Source of the DNA: Gammaproteobacteria bacterium
Lineage (GTDB): Bacteria > Pseudomonadota > Gammaproteobacteria > Xanthomonadales > Wenzhouxiangellaceae
Direction: 5' to 3'
Assembly: GCA_018819105.1 (NCBI GenBank)
Contig: JAHJQV010000040.1
Coordinates: forward strand, 1 to 55,400
DNA length: 55,400 nucleotides
This document shows positions 1 to 55,400 of this stretch, in pieces. The notes beneath the pieces were generated by a model. It was not told the origin of the DNA and ran no database searches. It saw only the letters and a list, made by a program, of their open reading frames with translations. The first letter of the stretch is position 1. The number at the start of each line of letters is the position of its first letter. The translations under genes were made by a program, and so were the position numbers.

Positions 1-8
1 CCCGCAGG

Positions 9-107
9 GCGAGCCGGAAAGCACTCATCCGCTGTGTTATGGCTCTTGGCCATGGAATGGCCATGACCTGCGAGCCATGCCTTGCGGCTAAGCGCTTTCC
101 GACTCGC
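9..107. repeat. Long imperfect hairpin downstream of ispA
   Basis: About 100 bases fold on themselves. The outer arms at 9-22 and 94-107 pair at 13 of 14 positions, an inner pair lies at 39-45 with 72-78, and a perfect centre (GGCCAT-gga-ATGGCC) lies at 48-62. No T-run follows either arm, so a simple intrinsic terminator is unlikely. It lies beyond the ispA stop codon (gene on the minus strand). It could be an extragenic palindromic repeat, a small mobile element remnant or a structured 3' RNA. The rest of bases 1-208 shows no gene. Confidence 0.5.
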
Positions 108-208
108 TGAACGTTACAGTATTTCCGGCGGGGTACACTAGGCCAGACTCGCGCCTCCTGCCCACCAGGTCCCTGTGTGCGAGCACACGCCCACAGATCA
201 GAACGGCC

Positions 209-1132
209 TCAATGATCGCGGCGACTAATCAGCGCGCCCAGCTGACGCAGCGGATCGGCCGCATGATCGTATTGCCGGATCGCCTGCATGGCTGTCTGAT
301 ACAGCCCGTCGGCGCGTTGCCGGGCATTGTCCAGGCCGAAGGTCAGGGCGTAATTGGGCTTGCCGCGGGCGGCATCCGAGCCCTGCGGCTTGCCCAGCAG
401 TTCGGTGCTGGAGGTGACATCGATGATATCGTCCTGGATCTGGAAACACAGCCCGATGGCCTGACCGAACTGACTGATGTGCTGATGGGTCGGATCGTTG
501 TTGCCACGACCGGCAGCGAGCACACCGAGCATGGCGCTGGCATGCAGCAGGGCTCCGGTTTTCAGCGCGAACATGGCTTCCAGCGCCTGCGTGTGCGGTT
601 GTGTGCCTTCCATGCGCATGTCCAGCAGCTGCCCTGCCACCATGCCGCGGCCACCGCTGGCCTGCGCCAGCATGGCGATGCCCTGAAGCTGCATGCGGAC
701 ATCAGCGTGCGACTCGTTTGCCAACAGCGCAAACGCTTCCGTGAGCAGCGCATCACCGGCCAGTATCGCGGTGGCCTCGTCAAAGGCAATGTGCAAAGTC
801 GGCTTGCCGCGCCGCAGCTCATCGTTGTCCATGGCTGGCAGATCATCATGAATCAGCGAGTAGCAATGCACCATCTCCACCGCAGCGGCAGCGGTGTCAA
901 GCTGCTCCGGCGCAGCGCCACAGAGCTGACCGGCGGCATACACCAGCAGTGGCCGGATGCGCTTGCCGCCCGCCAGCAGCGCGTAGCCGATGGCCTCGGC
1001 AAGCACCGGACTGCCATCGGTGTGATCGGAGATGGCGCTGACGGCTTGCTCAAGCCTGCGGTTAACCCGCTGACAATGGCGCTGCGACCACAATTCAAAA
1101 GCAGTGATGTTCATAGGCTGGCGCGCGTGCAT
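209..1132 (-). CDS. ispA: Farnesyl diphosphate synthase (short-chain trans-prenyltransferase)
   Basis: Condenses DMAPP with two IPP to give farnesyl diphosphate, the substrate of the squalene synthase encoded divergently next door. The 307-residue length fits IspA. The first aspartate-rich motif DDLPAMD is at residues 96-102, the second (DDIID) is near residue 236, and the substrate-binding GGKRIRP is at 55-61. A second possible start is Met7 (base 1114); neither start has a clear ribosome binding site. It is transcribed away from the hopanoid/mevalonate run, so supply of FPP and its use sit on either side of one intergenic region. A geranylgeranyl synthase is less likely given the short-chain IspA-like context, but chain length cannot be fixed from sequence reading. 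Confidence 0.93.
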   Translation of the reverse strand: MHARQPMNITAFELWSQRHCQRVNRRLEQAVSAISDHTDGSPVLAEAIGYALLAGGKRIRPLLVYAAGQLCGAAPEQLDTAAAAVEMVHCYSLIHDDLPAMDNDELRRGKPTLHIAFDEATAILAGDALLTEAFALLANESHADVRMQLQGIAMLAQASGGRGMVAGQLLDMRMEGTQPHTQALEAMFALKTGALLHASAMLGVLAAGRGNNDPTHQHISQFGQAIGLCFQIQDDIIDVTSSTELLGKPQGSDAARGKPNYALTFGLDNARQRADGLYQTAMQAIRQYDHAADPLRQLGALISRRDH

Positions 1133-1192
1133 GCTGGTCAGATGGCCCCAAGCGGGGAGTCAACCGCTGATTATAACGGTGATCTGCTAAGC

Positions 1193-1224
1193 AAAAAATG
1201 CCGGCTACACGAATGCAGCCGGCA
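1193..1224 (-). terminator. Terminator-like hairpin upstream of ispA
   Basis: Read on the minus strand, a perfect 9-bp stem (ATGCCGGCT / AGCCGGCAT) with a 10-base loop is followed by a run of six T. This is the form of an intrinsic terminator. It lies about 60 bases before the ispA start on the same strand, with no minus-strand gene behind it. It may be an attenuator in the ispA leader or the remnant of a lost gene's end. Confidence 0.55.
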
Positions 1225-1289
1225 TGCTTCACGGTCTGTTCGGCTGCTGCACCATGGCCTTTCGCACGAGTGCGACAGTGGCCGGGTGT

Positions 1290-1318
1290 TTTCCGCAACC
1301 CCATAACACGCGTATAAT
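1290..1318 (+). promoter_or_regulatory. Candidate promoter of the hopanoid/mevalonate operon
   Basis: A consensus -10 box TATAAT lies at 1313-1318. The -35 region near 1290 is T-rich but matches poorly. The predicted transcript would carry a leader of about 145 bases before the squalene synthase start. A short palindrome (CGCAC-ga-GTGCG, 1263-1274) lies just upstream and could be an operator. The 1133-1470 gap otherwise holds only the terminator-like hairpin. Confidence 0.4.
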
Positions 1319-1470
1319 TAGTATCATGGCTGAGCAAAGCTGGCAGGTCAGTGAAGCTGACAGTCGACAGACTCAATGCAACCAGAAAGCGGAATAGACT
1401 CACGGATCATCATCTCAGTGAAGATCATCATGTCAGTGAACCACAACAACTCTGCAAGGATACCGTCACC

Positions 1471-2583
1471 GTGCCAGTCATGACCAATGCCAGCAAACTG
1501 TCCGCAGCCAGCGCGTTTCAGGATCACATCCTCGGCTCGGTTTCCAGAACTTTTGCCTTGACCATTCCACAACTTCCGAGCGGTCTGTCGCACGTGATTG
1601 CCAACGCGTATCTGCTCTGTCGCATCGCTGACACGATCGAAGACGAAGCCGCACTGGACAGCGAGCGCAAAGCCTATTTCCAGCGTTATTTCAGTGATCT
1701 GATACTGGGCCGGCGCGATGTTGACGAATTCATGCACAAGCTGTTGCCGCTGCTGACGGCCAGTACACTGGATGCCGAGCGCGAACTGGTTGCCAACACC
1801 GACAAGGTGCTGACCCTGACGCACAGTTTTACGCGCGCTCAGCAGCAGGCGCTGTATCACTGCATCAGCGTCATGAGCCGTGGCATGAGCCGGTTTCAGC
1901 AGGGCATTGATCTGGCTGGTCTGCCAGCAATGCAGGATCTGGACGAATACTGCTACTTCGTTGCCGGCGTGGTCGGCGAAATGCTTACCGACCTGTTCTG
2001 TCAATACGACCAGCACATGGCAGGCAAGCGCAGTCGGCTGATGCATCTGGCACCTTCATTCGGTCAGGCATTGCAGATGACCAACATCCTCAAGGATGTC
2101 TGGGACGATCGCGAACGCGGCGTGTGCTGGTGGCCACGGCAACTGTTTGCCGAACACGGCATCGATCTGCAGCAACTGGAAAACCAGCGCAAATCCAGCG
2201 GCTTCACCCCGGCACTGGAAAAGCTGGTCGGCATTGCCCATGGCCACATTCTCAATGCCTTGCAGTACACGCTGTTGATTCCCCGCTCCCAGACCGGCAT
2301 TCGCAACTTCTGCCTGTGGTCACTGGCGCTGGCGGTGCTGACACTGCAGAACATTCATCGCAACCCGATGTACCAGAACAGCCAGGACATCAAGGTCAGA
2401 CGCAAACGGGTGCAGCAGATCATTGCCCTGAGTCGCCTGTTTGCACGCAGCAATCTGGCCATTCGCGGCCTGTTTCGGCGCGCCCGCAAGGGGCTGCCGC
2501 TGCAGCCGGTGACCCAGGTGAAGCTGCCCGCCGACAACTATCAGGCCAGCCGCGCGCCAGCCACTGTGGTGAAAAGCGCCTGA
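1471..2583 (+). CDS. sqs: Squalene synthase (single-enzyme, eukaryote-like type)
   Basis: Joins two farnesyl diphosphates head-to-head via presqualene diphosphate and reduces the product to squalene. A GTG start at 1471 is chosen because AAGGA lies 10 bases upstream; ATG 1480 is an alternative. In this numbering the first magnesium motif DTIED is at 54-58 and the second (N205, D209, D213) lies in NILKDVWDD. The YCYFVAGVVGE segment (160-170) is typical of one-enzyme squalene synthases, and a hydrophobic stretch follows at about 278-295. No hpnC or hpnE is present nearby, so this enzyme probably does the whole conversion. The gene is 13 bases upstream of shc. A phytoene synthase-type activity is the main alternative but the context argues against it. 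Confidence 0.88.
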   Translation: MPVMTNASKLSAASAFQDHILGSVSRTFALTIPQLPSGLSHVIANAYLLCRIADTIEDEAALDSERKAYFQRYFSDLILGRRDVDEFMHKLLPLLTASTLDAERELVANTDKVLTLTHSFTRAQQQALYHCISVMSRGMSRFQQGIDLAGLPAMQDLDEYCYFVAGVVGEMLTDLFCQYDQHMAGKRSRLMHLAPSFGQALQMTNILKDVWDDRERGVCWWPRQLFAEHGIDLQQLENQRKSSGFTPALEKLVGIAHGHILNALQYTLLIPRSQTGIRNFCLWSLALAVLTLQNIHRNPMYQNSQDIKVRRKRVQQIIALSRLFARSNLAIRGLFRRARKGLPLQPVTQVKLPADNYQASRAPATVVKSA

Positions 2584-2596
2584 CCGCACTGCCCCG

Positions 2597-4600
2597 ATGG
2601 CCAACATCAGCCCACTCATGCGCAAGCAAGGTCACCACGGTCAGCCCGCCGTGAGCGACGACCAAGCCGCGAGCACGCTGCTCAGCCGGGTCCAGACTGC
2701 GGCACGCAAAGCCAGCCAGGCATTGCTGCAACGACAGCGGCCGGACGGCCACTGGTGCTTCGAACTGGAGGCCGACTGCACGATTCCGGCGGAATACATC
2801 ATGCTGATGCATTACATGGATGAGATCGACGACGATCTGCAGCGCCGCCTGGCCAACTACATTCGCCAGCGACAACTGGAAGATGGCAGCTGGCCGCTGT
2901 ATACCGGTGGCGACATGGATCTGAGTTGCTCGGTAAAAAGTTATCTGGCACTGAAACTGGCCGGTGACGACATCGACAGTGCACACATGCAGGCCGCCAG
3001 AGCAGCCATTCTGCAAGCCGGTGGCGCCGCACATGCCAATGTGTTCACGCGCATCGCGCTGGCTCTGTTCGAGCAGGTGCCGTGGCGTGCAGTGCCCTAC
3101 ATTCCTCCGGAAATCATGCATCTGCCGGCCTGGTTCCCGTTCAACCTGCATCGCATTGCCTACTGGTCGCGCACCGTGATGGTGCCCTTGCTGGTCATCT
3201 ATGCGTACAAGCCCAAGGCGATCAACCCGCGCGGCATCGACATTGCCGAACTGTTCCACGTACCGCCGGAGGAGGAAAAACAGTATTTTCTGCGCCCGTC
3301 GGCCCTGCACACACTGTTTCTGGGCATCGAGCGCAGCGCACTCAATTTGATCGAGCCGGTGATGCCCTCGATCATGCGGCGCAGCGCCCTGCGCAAGGCC
3401 GAACGCTGGTTTGTGGAACGCCTCAATGACGAGGACGGGCTCGGGGCAATTTTTCCGGCCATGGCCAATGCCTACATGGCCCTGCACTGCCTGGGTTATG
3501 CCGCAGATGATCCGCGCGTGGAGAAATGCCGCACCTCGCTGCGCAAGCTGGTCATTGAGATCGACGATGAGCAGGCCTACTGCCAGCCCTGCGTGTCACC
3601 TGTGTGGGACACCGGCTGGGCCGCCGTGGCCCTGCTGAGTCCGGGCAGCAACCCCGCAGAGCCCGATGCCGAGCAATACCGGCAATCGGTGCAGCGGGCC
3701 ATCGACTGGCTGCTGCAGCGTCAGATCACCGATTTCCATGGCGACTGGGCGGTGCAGGCACCCGCTGCCAGCTGCGGCGGCTGGGCTTTCCAGTATGCCA
3801 ACCCGCATTACCCGGATCTGGACGATACCGGCATGGTGGCGGCACTGCTGCAGGTTGCCGGTGGCGGCAGCCGCTACCAGACCGAAATCAACCGCGCGCT
3901 GGACTGGCTGGTGGCGCTGCAGTCCGACGACGGCGGCTTTGCCGCGTTTGATGCCAACAACACTGCCTATTACCTGAACTGCATCCCGTTTGCCGATCAT
4001 GGCGCCCTGCTGGATCCGCCCACCGAGGACGTCACCGGCCGCGTGCTGATGACACTGGCACTGCAGAACCGCGTGCAGGACCAGCAGGCCATCAACGACT
4101 GCATTGACTATCTGCGCCGCACGCAGCAGCCGGATGGCTCCTGGTGGGGGCGCTGGGGCACCAATTACATTTATGGCACCTGGAGCGTCCTGGCCGGGTT
4201 GATATTTGCCGGTGAAGACCCGCAGCAGCCTTACATTCAACGTGCGATCAGCTTTCTGTTGCGGCAGCAGCAGGACGACGGCGGCTGGGGCGAGAGCAAT
4301 GACAGCTACGTCCCCGAGCTGCGTCACAACAGCTGCGCTAGCACCAGCTGGCATACCTCGTGGGCCCTGCTGGCACTGATGATCGCCGGGGAAGTGCAGC
4401 GACCGGAAGTCGCGGCCGGTATTGAGTGGCTGTTGCAGCAGCAGCAGGAAGATGGGCTGTGGCATGATCCCTGGCACAACGCACCCGGCTTTCCGCGTGT
4501 GTTCTATCTGAAATACCATGGCTACAGTGCCTATTTTCCCACCTGGACCCTGAACCGCTACCAGCAGCTGCAGCAGCGCTCCCTGCGCGTCGCTGCCTGA
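2597..4600 (+). CDS. shc: Squalene-hopene cyclase
   Basis: Cyclises squalene to hopene (and diplopterol) at the cytoplasmic membrane. The 667-residue length is normal. The catalytic acidic motif is at 407-412 and reads DLDDTG, where the family most often has DxDDTA. Multiple QW repeats are visible, for example the PDGSWWGRWG stretch in the C-terminal half and QQDDGGWGES further on. The stop codon overlaps the ATG of hpnG (TGATG), so the two are translationally coupled. Placement directly after squalene synthase fits substrate hand-over. Confidence 0.96.
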   Translation: MANISPLMRKQGHHGQPAVSDDQAASTLLSRVQTAARKASQALLQRQRPDGHWCFELEADCTIPAEYIMLMHYMDEIDDDLQRRLANYIRQRQLEDGSWPLYTGGDMDLSCSVKSYLALKLAGDDIDSAHMQAARAAILQAGGAAHANVFTRIALALFEQVPWRAVPYIPPEIMHLPAWFPFNLHRIAYWSRTVMVPLLVIYAYKPKAINPRGIDIAELFHVPPEEEKQYFLRPSALHTLFLGIERSALNLIEPVMPSIMRRSALRKAERWFVERLNDEDGLGAIFPAMANAYMALHCLGYAADDPRVEKCRTSLRKLVIEIDDEQAYCQPCVSPVWDTGWAAVALLSPGSNPAEPDAEQYRQSVQRAIDWLLQRQITDFHGDWAVQAPAASCGGWAFQYANPHYPDLDDTGMVAALLQVAGGGSRYQTEINRALDWLVALQSDDGGFAAFDANNTAYYLNCIPFADHGALLDPPTEDVTGRVLMTLALQNRVQDQQAINDCIDYLRRTQQPDGSWWGRWGTNYIYGTWSVLAGLIFAGEDPQQPYIQRAISFLLRQQQDDGGWGESNDSYVPELRHNSCASTSWHTSWALLALMIAGEVQRPEVAAGIEWLLQQQQEDGLWHDPWHNAPGFPRVFYLKYHGYSAYFPTWTLNRYQQLQQRSLRVAA

Positions 4601-5400
4601 TGGCTGCCAGCACTGCCGGTTTCGTTGTCGCATTGAGCTGGGAACAGCGCCTGCTGTCTGCACTACTGCCGCGCAACTGCCGATTGCTGCGCTCCGGCAT
4701 GGGCGCCGAGGCGGCAAGCGTCGCCGCCCGGCAGCTGTTGCATGATGGTGCCGACATGCTGGTCAGCTGCGGTTGTTGTGCCGGCTTGAGCGCCGATCTG
4801 CGCGCTGGCGATGTGCTCATCGCCAGTGCGGTTCTTGCCTCAGACGGCACCCGGTTTGCGGCGACTACGGAGGCCCTGAGCACCGTGCAAAAACGCTTTG
4901 CGCCGATGTTTGCTGCCCCCGACAGCGAGTCGGGTGCTGGCCGCAGCAGCGCGCGTCGCCAGCCTGCCGTGTGCCAGACCGGCACCCTGTTGACACTGCC
5001 AACAGCCGTGGCTGAGCCGCAGCACAAACAACAGCTTGCCAGGATCCACCGGGCGCAGGCTGCGGACATGGAAAGTGTGGCCATTGCCAGCGTTGCGGCT
5101 CAGGCTGCAGTGCCATTCTTGGCCGTGCGCGTGGTGCTAGACGACTGTCAGCAGAGCCTGCCCGAGGCCGTCACTGCCAGTTGCAATGACTATGGCGATG
5201 TTAACCCCATGGCCCTGCTGCGGGCCTGTGGGCGGCAACCGGGTCTGCTGCTGGAACTCGTTGCATTGGCCCGCAGTCGTAGCCGTGCAGCAAGCAGCCT
5301 GCGCCGCCTGGCCGTAGCCTGGCCGACAATGCAGCACGCGGCAGACACACCTGGTGTCGACGCAGTACGGTCACACCCGGCAACCATAAAGCAACACTGA
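4600..5400 (+). CDS. hpnG: HpnG: adenosylhopane phosphorylase/nucleosidase
   Basis: Member of the purine phosphorylase/nucleosidase fold. In hopanoid producers HpnG removes adenine from adenosylhopane to give ribosylhopane (or its phosphate). Visible motifs are the Gly-rich SGMGAEAA near residue 32, SCGCCAGL at 56-63 and the nucleoside-binding DMES at 156-159. Length is 266 residues. It overlaps shc at its start and hpnM at its end, both by TGATG-type junctions. Its substrate is made by HpnH, encoded about 9 kb downstream in the same run. Confidence 0.88.
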   Translation: MAASTAGFVVALSWEQRLLSALLPRNCRLLRSGMGAEAASVAARQLLHDGADMLVSCGCCAGLSADLRAGDVLIASAVLASDGTRFAATTEALSTVQKRFAPMFAAPDSESGAGRSSARRQPAVCQTGTLLTLPTAVAEPQHKQQLARIHRAQAADMESVAIASVAAQAAVPFLAVRVVLDDCQQSLPEAVTASCNDYGDVNPMALLRACGRQPGLLLELVALARSRSRAASSLRRLAVAWPTMQHAADTPGVDAVRSHPATIKQH

Positions 5401-6140
5401 TGCGATACAACATGACTGCCATCTTGCCCAGTAAGCGGTACCACCGCGCCCATACCGCCTGCGCCATCGCCCTGGCCACACTGCTGATCGCCGGTGTCTC
5501 AGGGCATGGCCTGGCCGCACAGGACAACGATGCAATGTCGACAATGGCGACGGACCAGGCCATAGTCGAGCACAGTACTGCGCTGCAGCTGCCGGATAGC
5601 TCAGCCAGCCCGGAGGCGGTGGTCGCGGCACTGGAACAGGCGCTGCTGCACATCATGCAGATGCCGGACGCCGACACCAGCACCCGCGCGGCAGTGCTGC
5701 AACCGGTGCTGCGGCGCACGTTTGACTTCCAGCGCATGAGTCGCTTCATTTTCGGACCACGCTGGAATCAGTTTTCCGAGGCACAACAGCAAGCGTTCGT
5801 GCGCGCCCTGCTGCAACTGAGCTGTGCCAGTTACGCGGCAAATTTTGACAGCTACAACGGCGAGCGCTTTGCGGCACTGGATGCAGCGGCAGAGGAACCG
5901 GATCCTGCCGGCCAGCGCGCACGCATCAATCGGCAACTGATCACCAACAAGCAGACGGTGGCGTTCAATTACGCGCTGACGCGCACCGAACAGGGCTGGC
6001 AGATCGCCAACATCATGGCCAAGGGCGTCAGCGACCTGGCGCTCAAACGCAGCCAGTACAGCAAATTGTATGACGACGGTGGCGTGGCGGCGGTGCTGGC
6101 CTACATCAGCAGCCAGACCGAACGTCTGTACGCCAGCTGA
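5400..6140 (+). CDS. hpnM: HpnM: MlaC-like periplasmic hopanoid-associated protein
   Basis: A 246-residue secreted protein of the MlaC/Ttg2D (phospholipid-binding) family. The N-terminus is a signal peptide: charged start, a hydrophobic core at about 20-34, and an Ala-rich cleavage region ending near LAAQ. The rest resembles the MlaC domain, with the conserved FDFQRMSRF segment near residue 105 and a C-terminal half that normally holds a lipid pocket. The position between hpnG and hpnN matches hopanoid clusters in other bacteria. It probably carries a lipid across the periplasm together with HpnN; this is inference. Confidence 0.85.
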   Translation: MRYNMTAILPSKRYHRAHTACAIALATLLIAGVSGHGLAAQDNDAMSTMATDQAIVEHSTALQLPDSSASPEAVVAALEQALLHIMQMPDADTSTRAAVLQPVLRRTFDFQRMSRFIFGPRWNQFSEAQQQAFVRALLQLSCASYAANFDSYNGERFAALDAAAEEPDPAGQRARINRQLITNKQTVAFNYALTRTEQGWQIANIMAKGVSDLALKRSQYSKLYDDGGVAAVLAYISSQTERLYAS

Positions 6141-6165
6141 GACCAAGGCAGACCGGCGCGCCGCA

Positions 6166-8961
6166 ATGCCTGATTCTGGCTTCGTCCAAGATCTTCAGCG
6201 ACACCTGCAGGACTGGCTGCGCGGCACGGTCAACCAGGCCGGGCCGGTGCTGCTGCTGGCTGTGCTGCTCACCGCTGCGGCCGGTCATTACGCCGCCACG
6301 CACTTTGGCGTCAACGCCGACACCTCTGCCCTGCTCGACCAGTCGCTACCGTTCATGCAGGCCGAGCGCGAGATCAGCGCGCGCTTTCCGGTGTTCAACG
6401 ACAACCTGCTGCTGGTGCTGGAAAGCCACAATCGCAGCAGACTGCAAGTGCAGGCAGAGCGTCTGTTCGCGCGCTTGCAGCAACAGCCGGAACTGTTCCC
6501 GGAGGTGAGTTGGCCGGCAGGTGACAGCTGGTTGCAACAGCATGGTCTGCTGTATCAGGACAGTGCGGCTCTGCAGCAGCTGGCCGACCGGCTCAGCGCA
6601 GCGCAACCCATGCTGGCACAGCTGCGCCAGCAGACCAGCGCCAGCAGCCTGTTCGAGATGCTGCAGCTGGCGCGTCAGCATCAGCTCAGCACCGCCGCTG
6701 GTGCAAACGACAGCGCTACCCTGCAGCCCATACTGGACGCGCTCGCTGTCCAATTGCAGCGGCTGGCAAGCGACAGCGCTGCTGAGCCACTGGACTGGCG
6801 TGCCCTGCTGTCCGGCAATCTCGCCAATCCGGCACAGCCCGGTGAGCGACAGCGTGAACTGCTGCTGGTGCGACCGGCGCTGGACACCAGCCGGGTAATG
6901 TCGGCGACCGCAGCACTGCAGCAACTACAACAGTTGCGCGATGAACTGGGTCTGTCACCGCAGACTGCTGGTGGCGCTGAGGTCAGTATGCAGATCACCG
7001 GCAGCGTGGCGCTGAAACATGAGGAATTGCTGAGCAGCATGCGCGGTGCGGCCACCGCCGGCCTGCTCGCCCTGCTCATGGTGACAGCACTGCTGTGGCT
7101 GGCACTGCGCTCACTGTGGATGCTGGCCGCCGCCCTGCTCACCCTGATGACCGGCCTGGTGCTGACGGCGGCGTTTGCGGTCTGGGCAGTCGGTGACATC
7201 AACCTGATCACCATTGCCTTTGTCGTGCTGTATATCGGCCTGGGCATCAACTACAGCATTCATTTTATTCTGCGCTACCAGGAACAGCTGAGCGTCAACA
7301 GCCGCCCCGGTGTCCCGGCCGGAGTCCCGGCCAGAGTCACAGCCAGAGACGGCCATAACAACCCAGACCATGCAAGCGAAGACGAGGCGCGCGCGGTCGC
7401 CATCGTTGCCGCCGGCCGGTTGCTGCTGCCGGCGCTGGCACTCAGCGCGCTGACCACCATGATCGGTTTTTTCGCCTTCATACCGACCAGCTATCGCGGC
7501 GTGGCCGAACTGGGCCTGATTGCCGGCGTGTCCATCGCCATCACCCTGCTCACCCACTACACACTGCTGCCGGCACTGTTGCGACTGCTGCCACAACCGC
7601 CGGCTCGCCGGCTGCGACCGGCATCCCGCGGCAACTGGCTGGAATTGCCGCAGCGACAACGGCGCCCGCTGTTGTGGGTCACCGCATGCCTTGCTGTGAC
7701 CGCCGCGCTGATCGCCCCGCAGATCCGCTTCGACAGTGATCCGCTCAATCTGCGCCAGCAGGATGCCGAATCGGTGCGCGCCATGCGCAGTCTGCTCAGC
7801 GACGGTCGCGGTGATTTCCGCGCGCTGATGAGCAGCGCGGCAGATGCTGACCAGGCGCGGACAGTGCGTGCTAAGTTGCTGCAGCTGGACAGTGTGGCCC
7901 GCGTGCTCACCGCCGACAGCCTGATCCCGGCACAGCAGGAGGAAAAACTCTGGCAACTGGACGATCTGCGCTTTCTGCTCGGCAACGACATACTAAGCCA
8001 CGACTGGCAACTGCAAGCGGCCGAACCCGCACAGTTGTTTGCCAGCATGCAGGCATTGCTGGCCGTGCTGCGCCAGGCACCCGCTGCGCAACCCGGGCAA
8101 ACACCGGACAACCCCAGCTGGCAGCAACTGGCCGAGGCCATCGAGGCGCTGCTGGCCCGACGCAGCAGCAGTCACGACGAGGCGCTTGCCACCGCCATCA
8201 ACCAGCAGTTGCTGGGCGATCTGCCGGCGCTGCTGCGACGACTGCAGGACATGCTCCAGCCGACCGCCGTGATCGGCATTGACCAGTTGCCACCGCAGCT
8301 GCGCCGGGCATGGATTGCTGCCGACGGCAGCTGGTTGCTGCGCATCTATCCGCGCGCCGACGGCAACGAACTGCAACAGCTGGAAAGCTTTGTTGCTGAG
8401 GTCAACACAGTCACCGACCAGGTCGCCGGCGCCGCCGTCAAGCAGATTGCATCCGGTCGCGCCATCAGCCGGTCGTTTTATCAGGCGCTGCTCACGGCAC
8501 TGCTGGTGATCAGCCTGCTGCTGCTGTTGCTGCTGCGCAGCGTGGCAATGACCTTGCGCATACTGCTGCCCCTGCTGCTGGGTGGCGCGCTCACCCTCGC
8601 CGCCATGGTGCTGCTGGCGCTGCCGCTGAACTATGCCAACATCATCGCCCTGCCGCTGCTGCTGGGCGTGGCAGTGGACAACGGCATTCATCTGGTCTGG
8701 CGTCATCGGCTGGGTGATCTGCCGCGTGACAACGTGCTGCGCACGGCCACTGCGCGGGCGATTGTGTTTGCGGCACTGACGTCGGTGGTGAGTTTCGGCA
8801 ATCTGGGCTTTTCCAGTCATGCCGGCAGCGCCAGCATGGGCATTCTGCTTGCCGCCGGTCTGCTCATCACCCTGCTGTGTACCTTGCTGGTGCTGCCAGC
8901 CTTGTTGCCGGCAGCCTCAATCAACCATAATGGCGACCAGAACGCGGATCAGCGACCCTGA
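6166..8961 (+). CDS. hpnN: HpnN: RND-type hopanoid transporter
   Basis: A large inner-membrane RND/MMPL protein. HpnN homologues move hopanoids toward the outer membrane. The ATG at 6166 is preferred to the longer frame from 6070, which would overlap hpnM. This gives 931 residues: one N-terminal membrane segment, a periplasmic loop, a first block of helices (bases about 7050-7580), a second large loop and a final block of helices (about 8480-8930). Internal duplication of helix-loop-helix blocks is typical of RND proteins. It follows hpnM by 25 bases and precedes the mevalonate genes by 50 bases. Confidence 0.9.
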   Translation: MPDSGFVQDLQRHLQDWLRGTVNQAGPVLLLAVLLTAAAGHYAATHFGVNADTSALLDQSLPFMQAEREISARFPVFNDNLLLVLESHNRSRLQVQAERLFARLQQQPELFPEVSWPAGDSWLQQHGLLYQDSAALQQLADRLSAAQPMLAQLRQQTSASSLFEMLQLARQHQLSTAAGANDSATLQPILDALAVQLQRLASDSAAEPLDWRALLSGNLANPAQPGERQRELLLVRPALDTSRVMSATAALQQLQQLRDELGLSPQTAGGAEVSMQITGSVALKHEELLSSMRGAATAGLLALLMVTALLWLALRSLWMLAAALLTLMTGLVLTAAFAVWAVGDINLITIAFVVLYIGLGINYSIHFILRYQEQLSVNSRPGVPAGVPARVTARDGHNNPDHASEDEARAVAIVAAGRLLLPALALSALTTMIGFFAFIPTSYRGVAELGLIAGVSIAITLLTHYTLLPALLRLLPQPPARRLRPASRGNWLELPQRQRRPLLWVTACLAVTAALIAPQIRFDSDPLNLRQQDAESVRAMRSLLSDGRGDFRALMSSAADADQARTVRAKLLQLDSVARVLTADSLIPAQQEEKLWQLDDLRFLLGNDILSHDWQLQAAEPAQLFASMQALLAVLRQAPAAQPGQTPDNPSWQQLAEAIEALLARRSSSHDEALATAINQQLLGDLPALLRRLQDMLQPTAVIGIDQLPPQLRRAWIAADGSWLLRIYPRADGNELQQLESFVAEVNTVTDQVAGAAVKQIASGRAISRSFYQALLTALLVISLLLLLLLRSVAMTLRILLPLLLGGALTLAAMVLLALPLNYANIIALPLLLGVAVDNGIHLVWRHRLGDLPRDNVLRTATARAIVFAALTSVVSFGNLGFSSHAGSASMGILLAAGLLITLLCTLLVLPALLPAASINHNGDQNADQRP

Positions 8962-9011
8962 CCGGGCCGGCATTTTGTCACCGCACGCAACCCGGCAACA
9001 GCACACAGGCC

Positions 9012-10043
9012 ATGAATAAAGCAGCAACCGATCACCTGGCCACAGCCCAGGCACACGCCAACATTGCCCTGATCAAATACTGGGGCAAACGCCGTGGCAA
9101 CAGCGACGCATTGAACCTGCCGGCAGTGGGCTCACTGAGCATTACACTGGACGCACTGACCACCACCACCTCGGTGCAATTTGACGACCAGTTGGCCACC
9201 GACGAGGCCTGCATCAACAATCGCCGCCTGCAGGCACGCGAGTTGCAGCGCATCAGCAACAGCCTGGACCTGGTGCGCAAGCGGGCCCGGCAACAAGGGC
9301 TGACGCAGATTGCCGACCGCCACGCCAGGGTGGTCAGTGACAACAATTTCCCCACCGCTGCCGGGCTTGCCTCATCAGCGTCCGCGTTCGCTGCGCTGGT
9401 CACTGCGGCCGCCGCCGCGGCCGGGCTGCAGTTGACTGACAGAGCATTGTCGGTACTGGCGCGCATGGGTTCGGGATCGGCTGCCCGCTCGATCTATGGC
9501 GGCTATGTGCTGATGCCGCGCGGTCAGCACGACGATGGCAGCGATGCGGTGGCACAGCCGCTGCACGATGCCACGCACTGGCCGCTGCGGGTTTTGATCG
9601 CCATCACCGACAGCGGCTATAAAAAAGTATCCTCGACGCTGGGCATGCAGCAGACCATGCTGACATCACCGTATTTCGCGGCCTGGGTGGCGGCACAGGA
9701 AGCCGATCTGCAGCAGGCTGCTGCGGCCATTGCGCAGCGTGATTTTGACCGCCTGGCTGAGTTGGCCGAACATTCCTGCCTGAAGATGCACGCCACGGCA
9801 CTGGCAGCACAGCCCGGCGTGCTGTACTGGAACCCGGCCAGCATTGCCTGCATGCAACTGATCCGCGACCTGCGCGCACAGGGCCATGCGGTGTTTTTCA
9901 CCAACGATGCCGGCCCGCAAATCAAGGCGGTGTGCCTGCCCGAGGCCGAAGCCACGGTCAGCGCCGCACTGCAGACGGTCACCGGAGTGCAGTCGGTACT
10001 GCACAGCGGGCTGGGCGGTGAGGCCCGGCTGTTGCCGGCATGA
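9012..10043 (+). CDS. mvaD: Diphosphomevalonate decarboxylase
   Basis: Catalyses ATP-dependent decarboxylation of mevalonate 5-diphosphate to isopentenyl diphosphate, the last step of the classical mevalonate pathway. The family motif ALIKYWGKR is at 19-27, the GHMP ATP-binding loop PTAAGLASSASA at 114-125 and the catalytic Asp lies in FFTNDAGP near residue 302. Length (343) is normal. The ATGA overlap with the next gene couples it to the phosphomevalonate kinase. The mevalonate route is uncommon in Gammaproteobacteria, where the MEP route is the rule. Confidence 0.95.
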   Translation: MNKAATDHLATAQAHANIALIKYWGKRRGNSDALNLPAVGSLSITLDALTTTTSVQFDDQLATDEACINNRRLQARELQRISNSLDLVRKRARQQGLTQIADRHARVVSDNNFPTAAGLASSASAFAALVTAAAAAAGLQLTDRALSVLARMGSGSAARSIYGGYVLMPRGQHDDGSDAVAQPLHDATHWPLRVLIAITDSGYKKVSSTLGMQQTMLTSPYFAAWVAAQEADLQQAAAAIAQRDFDRLAELAEHSCLKMHATALAAQPGVLYWNPASIACMQLIRDLRAQGHAVFFTNDAGPQIKAVCLPEAEATVSAALQTVTGVQSVLHSGLGGEARLLPA

Positions 10044-11095
10044 GCGACACCCGGTATGCCCACGAGCTGACGGTGTCGGCACCAGGCAAGGCGCTGATCC
10101 TGGGCGAGTATGCGGTGTTGTACGGACACCCGGCGGTGGTGCGCTCGGTGCAGCGCCAACTGCACTGTCAGATCCGCTGGCAAGCGGCAGCGGAGCACTC
10201 ACTGCTGGCCACACCGGTGCTGTCGGCGGCGCAGGCGTTTGCTTTCGATGCTGACGGCAAGCTGCGCTGGCAGAACCCCGACAATGCGCAGCGACTGCCA
10301 TTCATCAAACCGCTGTTCGACCTGCTGGAAGGCTGGCCGGAACTGCTCAGCCGCCAGCTCGACGGCAAGCCGCTGCATGCGCAGATCACCGTGGACAGCT
10401 CGGCGTTTTATCACCAGCGCAGCAGTAAACTTGGGCTTGGCTCCAGTGCCGCCCTCAGCGTGGCGCTGTTCAAAGCCTGGTACCAGCTTAGATACCCAAG
10501 CAGCAAGCTGGATCCGGAGCAGTGGCTGAACAGCCTGATCGGCCTGCATCGGCAGTTGCAGCAGGGCCATGGCAGCGGTGTGGACATTGCTGCCAGCCTG
10601 TACGGTGGCCTGCTGTCTTTTCACCTGCAGGCACGCGGCAAGCGCGCCACAGCGCAGCCACTGCAGTGGCCCCAGGGACTGGAAGTTGTCTGGATCTGGC
10701 TCGGCAATCCGGCCTCGACACGGCACATGATCGAGGACATCGAACTGTTTCGCCGGCAGTGCCCACAGCCGCACCGCCAGCACATCGATGCCATGGCCGC
10801 AATCAGCAGCGCTGGTCTCGCCGCCATTGCCGCAGGCGATGCATTGGCGCTGCAACAGAGCATTGCCGCCTATGGCGACGCCATGCAGGCCTTTGGCGAG
10901 GCCGCCGAAGCGCCAATCTACACCGATGATCACCGACGTCTGGCGGCGCTGGCGCGACAGACCGGTGTGGCGTTCAAGCCATCCGGCGCCGGTGGTGGTG
11001 ACATTGCGCTGGCGGCAGCCACTGACACCACCGCGCTGGCCGAATTTGCCCGCCAGTGCAGCGCCGCAGGTTATCAGATTCTGGGGCAACTGTAA
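10040..11095 (+). CDS. mvaK2: Phosphomevalonate kinase (GHMP family)
   Basis: Phosphorylates mevalonate 5-phosphate to the diphosphate. GHMP signatures are APGKALILGEYAVLYG at 14-29, GLGSSAA at 132-138 and a C-terminal GAGGGDIAL. The GHGSGVDIAAS stretch (176-186) has the G-S-G-x-D form of phosphomevalonate kinases rather than the HGTPSGIDN form of mevalonate kinases; the latter form is in the fused protein that follows. The start overlaps mvaD by four bases. The protein is 351 residues. Confidence 0.88.
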   Translation: MSDTRYAHELTVSAPGKALILGEYAVLYGHPAVVRSVQRQLHCQIRWQAAAEHSLLATPVLSAAQAFAFDADGKLRWQNPDNAQRLPFIKPLFDLLEGWPELLSRQLDGKPLHAQITVDSSAFYHQRSSKLGLGSSAALSVALFKAWYQLRYPSSKLDPEQWLNSLIGLHRQLQQGHGSGVDIAASLYGGLLSFHLQARGKRATAQPLQWPQGLEVVWIWLGNPASTRHMIEDIELFRRQCPQPHRQHIDAMAAISSAGLAAIAAGDALALQQSIAAYGDAMQAFGEAAEAPIYTDDHRRLAALARQTGVAFKPSGAGGGDIALAAATDTTALAEFARQCSAAGYQILGQL

Positions 11096-11165
11096 GTCGC
11101 CGGCGGGACTGCCGCCAGCGTTCCGGGCAGGCGCGTGGCGGATCGACAAGCGCGCTGCCAGAATG

Positions 11166-11265
11166 TTGACCAGGATGTTAAAATGTAATGAATACGTTTC
11201 TTGAGCCGTGCAGTTTTCCAGCACCATGATGCAGCACTGAATCAAAGCTTCGAAGAGTTTCTCGC
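11166..11265 (+). promoter_or_regulatory. Possible internal promoter before the HMGR-MK gene
   Basis: The 170-base gap between the phosphomevalonate kinase and the fused gene is the longest within the run from sqs to hpnB. It contains a good -35-like TTGACC at 11166-11171 in an AT-richer stretch, but no convincing -10 box at the right spacing. A GC-rich inverted repeat (GGCGG/CCGCC) lies just after the upstream stop codon. A second transcript start for the reductase-kinase gene is possible but weakly supported. Confidence 0.25.
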
Positions 11266-13539
11266 ATGGACAAATCCCGCATTCCCGGCTTTTACAAGCT
11301 CAGTCTGACAGAGCGCATCCAGGCGGTGCAGCAGCGTGCCCTGCTGGGCAAGGACGAAATGCGCCAGCTCACCAGCGGCAGCCACACGCTGAGTCCGGAA
11401 GCTGCCGACAAAATGATCGAGAACGTCATCGGCGTGCTCGGCATCCCGATGGGGGTTGGGCTCAATTTCGTCGTCAACGAAAAACCTTATCTGGTGCCCA
11501 TGGCGGTGGAGGAGCCTTCCATTGTCGCGGCCATCAGCTCGGCCGCCAAGCTGGCGCTGAGCACCGGCGGGTTTCATGTGCAAAGCACCGAACAGCTGCT
11601 CATCGGGCAGATCCAGATCGTCGATGTGCCGCATCCGGCCAAGGCGCGCACGCAGCTGCAGCAGCGCCGCAGTGAGATCATCAATCTGGCCAACAGCCTG
11701 CACCCCAACATGGTGGCGCGCGGCGGCGGCGCCAAAGACATTGAGGTGCATTTGCACCAGTCACCGTCCACCGGCAAGAACATGCTGGTGGTGCACCTGC
11801 TGGTGGACACCTGTGATGCCATGGGGGCCAATCTGGTGAATACCATGTGCGAGGGTGTCGCCAGCCTGGTTGAGAGCATCACCGGTGGCAAGGTGTTTCT
11901 GCGCATTCTCTCCAACCTGACCGATCGCGCACTGGTCATCGCCAGAGTGACCTATCCGGTCGCTGTGCTGGCCGGCAAGGGCTTCAGCGGTGAACAGGTG
12001 CGCGATGGCATCATTCTGGCCAATGACCTGGCGCTGGTGGACCCCTACCGCGCCACCACCCACAACAAAGGCATCATGAACGGCATTGATGCGGTGGCGC
12101 TGGCCACCGGCAACGACTGGCGCGCCATTGAGGCTGCGGCTCATGCCTATGCCGCGCGCAACGGCCGCTACAGCTCGCTGACCAAATGGTATCGCGACGA
12201 GCATGGCAATCTGGCCGGTGAGCTGGAAATCCCGATGAAAGTCGGCACCGTGGGCGGTCCCCTGCAATCGAACCGCTCGGTAATGATCAATCATCGCATG
12301 CTGGCGGTGGAGTCGGCCAGGGAACTTGCTGAACTGATGGGCGCAGTGGGCCTGGCACAGAACTTCTCGGCGCTGCGGGCACTGGTCACCAGCGGCATTC
12401 AGTCCGGCCACATGACGCTGCATGCACGCAGCGTGGCGATGGCCGCCGGTGCCCCGGACAACATGTTTGATACCGTGGTGGATCGCCTCATCGAAAGCGG
12501 CGAAATCAAGATCTGGAAAGCACGAGAAATCGTCGACACGCTGCAGCAGCAGCCCGTTGCCGACGTGCCTGCAGCGCTGGATGCCGGTGTCGAAGCACTG
12601 GCCACGGGACATGGCAAGGTGATTCTGCTGGGTGAGCATGCCGTGGTCTATGGCAGCCATGCACTGGCGGTGCCGGTGCCTCTGGCGATTCAGGCCAAAA
12701 TTGCTGACAACGACGAAGGCATCGACATCATCATCCCGCGCTGGGGTGCCGAGCAGCGTTTGCACCGCAAGCCTGAACAGCGGCATTCCTTCGAAAAACC
12801 CATCGCGCTGATTCTGGAGCAGCTTGAACTGCTTGATGAAGCGATGAAAATCGAGATCTTCCCCAATGTACCGCGCGCGGTAGGCCTGGGCAGTTCCGCA
12901 GCGGTGGCCGTGGCCATCACCCGCGCGCTGGATCAGCACTTTCGTCTCGGCCTCAACGACGAGCAGATCAATGCGCTGGCGTTTGAATGCGAGAAAGTTG
13001 CCCATGGCACGCCCTCGGGCATAGACAACACCATGGCCACGTATGGCTATCCCATGCTCTACCGCAAGGGTGAACCGGCGCTGATGGAAGCCCTGCACAT
13101 CGGTACCGAATTGCCGCTGGTGATCGGCTTCAGCGGGGTGGAATCACTGACCGCAAAAATGGTTGCACGCGTGGCCGCTGCGCATGCCAAACACCCGGCC
13201 ATCTATCGGCGCATGTTCCATGGCATCGACGGTCTGGTGCTGGAAGCCAAAAATGCGCTGCAAAGCGGTGACTGGCAGCAGCTGGGAGAATTGATGAACG
13301 TCAACCAGGGTCTGCTCAACGCCATGCAGATTTCCTGCTGGGAAATCGAGGAAATGATCCAGATCGCACGCCAGCATGGTGCACTGGGGGCCAAAGTCAC
13401 CGGTGGTGGCGGCGGCGGCGCGTGCATCGCGTTGTGTCCGCAGCGGCAACAGGAAGTGATCGAAGCGCTGAGCGCGGCCGGTTATCAGGCCATGGCGGTC
13501 AGCGTGCCGATCACACAAGCACAGGGAGAGCCAAAGTGA
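11266..13539 (+). CDS. Fused HMG-CoA reductase (class II) - mevalonate kinase
   Basis: One 757-residue frame joins two full enzymes. Residues 1 to about 425 are a class II HMG-CoA reductase. Candidate catalytic residues are E83 (VEEP), K268 (THNKG), D284 (GNDW) and H382 (SGHMTLHA), close to E83/K267/D283/H381 of the Pseudomonas mevalonii enzyme; the nucleotide motif DAMGAN is at 184-189. After a linker of about 20 residues, a mevalonate kinase follows: KVILLGEHAVVYG at 451-463, GLGSSAA at 540-546, HGTPSGIDN at 580-588 and the Gly-rich loop at 712-718. The product would turn HMG-CoA into mevalonate and on to mevalonate 5-phosphate. Its stop overlaps the GTG of idi. Frame and motifs are continuous, so no sequencing error is needed to explain the fusion. 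Confidence 0.95.
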   Translation: MDKSRIPGFYKLSLTERIQAVQQRALLGKDEMRQLTSGSHTLSPEAADKMIENVIGVLGIPMGVGLNFVVNEKPYLVPMAVEEPSIVAAISSAAKLALSTGGFHVQSTEQLLIGQIQIVDVPHPAKARTQLQQRRSEIINLANSLHPNMVARGGGAKDIEVHLHQSPSTGKNMLVVHLLVDTCDAMGANLVNTMCEGVASLVESITGGKVFLRILSNLTDRALVIARVTYPVAVLAGKGFSGEQVRDGIILANDLALVDPYRATTHNKGIMNGIDAVALATGNDWRAIEAAAHAYAARNGRYSSLTKWYRDEHGNLAGELEIPMKVGTVGGPLQSNRSVMINHRMLAVESARELAELMGAVGLAQNFSALRALVTSGIQSGHMTLHARSVAMAAGAPDNMFDTVVDRLIESGEIKIWKAREIVDTLQQQPVADVPAALDAGVEALATGHGKVILLGEHAVVYGSHALAVPVPLAIQAKIADNDEGIDIIIPRWGAEQRLHRKPEQRHSFEKPIALILEQLELLDEAMKIEIFPNVPRAVGLGSSAAVAVAITRALDQHFRLGLNDEQINALAFECEKVAHGTPSGIDNTMATYGYPMLYRKGEPALMEALHIGTELPLVIGFSGVESLTAKMVARVAAAHAKHPAIYRRMFHGIDGLVLEAKNALQSGDWQQLGELMNVNQGLLNAMQISCWEIEEMIQIARQHGALGAKVTGGGGGGACIALCPQRQQEVIEALSAAGYQAMAVSVPITQAQGEPK

Positions 13540-14138
13540 ACAAGTCAGCGCAAACGGCCATGCGCGATGAAATCGTGTCGTTTCCCGATGAAGATCTGAT
13601 CCTGGTGAATGATCGCGACGAGGAAATCGGTCATCTGGACAAGCTCAACTGCCATCAGGGCAGCGGCATACTGCATCGGGCGTTTTCCCTGTTTGTGTTC
13701 AACGACGATGGCGAGTTGCTGCTGCAGCAACGCAGCGCCGGCAAACCGCTGTGGCCGCTGTACTGGTCCAACACCTGCTGCAGTCATCCACGTCGCGGAG
13801 AAACCGTGGATTTTGCCGTCAACCGTCGCCTGCAGCAGGAACTGGGTCTGAGCACCGAGGCAAAATTTTTGTACAAATTCAAATATCAGGCACAATACGA
13901 TGAGACCGGTGCCGAACATGAGCTATGCTGGGTTTATCTGGGCCGCTGTCAGGCGGACCCGGTGCCCAACGCCACCGAGGTCGAGGCCTGGCGTTTTGTT
14001 GCGGCGGACCGGCTCGATGAAGAGCTGCAACAGCATCCGCAGCGCTTCACGCCATGGTTCAGAATGGAATGGCAGGAACTCAACACCACACACGCTGCCA
14101 CACTGAATCAGTACACACGCAAACTGCGATCAATCTGA
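13536..14138 (+). CDS. idi: Isopentenyl diphosphate isomerase, type I
   Basis: Interconverts IPP and DMAPP, which the mevalonate route needs because it yields only IPP. A Nudix-fold protein of 200 residues. The catalytic cysteine motif NTCCSHP is at 79-85 and the catalytic-Glu region EHEL at 127-130. A GTG start at 13536 is chosen: GGGAGAG lies a few bases upstream and GTGA overlaps the upstream stop. A longer frame from 13422 would lie inside the kinase gene and is not supported; ATG 13560 is an alternative. Confidence 0.93.
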   Translation: MNKSAQTAMRDEIVSFPDEDLILVNDRDEEIGHLDKLNCHQGSGILHRAFSLFVFNDDGELLLQQRSAGKPLWPLYWSNTCCSHPRRGETVDFAVNRRLQQELGLSTEAKFLYKFKYQAQYDETGAEHELCWVYLGRCQADPVPNATEVEAWRFVAADRLDEELQQHPQRFTPWFRMEWQELNTTHAATLNQYTRKLRSI

Positions 14139-14182
14139 GCACAACAACCAAGCATCACCGAGCAGACTACGGGACAAGCATC

Positions 14183-15343
<1,161 letters not shown>

Positions 15344-15423
15344 CAGGCCTTGCAGATGATCGCTGATGAGGCGTCCGCGCCCGCCAGCACTGCCCCCACC
15401 AGCTACCAGATGCGGACCACAGC

Positions 15424-16542
15424 ATGCTGACCACTGCCGCCATCGTGGCGGCGGCGTGCTGGCTAGCCCTGCTGCTGCTGCCATGGCGACCGTGGTCGGT
15501 GCGCGAGCAGCTGCCGGCGCTGGACAACATTGACAGCACGGCTGCTGATCTGTCTGCCATCACGGTACTGATTCCGGCACGGGATGAAGCCGGGCACATC
15601 GCCGCCACGGTGCGCGCCGTGGCCAGCCAGGGTACACAGCTGCGCGTCATCGTCATCGATGATCAATCCAGCGACGCCACCGCGAGCCTGGCTGCTGCGG
15701 CCGGTGCCGAGGTGCATCCCGGCAGCGATCTCCCGTCCGGCTGGACCGGCAAACTGTGGGCGCTGCATCAGGGCCTGGAACGCACCGACAGTGAACTGGT
15801 CCTGCAACTGGATGCAGACATCCGGCTGCGACCCGGCATGCTGGCGGCTCTGCAGTCCAAGCTACAACGCGAGCAGCTGGCGCTGGTCAGCATCATGGCG
15901 CTGCTGCCGACCGACAACATCTGGCAGCGTCTGCTGCTGCCGGCCTATGTCTGGTTCTTCAAACTGCTGTACCCGTTTCGACTGGCGAATGCCCCCGGGC
16001 GTGGTTTTGCCGCCGCCGCCGGCGGCTGCATCCTGCTGCGCCGTCAGGCCCTGCTGGACATTGGCGGCTACCGGCAACTGGCTGGCGCCATCATCGACGA
16101 CTGCACCCTGGCCGCTGCCATCAAGCGCCACGGCGGACGCATCTGGCTGGGTCTGAGCCGGGATGTGGTCAGTCAGCGCGCCAGCGCCTCAGCCGGCGAC
16201 ATCGGCAAGCTGATCAGTCGCACCGCCTACACCCAGTTGCGACATTCTCCACTGCTGCTGCTGCTCACCAGCATCGCCATGCTGCTGATTTTCTGGGTGC
16301 CGCCGCTGGCCTTGCTGCTGACCGGCGCGATGGGCAAAATTGCCGGGCTTACCGCCATGGCAGGCATGTGGATCTGCTACCGGCCATTGCTGCGGTTTTA
16401 TCGTCTGCACAGCGCACATGCGCTGGCGTTGCCGTTGATCGCAGCGTTTTATCTAAGCCAGACCTGGGTCTCGGCCTGGCTGCACTGGCGCGGACGCGGT
16501 GCGGAGTGGAAACAGCGCCATTACCACAGCGCAAAATACTAA
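15424..16542 (+). CDS. hpnB: HpnB: hopanoid-associated glycosyltransferase (GT2)
   Basis: A membrane-bound family 2 glycosyltransferase of 372 residues. One N-terminal membrane helix (5-20) is followed by a GT-A domain with IDDQSSD at 78-84, the metal-binding DAD at 130-132 and IIDDCTLA in the acceptor region. At least two to three C-terminal helices follow at about 275-345. The hopene-associated HpnB family normally sits in hopanoid clusters, and this gene follows hpnH directly. The sugar donor and product are unknown. Confidence 0.85.
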   Translation: MLTTAAIVAAACWLALLLLPWRPWSVREQLPALDNIDSTAADLSAITVLIPARDEAGHIAATVRAVASQGTQLRVIVIDDQSSDATASLAAAAGAEVHPGSDLPSGWTGKLWALHQGLERTDSELVLQLDADIRLRPGMLAALQSKLQREQLALVSIMALLPTDNIWQRLLLPAYVWFFKLLYPFRLANAPGRGFAAAAGGCILLRRQALLDIGGYRQLAGAIIDDCTLAAAIKRHGGRIWLGLSRDVVSQRASASAGDIGKLISRTAYTQLRHSPLLLLLTSIAMLLIFWVPPLALLLTGAMGKIAGLTAMAGMWICYRPLLRFYRLHSAHALALPLIAAFYLSQTWVSAWLHWRGRGAEWKQRHYHSAKY

Positions 16543-16644
16543 TCCTGCAATCTGTTCGAGTGCCGGGTTAATCGCAACACAAAGCTGTCGCATCCCCGCA
16601 GATGCATTATCCTGTATGCCACCCACGCATCTGGAGTCATGGCC

Positions 16645-16908
16645 ATGGACAAACACAAACTACAGGATCTGCTGGCGCAGCTGCAACAGGCGCTGGATGA
16701 CCCGGACATTGATGCGGACACGCTGCAGCTGGCGCGCCAGCTCGACAGCGGCATTCATCAGCTGCTGGACGAGCAGAGCGAGGTCAATGATCCGGATCCG
16801 TTTATGGAGCTGTCACGCAAGCTGGAGGCCGGCTTTGCCGCGCGTCATCCGCTGGCCGAGCGCGTATTGCGGGAGATCGGCAATACGCTGGCCAACATCG
16901 GTATCTGA
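16645..16908 (+). CDS. DUF4404-like small acidic protein
   Basis: A small acidic, helical protein of 87 residues. It resembles the DUF4404 family, whose function is unknown. The ATG at 16645 is chosen over the one at 16639 because GGAG (16633-16636) is 8 bases before the former and only 2 before the latter. It ends three bases before the LOG-family gene, so the two are probably co-transcribed. No link with hopanoids is evident beyond position. Confidence 0.7.
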   Translation: MDKHKLQDLLAQLQQALDDPDIDADTLQLARQLDSGIHQLLDEQSEVNDPDPFMELSRKLEAGFAARHPLAERVLREIGNTLANIGI

Positions 16909-16911
16909 TGC

Positions 16912-17502
16912 ATGACCCGGCTGCGTAACATCTGCGTTTACTGCGGCTCAAGCTCAGGCAGCGACCCGGCCCACATCGAAACGGCAAGAACATTGGGCCA
17001 GGAGTTGGTGCAACGTGATATCGGGCTGGTCTATGGTGGTTCCAGTCTCGGCATCATGGGGGCCGTGGCCGATACGGTGCTGGAGCATGGTGGCCGCGCT
17101 GTGGGCGTGATCCCGCGAGTGCTGGCCACGCGTGAAATTGCCCACGCCGGTCTCACCGAGCTGCTGGTGGTGGAGTCGATGCACGAGCGCAAAGCCAAAA
17201 TGGCCATGCTGGCAGACGGCTTTGTCGCCCTGCCTGGCGGTCTGGGCACCGCTGAGGAATTGTTCGAGATTCTCACCTGGGCGCAACTGGGCTTGCACGG
17301 CAAGCCCTGCGGCATCCTCAATAGCAACGGCTATTATGACAAGCTGATCAGCTTTATCGATCATGCAGTGGAGCAGCAGTTCGTCAAGCTGATTCACCGC
17401 CAGATGCTTGTGACCGCCACCAGCGCCGATGAGCTGCTGGACAAGTTTGTCGATTATAGGCCACCGGAAGTGCCGAAATGGATACACCAGGAACAGACTT
17501 GA
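16912..17502 (+). CDS. LOG-family nucleotide 5'-monophosphate phosphoribohydrolase
   Basis: A Rossmann-fold protein of 196 residues in the LOG family. Characterised members release a free base (cytokinin or purine) from nucleoside 5'-monophosphates. The signature PGGLGTAEE is at 108-116, the upstream VYGGSSLGIMG stretch at 39-50 and the MHERK motif at 90-94. Bacterial members often have poorly defined roles in nucleotide metabolism. It is the last forward gene before a convergent transporter gene. Confidence 0.88.
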   Translation: MTRLRNICVYCGSSSGSDPAHIETARTLGQELVQRDIGLVYGGSSLGIMGAVADTVLEHGGRAVGVIPRVLATREIAHAGLTELLVVESMHERKAKMAMLADGFVALPGGLGTAEELFEILTWAQLGLHGKPCGILNSNGYYDKLISFIDHAVEQQFVKLIHRQMLVTATSADELLDKFVDYRPPEVPKWIHQEQT

Positions 17503-17561
17503 TACAGATCACACCCGAGAGCGCCGGCAGGTTTGTCAAGCCAACAGTGATGCCAACGAAT

Positions 17562-18590
17562 CTACAGCAATAGCTGTATACCCGCCAGCGCGAACAGCGC
17601 CAGCAGTGCTGTTTGCGCGCTCAATGCCAACAGTGGCCGATAACCCAGCGCCAGCAGGTCGGCCCATTCGGTTTTTACTCCCAGCGCGGTTACCGCCAGC
17701 AACAGACACCAGCGCGACAGCGTGCTCATTGAGTCCAGCAGTGGCGCTGGCAGTGCCAGCAGGGAGTTGAGCAGCATCAGCAGCACAAACGCGAGTAGAA
17801 ACCACGGCAACAGAGCGGGCTTGCGCCAGCCTGCCGGGGGATCGGTCGGCAGCTCGGCGCTGCGCCCCAGCCAGGTCAACAGCAGCACCACCGGCACCAG
17901 ACAGGCCACACGCATCAGTTTGACCAGCGCGGCGGTGTCGCCACTGGCATCCGAAATCATGTAGCCGGCGCCCATCACCTGCGCCACATCATGGATGGTG
18001 GCACCAATGAAAACGCCCGCCTGCTGATCATCCAGCTGCAGCCATTGCGCCAGCAGCGGGTAGACAATCATCGCCAGTGTGCTCAGCGCTGTCACCGCCA
18101 CCACCACAAACAACAGCTGCCGTTCGCTGTCCGCACGCTGCGGCAGCACGGTGGCAATCGCCAGCGCAGCCGAGGCTCCGCAGATGGCCACGGCACCGGC
18201 ACTGAGGATGGCAAATTCGCGCGACATGCGGCAACTTCTGGCCAGCAGGCTGCCAGCCGTGATGCATACCAGCACGCCGGCCAGCACCCAGGCAATCGTG
18301 ACTCCGCCCAGCGCCGCCACATCACCGAGCACGATGCGACTGCCCAGCAGCGCCACCCCCAGACGCAGGATCTGGGTCGCCGCCAACTGTATACCCGGCA
18401 CTAGCACGGCAATGCTGCCGAGGCGGTTCGCAGCCAGACCAAACAGCAGTCCATACAACATCAGGGGTCCACCATGCTGGCTGCTCAGCAGCCCGGCGAG
18501 AAGCGCCAGCGCGGCCACCGCCATTACACCGGGCAGCAGCCCGCCCACCCGGCTGCGCAGGCGGGCAGACAGGGTCAGCAATGCGTGCAT
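17562..18590 (-). CDS. YeiH/UPF0324-family membrane transporter
   Basis: An inner-membrane protein of 342 residues with about ten hydrophobic helices. It matches the YeiH (putative sulfate exporter) family: LRLGVALLGSRI, the conserved AICGASAALAI and the ATIHDVAQVMGAG segment are all present. The substrate is uncertain; some family members are linked to sulfur compounds. The gene is convergent with the LOG gene and stands alone. Confidence 0.85.
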   Translation of the reverse strand: MHALLTLSARLRSRVGGLLPGVMAVAALALLAGLLSSQHGGPLMLYGLLFGLAANRLGSIAVLVPGIQLAATQILRLGVALLGSRIVLGDVAALGGVTIAWVLAGVLVCITAGSLLARSCRMSREFAILSAGAVAICGASAALAIATVLPQRADSERQLLFVVVAVTALSTLAMIVYPLLAQWLQLDDQQAGVFIGATIHDVAQVMGAGYMISDASGDTAALVKLMRVACLVPVVLLLTWLGRSAELPTDPPAGWRKPALLPWFLLAFVLLMLLNSLLALPAPLLDSMSTLSRWCLLLAVTALGVKTEWADLLALGYRPLLALSAQTALLALFALAGIQLLL

Positions 18591-18668
18591 GGAATGATGA
18601 TGTCGACGAGCGCTGGCTCAGCAGGGCGTCATTGTAGCAAAGCTGTGCTGCGGATCAGCGGCACCGGA

Positions 18669-19835
18669 TCAGGATTCGAAATCGTCGGCAAACAGAATCA
18701 CCTGCACCGGCACCAGGCAAGTGGCAAAAGCCACATCATCAGCCATCTGCTCCAGACTGCAGCTCAAGAACTGCTGCGAGCCGTTGATGGATGGATTCAT
18801 GATGCCGGCAATGTCGGAGTTCTGACAGGCGCTGCCTGACTGGCGGTCGTGCGGGGCACCGAAATTGTGGCCCATTTCATGCGCGATGATGAGCATGCTG
18901 GTGGTGCCGTTGTTGAGGTTCTGGTTGACCCCGAAGCCAAAAGTCTGGCTGCACAGCACACCGAGCCAGGCAATGCCCACGGTGTTTCCATCCAGGTTCT
19001 TGCCGGTCATCAGATGCGCCAGCCCCGGATGCTCAATGCCACCGCCGGCACCTGTGGTCATGAAAGAGCGAAAAGCATTCAGCAGATCGCTTGGATTGGT
19101 GGAGGTCAATGTTCCATTGTTCTCCAACAGCTCCAGAACCTCCAGTTGAATGCCCACGCCGACCTGATTGCTATAGATGCCGTCGACCAGGTTCATGCGT
19201 GACACAATCACCGCGCTGCTGTTGCTGCCGTGGGTATTGACGAACTGCGTGTCGGCCACTGCGGTAAACGGCAAGGCCTCAAAGTCACCGCCGAACCGTT
19301 GCGACAACTGCGCCAGCACCTCGGCACCGCTGATGCTGCCGGCCACCGGCGAGCGGCCCGGCACCCGGACGCCGTCGTTGTCGATCGGCTGCAGAAACCG
19401 CAGGTCCTCGGCGCGGTAAACAATCTGCGTGGACTGACTGCGCTGCGGCTGCAGCAACAGATCCTGCAGCAGATCGCGGCGATCCAGCAACCAGGTCACA
19501 CCGTCGGTATGCACGATGCCTTCCCAAGCACCCTGCAGCCAGGACAACCGCAACCAGGAGTCGCTGTCACCATCAACATGACCAGTAAAATACCGCGCGC
19601 CCTGCTGCCGCAGCCGATTGCGCTGGTGGCCAGCAAGTCGTTGCAGCAGCTCGCTGTTCTCCCACAGCTGCAAGGAAAGCCGCTGATCATCAAAGGCGAG
19701 TTCCAGCTGCATGCTCTCGCTGGTCTGCGGGGCCGCCAGTTCTGCTGGCGCATGCTGGAGAATTTGCTGCTGTTGCGCCGGCAGCCAGCCGGGAACAATC
19801 AGTGCCAGCAGCAGCAGGGTTTTGCTATGATTCAT
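18669..19835 (-). CDS. Secreted metzincin metalloprotease (reprolysin-like)
   Basis: A 388-residue exported zinc protease. A signal peptide covers about 1-20 (cleavage near LPA-QQ). The zinc motif HEMGHNFGAPHD is at 319-330 (H319, H323, H329) and the Met-turn at M346 (GIMNPSI), which together define a metzincin close to the M12B/reprolysin group. The N-terminal 200 residues look like a propeptide. The extreme C-terminus reads ILFADDFES, a motif shared with the FG-GAP protein at 52830. The target substrate is unknown. Confidence 0.87.
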   Translation of the reverse strand: MNHSKTLLLLALIVPGWLPAQQQQILQHAPAELAAPQTSESMQLELAFDDQRLSLQLWENSELLQRLAGHQRNRLRQQGARYFTGHVDGDSDSWLRLSWLQGAWEGIVHTDGVTWLLDRRDLLQDLLLQPQRSQSTQIVYRAEDLRFLQPIDNDGVRVPGRSPVAGSISGAEVLAQLSQRFGGDFEALPFTAVADTQFVNTHGSNSSAVIVSRMNLVDGIYSNQVGVGIQLEVLELLENNGTLTSTNPSDLLNAFRSFMTTGAGGGIEHPGLAHLMTGKNLDGNTVGIAWLGVLCSQTFGFGVNQNLNNGTTSMLIIAHEMGHNFGAPHDRQSGSACQNSDIAGIMNPSINGSQQFLSCSLEQMADDVAFATCLVPVQVILFADDFES

Positions 19836-19883
19836 GTCAACATCCTTGTTGTCGCTTGGGCAGGCCTTGCAGGCAGATATTGA

Positions 19884-19920
19884 ATTATATTTATTTTAGA
19901 TTAAAACACAAGCATTTCAA
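19884..19920 (-). promoter_or_regulatory. Candidate promoter of the metalloprotease gene
   Basis: This AT-rich stretch stands out from the GC-rich surroundings. On the minus strand two overlapping arrangements are possible: TTGAAA (19915-19920) with 16 bases to TAAAAT (19893-19898), or TTGTGT (19906-19911) with 16 bases to a perfect TATAAT (19884-19889). Both would start transcription about 40-55 bases before the protease ATG. The forward Rieske gene may share the region. Confidence 0.45.
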
Positions 19921-20001
19921 TGATTTCCAATTGCAAACAAGTATGTCAGCCATGCCCCATGGTGGTCGGCGTTGTCGCCCCTGAATGAGCAGTAAGCAAG
20001 C

Positions 20002-21099
20002 ATGACAGTCAGTACACCGTTTCAAATCAATCCCGATGTCTGTGCGGCACAGACACCGCCGGCAGCCTTTTATCAATCTGCACAGATCTATCAGCAGCTA
20101 CTGCAAAAGGCCTTTGTGCCGGCCTGGCAGGTGCTTGGCAGTACCGACCTGCTGCCTTCCAGTGGAGCCGTCATGCCCGTCACATTGTTGCCAGGCAGTC
20201 TGGATGAGGCGCTGCTGCTGACCTGCGACAACCACCACCAGCACCATTGCCTGTCCAATGTATGCACACATCGCGGTGCGATCATCTGCGAAAAAGCGTT
20301 AAAATGCGAGGAATTGCGCTGCCCTTATCATTCCCGCAGATTTCATCTGGACGGCCGCATGCGCTTTGCGCCGGGCTTTGCCGAGGCACGGGATTTCCCC
20401 ACCACCGACTGTGATCTGCCCGCTTTGCCGTTGCAACTGAACGGGCCGCTGTTGTGGACCAGCCTGTGCGCGGATACGGATCTGGAGCAATGGCTGCAGC
20501 CGGTCATGGCGCGGGTGGGCTGGCTGCCACTGACGCAGTTTCAATTCAGCGCCGCGCACTCGCGTGACTATGTCTTCGCCGGCAACTGGATGCTGTATGT
20601 GGAAAATTATCTGGATTCCCTGCACATCCCGTTCGTTCATCCGGGCCTGAACCAGGCCCTGGATTTCAGCCGCTACAGCACCGAACTGTTCGCCAATGGC
20701 AGCCTGCAACTGGCCATCGCTGCCGACGATGAAGCCGCCTTTGCTGTGCCCGTCGGTGCACCGGATCACGGCTTGCGGGTGGCGGCCTGGTATTTCTGGC
20801 TGTTCCCGAATCTGATGTTGAACTTTTACCCGTGGGGATTGAGCCTGAACATCGTCGAGCCGAGGGGGGTGGCACAGACCCGCGTGCGCTTCATGAGCTT
20901 CATCTGGCGAGAGGAGCTGTTACAGGCCGGAGCCGGCGCGGCGCTGCATACGGTGGAAATGGAAGACGAGGCCATGGTGCTGAGTGTTACCCGCGGCATG
21001 CGCTCCAGACTGTACCGGCGCGGTCGTTATGCGCCGGTGCATGAAGCCGCCTGCCATCATTTTCACCAGCTGCTGTTGCATTGCCTGGCTGCCGACTGA
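20002..21099 (+). CDS. Rieske non-heme iron oxygenase, alpha subunit
   Basis: A 365-residue ring-hydroxylating-type oxygenase. The Rieske [2Fe-2S] ligands are C88-x-H90 and C107-x2-H110. The mononuclear iron motif D205-x2-H208-x4-H213 lies in the segment NYLDSLHIPFVH. No ferredoxin, reductase or beta subunit is encoded nearby, so electron partners must come from elsewhere. Substrate cannot be told from sequence; members act on aromatics, quaternary amines or sterols. Confidence 0.85.
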   Translation: MTVSTPFQINPDVCAAQTPPAAFYQSAQIYQQLLQKAFVPAWQVLGSTDLLPSSGAVMPVTLLPGSLDEALLLTCDNHHQHHCLSNVCTHRGAIICEKALKCEELRCPYHSRRFHLDGRMRFAPGFAEARDFPTTDCDLPALPLQLNGPLLWTSLCADTDLEQWLQPVMARVGWLPLTQFQFSAAHSRDYVFAGNWMLYVENYLDSLHIPFVHPGLNQALDFSRYSTELFANGSLQLAIAADDEAAFAVPVGAPDHGLRVAAWYFWLFPNLMLNFYPWGLSLNIVEPRGVAQTRVRFMSFIWREELLQAGAGAALHTVEMEDEAMVLSVTRGMRSRLYRRGRYAPVHEAACHHFHQLLLHCLAAD

Positions 21100-21117
21100 A
21101 AGATTCATGGACCGGCA

Positions 21118-22785
21118 TCAGGCCGCGCCGTAGCCACCACCACCCGGTGTGGCTATGCTCAGCCGATCACCTGGCTGCAGCTGCAGTTCGCACTTGGCTG
21201 GCAAAGACTTGCCGTTAAGCAGATTCTCTCCCGGCTGCGCGTCGCCGCCACCGGCCAGCCCCCAGGGCGCATGGCGGCGGCGCTCGCTGATCACCGAAAC
21301 CGTCGCCGGCTGCAGAAATTCATATTCACGCACAATACCGTCTCCGCCCGGCCAGTGACCAGCGCCGCCTGATCCACGCCGCAGTTGATAGCAGCGCAGG
21401 CGCAGCGGGTACTCACTCTCCAGCACTTCCACCGGCGTGTTCAGCGTATTGGTCATGTGGCTGTGCAAGGCACTGGCACCGGCCTTGCCCTGCGCAGCAC
21501 CGCAGCCTCCGGCCAGCGTCTCGTAATAGCTCCAGTGACCTGCTGGCACGGCCTGCGTAGCGCTGTGGTCGATCATGCCGCCGCCCATGGCAAGATTGTT
21601 CATGCTGCCCTGGCTGGCTGCGGGAATCCGGGTTGGCAGGCGCTGATGCAGCGCCTTGCAGATGACATCGACAATGCGCATGCTGGTTTCCACGTTGCCT
21701 GCGGCCACCGCCGCCGGCCCCGTGGCATTGAGCAGACAGCCGGGCGGCGCGTCGATGCGCAGGTTGCGCAGCACCCCGGCACAATTCGGCGTATAGTCCG
21801 GCAACAGTGAGCGCACCACATAATATACGGCTGCAGCGGTCACGCTGAGTGGGCAGTTGATGTTGCCCGGCACCTGATCAGCCGTGCCCGTGAAATCGAA
21901 CAGCAGGCGCAGCTGCTGCTGCTCGCGCTGCCAGCGCAGACGCAGCTGGATGGCGATGTCCTGCTGTGCAAAGCCATCGTCGTCCATGCAGTCACTGACG
22001 CTGTCAAAGTCGATCTCAGTCTGCTCACCGGCCAAGCGCTGCAGCATGCCTTGCGCCAGGCGCTCTCCGTAATCGTTGAGCGCCGCAAGACGCTGCTGAA
22101 AGCCTGCCGCACCCAGTTCCCCGATCAGTGCCGCCAGTTGCGCCGCCCCTTTTCTGCAGGCACTAAGCTGGGCATGCAGATCAGCCTCAACGCGCTGTTG
22201 ATCGGCCACCTGTTGCAACAGCGGTGCCAGCACGGCAAGCTGGAATTCACCGTCTCGGATAAGCCAGGCCGGCCGTATCAGCACACCTTCCTGCTGCAGA
22301 TCGTTGCTGATCGGCATGGAGCCGGGTGCGGCACTGCCGATGTCGGCATAGTGAGCACGGCTGGCGGCAAATCCACACAAGCGCTGATCGATGAACAGCG
22401 CGGCGATCACGGTGACATCAGGCAGATGGGTGCCGCCGGCAAACGGGTCATTGAGAATCAGCACATCGCCCGGCTGCCAGTCCCTGCTGCCAGCCAGCTC
22501 GGTCATGGCGTAGGCCATGCTGCCCAGATGCACCGGAATGTGCGTGGCCTGGGCAACCAGACCGCCTTCGGCATCGAACAGAGCACAGGAGTAATCCAGC
22601 CGGTCGCGAATGTTGGGGGAGACGGCACTGCGCTGCAGCACCGCCCCCATCTGCTCACAGATGGCACTGACCCGACTGCCAAACAGGCTCAACTCGATGG
22701 CGGAAACCCTGCTCGTGCTGTTCGTCACAACTTGAAATCGTTCGCTGCCGTTCGCATTCACATAGAATAGCCGATACTCGTTCAT
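21118..22785 (-). CDS. Hydantoinase B/oxoprolinase-family protein
   Basis: A protein of about 555 residues that resembles the HyuB subunit of ATP-dependent hydantoinases and oxoprolinases. Family-like stretches include [16 protein letters not shown] near residue 60, [12 protein letters not shown] at about 111-122 and GGGGYGAA at the C-terminus. The usual partner HyuA is absent from the neighbourhood. The start at 22785 leaves only 20 bases to the divergent sodB ATG, so the true start may lie further inside. Confidence 0.8.
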
Positions 22786-22805
22786 GCAACCAACAGGAGA
22801 TCAAC

Positions 22806-23387
22806 ATGGCCTTTGAGCTACCGCCACTACCGTACGCCAAAGACGCTCTGGAACCGCACATTTCTGCGGAAACCCTGGACTATCATTACGGCAAGCACCA
22901 TCAGACCTACGTCACCAATCTGAACAACATGGTGGCAGGCACCGACGACGCCGGCAAATCGCTGGAGGACATCATTCGCTCCAGCAGCGGCGGTCTGTTC
23001 AACAATGCCGCCCAGGTATGGAACCACACCTTTTACTGGCACTGCCTGAGCCCGCAGGGCGGCGGTGAACCCGGCGGCGCACTGGCCGATACCATCACCA
23101 GCAGGTTTGGGTCGTTTGCGCAGTTCAAGGAAGCGTTCAGCAAGACCGCCATCACCACCTTCGGGTCCGGCTGGGCCTGGCTGGTGAAAAAGCCGGATGG
23201 CTCACTGGATCTGGCCAGCACCAGCAACGCGCAGTCACCGCTAACCGGTGACGATAAACCGCTGCTGACCTGCGATGTCTGGGAGCACGCCTATTACATC
23301 GACTATCGCAATGCCCGGCCCCAGTATGTCGAGGCATTCTGGCATCTGGTCAACTGGGACTTCGTCAGCGAGCAGTTTGCCAGCTGA
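22806..23387 (+). CDS. sodB: Iron superoxide dismutase
   Basis: Dismutates superoxide in the cytoplasm. Length is 193 residues. The metal ligands H27, H74, D157 and H161 are all present, and the [11 protein letters not shown] segment (68-78) with Q70 is the form typical of the iron type. AGGAGA lies 8 bases before the ATG. The promoter must lie within the 5' end of the divergent hyuB-like frame. An intrinsic terminator follows. Confidence 0.97.
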
Positions 23388-23410
23388 CCCGCCGTCACCA
23401 TGCAGCAAAC

Positions 23411-23439
23411 AAAAACCGGGCCCATGGCCCGGTTTTTTT
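23411..23439. terminator. Bidirectional intrinsic terminator of sodB
   Basis: A 7-bp GC stem (CCGGGCC/GGCCCGG) with a CAT loop at 23416-23432 is flanked by five A on the left and seven T on the right. The run of T on each strand lets it stop sodB and the convergent outer-membrane gene. It is the clearest terminator in the window. Confidence 0.93.
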
Positions 23440-23450
23440 GCATACCATGT

Positions 23451-24560
23451 TCAGAAAGCGAACTGGTAACCAGTGGTCAGCATCCAGTCGCTTTCCAGCT
23501 GCGGCCCATCCAGGTCCTGATACAAGGGGATGTTGATCTCGAACGCCAGACGGTGTCCGCGCAGGCCGCCAGATCCGGCGACATTCACGCCCAGCCCCAG
23601 ATCCAGCCGCTGCAGACCCTGATTGAGCGGATCGGCGGTCTGCACCGGTGCCACAATCAACGGGTCAATGCCGCTGATGTTACCGCGATCCATGCCCTGC
23701 AGTCGCAGTGACAGGCTGACATGGTTGTTGAGCAAGCGGCTCAGCCAGGTGGTCACACGATGCTCATCACCAAGCCGGTAGGACTGGCTGTTGTTCTCCA
23801 CCCGCAGCACACTGCGCCACTGTGCACCCCAGCTCCAGGCACTGCCGCTACCGGTATAGGTGAGACCAATGATCGGATCATAACTGCCGGAACCCAGCTG
23901 CATCGGATACGGCAGTCTGGGGCTGGGCGTCGCCCCGGTCGGGGTCAGGATCTGATCACTGTTTTTGATGCCACCGGTGGGCAGGGAAATGCCGATGTTG
24001 GCATGCACATGCTGGCCACCCTGCTCGTACAGACGCAACAGGCCGGTAACGCTGCTGTCACCGGCACCATCGGCGCGAGTGGTGAAATCCCCCAGCACAT
24101 TGCTGCCCATGCCACCCTGGAAGGTGATGTGGTCCATGGTCTTTTCGATGTAGCTGCCCATGAACATCAGCGTCAGCCAGTCGCTGGGTGCATACATCAG
24201 GCCGAACATGTGCATGTTGGTGTCCATCTGTACCGGCACCACGCGCAAGGTCGGTGGTTGTCCCGGCAGGCCGAAAAAGCGGTTGGGAATGGTGGTGGCT
24301 ATGGTTTCCGGACTGACCCGGTCATCGCCGATGCGGTTGCCCTGCATGTACATGCGCATGAAGCGATAGGACACCATCCACTCGCCTTTCTTGTGCATGT
24401 GATCACCCATAACGCCGATCGGGGCATGGGAGTCCGCCCGCACCGGCGCGCTGGTGTCGTCGCCCCAGGCCAGGGGCATGGCTGCCAGCAGCAGCACGGC
24501 GGCCTGCAGGCTTTGCTTGAAGATTCCGGCTGCGTGGCAGCCACTGTTGAATTGGTACAT
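23451..24560 (-). CDS. Outer-membrane transporter-like beta-barrel protein
   Basis: A 369-residue exported protein with a signal peptide (hydrophobic core about 17-32, cleavage near AWG-DD). It resembles the phenol-degradation MetA-pathway/'transporter' family of outer-membrane proteins: alternating beta-strand pattern, a C-terminal YQFAF and a Met/His-rich start of the mature part (GDHMHKKGEWMVSYRFMRMY). GAGGA precedes the ATG. Together with the His-rich gene upstream it may concern metal handling; this is inference from composition. Confidence 0.65.
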   Translation of the reverse strand: MYQFNSGCHAAGIFKQSLQAAVLLLAAMPLAWGDDTSAPVRADSHAPIGVMGDHMHKKGEWMVSYRFMRMYMQGNRIGDDRVSPETIATTIPNRFFGLPGQPPTLRVVPVQMDTNMHMFGLMYAPSDWLTLMFMGSYIEKTMDHITFQGGMGSNVLGDFTTRADGAGDSSVTGLLRLYEQGGQHVHANIGISLPTGGIKNSDQILTPTGATPSPRLPYPMQLGSGSYDPIIGLTYTGSGSAWSWGAQWRSVLRVENNSQSYRLGDEHRVTTWLSRLLNNHVSLSLRLQGMDRGNISGIDPLIVAPVQTADPLNQGLQRLDLGLGVNVAGSGGLRGHRLAFEINIPLYQDLDGPQLESDWMLTTGYQFAF

Positions 24561-24694
24561 GGTTGTTCCTCTACTCTGTGTGGGCAGTCAGTGATGCCGA
24601 CTGCCTGATCAATCAATGCATGACGCAGACTGCAGCCGCTTCAGCTGCGCTGATGGGCAGCGGCTGGCGACCAAAGACTGCTTGAGACGAGGAA

Positions 24695-25153
24695 TCAGAC
24701 GGGAGGAGCGCGGGCGTGATAGGAGTAAGTGTGAGCAGCATAATCCGGCAACCGGACCGGGCTGGGCGGCAGCGTGGTCGCGCTGCGGCAGCAGTCAGGA
24801 CTCTGGCCGCTTGCGGCGGCCATGGCGAACCCCGAACCCAGCGGACACAGCGGCTGGTGGTCCTGAGCGTCTGCCTGGGCATCTTCCTGGCCACCTTTGT
24901 GGCCATCCTTCTGGCCATTCTCGTGGTCAGCGTGTCCTGTTGCACTGTCAGCAACATCGCTGCCGGCACCGTGATGATGCGGTGATTGCGCCAGCAAACC
25001 GGCTGGCAGACCCTGCGGACATACCGTAAGCCATTCACCGGCAAGCAGATTGCCGGGCATGAAACCGGCCGGCACGACCAGCTTGATCAGCATGGCGACC
25101 AGCGCCAATCGCCGCAGCATCGAGGATGGGATTGTTAGGACTCGCTTGCGCAT
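24695..25153 (-). CDS. His-rich DUF2946-like membrane/periplasmic protein
   Basis: A 152-residue protein with one N-terminal hydrophobic segment (about 13-30) and a middle part rich in His, Asp and Gly (about 57-97), followed by CPLGSG and a CC pair. This arrangement resembles DUF2946-type proteins often found near copper genes; no enzymatic motif is visible. It lies 134 bases upstream of the outer-membrane gene on the same strand, so the two may form an operon. Confidence 0.55.
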   Translation of the reverse strand: MRKRVLTIPSSMLRRLALVAMLIKLVVPAGFMPGNLLAGEWLTVCPQGLPAGLLAQSPHHHGAGSDVADSATGHADHENGQKDGHKGGQEDAQADAQDHQPLCPLGSGFAMAAASGQSPDCCRSATTLPPSPVRLPDYAAHTYSYHARAPPV

Positions 25154-25199
25154 GATCTTATTGTTGTTATTGTTGGCTCAGATCATATCAAACTTCGAC

Positions 25200-27128
25200 T
25201 TATTCTGTTTGTCCATCGCGCTGACTGGCACTGCGATACATCCACAGCGCCAGCATGACCATCGCAACGATGCCGGGTATGGCGCCGGCCGGGTAATTGT
25301 CCATGCCGGCCCAGCTGGAAATGGCCAGCACATTGGCGTTGCCGCTGATGACAATCGGCAGCGCCAGCGCAATGCCGATCAAAGCTTCTCCGGTAATCAG
25401 ACCAGCGGCGATCAGCACCCCGGCCTGGCGTCCCGGCCCTTCAGCACCGGCACGGCGCTCGGTGAGCCAGGAAATCAGGCCGCCGAGGAAGATCGGTACG
25501 GTCAGCTGCAGCGGCAGATAAATGCCCACGGCGACGGCCAGCACGGGCATTCTGAAGCTGGATCCGCGACGCTTCAGCAGCTCATCGGCGGTGATCACCG
25601 CCGCACCGGTGGCAATGCCGATGACAATCATGTTCCAGGGCAGATCACCACCGAACACACCACGCGCCACCGAGGCCATCAGCGTGGCCTGCGGTGCCTG
25701 CAGTGAGTTCGGGAATGCCTCGGTGGCCGGTCCGAAACCATAGGCCTGCAGCAACAGGGTCAGAATCGGAGCGATCACGATGGCGGCCGAGAACACGCCG
25801 ACGCCCTGCATCACCTGCTGCTTCCAAGGGGTCGCGCCGAGGATGTAACCGGCTTTCAGATCCTGCAGGTTGTCGCCGGCAATGGCCGCAGCGCAGCACA
25901 CCACCGCGCCGACCATGATGGCCGCCGCCGGCCCCTGCGCGGCATCGCCGCCAAGCAGCAGCAACAGCAGAAACGAAGCAAAGGTGATGGTGGCAATGGT
26001 GATGCCGGATATCGGGTTGTTGGACGACCCCACAAGACCCGCCATGTAGGCCGCCACCGAGGAAAACAGAAAACCGGTCACCACCATCACGGCGGCCAGC
26101 AGCAGACTGATGCCGATCTGATCCACCACCTGCCAGTAAAGATAAAATATCGGCAGCACGAAAATGACGATGGCAGCCAGCACCAGCGGCATCGGTATGT
26201 CCTTGTCGACCTCATCACGCACCACACCGCGCTGGGCATGGGAAAACTCCTGCAGTCCGCTGCGCACGCCGGTCACCAGCGAGCGGCGCATGGAAAACAA
26301 TGCCCACAGCCCGCCCAGCAGCATGGCGCCGACACCGACGTAGCGGATCTTGCGATTCCAGATGTCACCGGCGATGTCCGCTGCAGGCGCGCCCTGTTCG
26401 GACAGGGCCAGCAAGGCCGGATCGGTGTGCAGATACATGGCGGAATACAGCGGAATACCCACATACCAGGCCAGTGCGCCACCGCCGAACACCAGCACGG
26501 CAATGTTCAGGCGCACAATGTAACCCACGCTGAGCAGCGCCGGTGACAGGTTGCTGCCGACATAGGCAATGCCCTGTCCGACAAAGGTCGCCGCCTGGGT
26601 GGCACCATGCCACAGCCGCAGCCCGGTGTCGGCGAACTTGATCAAGCCACCGGCCAGCGCGGCCAGCGCCAGCGTCTTCACCCCGGCACCACTGTCACCG
26701 ACCCGCAGCACTTCCGCCGTGGCGGTGCCTTCGGGGAAGGCCAGGTTTTCCTCCACAATCAGCGAGCGCCGCAGCGGAATGGTGAACAGCACGCCGAGCA
26801 GACCGCCAAGCCCGGCAATCGCGGTCACCCACAGATAATCAAAGCTCTGCCAGTAATCCAGCAGCACCAGTGCCGGCAAGGTGAAGATGACACCGGCAGC
26901 CAGCGACTCACCAGCCGATGCCGAGGTCTGCACGATGTTGTTTTCCAGGATGTTGGATTCCCGAAACAGCTTCAGAATGCCCATGGAAATCACTGCTGCC
27001 GGAATCGATGCCGACACCGTGAGTCCGGCAAACAGCCCCAGATAAGCATTGGCACCGGCCAGAATCATGGACAACAACATGCCCAGCACAATGGCCTTGA
27101 AAGTGAGTTGTGGCAGGGGTTTGCTCAT
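25200..27128 (-). CDS. OPT-family transporter
   Basis: A 642-residue inner-membrane protein with about 15 hydrophobic helices, of the oligopeptide transporter (OPT) superfamily. The N-terminal block LTFKAIVLGMLLSMILAGAN and the QTSASAGESLAAGVIF segment are characteristic. Bacterial members may carry peptides or metal chelates; the substrate is unknown. It lies between the His-rich gene and the sphingolipid operon on the same strand. Confidence 0.85.
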   Translation of the reverse strand: MSKPLPQLTFKAIVLGMLLSMILAGANAYLGLFAGLTVSASIPAAVISMGILKLFRESNILENNIVQTSASAGESLAAGVIFTLPALVLLDYWQSFDYLWVTAIAGLGGLLGVLFTIPLRRSLIVEENLAFPEGTATAEVLRVGDSGAGVKTLALAALAGGLIKFADTGLRLWHGATQAATFVGQGIAYVGSNLSPALLSVGYIVRLNIAVLVFGGGALAWYVGIPLYSAMYLHTDPALLALSEQGAPAADIAGDIWNRKIRYVGVGAMLLGGLWALFSMRRSLVTGVRSGLQEFSHAQRGVVRDEVDKDIPMPLVLAAIVIFVLPIFYLYWQVVDQIGISLLLAAVMVVTGFLFSSVAAYMAGLVGSSNNPISGITIATITFASFLLLLLLGGDAAQGPAAAIMVGAVVCCAAAIAGDNLQDLKAGYILGATPWKQQVMQGVGVFSAAIVIAPILTLLLQAYGFGPATEAFPNSLQAPQATLMASVARGVFGGDLPWNMIVIGIATGAAVITADELLKRRGSSFRMPVLAVAVGIYLPLQLTVPIFLGGLISWLTERRAGAEGPGRQAGVLIAAGLITGEALIGIALALPIVISGNANVLAISSWAGMDNYPAGAIPGIVAMVMLALWMYRSASQRDGQTE

Positions 27129-27180
27129 GGCGGCACGCTCGGCATTGCAATGGGCCGCACAGTATGCCCAGTATCAGGAA

Positions 27181-28176
27181 TCAGCGCAAACTGCCGCTGC
27201 GCAGCAGTCGCCACAGCACCACCCAGCCACCGATCAGCGGCCAGCGTCTGGCCAGCGGCGACAACTGCACCGGCTGGCCGCTGTGGCGTTCTACCTTCCA
27301 GGCCGCATAATCCACCGCGCCGGAAAAGGTGAACAGGCTTTTGCTCAACCGCAACACCGACATCAGCTTGCCGCGTCGGCGACGCGACTGCCAGCGCCGC
27401 TGGGCCGCAGCATGTCCGGCGGCATCGGCTTGCCAGACATAGCGGCCGTCAGCATCTGCCTGCAGCGCTGCCTGTGCCTGCATAAACACGGCGGTCTGCC
27501 GGGCATAGTAGTCAGGCCAGCAATCGTAGAGTGCCTTGATGCGCGACAGACGTTCTGCCCGCAGCTCGGTGGCATAGCTGTGCAGCAGGCCCTGCTGCCA
27601 CAGCTCGCGGGCGCTGAAGTCCTTGTTCATCAACGCCAGCGACTCATGCAGAAAATGCTGCTGTCCGGCAATCATGGCACGCAGGACGCGGTCAGCGATC
27701 TGCCCATCACGCGTCCACAACAAGCCTGCGGGCTGGGCAAACCGGGCCCACAGATACGGCAGCTGCCAGCCGCCACTGACACCATGCAGAAACTGGGCGG
27801 TGGAAATCACCGCGTACTTGGCACGTAAAGTCTGTGTGGCTGCATCCTGGCTGCGGTGTTCGGTCTCCAGATAAAACACATTTGGTGGCAGCCAGTGGTT
27901 CAGCCAGGCCCTGATTCTGCCCATCTGCGCCCGCTGATAACTGTCTACGATGACATAGAAATCGGCAATGCCCTGATCCGGCTTGCCGCTGCGCAAACAA
28001 GAACCGTAGTAGATGATTGCCTGCACCGCATCGCCGTGCCGGTCTCGAATGGCAGCTGCCAGCGTGTTCAACTGTGGGCTTTGCGGCAGTGACTCCTGCA
28101 ACTGTCGCAAGCCCAGCAGCAGCTGCCCGGACAGGGACGCTGCTGCAGCGCTGGTGGACGATGAGCGGCCCGGCAT
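27181..28176 (-). CDS. Tam41-like nucleotidyltransferase (possible CDP-lipid synthase)
   Basis: A 331-residue protein. The ATG at 28176 overlaps the stop of the LptG-like gene (TGATG); the longer frame to 28434 lies inside that gene. Near the N-terminus is a nucleotidyltransferase signature: YYGSCLRSG at 56-64 and ADFYVIVD at 71-78. The following KYAVISTAQF (120-129), the acidic/aromatic middle and the NKDFSARELWQQGLL stretch recall Tam41, the mitochondrial CDP-diacylglycerol synthase. It is the last gene of the ceramide synthase operon, so it may make a CDP-activated phospholipid or sphingolipid intermediate. Family assignment is by motif resemblance only. Confidence 0.6.
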   Translation of the reverse strand: MPGRSSSTSAAAASLSGQLLLGLRQLQESLPQSPQLNTLAAAIRDRHGDAVQAIIYYGSCLRSGKPDQGIADFYVIVDSYQRAQMGRIRAWLNHWLPPNVFYLETEHRSQDAATQTLRAKYAVISTAQFLHGVSGGWQLPYLWARFAQPAGLLWTRDGQIADRVLRAMIAGQQHFLHESLALMNKDFSARELWQQGLLHSYATELRAERLSRIKALYDCWPDYYARQTAVFMQAQAALQADADGRYVWQADAAGHAAAQRRWQSRRRRGKLMSVLRLSKSLFTFSGAVDYAAWKVERHSGQPVQLSPLARRWPLIGGWVVLWRLLRSGSLR

Positions 28177-29243
28177 CAGCGCAGCTTGCGCAGCATCAGC
28201 CAGGCTGCCAGCGCCAGCAGCAGCAGCGGCCCGAACGTGGTCAGGGCGGCATTGCTGCCGGCCAGCAGACCGAGATAACTGACCGCCGTGCTCACCAGAT
28301 AAAAAAGCAGCCCCACCGCCGATGACTGCATGATGCGCTTGGCAGCAGTACTGGAGCGATTGCTGCCGGTGGCGACCGGCACCGCAATCATCGCCATCAG
28401 CAATGCCGCCACCGGCACGCTGAGCTGACGCCACAGCGCCAGCGCATAGCGCTCGCTGGCCTGGCCACGCTGCTGCAGATCACGGATATAGCGAAACAGG
28501 TCGGTGGGTGCCAGCGACTCGGCCGGAATCGACAGCGCGCCGATCTGCTGGTCATCCAGAAAGGTGTCCCACACCAGGCTGTCATGGAAATTTGCCGTGT
28601 GCTCGCCGGCATCGCTGTGCTTGACCCAGACATTGCGCAACTGCCACTGCCGGTCGGGCAGGATGCGCGCGGATTCGGCATGCATGTAGGTGGCCAGACC
28701 CTGGTCCGGCGCAAACTCATAAATGCTGATGGCAAGTGGTATGCGCCCCAGCTCAAACGCTTTCACGTTGAGAAAGCGCAAGCCATCGCGCGCCCACAGC
28801 CCCTGGCTGCCGAGCAGCGAGGACTCGGCCGAAAGCTTTTCCGCCCGCATCGTATGGGCGCTGTGCTCCAGCTGCGGAATGCCGAACTGGGCCAGCAGCA
28901 GAACGATTCCGATGATCACCAGTGCGGTCTGCAAAACCATGGCAAACAGATCCCGCAACGATGCGCCCAGCGCCCTGATTGCCACCAGTTGCCCGCTGCC
29001 GGCCAGCATGCCGAGCGCAAACACGGTGCCCAGCAGCATGATCACCGGCAGCAGGTCATAACTCTGTTTCGCAGCGGTCATCAGCGTGAACAGGAATGCA
29101 TCGGCCATGCCGTAGTCACCCTGGTTGACCTTATCCAGTTCGTCGGCCAGCGTGATCAGGCTGAACAGGCCCACCAGAATTACCGTGACCAGGGCATAGC
29201 CCCGCAGTAACTCCCGGCTCAGATAGCGAAAGAAAATGCTCAT
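28176..29243 (-). CDS. lptG: LptG-like lipid transporter permease
   Basis: A 355-residue protein with the LptF/G layout: three N-terminal helices, a periplasmic beta-jellyroll (about 130-260) and three C-terminal helices. LptF/G extract lipopolysaccharide from the inner membrane with LptB and LptC. Here the gene sits between an LptF-like gene and a Tam41-like gene in the ceramide operon, away from the usual gammaproteobacterial lptFG surroundings. It may therefore serve a sphingolipid rather than LPS. Start overlaps lptF by ATGA. Confidence 0.82.
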   Translation of the reverse strand: MSIFFRYLSRELLRGYALVTVILVGLFSLITLADELDKVNQGDYGMADAFLFTLMTAAKQSYDLLPVIMLLGTVFALGMLAGSGQLVAIRALGASLRDLFAMVLQTALVIIGIVLLLAQFGIPQLEHSAHTMRAEKLSAESSLLGSQGLWARDGLRFLNVKAFELGRIPLAISIYEFAPDQGLATYMHAESARILPDRQWQLRNVWVKHSDAGEHTANFHDSLVWDTFLDDQQIGALSIPAESLAPTDLFRYIRDLQQRGQASERYALALWRQLSVPVAALLMAMIAVPVATGSNRSSTAAKRIMQSSAVGLLFYLVSTAVSYLGLLAGSNAALTTFGPLLLLALAAWLMLRKLR

Positions 29244-30385
29244 GCCGCGACACCGGGATGCTGGCTGCGAGCAGCAGCCGCAGACCGCCGTCGGCGCGAA
29301 CGCCGCGGCCAGTACCAGCCCAGTAGCAGCGCACCGATCAGCATGTGCGGCCAGAATATGCCCGGAAACGGCGCCACCAGACCCTGCTCCAGCCAGCTGC
29401 GCGCCAGTGAATCCACGTTGAAGAACACGATCATGATTACAGCCGCCAGGATCAGTCGGCCATAACGGCTGCGGCGAGGTGCCGTGCGACTCAACGGCAC
29501 CGCCAGCAAGGCCAGCAGCAGGGTGGTCAGTGGCGCGGCGAAGCGGCGTTGCAGCTCGGTCAGCATGACCGGATCGGCGGCGGCAGCCAGCGCGGCCAGT
29601 GACATGGCCTTGCGTCGGCTGCCCACCTCGGCACCAGCATTATCGGCCATCGCCAGGGTCATGGCCTGGAAATGCAGGTGCCAGTCGTCGCGCATGGCGG
29701 CATTCTGTTGCACACGGTAAAGGTGACCGTCCTCGAAACGAATCATCTGGCGGCCATCGGCATCGAAATACTGTTCTGCCGTTGCAGCAAAGATGATCTC
29801 GTCGACGCCATCACGACTGCGCGCCACCAGCACATCGCGGAGCTGCTCGCCCTCGCGGCGATCGGCAAACACCACCCGGCTGTCAGCCGAGCGGTCGGTG
29901 CCTTCCAGCTCGGCCTCGACATTGCCGGCGGTCAGATAGAACTCTCCGGACTGGATGCGGCGCAGATCATTGTCGTCGCTGATCGCCTGGCGTACCGTGT
30001 AGATCTGTTCGAACAGTGGCGCGCGCAGACTCAGCATCAGTAGTGCAATCAGCAAAGTGAACAGCGTGGCAATGGCAAGAACACTGCCGATGATCATGCG
30101 TTCGCCGCCGCCGGCTGCCCGGATGGCGACGCTCTCCTGACTGCTTACCATCTGCCCCAGACCGGACACGATGGCCAAAAACAGCGACACCGGCAACAGC
30201 AGATCCAGCACCGTGATCGCCTGCAGACCGATCAGCCGGACGAACTCCGACGCGGTCATGGAGGCCGCGCCTCCGGCTCCGATCAGGTCGGTGGCAGCCC
30301 AAGCCAGATACAGGGCCAGCAGAAACAGCAGCGAACCCAGCATGGGCTGCATGATGCGGCGGGCGATGTAGCGCGGCAGTATCAT
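29240..30385 (-). CDS. lptF: LptF-like lipid transporter permease
   Basis: A 381-residue partner of the LptG-like protein, with N-terminal helices (about 13-33 and 55-75), a periplasmic domain and C-terminal helices with an Arg-rich tail. It begins with LPRYIARRIMQPML, typical of LptF. The ATGA overlaps on both sides couple it to the ceramide synthase gene before and lptG after. No lptB, lptC or lptA is nearby, so it must share or find those elsewhere. Whether it is the only LptF of the genome cannot be seen. Confidence 0.82.
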   Translation of the reverse strand: MILPRYIARRIMQPMLGSLLFLLALYLAWAATDLIGAGGAASMTASEFVRLIGLQAITVLDLLLPVSLFLAIVSGLGQMVSSQESVAIRAAGGGERMIIGSVLAIATLFTLLIALLMLSLRAPLFEQIYTVRQAISDDNDLRRIQSGEFYLTAGNVEAELEGTDRSADSRVVFADRREGEQLRDVLVARSRDGVDEIIFAATAEQYFDADGRQMIRFEDGHLYRVQQNAAMRDDWHLHFQAMTLAMADNAGAEVGSRRKAMSLAALAAAADPVMLTELQRRFAAPLTTLLLALLAVPLSRTAPRRSRYGRLILAAVIMIVFFNVDSLARSWLEQGLVAPFPGIFWPHMLIGALLLGWYWPRRSRRRRSAAAARSQHPGVAA

Positions 30386-31530
30386 CTGCCGCTTTCGCTG
30401 TCAGCCTGAGCAAGATCCATGGCGAACACCTGATAGCGTTTGTACACCTCTCCGGTCATGCCTTCGATGATTCCGCGCATGCCCTTGTTGTCTTCCAGAA
30501 TCCAGGACAGTTCAACCTGTCTGAGCCCCTGCGGCACTGAATAGATCTGCAGCTGTTCGATCATGAGAAAGGCAATCACCGCAGCCAGCGGTGTGCCATG
30601 AAAGCGCTTGCGCACACCCATCAGCGGCACCCGTGCACGGCGGATGGGCTGCAGCCGCAAACGATACAGCAGCCTGAACAGGTTGAATGGCAACAGCTTG
30701 CCGTTGAAATCGGCGACCAGGTGATTGACATCCGGCAGCAGCACGATAAAGCCGACCGCCTCACCCTCATACTCGACAAAATGCACCCAGCCCGGCTTCA
30801 GTAGTGGCCTGATCTCGGCCCCCATTTCCGCGAATTCGGCCTCGGTAAACGGCACAAAACCCCAGTTGTCCTGCCAGGCGTCATTGAAGATATCGCGCAT
30901 CAGCTGCATCTCGTCATTTCGTCGCGACCAGTCAGGCTGACGCAGCTGTAGCCGCTTGCGATAACGTCTGGCCAGCTTGTACAGCGCCGGGTTGGCCTTG
31001 CATCGGACATCCAGATCATAAGCCAGCATGGTCTGCACCGGGCTCAGACCTGCGGCAATGTAGCGTTCCTGATAATACGGCAGGGCATGGCCCATCAATA
31101 CCATCGGAGGCGCATCGAAGCCGTCGACCAGCAAACCGCACTGATGGTTGATGCCGGGATCAAACGGCCCCTGCATGATGCTTGCACCCTGCTCCCGGCA
31201 CCAGTCCGCCGCCGTCTGCAACAGGGCATCAAACACGCTCTGATCATCAATGGCCTCAAGAAACCCGAACTGGCCGATGCGCTGGTCCGGGTGCAGGCGG
31301 TCGGTCTGGGCAGTAATGCGACCGACCACCTTGCCATCGCGCAGCGCCAGCCAGGCCTGCAGTCGGCCATGCTCAAACCAGGCCCCCTTGTTACGCAGCC
31401 ACTTGCCGGTTTCCATCTCCAGCGGCAGAATGTGGTGGGGATCATCGGCATAGATCGCGGCTGGCGCGCGCAAAAACTGCTTTCTGTGGCGGGCATGGCG
31501 AACTGGAACGATGCTGGTCGATGAGGGCAT
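30382..31530 (-). CDS. bcerS: Bacterial ceramide synthase (GNAT-like N-acyltransferase)
   Basis: A 382-residue protein resembling the bacterial ceramide synthase of Caulobacter, which N-acylates a long-chain amine or ketone base. It is cytoplasmic with no membrane helices. Visible features are an N-terminal GNAT-like half with ALRDGKVVGRITAQ at about 62-75, FGFLEA and QGPFDPGINHQCG, and a second half with EYEGEAVGFIVLLPDVN. It opens the leftward operon and overlaps lptF. The divergent operon encodes the other ceramide enzymes (Spt, CerR, ACP, acyl ligase), which strongly supports the call. Confidence 0.78.
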   Translation of the reverse strand: MPSSTSIVPVRHARHRKQFLRAPAAIYADDPHHILPLEMETGKWLRNKGAWFEHGRLQAWLALRDGKVVGRITAQTDRLHPDQRIGQFGFLEAIDDQSVFDALLQTAADWCREQGASIMQGPFDPGINHQCGLLVDGFDAPPMVLMGHALPYYQERYIAAGLSPVQTMLAYDLDVRCKANPALYKLARRYRKRLQLRQPDWSRRNDEMQLMRDIFNDAWQDNWGFVPFTEAEFAEMGAEIRPLLKPGWVHFVEYEGEAVGFIVLLPDVNHLVADFNGKLLPFNLFRLLYRLRLQPIRRARVPLMGVRKRFHGTPLAAVIAFLMIEQLQIYSVPQGLRQVELSWILEDNKGMRGIIEGMTGEVYKRYQVFAMDLAQADSESGR

Positions 31531-31531
31531 C

Positions 31532-31648
31532 TCAGTACTGCATCGGGTTCACGAAACGGTCATAAACAGCACGTGCTGCAAGCTCCCTAGCTGCTGCGAT
31601 GCGTTGCCAGCGGCAGCGCTGGTGGTGGTGATGGGTCAATCTGTGCAT
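31532..31648 (-). CDS. Possible 38-residue ORF upstream of the ceramide synthase
   Basis: A short frame (start ATG at 31648, TGA at 31532-31534) ends one base before the bCerS ATG, a tight spacing typical of coupled genes. It begins MHRLTHHHHQRC and continues with a helical Arg/Ala-rich part ending in FVNPMQY. There is no ribosome binding site, but an AT-rich promoter-like stretch lies just before the ATG, so it could be leaderless. No family is recognised. It might be a real small protein, a leader peptide or chance. Confidence 0.35.
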   Translation of the reverse strand: MHRLTHHHHQRCRWQRIAAARELAARAVYDRFVNPMQY

Positions 31649-32081
31649 GGAATAGTTGTAATATTAACGGAAATTTTATTAAATGAATGTGATTCGAAGC
31701 GTGTCGGGATCGATGGCAACCGCCTGGCGACACAGTAACCAGCTTGCGCTTCGTCTTGCCAAAGTTGTCATGACGGCTTGCATCTGTGTCGTCAAACAGT
31801 GAAAATAGCACGTTTGTTCAGGCACGATGCAGCCATTATATTGCAGCACGTACCGGGATTGAGCGGCCATTTGCATCCTGTCGGTGTCTGTTTGCCAAGG
31901 ATGTGCAAGCTGGACAAACTGCGCTAGAGCAAGAGCTCTGCATGCAGCAGCAGCATGCAGTCGCTGCCACGGCAGCACTGGTGGAACCAGCCATCCAGTC
32001 GCCGAGTGCGTGCAAGCAGTTGCCAGCAACGAGATGACTGTGGACAACGGGCAGACAGGAACGTCTGCAGCACAGCCGGCG
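31649..32081. other. Gene-poor intergenic region between the divergent sphingolipid operons
   Basis: The gap between the two operons is unusually long (about 790 bases from the bCerS start to the ligase start). This part holds no convincing gene. It is AT-rich at 31650-31700 (TTAATAAAATTTCC-type stretch on the minus strand), a likely leftward promoter. A forward TTGTTC-17-TATATT arrangement at 31814-31842 is a weak candidate. The long reading frames on the minus strand lack family resemblance. Confidence 0.4.
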
Positions 32082-32108
32082 CTGACATCCCGGACAATTG
32101 GCTATAAT
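32082..32108 (+). promoter_or_regulatory. Candidate promoter of the rightward sphingolipid operon
   Basis: A consensus -10 box TATAAT at 32103-32108 is preceded by CTGACA at 32082-32087 (five of six matches to the -35 consensus) with a slightly short 15-base spacer. The leader to the ligase start would be about 230 bases and includes a 27-codon frame with a good AGGAG site and a repeated GACGTCRAGC (32277-32300). Confidence 0.45.
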
Positions 32109-32346
32109 GACCTGCACCACTGAATGCACGGATAAACAATCGCAGTCATGACAAACCCGAAACACCTCAATCAGGAAGCTCCAGCGACCCATCGCAGGAG
32201 CTGCCGTGATGCGCTTGGCCATGGTCCCGGCATATCAGCAGTCCCGTCGTCTGGCGGCCGCGTGCTGCAGACGACTGACGTCAAGCCTATGACGTCGAGC
32301 AGACGACAGTTCATGGCTGGTGAGACAAATCAGGGAGATACTTGCC

Positions 32347-34143
32347 TTGCTTAGCATCGGTACGCCTACAGAACATTCGCTGCCGCTGAAACATGCGGCG
32401 TTTGCCACCCTCACCGACGCCCTGGAATATGCCAGCCGTGGTGAAACCGGTTACAACTTCTACGATGGGCGCGGCAAGCTTTACTGCCGCCTGCCCTATG
32501 CCGATCTCTATCAGCAGGCTCGCAGCACCGCCCGGCGACTGCGCTCACTGGGACTGCCACGCGGCAGTCGCATGGTGCTGGTCGCGGAGACCTGCCCGGA
32601 CTTCGTGCGCTTCTTCTATGCCTGCCAGCTGGCTGGCCTTACCCCGGTTCCGGTGCCCGCGGCCGTCCATCTCGGCGGTCGCGAAGCCTACATCAGACAG
32701 CTGCGGCGACTGATCCAGAGCAGCACCCCGATGCTGGCGATGGCACCACCGGATTACCTGGACATGCTGCGTTGCGCCTGCAGCGGACTGCCGGTGCAGC
32801 ACATCGGCGACGCCGCCCATTTCGATCAGCTCAGCGCCAGCGACGACAGCCCGTTACAGCCACTGCAGCCGGATGAACTGGCCTATCTGCAATACACTTC
32901 CGGCAGCACCCAGTTTCCACGCGGCGTGATGATCACGCAGAGCGCGGTGATGCACAACCTCAATGGCATTCTTGAGCACGGTCTGGCCATGGGTGCCACC
33001 GACCGCTGTGTGTCCTGGCTGCCTTTTTACCACGACATGGGCCTGGTTGGTCTGCTGCTGGCGCCGATGGCCACCCAACGCTCGGTCGATTACATCGGCA
33101 CGCGCGATTTTGCCATGCGCCCGCGCCTGTGGCTGAATATCATGTCGCAGACCGGTGGCACCGTTTCCTTCAGCCCGCCGTTTGGATATGAGCTGTGCGC
33201 CCGTCGCGTGCGCGAATCGGATCTGGAGCGCCTGGATCTGTCGGCCTGGCGGGTGGCTGGTGTCGGTGCCGAGACCATTCGTCCCAGCAGCCTGCATAAC
33301 TTTGCCACGGCACTGCAGCCGGCAGGTTTCAATCCGAATGCATTTCTGGCCTGCTACGGCATGGCCGAAGTTTCCCTCGCGATCAGTTTTGCGCCGCTGG
33401 GTCGCGAAGTGATCATCGACACTGTTGACGCCGATCACCTCGGCCAGCAGCAGATCGCGCGCAGTGTCGACAACTGTGCTGCAACAGACGGACACACTAC
33501 TGCCCGCGTAAACCATTTTGTCCGCTGTGGCCACAGCCTGCCGGGCATGGATGTACAGATCCGTGATGAGCACGGTAAGGTGGTGCCGGACCGGCATTGC
33601 GGCACCATTTTCGTGCGTGGCCCCAGCCTTATGACGGGCTATCTGGACCAGCCGGAAATCACCGCCAGTGTGCTGTCCGACGGCTGGCTCAATACCGGTG
33701 ATATGGGCTACATGATCGACAACGAGATCATCATCACTGGCCGGCAGAAAGACATGATCATCATTAACGGTCGCAACATCTGGCCACAGGATCTGGAATA
33801 CATTGCCGAACGGCAGCCGGAAATCCGTCCTGAGGATGCTTCCGCCTTTGCCGTGATCGAGAATGACAAGCGCGAAGTCGCGGTCATGGTGGTGCAGTGC
33901 CGTCAGGCCGATCCTGCCGTGCGCAACGATCTGGCTGAGCGCCTGCGTGCCGCCGTGCATGCCGAAATGGGCATCGAGTGTCGCATTGATCTGGTGCCGC
34001 CGCATACCCTCCCGCGCACATCGTCCGGCAAGCTGTCGCGTTCCGGGGCCAAGCAGGATTATCTGCTGCGTCAGCAGCAACGCAGCGAGCAGGCCGACCG
34101 CCAGCAGCACAGCAACCGCCAGGCCAGCCCGGTCAGCCACTGA
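32347..34143 (+). CDS. Fatty acyl-AMP/acyl-ACP ligase of sphingolipid synthesis
   Basis: An adenylate-forming enzyme of about 598 residues. The AMP-binding motif YTSGSTQFPRGVMIT is clear, followed by the FAAL-like LPFYHDMGLVG and GYMIDNEIIITGRQKD with a C-terminal LPRTSSGKLSR. It likely activates a fatty acid and loads the ACP encoded downstream. A TTG start at 32347 is chosen because GGGAG lies 9 bases before it; a GTG at 32320 without such a site is the alternative. CerR follows after 14 bases. Confidence 0.83.
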   Translation: MLSIGTPTEHSLPLKHAAFATLTDALEYASRGETGYNFYDGRGKLYCRLPYADLYQQARSTARRLRSLGLPRGSRMVLVAETCPDFVRFFYACQLAGLTPVPVPAAVHLGGREAYIRQLRRLIQSSTPMLAMAPPDYLDMLRCACSGLPVQHIGDAAHFDQLSASDDSPLQPLQPDELAYLQYTSGSTQFPRGVMITQSAVMHNLNGILEHGLAMGATDRCVSWLPFYHDMGLVGLLLAPMATQRSVDYIGTRDFAMRPRLWLNIMSQTGGTVSFSPPFGYELCARRVRESDLERLDLSAWRVAGVGAETIRPSSLHNFATALQPAGFNPNAFLACYGMAEVSLAISFAPLGREVIIDTVDADHLGQQQIARSVDNCAATDGHTTARVNHFVRCGHSLPGMDVQIRDEHGKVVPDRHCGTIFVRGPSLMTGYLDQPEITASVLSDGWLNTGDMGYMIDNEIIITGRQKDMIIINGRNIWPQDLEYIAERQPEIRPEDASAFAVIENDKREVAVMVVQCRQADPAVRNDLAERLRAAVHAEMGIECRIDLVPPHTLPRTSSGKLSRSGAKQDYLLRQQQRSEQADRQQHSNRQASPVSH

Positions 34144-34157
34144 GACACGCATCGTCC

Positions 34158-35156
34158 ATGCCGGCTGCCGGCATCCCGTCACGCCCCGCACCGCAGGCAC
34201 CGGCCGCGCTGATCGGCATCACCGGTGCCACCGGCTTTGTCGGTGGCTGGCTGGCCCAGAGCCTGCTGCAACAGGGTCATCGCATACGCCTGCTGGTCCG
34301 CTCAGACGCACGTCGACTGCCTGAGCCGATCCGCCAGCAGGCCGACATCACCGTTGGCGATCTGCACAATGCCGAGGCCTTGCTCAGCTTCACCCGCGAC
34401 TGTGATGCCGTGGTGCATTGCGCCGCCAGCGTGCGCGGCAACAGCTGGCAAGATTTTGCCAGCGCCAACGTGAGCGGCACGGGCAATCTGCTCAGGGCCA
34501 TGCAGGACCAGGGCTGTGACTATCTGCTGCACATCTCCAGCCTCGCCGCCAGCCAGCCGCAACTGAGCTGGTACAGCCGCAGCAAACATCTGGCCGAAAC
34601 CCTGATTGTCGACAGCGGCATGCCTGCCCTGATGCTGCGTCCGCCCGCCATATATGGTCCCGGCGATCGTGAACTTAAGCCCCTGCTCGACATGCTGTAT
34701 CGCGGTGGTCTGGCACTGCGTGTCACGGCACCGCAACAGCGTCTCGCCCTGCTGCATGTGGCCGATTTGTGCAGTGCCATCAGCGCCGCACTGGCAGTGC
34801 GACCACAGGGCTGCTACGCCATCGACGACGGCAATGCACAAGGCTATGACTGGCATGATCTGCGCCTGGCCATGCAGCAGCTGTCAGGCCGCCGCGTGCG
34901 CAGTGTGCAGTTGCCGGCGGCAATCTTGCACGCGCTGGCCCATTTGAACCTGCACTGGTCACGACTGCGCCGTCGCGGCAGCATGCTCAATCCGGGCAAG
35001 GCCAGGGAGTTGCGCTGGGCTGACTGGCGGGCCGACGAACCCACCTTGCAACAGGCTCTGGACTGGCAGCCGAATTACCCCCTGGAGGCTGGCCTGCAGA
35101 CGATTTATGGCAGCAGCAAATCAGCATCAGCCGCAGATGCGAACACAGCCGGGTGA
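34158..35156 (+). CDS. cerR: CerR-like NAD(P)-dependent epimerase/reductase
   Basis: An extended short-chain dehydrogenase/reductase of 332 residues. The Rossmann motif GITGATGFVGG is at about 19-29 and the catalytic YSRSK follows ISSLAASQ near residue 138. In bacterial ceramide synthesis CerR reduces the keto group of the ceramide precursor. Placement between the acyl ligase and the ACP/Spt pair matches that role. The ACP gene follows only after a 428-base gap that holds an inverted-repeat element. Confidence 0.8.
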   Translation: MPAAGIPSRPAPQAPAALIGITGATGFVGGWLAQSLLQQGHRIRLLVRSDARRLPEPIRQQADITVGDLHNAEALLSFTRDCDAVVHCAASVRGNSWQDFASANVSGTGNLLRAMQDQGCDYLLHISSLAASQPQLSWYSRSKHLAETLIVDSGMPALMLRPPAIYGPGDRELKPLLDMLYRGGLALRVTAPQQRLALLHVADLCSAISAALAVRPQGCYAIDDGNAQGYDWHDLRLAMQQLSGRRVRSVQLPAAILHALAHLNLHWSRLRRRGSMLNPGKARELRWADWRADEPTLQQALDWQPNYPLEAGLQTIYGSSKSASAADANTAG

Positions 35157-35181
35157 ATCCACAATGCTGCGCCTGGTCTAA

Positions 35182-35445
35182 CTAATACCTGCACAAGTAT
35201 TACCACATTCAGCTTGTCTCACGGCCTGCGTAGCAAGGCGTCGCTGTGCAGCTGTAGCCTTAGACGACCGCAAACAGCGAGAACTCAGCCCACACGCGCC
35301 GTGAGGCAAGCCCGGTGGGGGCTACGGACGAATCCACCTGCGTCGTTAAAGTGGCTCGACGTAGAATGACTATGCCTTTACCACTTTGCCTAACAGGCGA
35401 ATCCATCCGTAGCCCTGAGTACGGCAATACCTGTGCAGGTATTAG
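35182..35445. repeat. Structured inverted-repeat (MITE-like) element inside the sphingolipid operon
   Basis: Terminal inverted repeats of 20 bases (CTAATACCTGCACARGTATT) lie at 35182-35201 and, on the other strand, at 35426-35445, matching at 19 of 20 positions. Each is itself nearly palindromic. Inside are further stems: 35211-35225 with 35298-35312 (13 of 15), GGGCTACGGA at 35319-35328 with 35406-35415 (perfect), and AAAGTGG at 35348-35354 with 35381-35387. No reading frame fits. It separates cerR from acp. Confidence 0.65.
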
Positions 35446-35584
35446 TAAACCCCACTATACTTGTGATTGCTGCGCAACCGGGACGCTGCGGCTGCACGCA
35501 GGGCCGGCATGCTGTGGCCAGCCATTGCGGCAGGTACAGACACGCAGCCGACGACGAACCACTGCACGACTGATCAGGAAACCC

Positions 35585-35842
35585 ATGCCAACACCTAGCC
35601 GCGAGTCATTGCTGGAGAACATCATCGCCCAGCTCAAGCAGATCAAGCCGGACGCGGGATCGCTTTCCGCAGACACCGATCTGGTTTCTGATCTGGGACT
35701 GGACTCAGTGCAGGTGCTGGAGATGTGCACCGATCTTGAGGATGATCTGGATCTGTCCATACCGGTCAACCGTCTCGGTGAGGTGCGCACCGCCGGGCAG
35801 CTTGCCGACCTGTTGCAGCAACTACTCAACGAAGCAGATTAA
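35585..35842 (+). CDS. acp: Acyl carrier protein
   Basis: An acidic 85-residue carrier protein. The phosphopantetheine site is the Ser in LGLDSVQVLE (about residues 38-47), followed by a helical half with many Asp/Glu. The ATG at 35585 is chosen; the longer frame from 35315 runs through the repeat element and is rejected. It ends four bases before spt and probably donates the acyl group to Spt or receives it from the ligase. Confidence 0.92.
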   Translation: MPTPSRESLLENIIAQLKQIKPDAGSLSADTDLVSDLGLDSVQVLEMCTDLEDDLDLSIPVNRLGEVRTAGQLADLLQQLLNEAD

Positions 35843-35846
35843 CGCC

Positions 35847-37094
35847 ATGTCATCCACAGCCAGCACCCTCAGCAATCTCCACCACGATTCGCTCTACGAC
35901 AAGCTGCGGCCCATCGCCGAAGCGCGCATGATGCTGAAACAGATCGGTATCGATCCGTTCGGCACCGCCATGGAGAACATACTGTCGCCGACCGAGGCCA
36001 TCATCAATGGTCAGCACACGATCCTGGTCGGCACCAACAACTACCTGGGCCTGACTTTCGACGCCGATGCCCTGGCAGCTGCACATGAGACCCTGGATGC
36101 GCTCGGTACCGGCACCACCGGATCGCGCATGGCCAATGGCAGTTTTACCCTGCATCGCCGGCTGGAAATGGATTTCGCCGCATTCTACGGCGTGCGAGAC
36201 TGCATCCTGTTTTCTACCGGCTACCTGGCCAATCTTGGTGTGTTGTCGGCGCTGGGCAGCGCCCAGGACGTGATTGTGCTGGATGCCGACTGCCATGCCA
36301 GCATTTATGACGGCTGCAAGCTGGGCGGTGCCGAAGTGATCCGATTCCGCCACAACGATCCGGAAGATCTGGACAAGCGCCTGCGGCGGCTGAAAAGTCG
36401 CGCGCGCAATGCCGTGATCGTGGTGGAAGGGCTCTACAGCATGCTTGGCGACGTCGCGCCGCTGGCGGAGATTGTCGCCGTCAAGCAGCGCTACGGCAGC
36501 TGTCTGGTGGTGGACGAGGCCCACTCTCTGGGCATATACGGCGCCACCGGGCGTGGTGTCGCCCAGGCCCAGCAGTGTGAGGACGGCGTTGATTTCACCG
36601 TCGGCACCTTCAGCAAAAGCCTGGGGGCGACCGGTGGTTTCTGCGTCAGCCAGCGCGAGGAGCTGGATCTGATCCGCTATGCATCCAGACCCTATATTTT
36701 CACCGCATCACCGGTGCCTTCCGTGGTTGCCTCAACCCGCGTGACCCTGCAAAAGCTCGCTGCCGGCAAGCATCTGCGCGCCAACCTGTTCGCACGGGCA
36801 GAACAGCTGCACCAGGGCCTGTTGGCACTGGGCTATCAGCCCGCTGCGGATGTGTCCCCGGTGATCGCGATCAACATCAAGGGTCGCCTGAATGCGCTGA
36901 ACTTCTGGAACAAACTGCTGGCTGCCGGTGCCTACTGCAACCTGGTGCTGCCACCGGCCACACCCAGCGGCGACCCGCTGTTGCGCATCAGTCTGAGCGC
37001 GGCACACAATGCAGAGCAGATCGACGCCGTGCTGCAGATGTTTGCCGATCTGTATCCGGATTACGCACAGGCCTGCGCCAGCGCCAGCGCATGA
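35847..37094 (+). CDS. spt: Serine palmitoyltransferase
   Basis: A PLP-dependent alpha-oxoamine synthase that condenses serine with an acyl thioester to give a 3-keto long-chain base, the first step of sphingolipid synthesis. The Schiff-base lysine is K257 in GTFSKSLGATGGF. VVDEAHSLG (221-229) holds the PLP-binding Asp223 and the His, and DADCHASIYDG lies at 146-156. Length is 415 residues. Close relatives KBL and AONS are excluded mainly by context: an ACP directly before it and ceramide genes around it. Confidence 0.87.
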   Translation: MSSTASTLSNLHHDSLYDKLRPIAEARMMLKQIGIDPFGTAMENILSPTEAIINGQHTILVGTNNYLGLTFDADALAAAHETLDALGTGTTGSRMANGSFTLHRRLEMDFAAFYGVRDCILFSTGYLANLGVLSALGSAQDVIVLDADCHASIYDGCKLGGAEVIRFRHNDPEDLDKRLRRLKSRARNAVIVVEGLYSMLGDVAPLAEIVAVKQRYGSCLVVDEAHSLGIYGATGRGVAQAQQCEDGVDFTVGTFSKSLGATGGFCVSQREELDLIRYASRPYIFTASPVPSVVASTRVTLQKLAAGKHLRANLFARAEQLHQGLLALGYQPAADVSPVIAINIKGRLNALNFWNKLLAAGAYCNLVLPPATPSGDPLLRISLSAAHNAEQIDAVLQMFADLYPDYAQACASASA

Positions 37095-37173
37095 ACGCAC
37101 ACCGCCGGACAGGTCAGCAGACCTGAGGCATCAGGCGAATGGAAGATCACAGGGGGCTATAACAGGGGAAAAA

Positions 37174-37249
<76 letters not shown>

Positions 37250-37272
37250 ATCGCAAACGAGTATTTTAGAGG

Positions 37273-38079
37273 CTATTGGCCGTCTGTCAAGTGGCCTGAT
37301 CCCGATTGCTGGGCAGGCGCAGCCTGAGGTACTTGTGGAGACGGTTTATCCGCCACTTTTTTGCGCAGATACGGCAACTGCACCTCCCAGGCAGCCTGAC
37401 CGCTGTCGATGTCGGCCAGGGCAAACAGATCCCGCGCTTGCGGCCAACAGTCAGCCTGACAGTGAAACCCCAGCGCCTGTGCGCGCTGCAGCAGTCGGGC
37501 ATCGTCCACCAGCAGACCGTTGCCCAGCGCGACCGGCACCGATGCGGCAGTCTGCTCCGGCCAGGCCAGCTCCGCAGGTTTGAGCAGTTGCTCCTCGCCC
37601 TGCAGCGTCAGCTCCGGTTTCCCGGTCGCCGCACAACAATACCAGGCGGCATAAATTTCACCCAGGCGCGCATCCAGCGTTGCCAGCACCAGGCCGGACA
37701 TTGGCGTGGGCATGGCCGTGGTCGAAGCAACGCTGCCAGTGGCCGCAGCCGGTGCCATGTCCGGGTCGCCGCAGCGCGCTGCCAGCGCCAGCAGACTGGA
37801 TACCGGCACCACCGGCCGATCCAGCGCAAAGGCCAGCGCGGTGGCCACACTGAAGCCCAGACGCAGACTGGTGAAGCTGCCCGGACCCTGTGTGACCCAG
37901 ACGGCATCGAGCTGGGCCGGCTTCAGGTCGGCCGCTTGCAGCAGTTCCTCGACCCAGCGCAACAGCAACTCGCCATGCTGTCTCGGCGCATGGGCACAGC
38001 GCTGGGCAATGTTGCCATGGCTGTCGCGCAAGGCCACAGAACAGGCTTCTGAAGTGGTATCAATGGCCAGTCCGATCAT
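37273..38079 (-). CDS. tsaB: TsaB, tRNA t6A-synthesis subunit
   Basis: A 268-residue member of the Kae1/TsaB actin-like family. TsaB forms a complex with TsaD and TsaE to make threonylcarbamoyladenosine in tRNAs that read ANN codons. The N-terminal IGLAIDTTSEACSVAL and VTQGPGSFTSLRLGF (near 65-80) are diagnostic. The ATG at 38079 overlaps the helicase 3' end by 20 bases; the longer frame to 38226 lies inside it. The yoaA-tsaB order is common in Gammaproteobacteria. Confidence 0.93.
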   Translation of the reverse strand: MIGLAIDTTSEACSVALRDSHGNIAQRCAHAPRQHGELLLRWVEELLQAADLKPAQLDAVWVTQGPGSFTSLRLGFSVATALAFALDRPVVPVSSLLALAARCGDPDMAPAAATGSVASTTAMPTPMSGLVLATLDARLGEIYAAWYCCAATGKPELTLQGEEQLLKPAELAWPEQTAASVPVALGNGLLVDDARLLQRAQALGFHCQADCWPQARDLFALADIDSGQAAWEVQLPYLRKKVADKPSPQVPQAAPAQQSGSGHLTDGQ

Positions 38080-40054
38080 GTTCCTGTTTCCGCTTTGCCC
38101 GTAAAAAATCCATTGCCTGCTGCGCGCTCGTGCATTGACTGCGCACCGGCAGGCTGTGCAGGAACCTGCGCCCATAGGATTTGCTGCGAATGCGCTCATC
38201 GCCCAGCACCACCAGCCCATAGTCATGCTGATGCCGGATCAACCGTCCCACGCCCTGCTTCAGCGCCAGCACCGCTTCCGGCAGCGCCAGGTCGGCGAAT
38301 GCACTGCCACCACCGGCACTGATGGCATCCGCTCGCGCCTGATACACCGGGTCGTCCGGGGCGGCAAACGGCAGTTTGTCGATCACCACAATGGAAAGCC
38401 CGCCGCCCACCACATCGACCCCCTCCCAGAAACTCGCCGCACCCAGCAGCAGGCTGCGCGGCTGCTGGCGAAACTGCTGCAACAGCTGTGCCCGTGGTGC
38501 CGTGCCCTGCACCTGCAGATTGAAATCGCCCTGCTCAGCCAGCCACTCGGCCGCCTGGCGCAATGCGCGATGGGTGGTGAAGAGCAAAAACGCCCGGCCC
38601 GCGTTGGCCTGCAGCACCGGCAGCAGCAAGCGCATCAGTGCGCCGGTGTGGGCCGCGCCGCCAGGCGCAGGCAAGCCATCGGGAATCCACAACAGCGTGT
38701 TGTCGTCATAATCAAACGGACTGTCAATCGACAGTTGGGCAGCGGCTTCCAGGCCAAGGCGTTCGGCAAAATAGCTGAAGTCGCCGTGTACGGTCAGGGT
38801 CGCCGAGGTAAACACCCAGGCCGACTGCATGCTCTCGCGCATGCGCTCGAACATGTCATCAATGCGCAGCGGTGTCGCGTGCAGGGCAAAGCCGCGCGAG
38901 CGCGGCTCGAACCAGCACACGTAGCGCTCATCGCCACACCGGCAAAGCTGCAGCGTGGCCAGCAACTGCTGACAGCGTTCACCGATCTGCTGCAGCCCCT
39001 TGCTGCGTTCAGTCAGCGTCTGCAGGCTTGCCAGCAGTTGTTGCAGGGACTGTTCCAGCTCATCCCAGAGGCCGTCATCCATCGCCTGCAGCAGCCGCTG
39101 CAGGGCCTGGCGCTGGTCAAAGCGCGACAGCGCCAGCAGCAGCTCACGCTGGGCAAACTGCAGATCGTCCAGGGCTGGCTGCAGCAGGGCCAGCGCACCA
39201 CTTTGCTGGGCCGCCTCCCGCTGGGCATCGCGTGCCAACTCGCTCAGCTGGCGCTGACTCAGCGACCGCCCGAAAAACGCCGAAGCCACCGCCGGTGCCT
39301 GATGTGCCTCATCGATGACCACCACATCCACTGCCGGCAGCACCTCGCCAAAGCCCTGTTCCCGCAGGGCCAGATCGGCAAACAACAGGTGATGATTGAC
39401 CACCACCAGGTCGGATTTGCGCGCCTGCTCACGTGCCTTGTAGACAAAACAGTCCTCAAAATTCGGGCATTCACTGCCCAGGCAATTGTCGCTGGTGGAG
39501 GTCACCCAACTGCGCACGCCGGCATCGTCCGGTAGCGCGTCAACTTCGCTGAGATCGCCGCTGTCGGTGTGCGGTAACCATTGCCGGATGGCGCTCAGCT
39601 GCTGCTGCGCAGGCACTGTGCGCAAGGCTGGCTGTCCCTGGTTCTGCTGCCAGCGGTAATGACAAAGGTAGTTGCTGCGCCCCTTCAGCAGACTGCAAGT
39701 CAGATCGGCACGCAGCAGCTTGCGGATTGCCGGCAGATCGCGATAAAACAGCTGCTCCTGCAGGTTTTTGGTGCCGGTGGACAACAATGCGGTTTTGCCA
39801 CTGAGCAACACCGGCAGCAGGTAGGCCAGGGTCTTGCCGGTACCGGTGGCCGCCTCGGCCAGCAGGGTGCCGCGTGCTTCGATGGTGGCGGCAATGGCGG
39901 TGGCCAGCTGCAGCTGACCCGGCCGCGCCTCAAAGCCAGGCCAGGCCTGCGCCAGCCTGCCATCGGCACCCAGGTATGTTGCCAGCTCATGTTCCAGCGC
40001 GACATTGTCCCCGCCAGCCACGGCTTGCCGCTGCACTGCATCAGACTGCTGCAA
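38060..40054 (-). CDS. yoaA: YoaA/DinG-like ATP-dependent DNA helicase
   Basis: An XPD-like superfamily 2 helicase of 664 residues. Walker A is ATGTGKT at about 69-75, the DEAH box follows VVVIDEAHQ near residue 244, and the iron-sulfur cluster cysteines are C131 plus the CLGSECPNFEDC group. The late motif QGVGRLIRHQHD is also present. YoaA functions in DNA damage tolerance and works with HolC in E. coli. The gene overlaps tsaB at its 3' end. Confidence 0.9.
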   Translation of the reverse strand: MQQSDAVQRQAVAGGDNVALEHELATYLGADGRLAQAWPGFEARPGQLQLATAIAATIEARGTLLAEAATGTGKTLAYLLPVLLSGKTALLSTGTKNLQEQLFYRDLPAIRKLLRADLTCSLLKGRSNYLCHYRWQQNQGQPALRTVPAQQQLSAIRQWLPHTDSGDLSEVDALPDDAGVRSWVTSTSDNCLGSECPNFEDCFVYKAREQARKSDLVVVNHHLLFADLALREQGFGEVLPAVDVVVIDEAHQAPAVASAFFGRSLSQRQLSELARDAQREAAQQSGALALLQPALDDLQFAQRELLLALSRFDQRQALQRLLQAMDDGLWDELEQSLQQLLASLQTLTERSKGLQQIGERCQQLLATLQLCRCGDERYVCWFEPRSRGFALHATPLRIDDMFERMRESMQSAWVFTSATLTVHGDFSYFAERLGLEAAAQLSIDSPFDYDDNTLLWIPDGLPAPGGAAHTGALMRLLLPVLQANAGRAFLLFTTHRALRQAAEWLAEQGDFNLQVQGTAPRAQLLQQFRQQPRSLLLGAASFWEGVDVVGGGLSIVVIDKLPFAAPDDPVYQARADAISAGGGSAFADLALPEAVLALKQGVGRLIRHQHDYGLVVLGDERIRSKSYGRRFLHSLPVRSQCTSAQQAMDFLRAKRKQEHDRTGH

Positions 40055-40132
40055 GTCGCGCTCCGGGCAGTGGCAGACAGCAGCCAGGCTGCGGTGGGTG
40101 ACAGCGCTTTGTGCACTGCTGCGTTGGCAAGA

Positions 40133-40675
40133 TCAAAACCGTTCCGCCTGCCGCACTGCACACTCCCCGGCGCGCTGGCGTGCCTCGGCGGCTCCAGCGG
40201 CATCATCCAGATTGCTGCGGGCCACGGCGATGGCGTGCCAGTTGCGGCTGCACAACTCGCCGATTCTGGGTCCCAGGTCGTAGGACCTGGCAGCGTAATT
40301 GAGCGCCTGCTCGAAATCCTCGGCGGCCAGCTTGATCTCGGCCATACGCTGCAGAATTTCCGGGTCTTTGGGCTGCATGCGCATGGCACGTTCGATCAGC
40401 ACCGTGGCCTGCTGCAGATCGCCGGCCTGCTCTGCCAGTTCTGCATCGATCAGCAATTGCTGCACACCGGGTGTCTGCAGCGGTTTGATCTGCAAGCCCT
40501 GGCCGTCAGCCACCGCCGCCTCGCGCACCTGACTGTCCACATTCACCGAGCGGTCGCTGATCGGCACCGACTGCTGCGTGCCGCAGCCGGCCAATAGTGC
40601 CGCCAGGATGACCAGCCATACTGACTGCGGCCAAACTGGTCGGCCTGTAGCAAGGTATTGTTGCATTGACATCAT
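40133..40675 (-). CDS. TPR-containing lipoprotein
   Basis: A 180-residue lipoprotein. The lipobox LLAGC places the lipidated Cys at residue 31 after a hydrophobic signal. The mature part has two to three tetratricopeptide-like helices (for example LIDAELAEQAGDLQQATVLI and the following repeat). ATG 40675 is chosen for proximity to the signal; the frame to 40735 adds an unlikely N-terminus. Function is unknown; such proteins often assist envelope assembly. Confidence 0.75.
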   Translation of the reverse strand: MMSMQQYLATGRPVWPQSVWLVILAALLAGCGTQQSVPISDRSVNVDSQVREAAVADGQGLQIKPLQTPGVQQLLIDAELAEQAGDLQQATVLIERAMRMQPKDPEILQRMAEIKLAAEDFEQALNYAARSYDLGPRIGELCSRNWHAIAVARSNLDDAAGAAEARQRAGECAVRQAERF

Positions 40676-40741
40676 CAGCTTTGTCCGTAAGTAAAATTCA
40701 AACACAGCATGCCAAGCTGTGCAGCAGGCATGCATGCCAGA

Positions 40742-43105
40742 CTAGTTTACCGCGTCACCGCCAGCCAGACCGCCTTGACAGTCAGACCATGCAAGCGGTT
40801 CGCTGTGGGCCAGAAACGGCAACACTGTGGCGCTGGCACAATCGGCGCTGCTGAGCAGTCCGTTGCGCTGATCGACCCAATACCAGTAGAGCCCCGGCAA
40901 GGCCTGCACGTCGATGTCCTGCAGCGGCTGACCGGCAAACATGTCCGCCCACAGTGGCAGCGCCGCATTCGCCCCGGTGATGGCGGCAGCCTGATTGTCA
41001 TCGCGACCAACCCAGACCACCGCCAGGCGCTGCCGGTCATAGCCGACAAACCAGCTGTCGCGCTGATCATTGCTGGTGCCGGTCTTGCCGGCGATGCTGT
41101 GCCTGGCTCCCAGTGCTGCGCTCAGACCGCGTGCGGTGCCTTCTGCAGTCACCCTGGTAAGGGCATAATTGAGCAGCGCCAGCGGTTCCGGCGGCAGCAC
41201 CTGGCGTATTCTGACCGGGTAGTTGGCACGCAGTCGCTGTTCGCCCGTGAGCACCTGGCGCACGGCACCAACGGCCGTCTGATAACCGTTCGCCGCCAGT
41301 GGCTGATAGGCGGCAGCCACCGCCAGCGGGGTCGCCTCCACCGCGCCGAGCAACAGGGATGGATGCAGGCTCGCCTGTGCCGACAGCAATCCAATCTCCT
41401 GCAACACGCTGGCAACCACAGGCAGTCCCAGCTGCATGCCCAAGCGCACGGTGGCCTGATTGTAGGATCGCAGCAACGCTGTCAACAGACTGACTTCTCC
41501 GTGCGCGCGACGATCAAAATTGGCCGGCTGCCAGGTTGCTCCGTCATCGGTGCGGATGCTGATGGGAGCATCTTCGATGCGGCTGGTGAGCGTGTATGGC
41601 GGCTGTGCCGACCATGCCTGCAGATAGATGAACGGTTTGACGATGGAACCGATCTGCCGGCTGGCGTCCAGCGCGCGATTAAACCCGGGACGATCGGTCT
41701 GGCGATCGCCAACCAGCGCCATGACATCCCCGGTCTGGGCATTCAGCATCACCACCGCCGCCTGCAGACCATCGCTGCCGAGACGGCGCTCGATGACGGG
41801 CAACTGCTGCTGCAGCGCACGCTCGGCGCGATGCTGCTGATAAGGGTCCAGCGTGGTCATGATACGCAGGCCGGACTGCTGCAGATCGGTGGCGGAATAA
41901 TCACGTCTGAGCTGACGCCGCACCAGATCCAGAAAGGCCGGATAGCGCACCCGGCCGATCTCGGCACTGCCGGTCACGCCCAGGTCTGCCGTCTGCGCCC
42001 GGGCCAGCTCAGCGGCACTCAGCAAACCGGTGTCGTGCATCATCTGCAGCACCACATCGCGGCGCTGACGCGCGCGCTCGGGGTGCCGCCTGGGGTTGTA
42101 CCACGAGGCACCGCGCACCATGCCCACCAGCAGGGCCAGTTCGTGTGCCCGCAGGCTGCTCAGCGCACGGCCGAAATAATACTCGCTGGCGCGCGGAAAG
42201 CCGTGCACCGCGCCACCGCCATGCTGGCCCAGATAGACCTCGTTGAGATATCCCTCGAGAATGTCGCGCTTGCTGAAATGCTGCTCCAGCGCCAGCGCCA
42301 TGATCATTTCGTTGAGCTTGCGCAGCAGCGTGCGATCATGACTGAGATAAATGTTGCGCACCAACTGCTGGGTGATGGTGCTGCCGCCCTGTCGCAGCTC
42401 GCCATGGCGCAGATTGACCCACACCGCGCGCGCCAGGCCATGCCAGTCCACCCCGGGATGGTGCTTGAACTGGCGGTCTTCCACTGCCTGGATGGCGGTG
42501 ACCAGCAAGGGTGGAAAACTGTCCAGCGGCATGAATTTGCGGTCGTCGGCACCGGACGCACGCAGACTGCCGATTTCCGCCGGATCAAAACGGAACTGCT
42601 GCACCGGCTTGCCGTCCACGCGCAACTCACTGACGCGCTCAGCCGACAGTCTGATCTGCACTGGCGCAGCGGGCTGGCGGCCATCGGCAAAGACGAACTC
42701 GCGCGCATGCGCCTGCAGGCTGTCGCCATTGCGCGCGTATTGCCCCGGGCGGTTGGCCGCTGTGATCTGGCGATGGTAGCCGGCTGCCTGCAGCTCGAAT
42801 TCCAGCTGCTCCATGGTCATGCTCATGCCACGATCAATCTGCAGCGGCCGGGCAAACACCAGTGACGGCTGATCCCAGCGATGCAGCTCGAACTGCCCCA
42901 CCACGGTGTGTTGCAAGGCCACCACCCAGACCACCAGAACCCCCAGCAGCACACCGCACACCCCTGCCAGGCTGCGCCACAGCCAGGCTCGCAGAGTGTG
43001 TCCCAGGTACCGGGACTGATCCGTCGCAGCGCGCATCCGGCGCGGCGCGCGCCGACCTTTAGGCGAGGCTTTTCTGCGCGCGACCTTGCGCTCGGCTTTG
43101 CTCAT
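40742..43105 (-). CDS. mrcB: Bifunctional penicillin-binding protein 1b
   Basis: Peptidoglycan glycosyltransferase/transpeptidase of 787 residues. A cytoplasmic basic tail and one membrane helix (about 40-62) come first. The GT51 part shows EDRQFKHHPGVDWHG and GGSTITQQLVRN. The transpeptidase part shows the S-x-x-K in GSIVKPFIY, a later SYN and KTGTSND. The start at 43105 (MSKAERK) is preferred to 43129. It is divergent from the DUF4412-like gene. Confidence 0.93.
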   Translation of the reverse strand: MSKAERKVARRKASPKGRRAPRRMRAATDQSRYLGHTLRAWLWRSLAGVCGVLLGVLVVWVVALQHTVVGQFELHRWDQPSLVFARPLQIDRGMSMTMEQLEFELQAAGYHRQITAANRPGQYARNGDSLQAHAREFVFADGRQPAAPVQIRLSAERVSELRVDGKPVQQFRFDPAEIGSLRASGADDRKFMPLDSFPPLLVTAIQAVEDRQFKHHPGVDWHGLARAVWVNLRHGELRQGGSTITQQLVRNIYLSHDRTLLRKLNEMIMALALEQHFSKRDILEGYLNEVYLGQHGGGAVHGFPRASEYYFGRALSSLRAHELALLVGMVRGASWYNPRRHPERARQRRDVVLQMMHDTGLLSAAELARAQTADLGVTGSAEIGRVRYPAFLDLVRRQLRRDYSATDLQQSGLRIMTTLDPYQQHRAERALQQQLPVIERRLGSDGLQAAVVMLNAQTGDVMALVGDRQTDRPGFNRALDASRQIGSIVKPFIYLQAWSAQPPYTLTSRIEDAPISIRTDDGATWQPANFDRRAHGEVSLLTALLRSYNQATVRLGMQLGLPVVASVLQEIGLLSAQASLHPSLLLGAVEATPLAVAAAYQPLAANGYQTAVGAVRQVLTGEQRLRANYPVRIRQVLPPEPLALLNYALTRVTAEGTARGLSAALGARHSIAGKTGTSNDQRDSWFVGYDRQRLAVVWVGRDDNQAAAITGANAALPLWADMFAGQPLQDIDVQALPGLYWYWVDQRNGLLSSADCASATVLPFLAHSEPLAWSDCQGGLAGGDAVN

Positions 43106-43262
43106 CAGGCAGCTTGCTCCAGGCGGCAAGGTTTTCTTGCAGCGTACAAATCAGGGATAATCTGCAACTGGCTGGCAGAGTCCATTACAATCATCTGTCG
43201 GCTGAAGCATTTTTCAGTTCAACAGCGTTTGACAACACAGATAATAACCACGAGGAAAACTC

Positions 43263-44081
43263 ATGTCAGATTTAGCAAAAAAACCTGTCATCACACGTCG
43301 CTCCGGTCTGCTCATGCTGGCCGCTGTGTGCTGCAGCAGCGCCAGCCTGGCCGACACCACCCTGACCTTCAGCAGTGAGGGCGATTCACTGCCGCAGACC
43401 ATTGCCATTGGTTCCGGCAAACTGCGCATCGACTCGGCCGGCGAGAGCAGCTGGATGCTCTACGATCTGTCGCAGAATGCCATGTACATGGTGGACGATG
43501 CCGAGCAACAATATTATCGCATTGACCAGTCGCAGATTGAGCAACTGGGCCAAACACTGGGCGACCTGACCAGTCAGCTGGACAGTGCGCTGGCCAACCT
43601 GCCGCCGGAACAGCGTGCCGCCGCCAAGGCGATGATGAAGGACATGATGCCGGCCAACAAGGACAAGTCCGACGCGCCGATGATCGATGTCCGCGCCACC
43701 GGCAAGTCCGACAAGGTGGCCGACATCGCCTGCAGCGTACATGAAACCTGGGTCGCCGATCAGCGCAAGAACGAAGTCTGCGTGGCCGACAGCGATGCCC
43801 TGAAACTGAGCCGCGAGGACGAACGTACCATGCGCGGCATGGCCGAGCTGATGCAGGAACTGGTCGATGAAGTACAGAAAAGCGTCGGTGATCTGCTGCC
43901 GGAAAACATCGCCGGTGATGGTCTGGCACAGCTGATGGCCAATGGCATGCCGGTGCGCGTACACGACTATGAGAACGGCAGCAGCGCTGAGCTCAGCGCG
44001 GTCAGTCACGACGACATCGCCGCCAGCCGTCTCAGCGTGCCCGAGGGCTACCAGGCTCAATCCATGGACATGGGCCAGTAA
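43263..44081 (+). CDS. Periplasmic DUF4412-like protein
   Basis: A 272-residue exported protein. The signal (residues 1-31) has a twin-arginine-like TRRSGLLML but lacks the usual Phe, so Sec export is also possible. The mature part begins with LADTTLTF and includes stretches like SSWMLYDLSQNAMYMVDD, which recall DUF4412. GAGGA lies before the ATG. Function is unknown. The 43130-43262 gap to mrcB holds likely divergent promoters without a clear -10/-35 pair. Confidence 0.65.
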   Translation: MSDLAKKPVITRRSGLLMLAAVCCSSASLADTTLTFSSEGDSLPQTIAIGSGKLRIDSAGESSWMLYDLSQNAMYMVDDAEQQYYRIDQSQIEQLGQTLGDLTSQLDSALANLPPEQRAAAKAMMKDMMPANKDKSDAPMIDVRATGKSDKVADIACSVHETWVADQRKNEVCVADSDALKLSREDERTMRGMAELMQELVDEVQKSVGDLLPENIAGDGLAQLMANGMPVRVHDYENGSSAELSAVSHDDIAASRLSVPEGYQAQSMDMGQ

Positions 44082-44118
44082 ACACCGGCATGTCCCTGCC
44101 CGCACGCCGATCAGTCTG

Positions 44119-44325
44119 AACCCGGGCTATTCATGACCCAACCTACTGCGACGGCCCCAAGCCCAGCATCCGCGCCGTTTCATTCGGTCGCACATCCTCA
44201 CCGTACAGGCGATTACGTTTCCGGTGCGCCCGGTCACGAAACGCTGCGGCTACAAAACCCCGGATCTAGTCCGGGGCGGGCTCTGGAACCGTCTCGCGAC
44301 GGTCGAGTCATGAATAATCCGGGTT
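44119..44325. mobile_element. MITE-like element with terminal inverted repeats
   Basis: A 207-base stretch begins AACCCGGGCTATTCATGACCC (44119-44138) and ends with its near inverse at 44305-44325 (18 of 21 match). Inside are a hairpin CCCCGGA-tctag-TCCGGGG (44258-44276) and another, ACCGTC-tcgc-GACGGT (44288-44303). No transposase is encoded. This fits a non-autonomous element. Target-site duplications are not clear (TGAA and TTAA flank the CCCGG ends). It fills most of the gap before the large glycosyltransferase gene. Confidence 0.6.
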
Positions 44326-44336
44326 AACGCTATGGC

Positions 44337-44354
44337 GCAGCGCCGCGGCGCTGC
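44337..44354. promoter_or_regulatory. Perfect 18-base palindrome before the glycosyltransferase gene
   Basis: GCAGCGCCGCGGCGCTGC is a perfect inverted repeat, 15 bases upstream of the ATG at 44370. It could be an operator or an RNA hairpin hiding the translation start. It lies outside the MITE-like element. Confidence 0.35.
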
Positions 44355-44369
44355 ACCGGCATCTATGGT

Positions 44370-47300
44370 ATGGACATGCATTCACCAGCCAGCAGCGAGC
44401 ACACTCAGGCCCTGAACGCGCTGGGCAACCCGGTGCTGGTGCTGTGGTCAGACCACAGCCCGGCAGCCGCCCCCGACCCCACAGTCACTGGTTCGGCAAC
44501 AGCCTTTTGCGAACAGCATCACAGTCAACAGCATGGCTTGCAGGAAGTGCTGGAGGAAGCCGCCAGGAACTACCCGGAGCGCGCCCTGCTGCTCCTGCGC
44601 TGCGACCTGCAACAACCCGCTGATCTGCTCTCACGGCTGCACTGGTGGCAGCAGCATGCCAAGGCGGAGGCTCTGACCTGCTGCAGCAACAGCGCCGCTG
44701 CGTTCAATCCATTCGGATTCGACGATCAGCTTGCCGAACCTCCGGCCGATGCCGACCTGGACGCTCTGGTTGGCAACAGCAGTCAACAACCGCTGATGCA
44801 GGCAGCGCAGTGGCCACAACACCTGCTCTGGCTGCGAGCCAGATCGGTGCGTCTGCTGCTGCGTCAGGCACCAACCTGGTCACAACGATCACCGCTGGCC
44901 TGCGGCGTGCGGCTGCTGGTCGCTGACGACATGTTCAGCCGTGATCCGCGGCGCAGCCTGTTCATCGCCAGACCCGATTATGCCTGGGATCTGCCACCGG
45001 CCGAAGCCATCGAATACCGCGCACAGATTCTGCAGGGTCTGTTGCGCCAGCAGCATTTTGCATTACCGCGGTTGCCACAGACTGCCGACCAGGTCACCCT
45101 GCACATCAGTCACAGCTGGGGCGGTGGCGTGCAGCACTGGGTGGACAATTATTGTCAGGCCGCGCAAGAGCATCCGCAGCTGGTGCTGAAGTCGCAAGGG
45201 TTCTGGAAACGCAAGACCTACGGCAGTCGCTTCAGTCTGCATCAGGGCGGCACCGATGGTGCCGAGCTGCAGAGCTGGCACCTGGCACCGGCGATTGCCT
45301 CCACCAGCATACGCCATCCGCAGTATCAGCAGATGCTGGACGAAATCTGTGGTCGCTATCGGGTACAGCGCATTGTGGTCTCCTCGCTGATCGGGCACAG
45401 CCTGGATGCATTGCGTCGCAGCCTCCCCACCATTGTCGTCATCCACGATTACTATCCGGCCTGGCCGCTGTTGTCACACCCGCCAGGTCAACAGGCCGCC
45501 AGCCAGACGCTGCAGCAGCAGTTGCAGCAGCTGCAACAGCAACCACATAACCTCAGCGGTGACGACCTGCTGATGTTCACGGATCGCGACGCGCGTGGCT
45601 GGCACACGCTGACGCTGGCCTGGCAGCAACTGCTGCAGCAGGCGCATGTGGCCATGGTCGCTCCCAGCCACGCAGCCCGGCAACAGCTGCTGCAACTGGT
45701 GCCGGCACTGGCCGAGAGCAAACAACTGCAACTGCAAGTCATCGCGCATGGCTTCACTGGCTGGGAACAACACGCTGCATCAGCCAGCCCACCCGGTGTA
45801 CAGTCGGCAACCGACAGCGCCGACAACGCCGCCGGACGACGCCTGCGGCTGGTGCTGGTGGGACGACTGGTCAGCGGCAAAGGTCTGGAGTTGCTGCACC
45901 GCTCATGGCCGCTGCTGCGCGAGCATGTGCAGCTGACCCTGCTTGGTTGTGGCCGCAGCGGGCGCAGCATGCTGGGCCAGGCGCAGATCGATGTAATCAG
46001 CGACTACGCATGGCAGCAGTTGCCGGACATCATTGCTCAGCTGCGGCCGGATGCCGCATTGCTGCTGTCCACGGTGAGCGAAACCTACAGCTACACCCTG
46101 ACCGAAATGCAGGCACTCAAGCTGCCGGTCATCGCCACCCGTCGTGGCAGTTTCAGCGAACGCGTCAGCGATGGCGTCAACGGCCTGCTGATCGAACCCG
46201 AACCGCAGGCACTGCATCAGGCCATTGTGCAACTGCGTCAGCAACCACAACTGCTTGCCCAGCTCAGGCGCGGTGCCAGTGAGACTATGGTGGTGCCGAT
46301 GTCAGCCATGCTGGCTCGCTACAATGCGCTGCTGCAGGCGCTGCGAGAGCGCTGCAGCGAGGCCGTGCTGAATCCTCCACGTCAGCTGCGCGCACCTGAT
46401 CTGCTCACGGCGCAGGCGCTGCAGCTGTCCAGAGACAACCTGTGGCAGCGCGGTGAACTGGAACAGCGAAATCAGCAGCTCGGTAAGCAGGCAGCTGAAC
46501 TGAGCCGGCGCGCTGCGGCCATGCAGCGCCAGCGGCAGGCACTTGATCAGACCCATGAGCGCTTGCAGCAGCTACGCGAGGAACTGCAGCATGCGCAGGA
46601 CAAACTGCCAAAGTTGCGTGCGCAGCTGCAGCAGCAAATGCAGCATTTAAGAAGCTCGCTGCAGCAGCAGATGCATCAGCAGCAGGCAAGCCATGCGCAG
46701 CAGGTGGATCAACTACAACGTTATATCGATGATCTGGAACAGCAACGCGATCAGGTACTGGCCAGCAAATCCTGGCGCTTCACCATGCCATTGCGCGTGG
46801 TCAGCCGGCTCGTCGCCAATTTTCGCCGGCAACGTGTGTGGAATCCGCTGCGCTGGCCAACGCTGCTGCGCAGTTTTATCAAGCTGAGTCTCAGCAACGG
46901 CCTGCTGGCGACACTGCGTCAATTGCAGGGCCCGACCAGCCTGCCGCCGGCCCAGGCACTTGCCCGGGAGGACCACAACGAAGCCACCAGTGCGGCCATG
47001 CGGCAGCCGCTGCGCTGGGACCAAGCCGCCGACGATGCCGTGGACATCACCGCAGTGTTGCTGGTGCTGCCGGCAGACGCTGACGCCGACAATGACATGG
47101 CAGATTGCCTGCTGGCCATGCTGCACCGGCTGCAGGATGCGTTGCGCGGGCATGCCAGCGAGGTGCATGTCATCAGCGGCGATGCCGGGCCACTGCTGGC
47201 AGATTGCCAGGGCCTGATCGAGCACGCGGACCTTTCGGCCGCACTGGCGGCACTGCAGCCCGCTGCAGAACGCTGCAGACAACTTCTGCTGATCAACAAT

Positions 47301-48821
47301 CTGCTGCAGCTGCGAGCTGACACGATCCCGCAGCTGCTGCAGGCGGCAGCCCAGGGCCACGACATGGTCTGCGGCCGTTGCATCGACCACGACACTGAGG
47401 CGGCCACGCCGCTGCACCCGCAGCAGGCGTTTGCCCATCAGGTGTTCGCTTTCAGTTCCGATCTGCTGCTGCTCACAGCGCCATGGCTGCCGGCTTTCAT
47501 GCAGTATTGCAGCGCCCAGAGCGGATTGCCCAATGGCATTGATGCCGCGCTGCTGGCGCTGGCCCAATCGCGTTACCAGCGCAGCGGCAAGGCTGTCTGG
47601 CAGCAGTCGCTGAGCCTGTATCAGCGCCATGCACAGAGCAGGCCCAGCTTGCAGCTGCGTGAATCCGGTGCAGCGCACCCGGCTGGCTGCATGCTGGTGG
47701 TGGATGTCTGGGTGCCGATGGCGGACAAGGACTCCGGTTCCCTGCGCATGGTCAACCTGCTTGCGCTGCTGGTCGAACTCGGCTGGCGCGTGCTGTTCGT
47801 GCCGGGGAACCTCGGCCACGCCGGTCACTACACCGAACAGCTGCAGCAGCTTGGCGTCGAGGTCTGGTATCAACCCTGGTTCGGCAGCTGGAAAACGTTT
47901 TTACAGCAGCATGGCGACGAGTTTGATGTGGTCATGCTGTCACGCCTGAGCATCGCCAGCGAACTGCTGCGGCGGGTGCGTCGCTACTGTCCGCAGGCCA
48001 GCATCGTTTACGACACGGTGGATCTGCACTACCTGCGCGAACAGCGTCAGGCCGAACTGCAGAACAGCCTGGCGCTGCGCCGGCTGGCCGCGCAGACCCG
48101 GCACCAGGAACTGAAACTGATGCAACAGGCAGACCTGACGTTGGTGGTCAGCGCCGCCGAACAGGCGCTGCTGCAGGAACAGTCAGCCGCTGCCAGGGTG
48201 CGCGTGCTGTCCAACATTCATGCCGTACCCGGTTGCCAGAACGGCTTCGAGCAGCGCAGCGGTGTGCTGTTTGTTGGCGGCTTTCAGCATCCGCCCAACA
48301 TCGATGCGGCGGTCTGGCTGGCGGAGCAGATCTGGCCACTGGTGCTGGCGCGTCTGCCACAGGCGCAACTGCATCTGATCGGCAGCAACGCCACGGAAAA
48401 AATTCAGGCGCTGGCCAGCGACAGCATCATCGTGCACGGCTTCGTGCCGGAACTGGAGCCGTGGCTGGACCAGGTGCGCTGCAGCGTGGCACCGCTGCGC
48501 TATGGTGCCGGGGTGAAAGGCAAAATCAACAGCTCGATGAGTCGTGGCGTGCCGGTGGTGGCCACCAGCGTCGCCGCCGAGGGCATGTTTCTGACCGACC
48601 GGCATGATGTCCTGCTGGCCGATGACAGTGAACAGTTTGCCGCCGCCATCTGTAGCCTGCATGAAGACCCGAACCTGTGGCAGACCCTGTCCACCAATGC
48701 GGTCGCGAATGTGCAGGAGCATTTCTCCCTGGCACGGGCAAAATCAGACCTGCAACAGATACTGCAGGAGTTGCGTGCCAGCGAGCATGAACGCGGCGAC
48801 AAGCTGCCGGCAAGCCCGTAA
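44370..48821 (+). CDS. Giant multi-domain glycosyltransferase
   Basis: One 1483-residue frame. The first GT4-like domain (about 240-660) includes HISHSWGGGVQHWVDNY and a SETYSYTLTEMQALKLPVI retaining-GT segment. A Gln-rich coiled coil follows (about 690-790), then SKSWRFTMPLRVVSRLV, a motif common after such coiled coils. The middle (about 860-1080) is faintly GT2-like. The C-terminal GT4 domain (about 1110-1475) holds GFQHPPNIDAAVWLAEQIWP and YGAGVKGKINSSMSRG. It probably builds a surface glycan. It lacks membrane helices and stands apart from any glycan cluster. The short upstream Met at 44376 is an alternative start. Confidence 0.82.
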   Translation: MDMHSPASSEHTQALNALGNPVLVLWSDHSPAAAPDPTVTGSATAFCEQHHSQQHGLQEVLEEAARNYPERALLLLRCDLQQPADLLSRLHWWQQHAKAEALTCCSNSAAAFNPFGFDDQLAEPPADADLDALVGNSSQQPLMQAAQWPQHLLWLRARSVRLLLRQAPTWSQRSPLACGVRLLVADDMFSRDPRRSLFIARPDYAWDLPPAEAIEYRAQILQGLLRQQHFALPRLPQTADQVTLHISHSWGGGVQHWVDNYCQAAQEHPQLVLKSQGFWKRKTYGSRFSLHQGGTDGAELQSWHLAPAIASTSIRHPQYQQMLDEICGRYRVQRIVVSSLIGHSLDALRRSLPTIVVIHDYYPAWPLLSHPPGQQAASQTLQQQLQQLQQQPHNLSGDDLLMFTDRDARGWHTLTLAWQQLLQQAHVAMVAPSHAARQQLLQLVPALAESKQLQLQVIAHGFTGWEQHAASASPPGVQSATDSADNAAGRRLRLVLVGRLVSGKGLELLHRSWPLLREHVQLTLLGCGRSGRSMLGQAQIDVISDYAWQQLPDIIAQLRPDAALLLSTVSETYSYTLTEMQALKLPVIATRRGSFSERVSDGVNGLLIEPEPQALHQAIVQLRQQPQLLAQLRRGASETMVVPMSAMLARYNALLQALRERCSEAVLNPPRQLRAPDLLTAQALQLSRDNLWQRGELEQRNQQLGKQAAELSRRAAAMQRQRQALDQTHERLQQLREELQHAQDKLPKLRAQLQQQMQHLRSSLQQQMHQQQASHAQQVDQLQRYIDDLEQQRDQVLASKSWRFTMPLRVVSRLVANFRRQRVWNPLRWPTLLRSFIKLSLSNGLLATLRQLQGPTSLPPAQALAREDHNEATSAAMRQPLRWDQAADDAVDITAVLLVLPADADADNDMADCLLAMLHRLQDALRGHASEVHVISGDAGPLLADCQGLIEHADLSAALAALQPAAERCRQLLLINNLLQLRADTIPQLLQAAAQGHDMVCGRCIDHDTEAATPLHPQQAFAHQVFAFSSDLLLLTAPWLPAFMQYCSAQSGLPNGIDAALLALAQSRYQRSGKAVWQQSLSLYQRHAQSRPSLQLRESGAAHPAGCMLVVDVWVPMADKDSGSLRMVNLLALLVELGWRVLFVPGNLGHAGHYTEQLQQLGVEVWYQPWFGSWKTFLQQHGDEFDVVMLSRLSIASELLRRVRRYCPQASIVYDTVDLHYLREQRQAELQNSLALRRLAAQTRHQELKLMQQADLTLVVSAAEQALLQEQSAAARVRVLSNIHAVPGCQNGFEQRSGVLFVGGFQHPPNIDAAVWLAEQIWPLVLARLPQAQLHLIGSNATEKIQALASDSIIVHGFVPELEPWLDQVRCSVAPLRYGAGVKGKINSSMSRGVPVVATSVAAEGMFLTDRHDVLLADDSEQFAAAICSLHEDPNLWQTLSTNAVANVQEHFSLARAKSDLQQILQELRASEHERGDKLPASP

Positions 48822-48832
48822 CGGCATGGCGG

Positions 48833-49486
48833 TCACTGCCGGGACGCAGCTGGCGCGGTGTTGGTGTGGTCCAGCAAAGGCTGCAGCAGTGGCCACACAT
48901 TGTCCAGAATCATTGCTTGTGCGGCCGCCGTTGGGTGCAGACCGTCCTCCTGCATCAGCTCGCTGCGGGTGGCCACGCCAGCGAGAAAAAACGGCAGCCA
49001 GCTGAGGTCGTAGCGCTGCGCCAGTTGCTCGTACACGGCGGCGAAACGCTGCTGATAGATCGGCCCATAGTTGTCCGGAATCTGGATGCCCAGCAGCACC
49101 ACGCTGGCACCGGCGGCACGGCTTTGCTCGATCATGGCCGCCAGATTCTCCTGCAGTTGCGCCACCGGCAGCGCGCGCAGACCATCGTTGGCGCCCAGGG
49201 CCAGCAGCACCAGTTCCGGTTCGTGCTGCTGCAGCAATGCCGGCAGGCGACTGCGCCCGCCGCTGCTGGTCTCACCGCTGATGCTGGCATTCACCACCTG
49301 CCACTGCGCACAGCACTGCTGCAGCTTTTCTCCCAGCAGGCTCACCCAACCCTGTTGCTGCGGTATGTTGTGGGCAGCACTGAGGCTGTCACCGATGACC
49401 AGTACGGTGGCGGCCGGCAGCGGCAGCATGCTGCACCACAGCATGCATCCGCACAGCAGACGCCATGGAATGTTGTGCCGGAACAT
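48833..49486 (-). CDS. tesA: TesA-type periplasmic esterase/thioesterase
   Basis: A GDSL/SGNH hydrolase of 217 residues. A signal peptide (about 1-25) precedes the catalytic block GDSLSAAHN, followed by GETSSGG, GANDGL and the Asp/His block DGLHPTAAAQA. The TesA name rests on the conserved neighbours ybbA and ybbP in divergent arrangement. ATG 49486 is chosen to begin at the signal; the frame to 49555 runs into the ybbA start region. Confidence 0.88.
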   Translation of the reverse strand: MFRHNIPWRLLCGCMLWCSMLPLPAATVLVIGDSLSAAHNIPQQQGWVSLLGEKLQQCCAQWQVVNASISGETSSGGRSRLPALLQQHEPELVLLALGANDGLRALPVAQLQENLAAMIEQSRAAGASVVLLGIQIPDNYGPIYQQRFAAVYEQLAQRYDLSWLPFFLAGVATRSELMQEDGLHPTAAAQAMILDNVWPLLQPLLDHTNTAPAASRQ

Positions 49487-49540
49487 TGAAATGCGTTTTC
49501 CTGTAACCACCTTATTCTCTCCGCAACTGGTGTCGTGCTC

Positions 49541-50299
49541 ATGAACATGCAACAAAGATTATCCGACCAGCACCGGGTTGCAGATGCCGACACCAGCGCA
49601 TCCGCGCCAGCCACGCAGCAGATGCCATCTGTGGTGCTGGCCTGCCGCAATGTCAGCCACAGTGTCGGCGATGGGGCCGATCAACTGCACATACTGCGTG
49701 ACATCAGCCTGGAACTCAAGTCAGGTGCTTCGCTGGCGATCACCGGCGCGTCCGGTTCCGGCAAAACCACCCTGTTGGGCCTGCTTGCCGGTCTGGACGT
49801 GGCCAGCAGCGGGCACATCGAAATGTTCGGCCAGTCACTGCAGCATCTCGACGAGGAACAACGTGCCGCCCTGCGCCGCAATCAGGTGGGCTTCGTGTTT
49901 CAGTCGTTTCACCTGATCCCCACCCTGACTGCGCTGGACAACGTGCTGCTGCCGCTGGAACTCACCGCCCAGGCGAGCGCCCGTAAACTCGCCCTGGATG
50001 CGCTGGAGCGGGTTGGACTGTCCGCCCGCCTGCGCCACTATCCCGGCAAACTTTCCGGTGGTGAGCAACAGCGGGTGGCGCTGGCGAGAGCGTTTGCCGG
50101 CAATCCGCAACTGCTGTTTGCCGATGAACCCACCGGCAATCTGGATCATGTCAGTGGCCAGCGCATCATCGAACTGCTGTTCGAGCTGAACAGCGCCAAG
50201 GCCACTTCCCTGGTGCTGGTGACCCACGATCTGCAACTGGCCAGCCACTGCGACCGGCACGCCCGGCTGGAACAGGGTCGGCTGGTCTGGCAGGACTGA
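49541..50299 (+). CDS. ybbA: YbbA ABC-transporter ATPase
   Basis: An ATPase of the LolD/MacB type. The Walker A is GASGSGKTT, the signature [16 protein letters not shown], the Walker [13 protein letters not shown] and the H-loop VTHD. About 30 extra residues precede the domain. ATG 49541 is taken; GTG 49535 and ATG 49547 are close alternatives. It pairs with the permease that begins four bases after it. The role of Ybb transporters is not settled. Confidence 0.9.
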
Positions 50300-50302
50300 A
50301 CC

Positions 50303-52798
50303 ATGCTGTGGCTGAGTCTGCGCCAGAGCTGGCGCGAATCGCGCGCCGGTCCACTGGCCGGCATCTTCTGGGCGCTGGTGATCACCATTGCCGTGCTCAC
50401 CGCCGTCAACAGCGCCAGTGACCGCGCCCGTCAGGCGCTGACGCTGGCAGCCAGCGAGTTGCTCGCTGCCGACATGGTACTCAGCTCGCGCCAGCCGCTG
50501 GCAGAGCTTTACCGGCAACAAGCCGAAACCCTGGGTCTGCAGACCGCTGCCACGGTCAGTTTCAACACCGTGGTGTTCGCCGGTGACAAATCCAGCCTGG
50601 TGGCCGCCAAGGCGGTGACCGCCGACTACCCGCTGCGCGGCAGATTGCGCTCTTCGGCGCAGCAATACGACAGCGGCGACAACAGCCATCCAGGCCCCGG
50701 CAATGGCGCGGTGTGGGCCGAACAGCGCCTGCTGGAACAGCTCGGCACCGCCCCCGGCGACCTGCTGCAGGTCGGTGATCAGCAGTATCGGCTTGATCGC
50801 GTGCTGACGCTGGAGCCGGATCGCAGCGGCGGCTTTGCCGGCCTCTCACCACGTCTGCTACTGAGCATGGACGATGCCCGTCAGGCCGGTCTGTTGCGCA
50901 GTCAGTCACGCGCCACCTGGCGTCTGCTGCTGGCCGGACCACCGGCTGCACTGCAACAACTGGCAGAGCTTGCCGCCGACGATGCCGAAGTGCGCGTGAC
51001 CACGCCACAACAAGCGCAGGCGCAAAGCGCGGATGCGATCAGCCAGACGCGCAGCTTCCTCAGCATCGCCGCGCTGAGCGCGGTGTTTCTGGGGGCCGCC
51101 GGCATGCTGCTGGCGATGCAGCAATACCAGCAGCGGGAGCAGCTGAATGTCGCCCTGTGGCGCAGTTTTGGTGTGCCCTGGTCACGCATACGCCTGCTCA
51201 TGCTGTTGCGACTGCTGTGGCTGACCACAGTGGCTGCAGCAGGCGGCATCGCCATTGGCATCGCCCTGCAGGCACTGCTCAGCGCGCAACTGGCGGCACT
51301 GATGCAGGTCAGCCTGCCGCCGCTGCGTGTGCTGCCACTGATCACCTCGTTTGTCATTGCCGCCACGCTGGCGGCTGGCCTGTGCCTGCCCCCGCTGTTG
51401 CAACTGCGTGGGCAGTCGCCCATGCGCATTCTCCGCGCCGCACCGGGCCTGCGCTGGCAACAGCTGCTGCTGCGTTATATGCCGGCGCTGATCAGCCTGC
51501 TGCTGATTGCCTGGTGGCAGTTGCGCGACTGGCAGCTGACCCTGTGGATTTTGCTCATTCTGCTGCTGCTGCTACTGGCCATGTCGCTGGCTGCCACGCT
51601 GCTGCTGCAATGGCTGGGCCGTCGACAGCATGCGGGCAGCCCGGTGTGGCGGCTGGTGATTTCCAGCCTGCTGCGCCACCGCCACGGCAATGCACTGCAC
51701 ATGGCGGCCATCAGTCTGGCGTTGCTGGCCCTGCTGCTGCTGGGCTGGCTGCGCAACGATTTGCTGCAGCAATGGCAGAACACCCTGCAACCCGGCACGC
51801 CGAACCATTTTCTTATCAACGTGCAGCCGACACAGCGGGAGCCGTTACAGGCACTGCTGCAGCAGTATGAAGTCGAAAAGCTGGAATTCGGCCCCATGGC
51901 CGTGGCACGCATCAGCCGGATCAATGGTGTGCCCGCCGCGCAATGGCGACCACAGGCCGATCCGCCCGGACGCCGCGACGGTACCGTCAACCTGTCCTGG
52001 CGCGACACCCTGCCGGAGACCAATCGCCTGGTCAGTGGCGAATGGTTTGCTCCGGACAGCGATCAGCTGCAGATCTCACTGGCCAGCGACTGGGCCAATG
52101 AACTGGATCTGGCACCTGGTGACAGCATGACTTTCAGCGTCGGCAACGAAACCCGACAGGGCATCATCACCAGCCTGCGCGAAGTGGACTGGGACAGTTT
52201 CCGCATCAACTTTTTCATTCTCATCAATCCCGCCGCAGCCAGCGATCTGGATTATCAGTACGTGGCCAATTTTTACTGGTCCGGCAGTGGCAACCCGGCA
52301 CAGACTGCCGGCGCTGATCACCTGCTGCGCGCGATCAGCAGCGAGTTCCCCAACATCACCGTGTTCGACACCAATGCCCTGGTCGCGCGCGTCAATGACC
52401 TGTTCCAGCAACTGACGCGCGCGCTGGACAGTCTGTTCTGGTTCACACTGGCTGCCGCCGTGGTGGTCATGCTGATCACGGTGCAAAGCGGTCAGCAGAT
52501 ACGACGGCGCGAAACCGCCCTGCTGCGCTGCATGGGCGTTGACCGGGGCACGCTGTACCGGGCCTGGTGGCTGGAGCAGACCCTGATCGGCTGCATCATC
52601 GGGGTGCTCACGGCACTGACTGCCGCCCTGGCCACCTGGTGGGTGAGCAGCCATCTGCTGGAGATTGACTGGCAATGGCAATGGCCGCTGCTGCTCACCG
52701 CGCTGCTCAGCGCGGCCCTGGGCGTGCCGCTGGTGAATGCCCTGTTCAGCCGTGGCGTGATCAACACCGCGCCGATGCGCATCCTGCAGATGGCCTGA
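50303..52798 (+). CDS. ybbP: YbbP FtsX-like ABC permease
   Basis: An 831-residue permease with two FtsX-type blocks. A first helix is near 15-35, a first FtsX block near 245-400, several central helices (about 395-490), a periplasmic part and a final FtsX block near 700-815. LolE-like segments such as LLRCMGVDRGTLYRAWWLE are visible. It follows ybbA directly. The substrate is unknown. Confidence 0.9.
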   Translation: MLWLSLRQSWRESRAGPLAGIFWALVITIAVLTAVNSASDRARQALTLAASELLAADMVLSSRQPLAELYRQQAETLGLQTAATVSFNTVVFAGDKSSLVAAKAVTADYPLRGRLRSSAQQYDSGDNSHPGPGNGAVWAEQRLLEQLGTAPGDLLQVGDQQYRLDRVLTLEPDRSGGFAGLSPRLLLSMDDARQAGLLRSQSRATWRLLLAGPPAALQQLAELAADDAEVRVTTPQQAQAQSADAISQTRSFLSIAALSAVFLGAAGMLLAMQQYQQREQLNVALWRSFGVPWSRIRLLMLLRLLWLTTVAAAGGIAIGIALQALLSAQLAALMQVSLPPLRVLPLITSFVIAATLAAGLCLPPLLQLRGQSPMRILRAAPGLRWQQLLLRYMPALISLLLIAWWQLRDWQLTLWILLILLLLLLAMSLAATLLLQWLGRRQHAGSPVWRLVISSLLRHRHGNALHMAAISLALLALLLLGWLRNDLLQQWQNTLQPGTPNHFLINVQPTQREPLQALLQQYEVEKLEFGPMAVARISRINGVPAAQWRPQADPPGRRDGTVNLSWRDTLPETNRLVSGEWFAPDSDQLQISLASDWANELDLAPGDSMTFSVGNETRQGIITSLREVDWDSFRINFFILINPAAASDLDYQYVANFYWSGSGNPAQTAGADHLLRAISSEFPNITVFDTNALVARVNDLFQQLTRALDSLFWFTLAAAVVVMLITVQSGQQIRRRETALLRCMGVDRGTLYRAWWLEQTLIGCIIGVLTALTAALATWWVSSHLLEIDWQWQWPLLLTALLSAALGVPLVNALFSRGVINTAPMRILQMA

Positions 52799-52829
52799 AC
52801 GACGAGGCGCAAAAAAGCCGGGAATCTTC

Positions 52830-54194
52830 CTAGCGGTATCCCTGGTCCGGCGCGATGCTTTCCTGCACCGATTCAAACCCATCCACAAACAGCAGCTCAG
52901 GCACCACCCCCATGAACAACTGGTTGCCGCTGCAACTGCCGATCCAGACATCGGCAGCACCATCGCGGTTGAAATCGGCCACTGCAGTGTCGAAGGTTCC
53001 GCTGACGTTCCAGGGACGATCCTGGCCATTCAACGGATCACTGAAGCTGCCTTTGCCGTTGTTCTGCAGTATGGCCAGCTCGCGGTCGCAACCGGGTATG
53101 TCGGTGTCCACGTCGCTGACCAGGACATCCTGAAAGCCGTCACCATTCATGTCGGCGACAGTGATGTTGCCGCCAAAGCCTGAGGTCCGGTTGCTGCCGG
53201 AGACCGCTGCAGTGGAGAACTGAATGCTGCCGCCGGCACTGCTGGTATTGAGCAGTATGGCGTCCTGGGCATCGTCGACCACGAACAGATCAGGCCGGCC
53301 GTCGCCGTTGAAATCGCCGCTGGCGGCCATGTAGGGCTGCTCGGTGTAAACCAGCTGTAGCGTGTTGAACTGGCCACCGCCGGCATTGCGGAACACCCGC
53401 ACCGCCGAGGGCGTGCTGTCCGGCGGCGGTGCACTGCCGGATGAGTTGACCTTGACGATGTCGTTGAAGCCATCGGCGTTGAGATCCAGAATCAGTGCCG
53501 AGGTGCCGAACACCGATTCACTCATCTCCGGAGTCAGCCGCGTGGCGGTCTGATCGGTGAAAAATCCGCTGCCATCATTGATCACCAGACGGTCTTCCAG
53601 CGGACTTTCGTAATCGGCGAAGTACAGGTCCAGAGCAGCATTGCCGGTGACATCACCGGCGGCCACGGCACAGAATTTGGGACCAGGCGTGAACGGCGGG
53701 ATGCGATTGTCGGCGGCGCTGTACTGCAGGCCCTGCCAGACCCCGGCCAGCGAACCCTGATTGATGTAAACACGCGGCTGGTCGCCAAAGGTCGGTGCCG
53801 TGATCACGTCCAGCCAGCCATCGCCATCAACATCGGCGATCACCACATCACGATCATCGGTGGCATCGGTAAAACCCGGCGCCAACTCGGCGCTGCGTTC
53901 CACCAGCACGCCCTGGTCGTTGATGAACAGCGCATTGGCCAGCCCGCCCGGGGTGGAAAACGGCAGCTTTCTGACGATCACCAGATCGGGCCAGCCGTCG
54001 TTGTTGAAATCAGCCACCGCCAGGTCTTTCTCCTGGCTATCAGTCAGCCCCAGGGACGCAGCGGCGATGATGCGATCAGTCGACTCATCCTGCAGTTCGA
54101 TCCAGTCCTGCTGTGCCAGCAGCGGCAAACTGACGCCAGCCAGCAGGCAGGCCATGGCCGGCATGGCCAGCGAAGTTGCGATGAAGCTTTTCAT
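52830..54194 (-). CDS. Secreted FG-GAP/VCBS-repeat protein
   Basis: A 454-residue exported protein. ATG 54194 starts a signal peptide (cleavage near LLAQQD); AGAGAG lies upstream. The mature part contains repeated D-x-N-x-D-G-W-x-D/L motifs (VADFNNDGWPDL, VADVDGDGWLDV, GDFNGDGRPDL and others), typical of calcium-binding FG-GAP propeller blades. Near the C-terminus it reads FVDGFES, matching the metalloprotease at 18669. Function is unknown; such proteins are often extracellular adhesins or glycan binders. Confidence 0.85.
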   Translation of the reverse strand: MKSFIATSLAMPAMACLLAGVSLPLLAQQDWIELQDESTDRIIAAASLGLTDSQEKDLAVADFNNDGWPDLVIVRKLPFSTPGGLANALFINDQGVLVERSAELAPGFTDATDDRDVVIADVDGDGWLDVITAPTFGDQPRVYINQGSLAGVWQGLQYSAADNRIPPFTPGPKFCAVAAGDVTGNAALDLYFADYESPLEDRLVINDGSGFFTDQTATRLTPEMSESVFGTSALILDLNADGFNDIVKVNSSGSAPPPDSTPSAVRVFRNAGGGQFNTLQLVYTEQPYMAASGDFNGDGRPDLFVVDDAQDAILLNTSSAGGSIQFSTAAVSGSNRTSGFGGNITVADMNGDGFQDVLVSDVDTDIPGCDRELAILQNNGKGSFSDPLNGQDRPWNVSGTFDTAVADFNRDGAADVWIGSCSGNQLFMGVVPELLFVDGFESVQESIAPDQGYR

Positions 54195-54278
54195 TGTTGT
54201 TCTCTCTGTGCTTACAGGCATAGCCATGAGCAATGGATGGCTGCCGCTGATTGTTCTTCTTGATTGCGTGATTCCTGG

Positions 54279-54869
54279 CTATCGGTTTGTCGCGCGGAAC
54301 TGCAGATGCACCGACACCGGCACCACACTGGCAATGCTGCCCAGCCCGGCAACTTCGCGCAGTGCATTGATGCCATCGACCAGCGCAAAATCGCTGGCAT
54401 TGACCAGCACCGGCTGCACACTGAGCACATGCAGACAGCCTGCGCTGTCGATCATGGCCAGCAGTTCGGCCTGCAATTCAGCGCTGTTGCCGTGCACCTC
54501 AAGCTGCAACGGCAGGCGCATGGCTTGCGGGCGGGCGGCACGCAGCGCGCTCAGCTGCTGCGCATCCAGCTGCACACTGATCGTGGCCTGCGGATGCTCG
54601 GCCACCTGGAACAGCAGCTCGCGCATGCGCTGATCACGAATCTCGATGCCGGTGTCAACGCTGGCCAGATCGATGCTCAACTCAGCCTTGCCCGCTGCCG
54701 AGACGGTGCCCTGCAACTGGCGGAAATAATGGGTTTCCGCGATGGCCTCATTCTTGATCGAAACAAAGCTGACGCTGGAGGCCGATGCATCCAGCTGCCA
54801 GTCGGCGCTGGCCAGGCCCGAACAGGCAAGCAGTGTGCATATCAATAGACTTCCGGTGATTCTGCTCAT
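54279..54869 (-). CDS. YceI-family periplasmic lipocalin-like protein
   Basis: A 196-residue protein with a signal peptide (cleavage near LASA-DW). The rest follows the YceI fold: DASASSVSFVSIK, ELSIDLASVDTGIEIRD, MRELLF and a final VPVSVHLQF. YceI proteins bind isoprenoid lipids or other hydrophobic ligands. An isoprenoid link would suit this genome but is only speculation. The longer frame to 54899 is less likely. Confidence 0.83.
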   Translation of the reverse strand: MSRITGSLLICTLLACSGLASADWQLDASASSVSFVSIKNEAIAETHYFRQLQGTVSAAGKAELSIDLASVDTGIEIRDQRMRELLFQVAEHPQATISVQLDAQQLSALRAARPQAMRLPLQLEVHGNSAELQAELLAMIDSAGCLHVLSVQPVLVNASDFALVDGINALREVAGLGSIASVVPVSVHLQFRATNR

Positions 54870-55061
54870 ACGTCGGTCTCCTGCTGCTAAAGTACACATC
54901 GTAACGCGTCACGGCGAGTCTTCGCCAGCAAAAAACTCCCGGATGCCTGCGGCAAGAGCCCGGCAGCAGACAGACAGACTCCCAAGACCTGCAGGAAACC
55001 GCGCACATCAGTATGGACTTCTGGCATATGACGGGCATCACAATCCCGCTACAATGCCTGC

Positions 55062-55400
55062 ATGCTGCTGGAATTCATCAAAGCCCTGCTAAGCGTCGGT
55101 GTGGTCACCGGCCTGGCCTCGTTTGTACTGTTCTACTGGTCAATGCGGGCGGAGGACCAGCACAACGAGGAAACCGCCAGCAAACACAACAACAATCAGT
55201 CGGCACACTGGGCCAGAATCGAGAAAGTGCAGCGCTCCGGACTCTACCGCGCACAAAGCGCCCTGCTGCACAAGCACTGGGTGGAATACGGGGGCGGCTT
55301 CTATGGATTGATCGCGGTGCTCACGCTGCTGTGGGTGGAAGGCAAGGAAGTGCTGGGTTTCCTGGCCGATCACAGCTCGCTGACGCAATTGTTCCAGGCC
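55062..55400 (+). CDS. Membrane protein, 5' part (cut by window end)
   Basis: A frame starting ATG at 55062 stays open to the window edge (113 codons). It begins MLLEFIKALLSVGVV with one helix, then a hydrophilic charged stretch and a second helix (about 82-100) containing YGGGFYGLIAVLTLLWVEG. A TACAAT -10-like box ends 6 bases before the ATG, which would give a nearly leaderless start. No family was recognised. Confidence 0.65.
   Translation, partial: MLLEFIKALLSVGVVTGLASFVLFYWSMRAEDQHNEETASKHNNNQSAHWARIEKVQRSGLYRAQSALLHKHWVEYGGGFYGLIAVLTLLWVEGKEVLGFLADHSSLTQLFQA

Follow-up and report, generated by a model that had tools for sequence, protein, structure and literature searches.

Does the product of a single gene of this gammaproteobacterium catalyse two successive steps in the mevalonate pathway, and what would be gained by joining the two enzymes? 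The window, i.e., the whole stretch of 55,400 nucleotides that we analysed, contains one open frame of 757 codons that starts with ATG and has no internal stop (Table 1). It provides the single HMGR match in the whole genome, a draft of 3.14 Mb in 68 contigs that is 98.7% complete. Judging from its domains and their residues, this gene very probably encodes a bifunctional biosynthetic enzyme, a predicted HMGR tethered to a predicted mevalonate kinase (MVK) and coupled to it by proximity. We infer the two activities, the use of NADPH, and a kinetic advantage of the joined form. What weighs against this reading, as detailed below, are the fusion genomes that keep DXR, those in which HMG-CoA synthase has no match, the low score of the kinase in the PMK position, a cofactor helix shared with some unfused HMGRs, and two fusions that lack the HMGR flap.

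Table 1. Coordinates in the window of the fusion gene, its parts, and the neighbouring mevalonate and hopanoid genes.
Feature	Positions	Strand	Evidence or remark
Squalene synthase-like (hopanoid group)	1351-2583		Below family cut-off
Squalene-hopene cyclase (nearby hopanoid gene group)	2597-4600	+	Above cut-off
HpnG-like (hopanoid group)	4600-5400		Below family cut-off
HpnM-like (hopanoid group)	5400-6140		Below family cut-off
HpnN (hopanoid group)	6070-8961		TIGR03480, above cut-off
Diphosphomevalonate decarboxylase (MVD)	9012-10043	+	TIGR01240, 280.3 bits, above cut-off
GHMP kinase, phosphomevalonate kinase (PMK) position	10040-11095	+	TIGR01220, 108.3 bits, below cut-off (165.7)
HMGR-MVK fusion gene, 757 aa	11266-13539	+	ORF, Pfam/NCBIfam matches, homologues, trees
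Class II HMG-CoA reductase domain, residues 1-427	11266-12546	+	TIGR00532; 6dio alignment; Foldseek
Linker, residues 428-444	12547-12597	+	Length variable among homologues; structure model
Mevalonate kinase (GHMP) domain, residues 445-747	12598-13506	+	TIGR00549; 2hfs alignment
Type I isopentenyl-diphosphate isomerase (IDI)	13560-14138	+	NF002995 and TIGR02150, above cut-off
HpnH adenosyl-hopene transferase	14054-15343	+	TIGR03470, 538.4 bits, above cut-off
HpnB-like hopene-associated glycosyltransferase	15424-16542	+	TIGR03469, 379.2 bits, 0.05 bit below cut-off

Both halves score well above the cut-offs of their families, in line with the sequence-only reading, which had recognised a full class II HMGR and a full mevalonate kinase in one frame. 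The HMGR half (residues 1-387) obtains 410.9 bits with TIGR00532 (curated NCBIfam cut-off of 259.95), its best HMGR match and a model that NCBIfam names 'degradative', and the kinase half (residues 449-723) obtains 254.7 bits with TIGR00549 (NCBIfam cut-off of 163.05). In Pfam, PF00368 reaches 354.1 bits (against 27), and PF00288 and PF08544 also exceed their gathering scores. Residues 4-427 align with the HMGR of Delftia (PDB 6dio), which shows that the C-terminal flap of HMGR is included in the fusion protein, and residues 447-737 align with the mevalonate kinase of Leishmania (PDB 2hfs). The expected catalytic residues, also pointed out in that reading, are present and invariant among fused representatives: E83, K268, D284, and H386, which we take to be the catalytic Glu, Lys, Asp, and His of P. 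mevalonii-type HMGR, are identical in 68 out of 68 fused HMGRs, and K451, H458, S544, E576, and D587 are identical in 69 out of 69 fused MVKs. Among the latter, K451, E576, and D587 are presumably the catalytic Lys, Glu, and Asp of mevalonate kinase, and S544 presumably goes with the GHMP motif. Only HMGR and GHMP-type kinase families of Pfam and NCBIfam match the protein; a thiolase domain has no match in it, and the protein is thus, as first proposed, not of the thiolase-HMGR type (mvaE).

In the mechanism that we propose, the N-terminal class II HMGR would convert HMG-CoA to mevalonate, and the C-terminal kinase, held on a flexible linker of approximately 17 residues, would use ATP to turn mevalonate into phosphorylated mevalonate. 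The other products of the same gene group (the kinase in the PMK position, MVD, and IDI) would then finish the synthesis of IPP/DMAPP, beside hopanoid genes. The gain would consist of a fixed 1:1 expression and of proximity: immediate phosphorylation would remove mevalonate, pull the reversible HMGR forward, and limit losses by leakage. The AlphaFold2 model, made with an alignment of 52 rows, has a mean pLDDT of 87.5 and a moderate pTM of 0.61, with pLDDT below 50 at linker residues 430-442. Foldseek matches the model with PmHMGR 9dcp (TM of 0.91 by target length) and also with mevalonate kinases. Across 67 fusions, the two aligned domains are separated by a median of 16 residues; this distance is 3 to 73 residues in 65 of them and negative in two (L177 and L180), where the HMGR flap is missing. 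In these two genes (L177:6010-8127 and L180:2313-4367), the flap is absent after approximately residue 393-398, and the kinase follows almost directly. A linker of variable length suits a tether rather than a rigid tunnel, and a disordered tether between two domains, as predicted in the model, makes proximity and the trapping of mevalonate likelier than a tunnel. There is no support for a closed tunnel through which the substrate would pass.

The same observations bear on the most serious alternative, in which one half is weak, the halves are cleaved apart, or both work uncoupled, leaving at most a benefit of co-expression. A linker that is variable and predicted to be disordered resembles an unconstrained tether, and terminal branches have a median length of 0.41 in the MVK tree, against a shorter 0.22 in the HMGR tree, with fused and single rows pooled. 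However, catalytic residues that are invariant in all representatives of both halves speak against it, and we found no split descendant within the fused clade, but the search with the whole protein as query favours fusions. We regard this alternative as unlikely, if still worth serious consideration. Its uncoupled case overlaps with the proximity-coupled enzyme that we favour, and the probabilities given to the two are not exclusive.

The history of the fusion was traced with quick trees of each half (SH-aLRT support, midpoint root). The HMGR tree, with rows clustered at 85% identity, has 107 rows (68 fused, 39 single). All 68 fused rows are on one side of one branch, with a support of 100, and a single change between fused and single is needed; this remains so without the two longest rows. 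The nearest single HMGRs are eight rows that share a larger clade with the fusions (support of 95): six of them carry the label Myxococcota, one is labelled Lujinxingiaceae, and the last is a proteobacterial bin. An MVK frame lies directly 3' of the HMGR in five of the eight (L192, L193, L195, L196, and L202), and none was seen after the HMGR in the other three (L197, L200, and L204). Adjacent unfused HMGR-MVK pairs are also found outside this clade, in two loci labelled Bacillota (L198 and L199). The MVK tree (97 rows, 69 fused and 28 single) needs three changes. Several of its single rows are probably PMK or other GHMP kinases, and the two singles that fall among the fusions are L042, a fusion truncated where its contig ends, and L005, a tandem duplicate; with the longest rows removed, L042 counted as fused, and L005 omitted, the tree needs one change. 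Since the fusions make one clade in the trees of each half, the fusion probably formed only once. The simplest history is that neighbouring genes fused once and that the joined gene then spread by descent and transfer, with a direction that depends on the midpoint root. We discarded fission within the fused clade because the contig of its sole candidate (G576/L042) ends within the gene. The L005 gene (G008:C4:93972-94898) is an extra stand-alone kinase directly 3' of a fusion; it shares 68% identity with the kinase half of the fusion in the window and apparently arose by tandem duplication of the kinase part alone.

The genes around the fusion point to the direction of the pathway (Table 1). 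The kinase in the PMK position scores well below the PMK cut-off, and its substrate is therefore not certain. The likely start of IDI is the ATG given in the table, the mechanical ORF beginning at 13422, and the true start of HpnH is probably downstream of the one listed. The mevalonate genes of the window sit amid hopanoid genes (1351-8961 and 14054-16542). For comparison with other genomes, we used the named loci, i.e., the best 80 of at least 586 loci encoding a relative on named genome contigs, a sample that favours fusions: 67 of these 80 have both domains in one ORF, and 13 do not. By a fixed rule, MVD and a PMK-like gene are upstream and IDI is downstream, on the same strand, in 33 of these 67 fusions; another 9 lie close to where a contig or locus ends, and 25 have a partial set or a different order. 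For example, MVD, the PMK-like gene, and IDI are all downstream in L156, and IDI is upstream in L163. Hopanoid genes are present at 11 of the 67 loci; among members of the family, they occur at L106, and none was found beside the fusion in L108-L110.

We searched for DXR (PF02670). In a first set of 37 relatives, none of the 23 fusion genomes has DXR (in two of them, the end of a contig cuts the fusion), and each of the 14 others has it. The latter include a member of the family (G007, 91% complete) that has DXR and no match to the fusion. In a second set of 53 chosen genomes, DXR is present in 11 out of 37 fused and in 16 out of 16 unfused. Once overlaps between the sets are removed, 48 of 59 fusion genomes lack DXR, and all 28 unfused genomes have it; some of the fusion genomes are incomplete drafts. 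DXR was not found in the genome of the window. Its absence from most of the fusion genomes tested suggests that mevalonate is likely the sole route there. It is not always so, because DXR is kept in the 11 fusion genomes of the second set (G134, G181, G227, G319, G355, G359, G367, G375, G387, G436, and G1122), which may have both isoprenoid routes; nine of them belong to one family of the order (f12). The available part of one paper describes a mevalonate pathway and a squalene synthase in Wenzhouxiangella, unlike in Marinicella, and leaves the fusion unmentioned (PMC7691419).

The genome of the window has an HMG-CoA synthase (HMGS) on another contig (C47; TIGR01835, 364.7 bits for a cut-off of 360.35). 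Among the 23 fusion genomes of the first set, 10 have no match to PF01154: two single-contig genomes (G016 and G022) and G001, G002, G006, G010, G017, G018, G020, and G021. All of them also lack DXR. Using the HMGS of the window's genome as a query, we obtained only weak matches in these ten genomes (at best 45.1 bits, in G017), and the nine others matched neither TIGR01833 nor a second type of HMGS. No HMG-CoA synthase was found among the 9 neighbouring ORFs scanned in G016. This second, divergent HMG-CoA synthase-like type, of approximately 500-560 aa, is found at L214:1444-2961 (G341), with matches in G004, G040, and G355, and it occurs in several fusion genomes in place of the MvaS type of the window's genome.

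An extension of the proposed mechanism would make the fusion a flux-directing module that, in lineages devoid of DXR and of a recognisable HMGS, works on HMG-CoA derived from leucine. The leucine-breakdown genes would, on our assumption, be those of a carboxyltransferase and an enoyl-CoA hydratase-like protein. An enoyl-CoA hydratase-like gene, with matches below the cut-offs, adjoins the carboxyltransferase in four of five loci (L226, L231, L234, and L229), and in the fifth (L224), the carboxyltransferase frame alone was scanned. A large carboxyltransferase (PF01039, more than 520 bits) is present in 17 of the 18 genomes searched, the best match in G021 having 428.5 bits; we rejected it as a sign of the leucine route because it occurs both with and without HMGS and does not discriminate. 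We hold this extension to be improbable. If it were true, prompt phosphorylation of mevalonate would let an HMGR of a type related to degradative enzymes run a biosynthetic route, and leucine would feed the sole source of IPP in genomes such as G016 and G022.

The reaction of class II HMGR is reversible. In another alternative, the enzyme would be of the degradative Pseudomonas mevalonii type and run towards HMG-CoA, with the kinase as a passenger. The name of the best HMGR model ('degradative' for TIGR00532) and the nearest solved structures, which are the Delftia and P. mevalonii enzymes at approximately 50% identity, would fit such a role. Yet the neighbours are MVD, the kinase in the PMK position, and IDI, genes that are found again, all or some of them, at most fusion loci, and since no DXR was found in this genome, the cell needs IPP from mevalonate. 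The cofactor helix also argues against degradation. In the accessible text of a 2026 preprint, the motifs of this helix are Dx(V/L)xxxL in NADH enzymes and (H/Y)xSxxxR in NADPH enzymes (PMC13370337), and the portion available of a study of the Ruegeria HMGR, assayed in both directions, gives Asp154 as critical for cofactor choice (PMC12292504); in our own mapping, Asp154 corresponds to position 1 of the helix. The helix of the window protein is HPNMVAR. Of the 68 fusions, 65 begin this helix with H/Y (position 1) and carry R at position 7, and none of the 68 has the NADH motif; the strict NADPH motif, with Ser at position 3, is found in only one, this position being usually K, N, or R. Among the 39 unfused HMGRs, nine have the NADH motif and seven have H/Y and R, including some of Myxococcota and Bacillota. 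Since unfused HMGRs share the H/Y...R helix, this type of helix is probably older than the fusion. From these motifs, we predict that the HMGR of the fusion uses NADPH or both cofactors, making the 'degradative' label of the family probably misleading here. In all, we consider a degradative role very unlikely.

The fusion is widespread in many Gammaproteobacteria and some other Bacteria, not rare. With the whole protein as query, fusions of full length and in one frame came up in 35 of 61 close relatives; wider draws contained them in 64 of 398 genomes at the level of the order, in 9 of 369 at that of the class, and in 2 of 398 at that of the phylum. The four draws overlap, and each counts the window's own genome. 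Judging from its close relatives, the host is probably a member of the Lysobacterales close to Wenzhouxiangella. The draw of the order, which lists the same family first, itemises 43 genomes of that family: 36 have full-length fusions, 2 have fusions that are cut but cross the junction, 1 has the N-terminal part only, and 4 have no match; 277 more genomes of the draw, besides those itemised, have no match. Ten extracted loci flagged for a stop inside are intact ORFs of 735-760 aa with a terminal stop, and in the other full-length rows with this flag, the alignment extends to at least residue 749 of the query. Three of the 67 named fusions (L183, L184, and L185) are cut by contig ends, yet cross the junction. 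Among the best 80 named loci, the titles of carriers include isolates of Dyella, Rhodanobacter, Salinisphaera, and Cryobacterium, and bins with the labels Wenzhouxiangella, Woeseiaceae, Calditrichota, Melioribacteraceae, Planctomycetota, Acidobacteriota, Nakamurella, and KSB1, among others; phylum labels beyond Pseudomonadota and Actinomycetota come from bins alone. In plasmids (PLSDB), 46 records match the query, none covering 80% of it, and all 25 of these matches that were listed hit the HMGR part.

At the HMGR/MVK junction of the window gene, we found no in-frame stop. As internal starts for a free kinase, we considered three GTG codons that lie in frame close by (12565, 12619, and 12643) and set them aside, because none has a Shine-Dalgarno sequence evident by eye. 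The sequence-only reading had named an error at this junction as one thing that could undo it. That an assembly or sequencing artefact erased a stop codon between two adjoining genes, as the adjacent HMGR and MVK genes in identical order of some unfused relatives might suggest, can be dismissed with hardly any doubt, because homologues carry the same single frame in 64 of 398 genomes of the order, in 67 of the best 80 named loci, and in named isolates (Dyella, Rhodanobacter, Salinisphaera halophila, and Cryobacterium).

The fusion had been put forward as one not known to be characterised, and our search agrees: among the papers listed from the open full-text literature, we found no description of an HMGR-MVK fusion, going by titles and the starts of abstracts, a scope that has most subscription papers outside it. 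In the part available of a 2026 review, mvaE encodes a thiolase and an HMGR, and the word 'fusion' is used once, for IspDF (PMC13001223). In the main text, as accessible, of a preprint on a network of 6,924 HMGR sequences, 'fusion' occurs five times, each time for a tag, and 'mevalonate kinase' is absent (PMC13370337). By score and residues, the two halves are members of known families whose pairing we did not find described in the open literature; domain-based entries for proteins of this kind probably exist in the protein databases. HMGR is a much-studied enzyme, and yet its widespread joining to the enzyme that acts next in the pathway seems to have been passed over in that literature. It offers a natural test of whether joining HMGR and MVK speeds up flux or limits the loss of mevalonate, which would be useful for isoprenoid engineering. 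Its probable single origin and the labels of several phyla also make it a marker for the transfer of the mevalonate pathway and the loss of MEP among Bacteria.

The window protein can be compared with several known systems. The class II HMGRs of P. mevalonii and Delftia acidovorans (TIGR00532; 1qax and 6dio) have a like fold, length, and set of catalytic residues, at approximately 50% identity, whereas the HMGR of the window is fused to a kinase, has the helix HPNMVAR instead of DxV/LxxxL, and has biosynthetic neighbours. The mevalonate kinases of Leishmania major (2hfs/2hfu) and Methanosarcina mazei (6mde) share the GHMP fold, at approximately 32% identity, but are free-standing. The unfused pairs of Myxococcota (L191, L192, L193, L195, L196, and L202) and those of an Alicyclobacillus bin and Oceanobacillus (L198 and L199) have the same order, HMGR then MVK, on one strand; they differ from the fusion in consisting of two frames and in that MVD, where found, is downstream of MVK. 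In MvaE, finally, the thiolase is presumably N-terminal. The MvaE of Enterococcus faecalis (acetoacetyl-CoA thiolase-HMGR, as given in the available part of PMC13001223) likewise joins an HMGR to an enzyme of the same pathway, but the partner in the window is not a thiolase: it is the next enzyme, a C-terminal mevalonate kinase.
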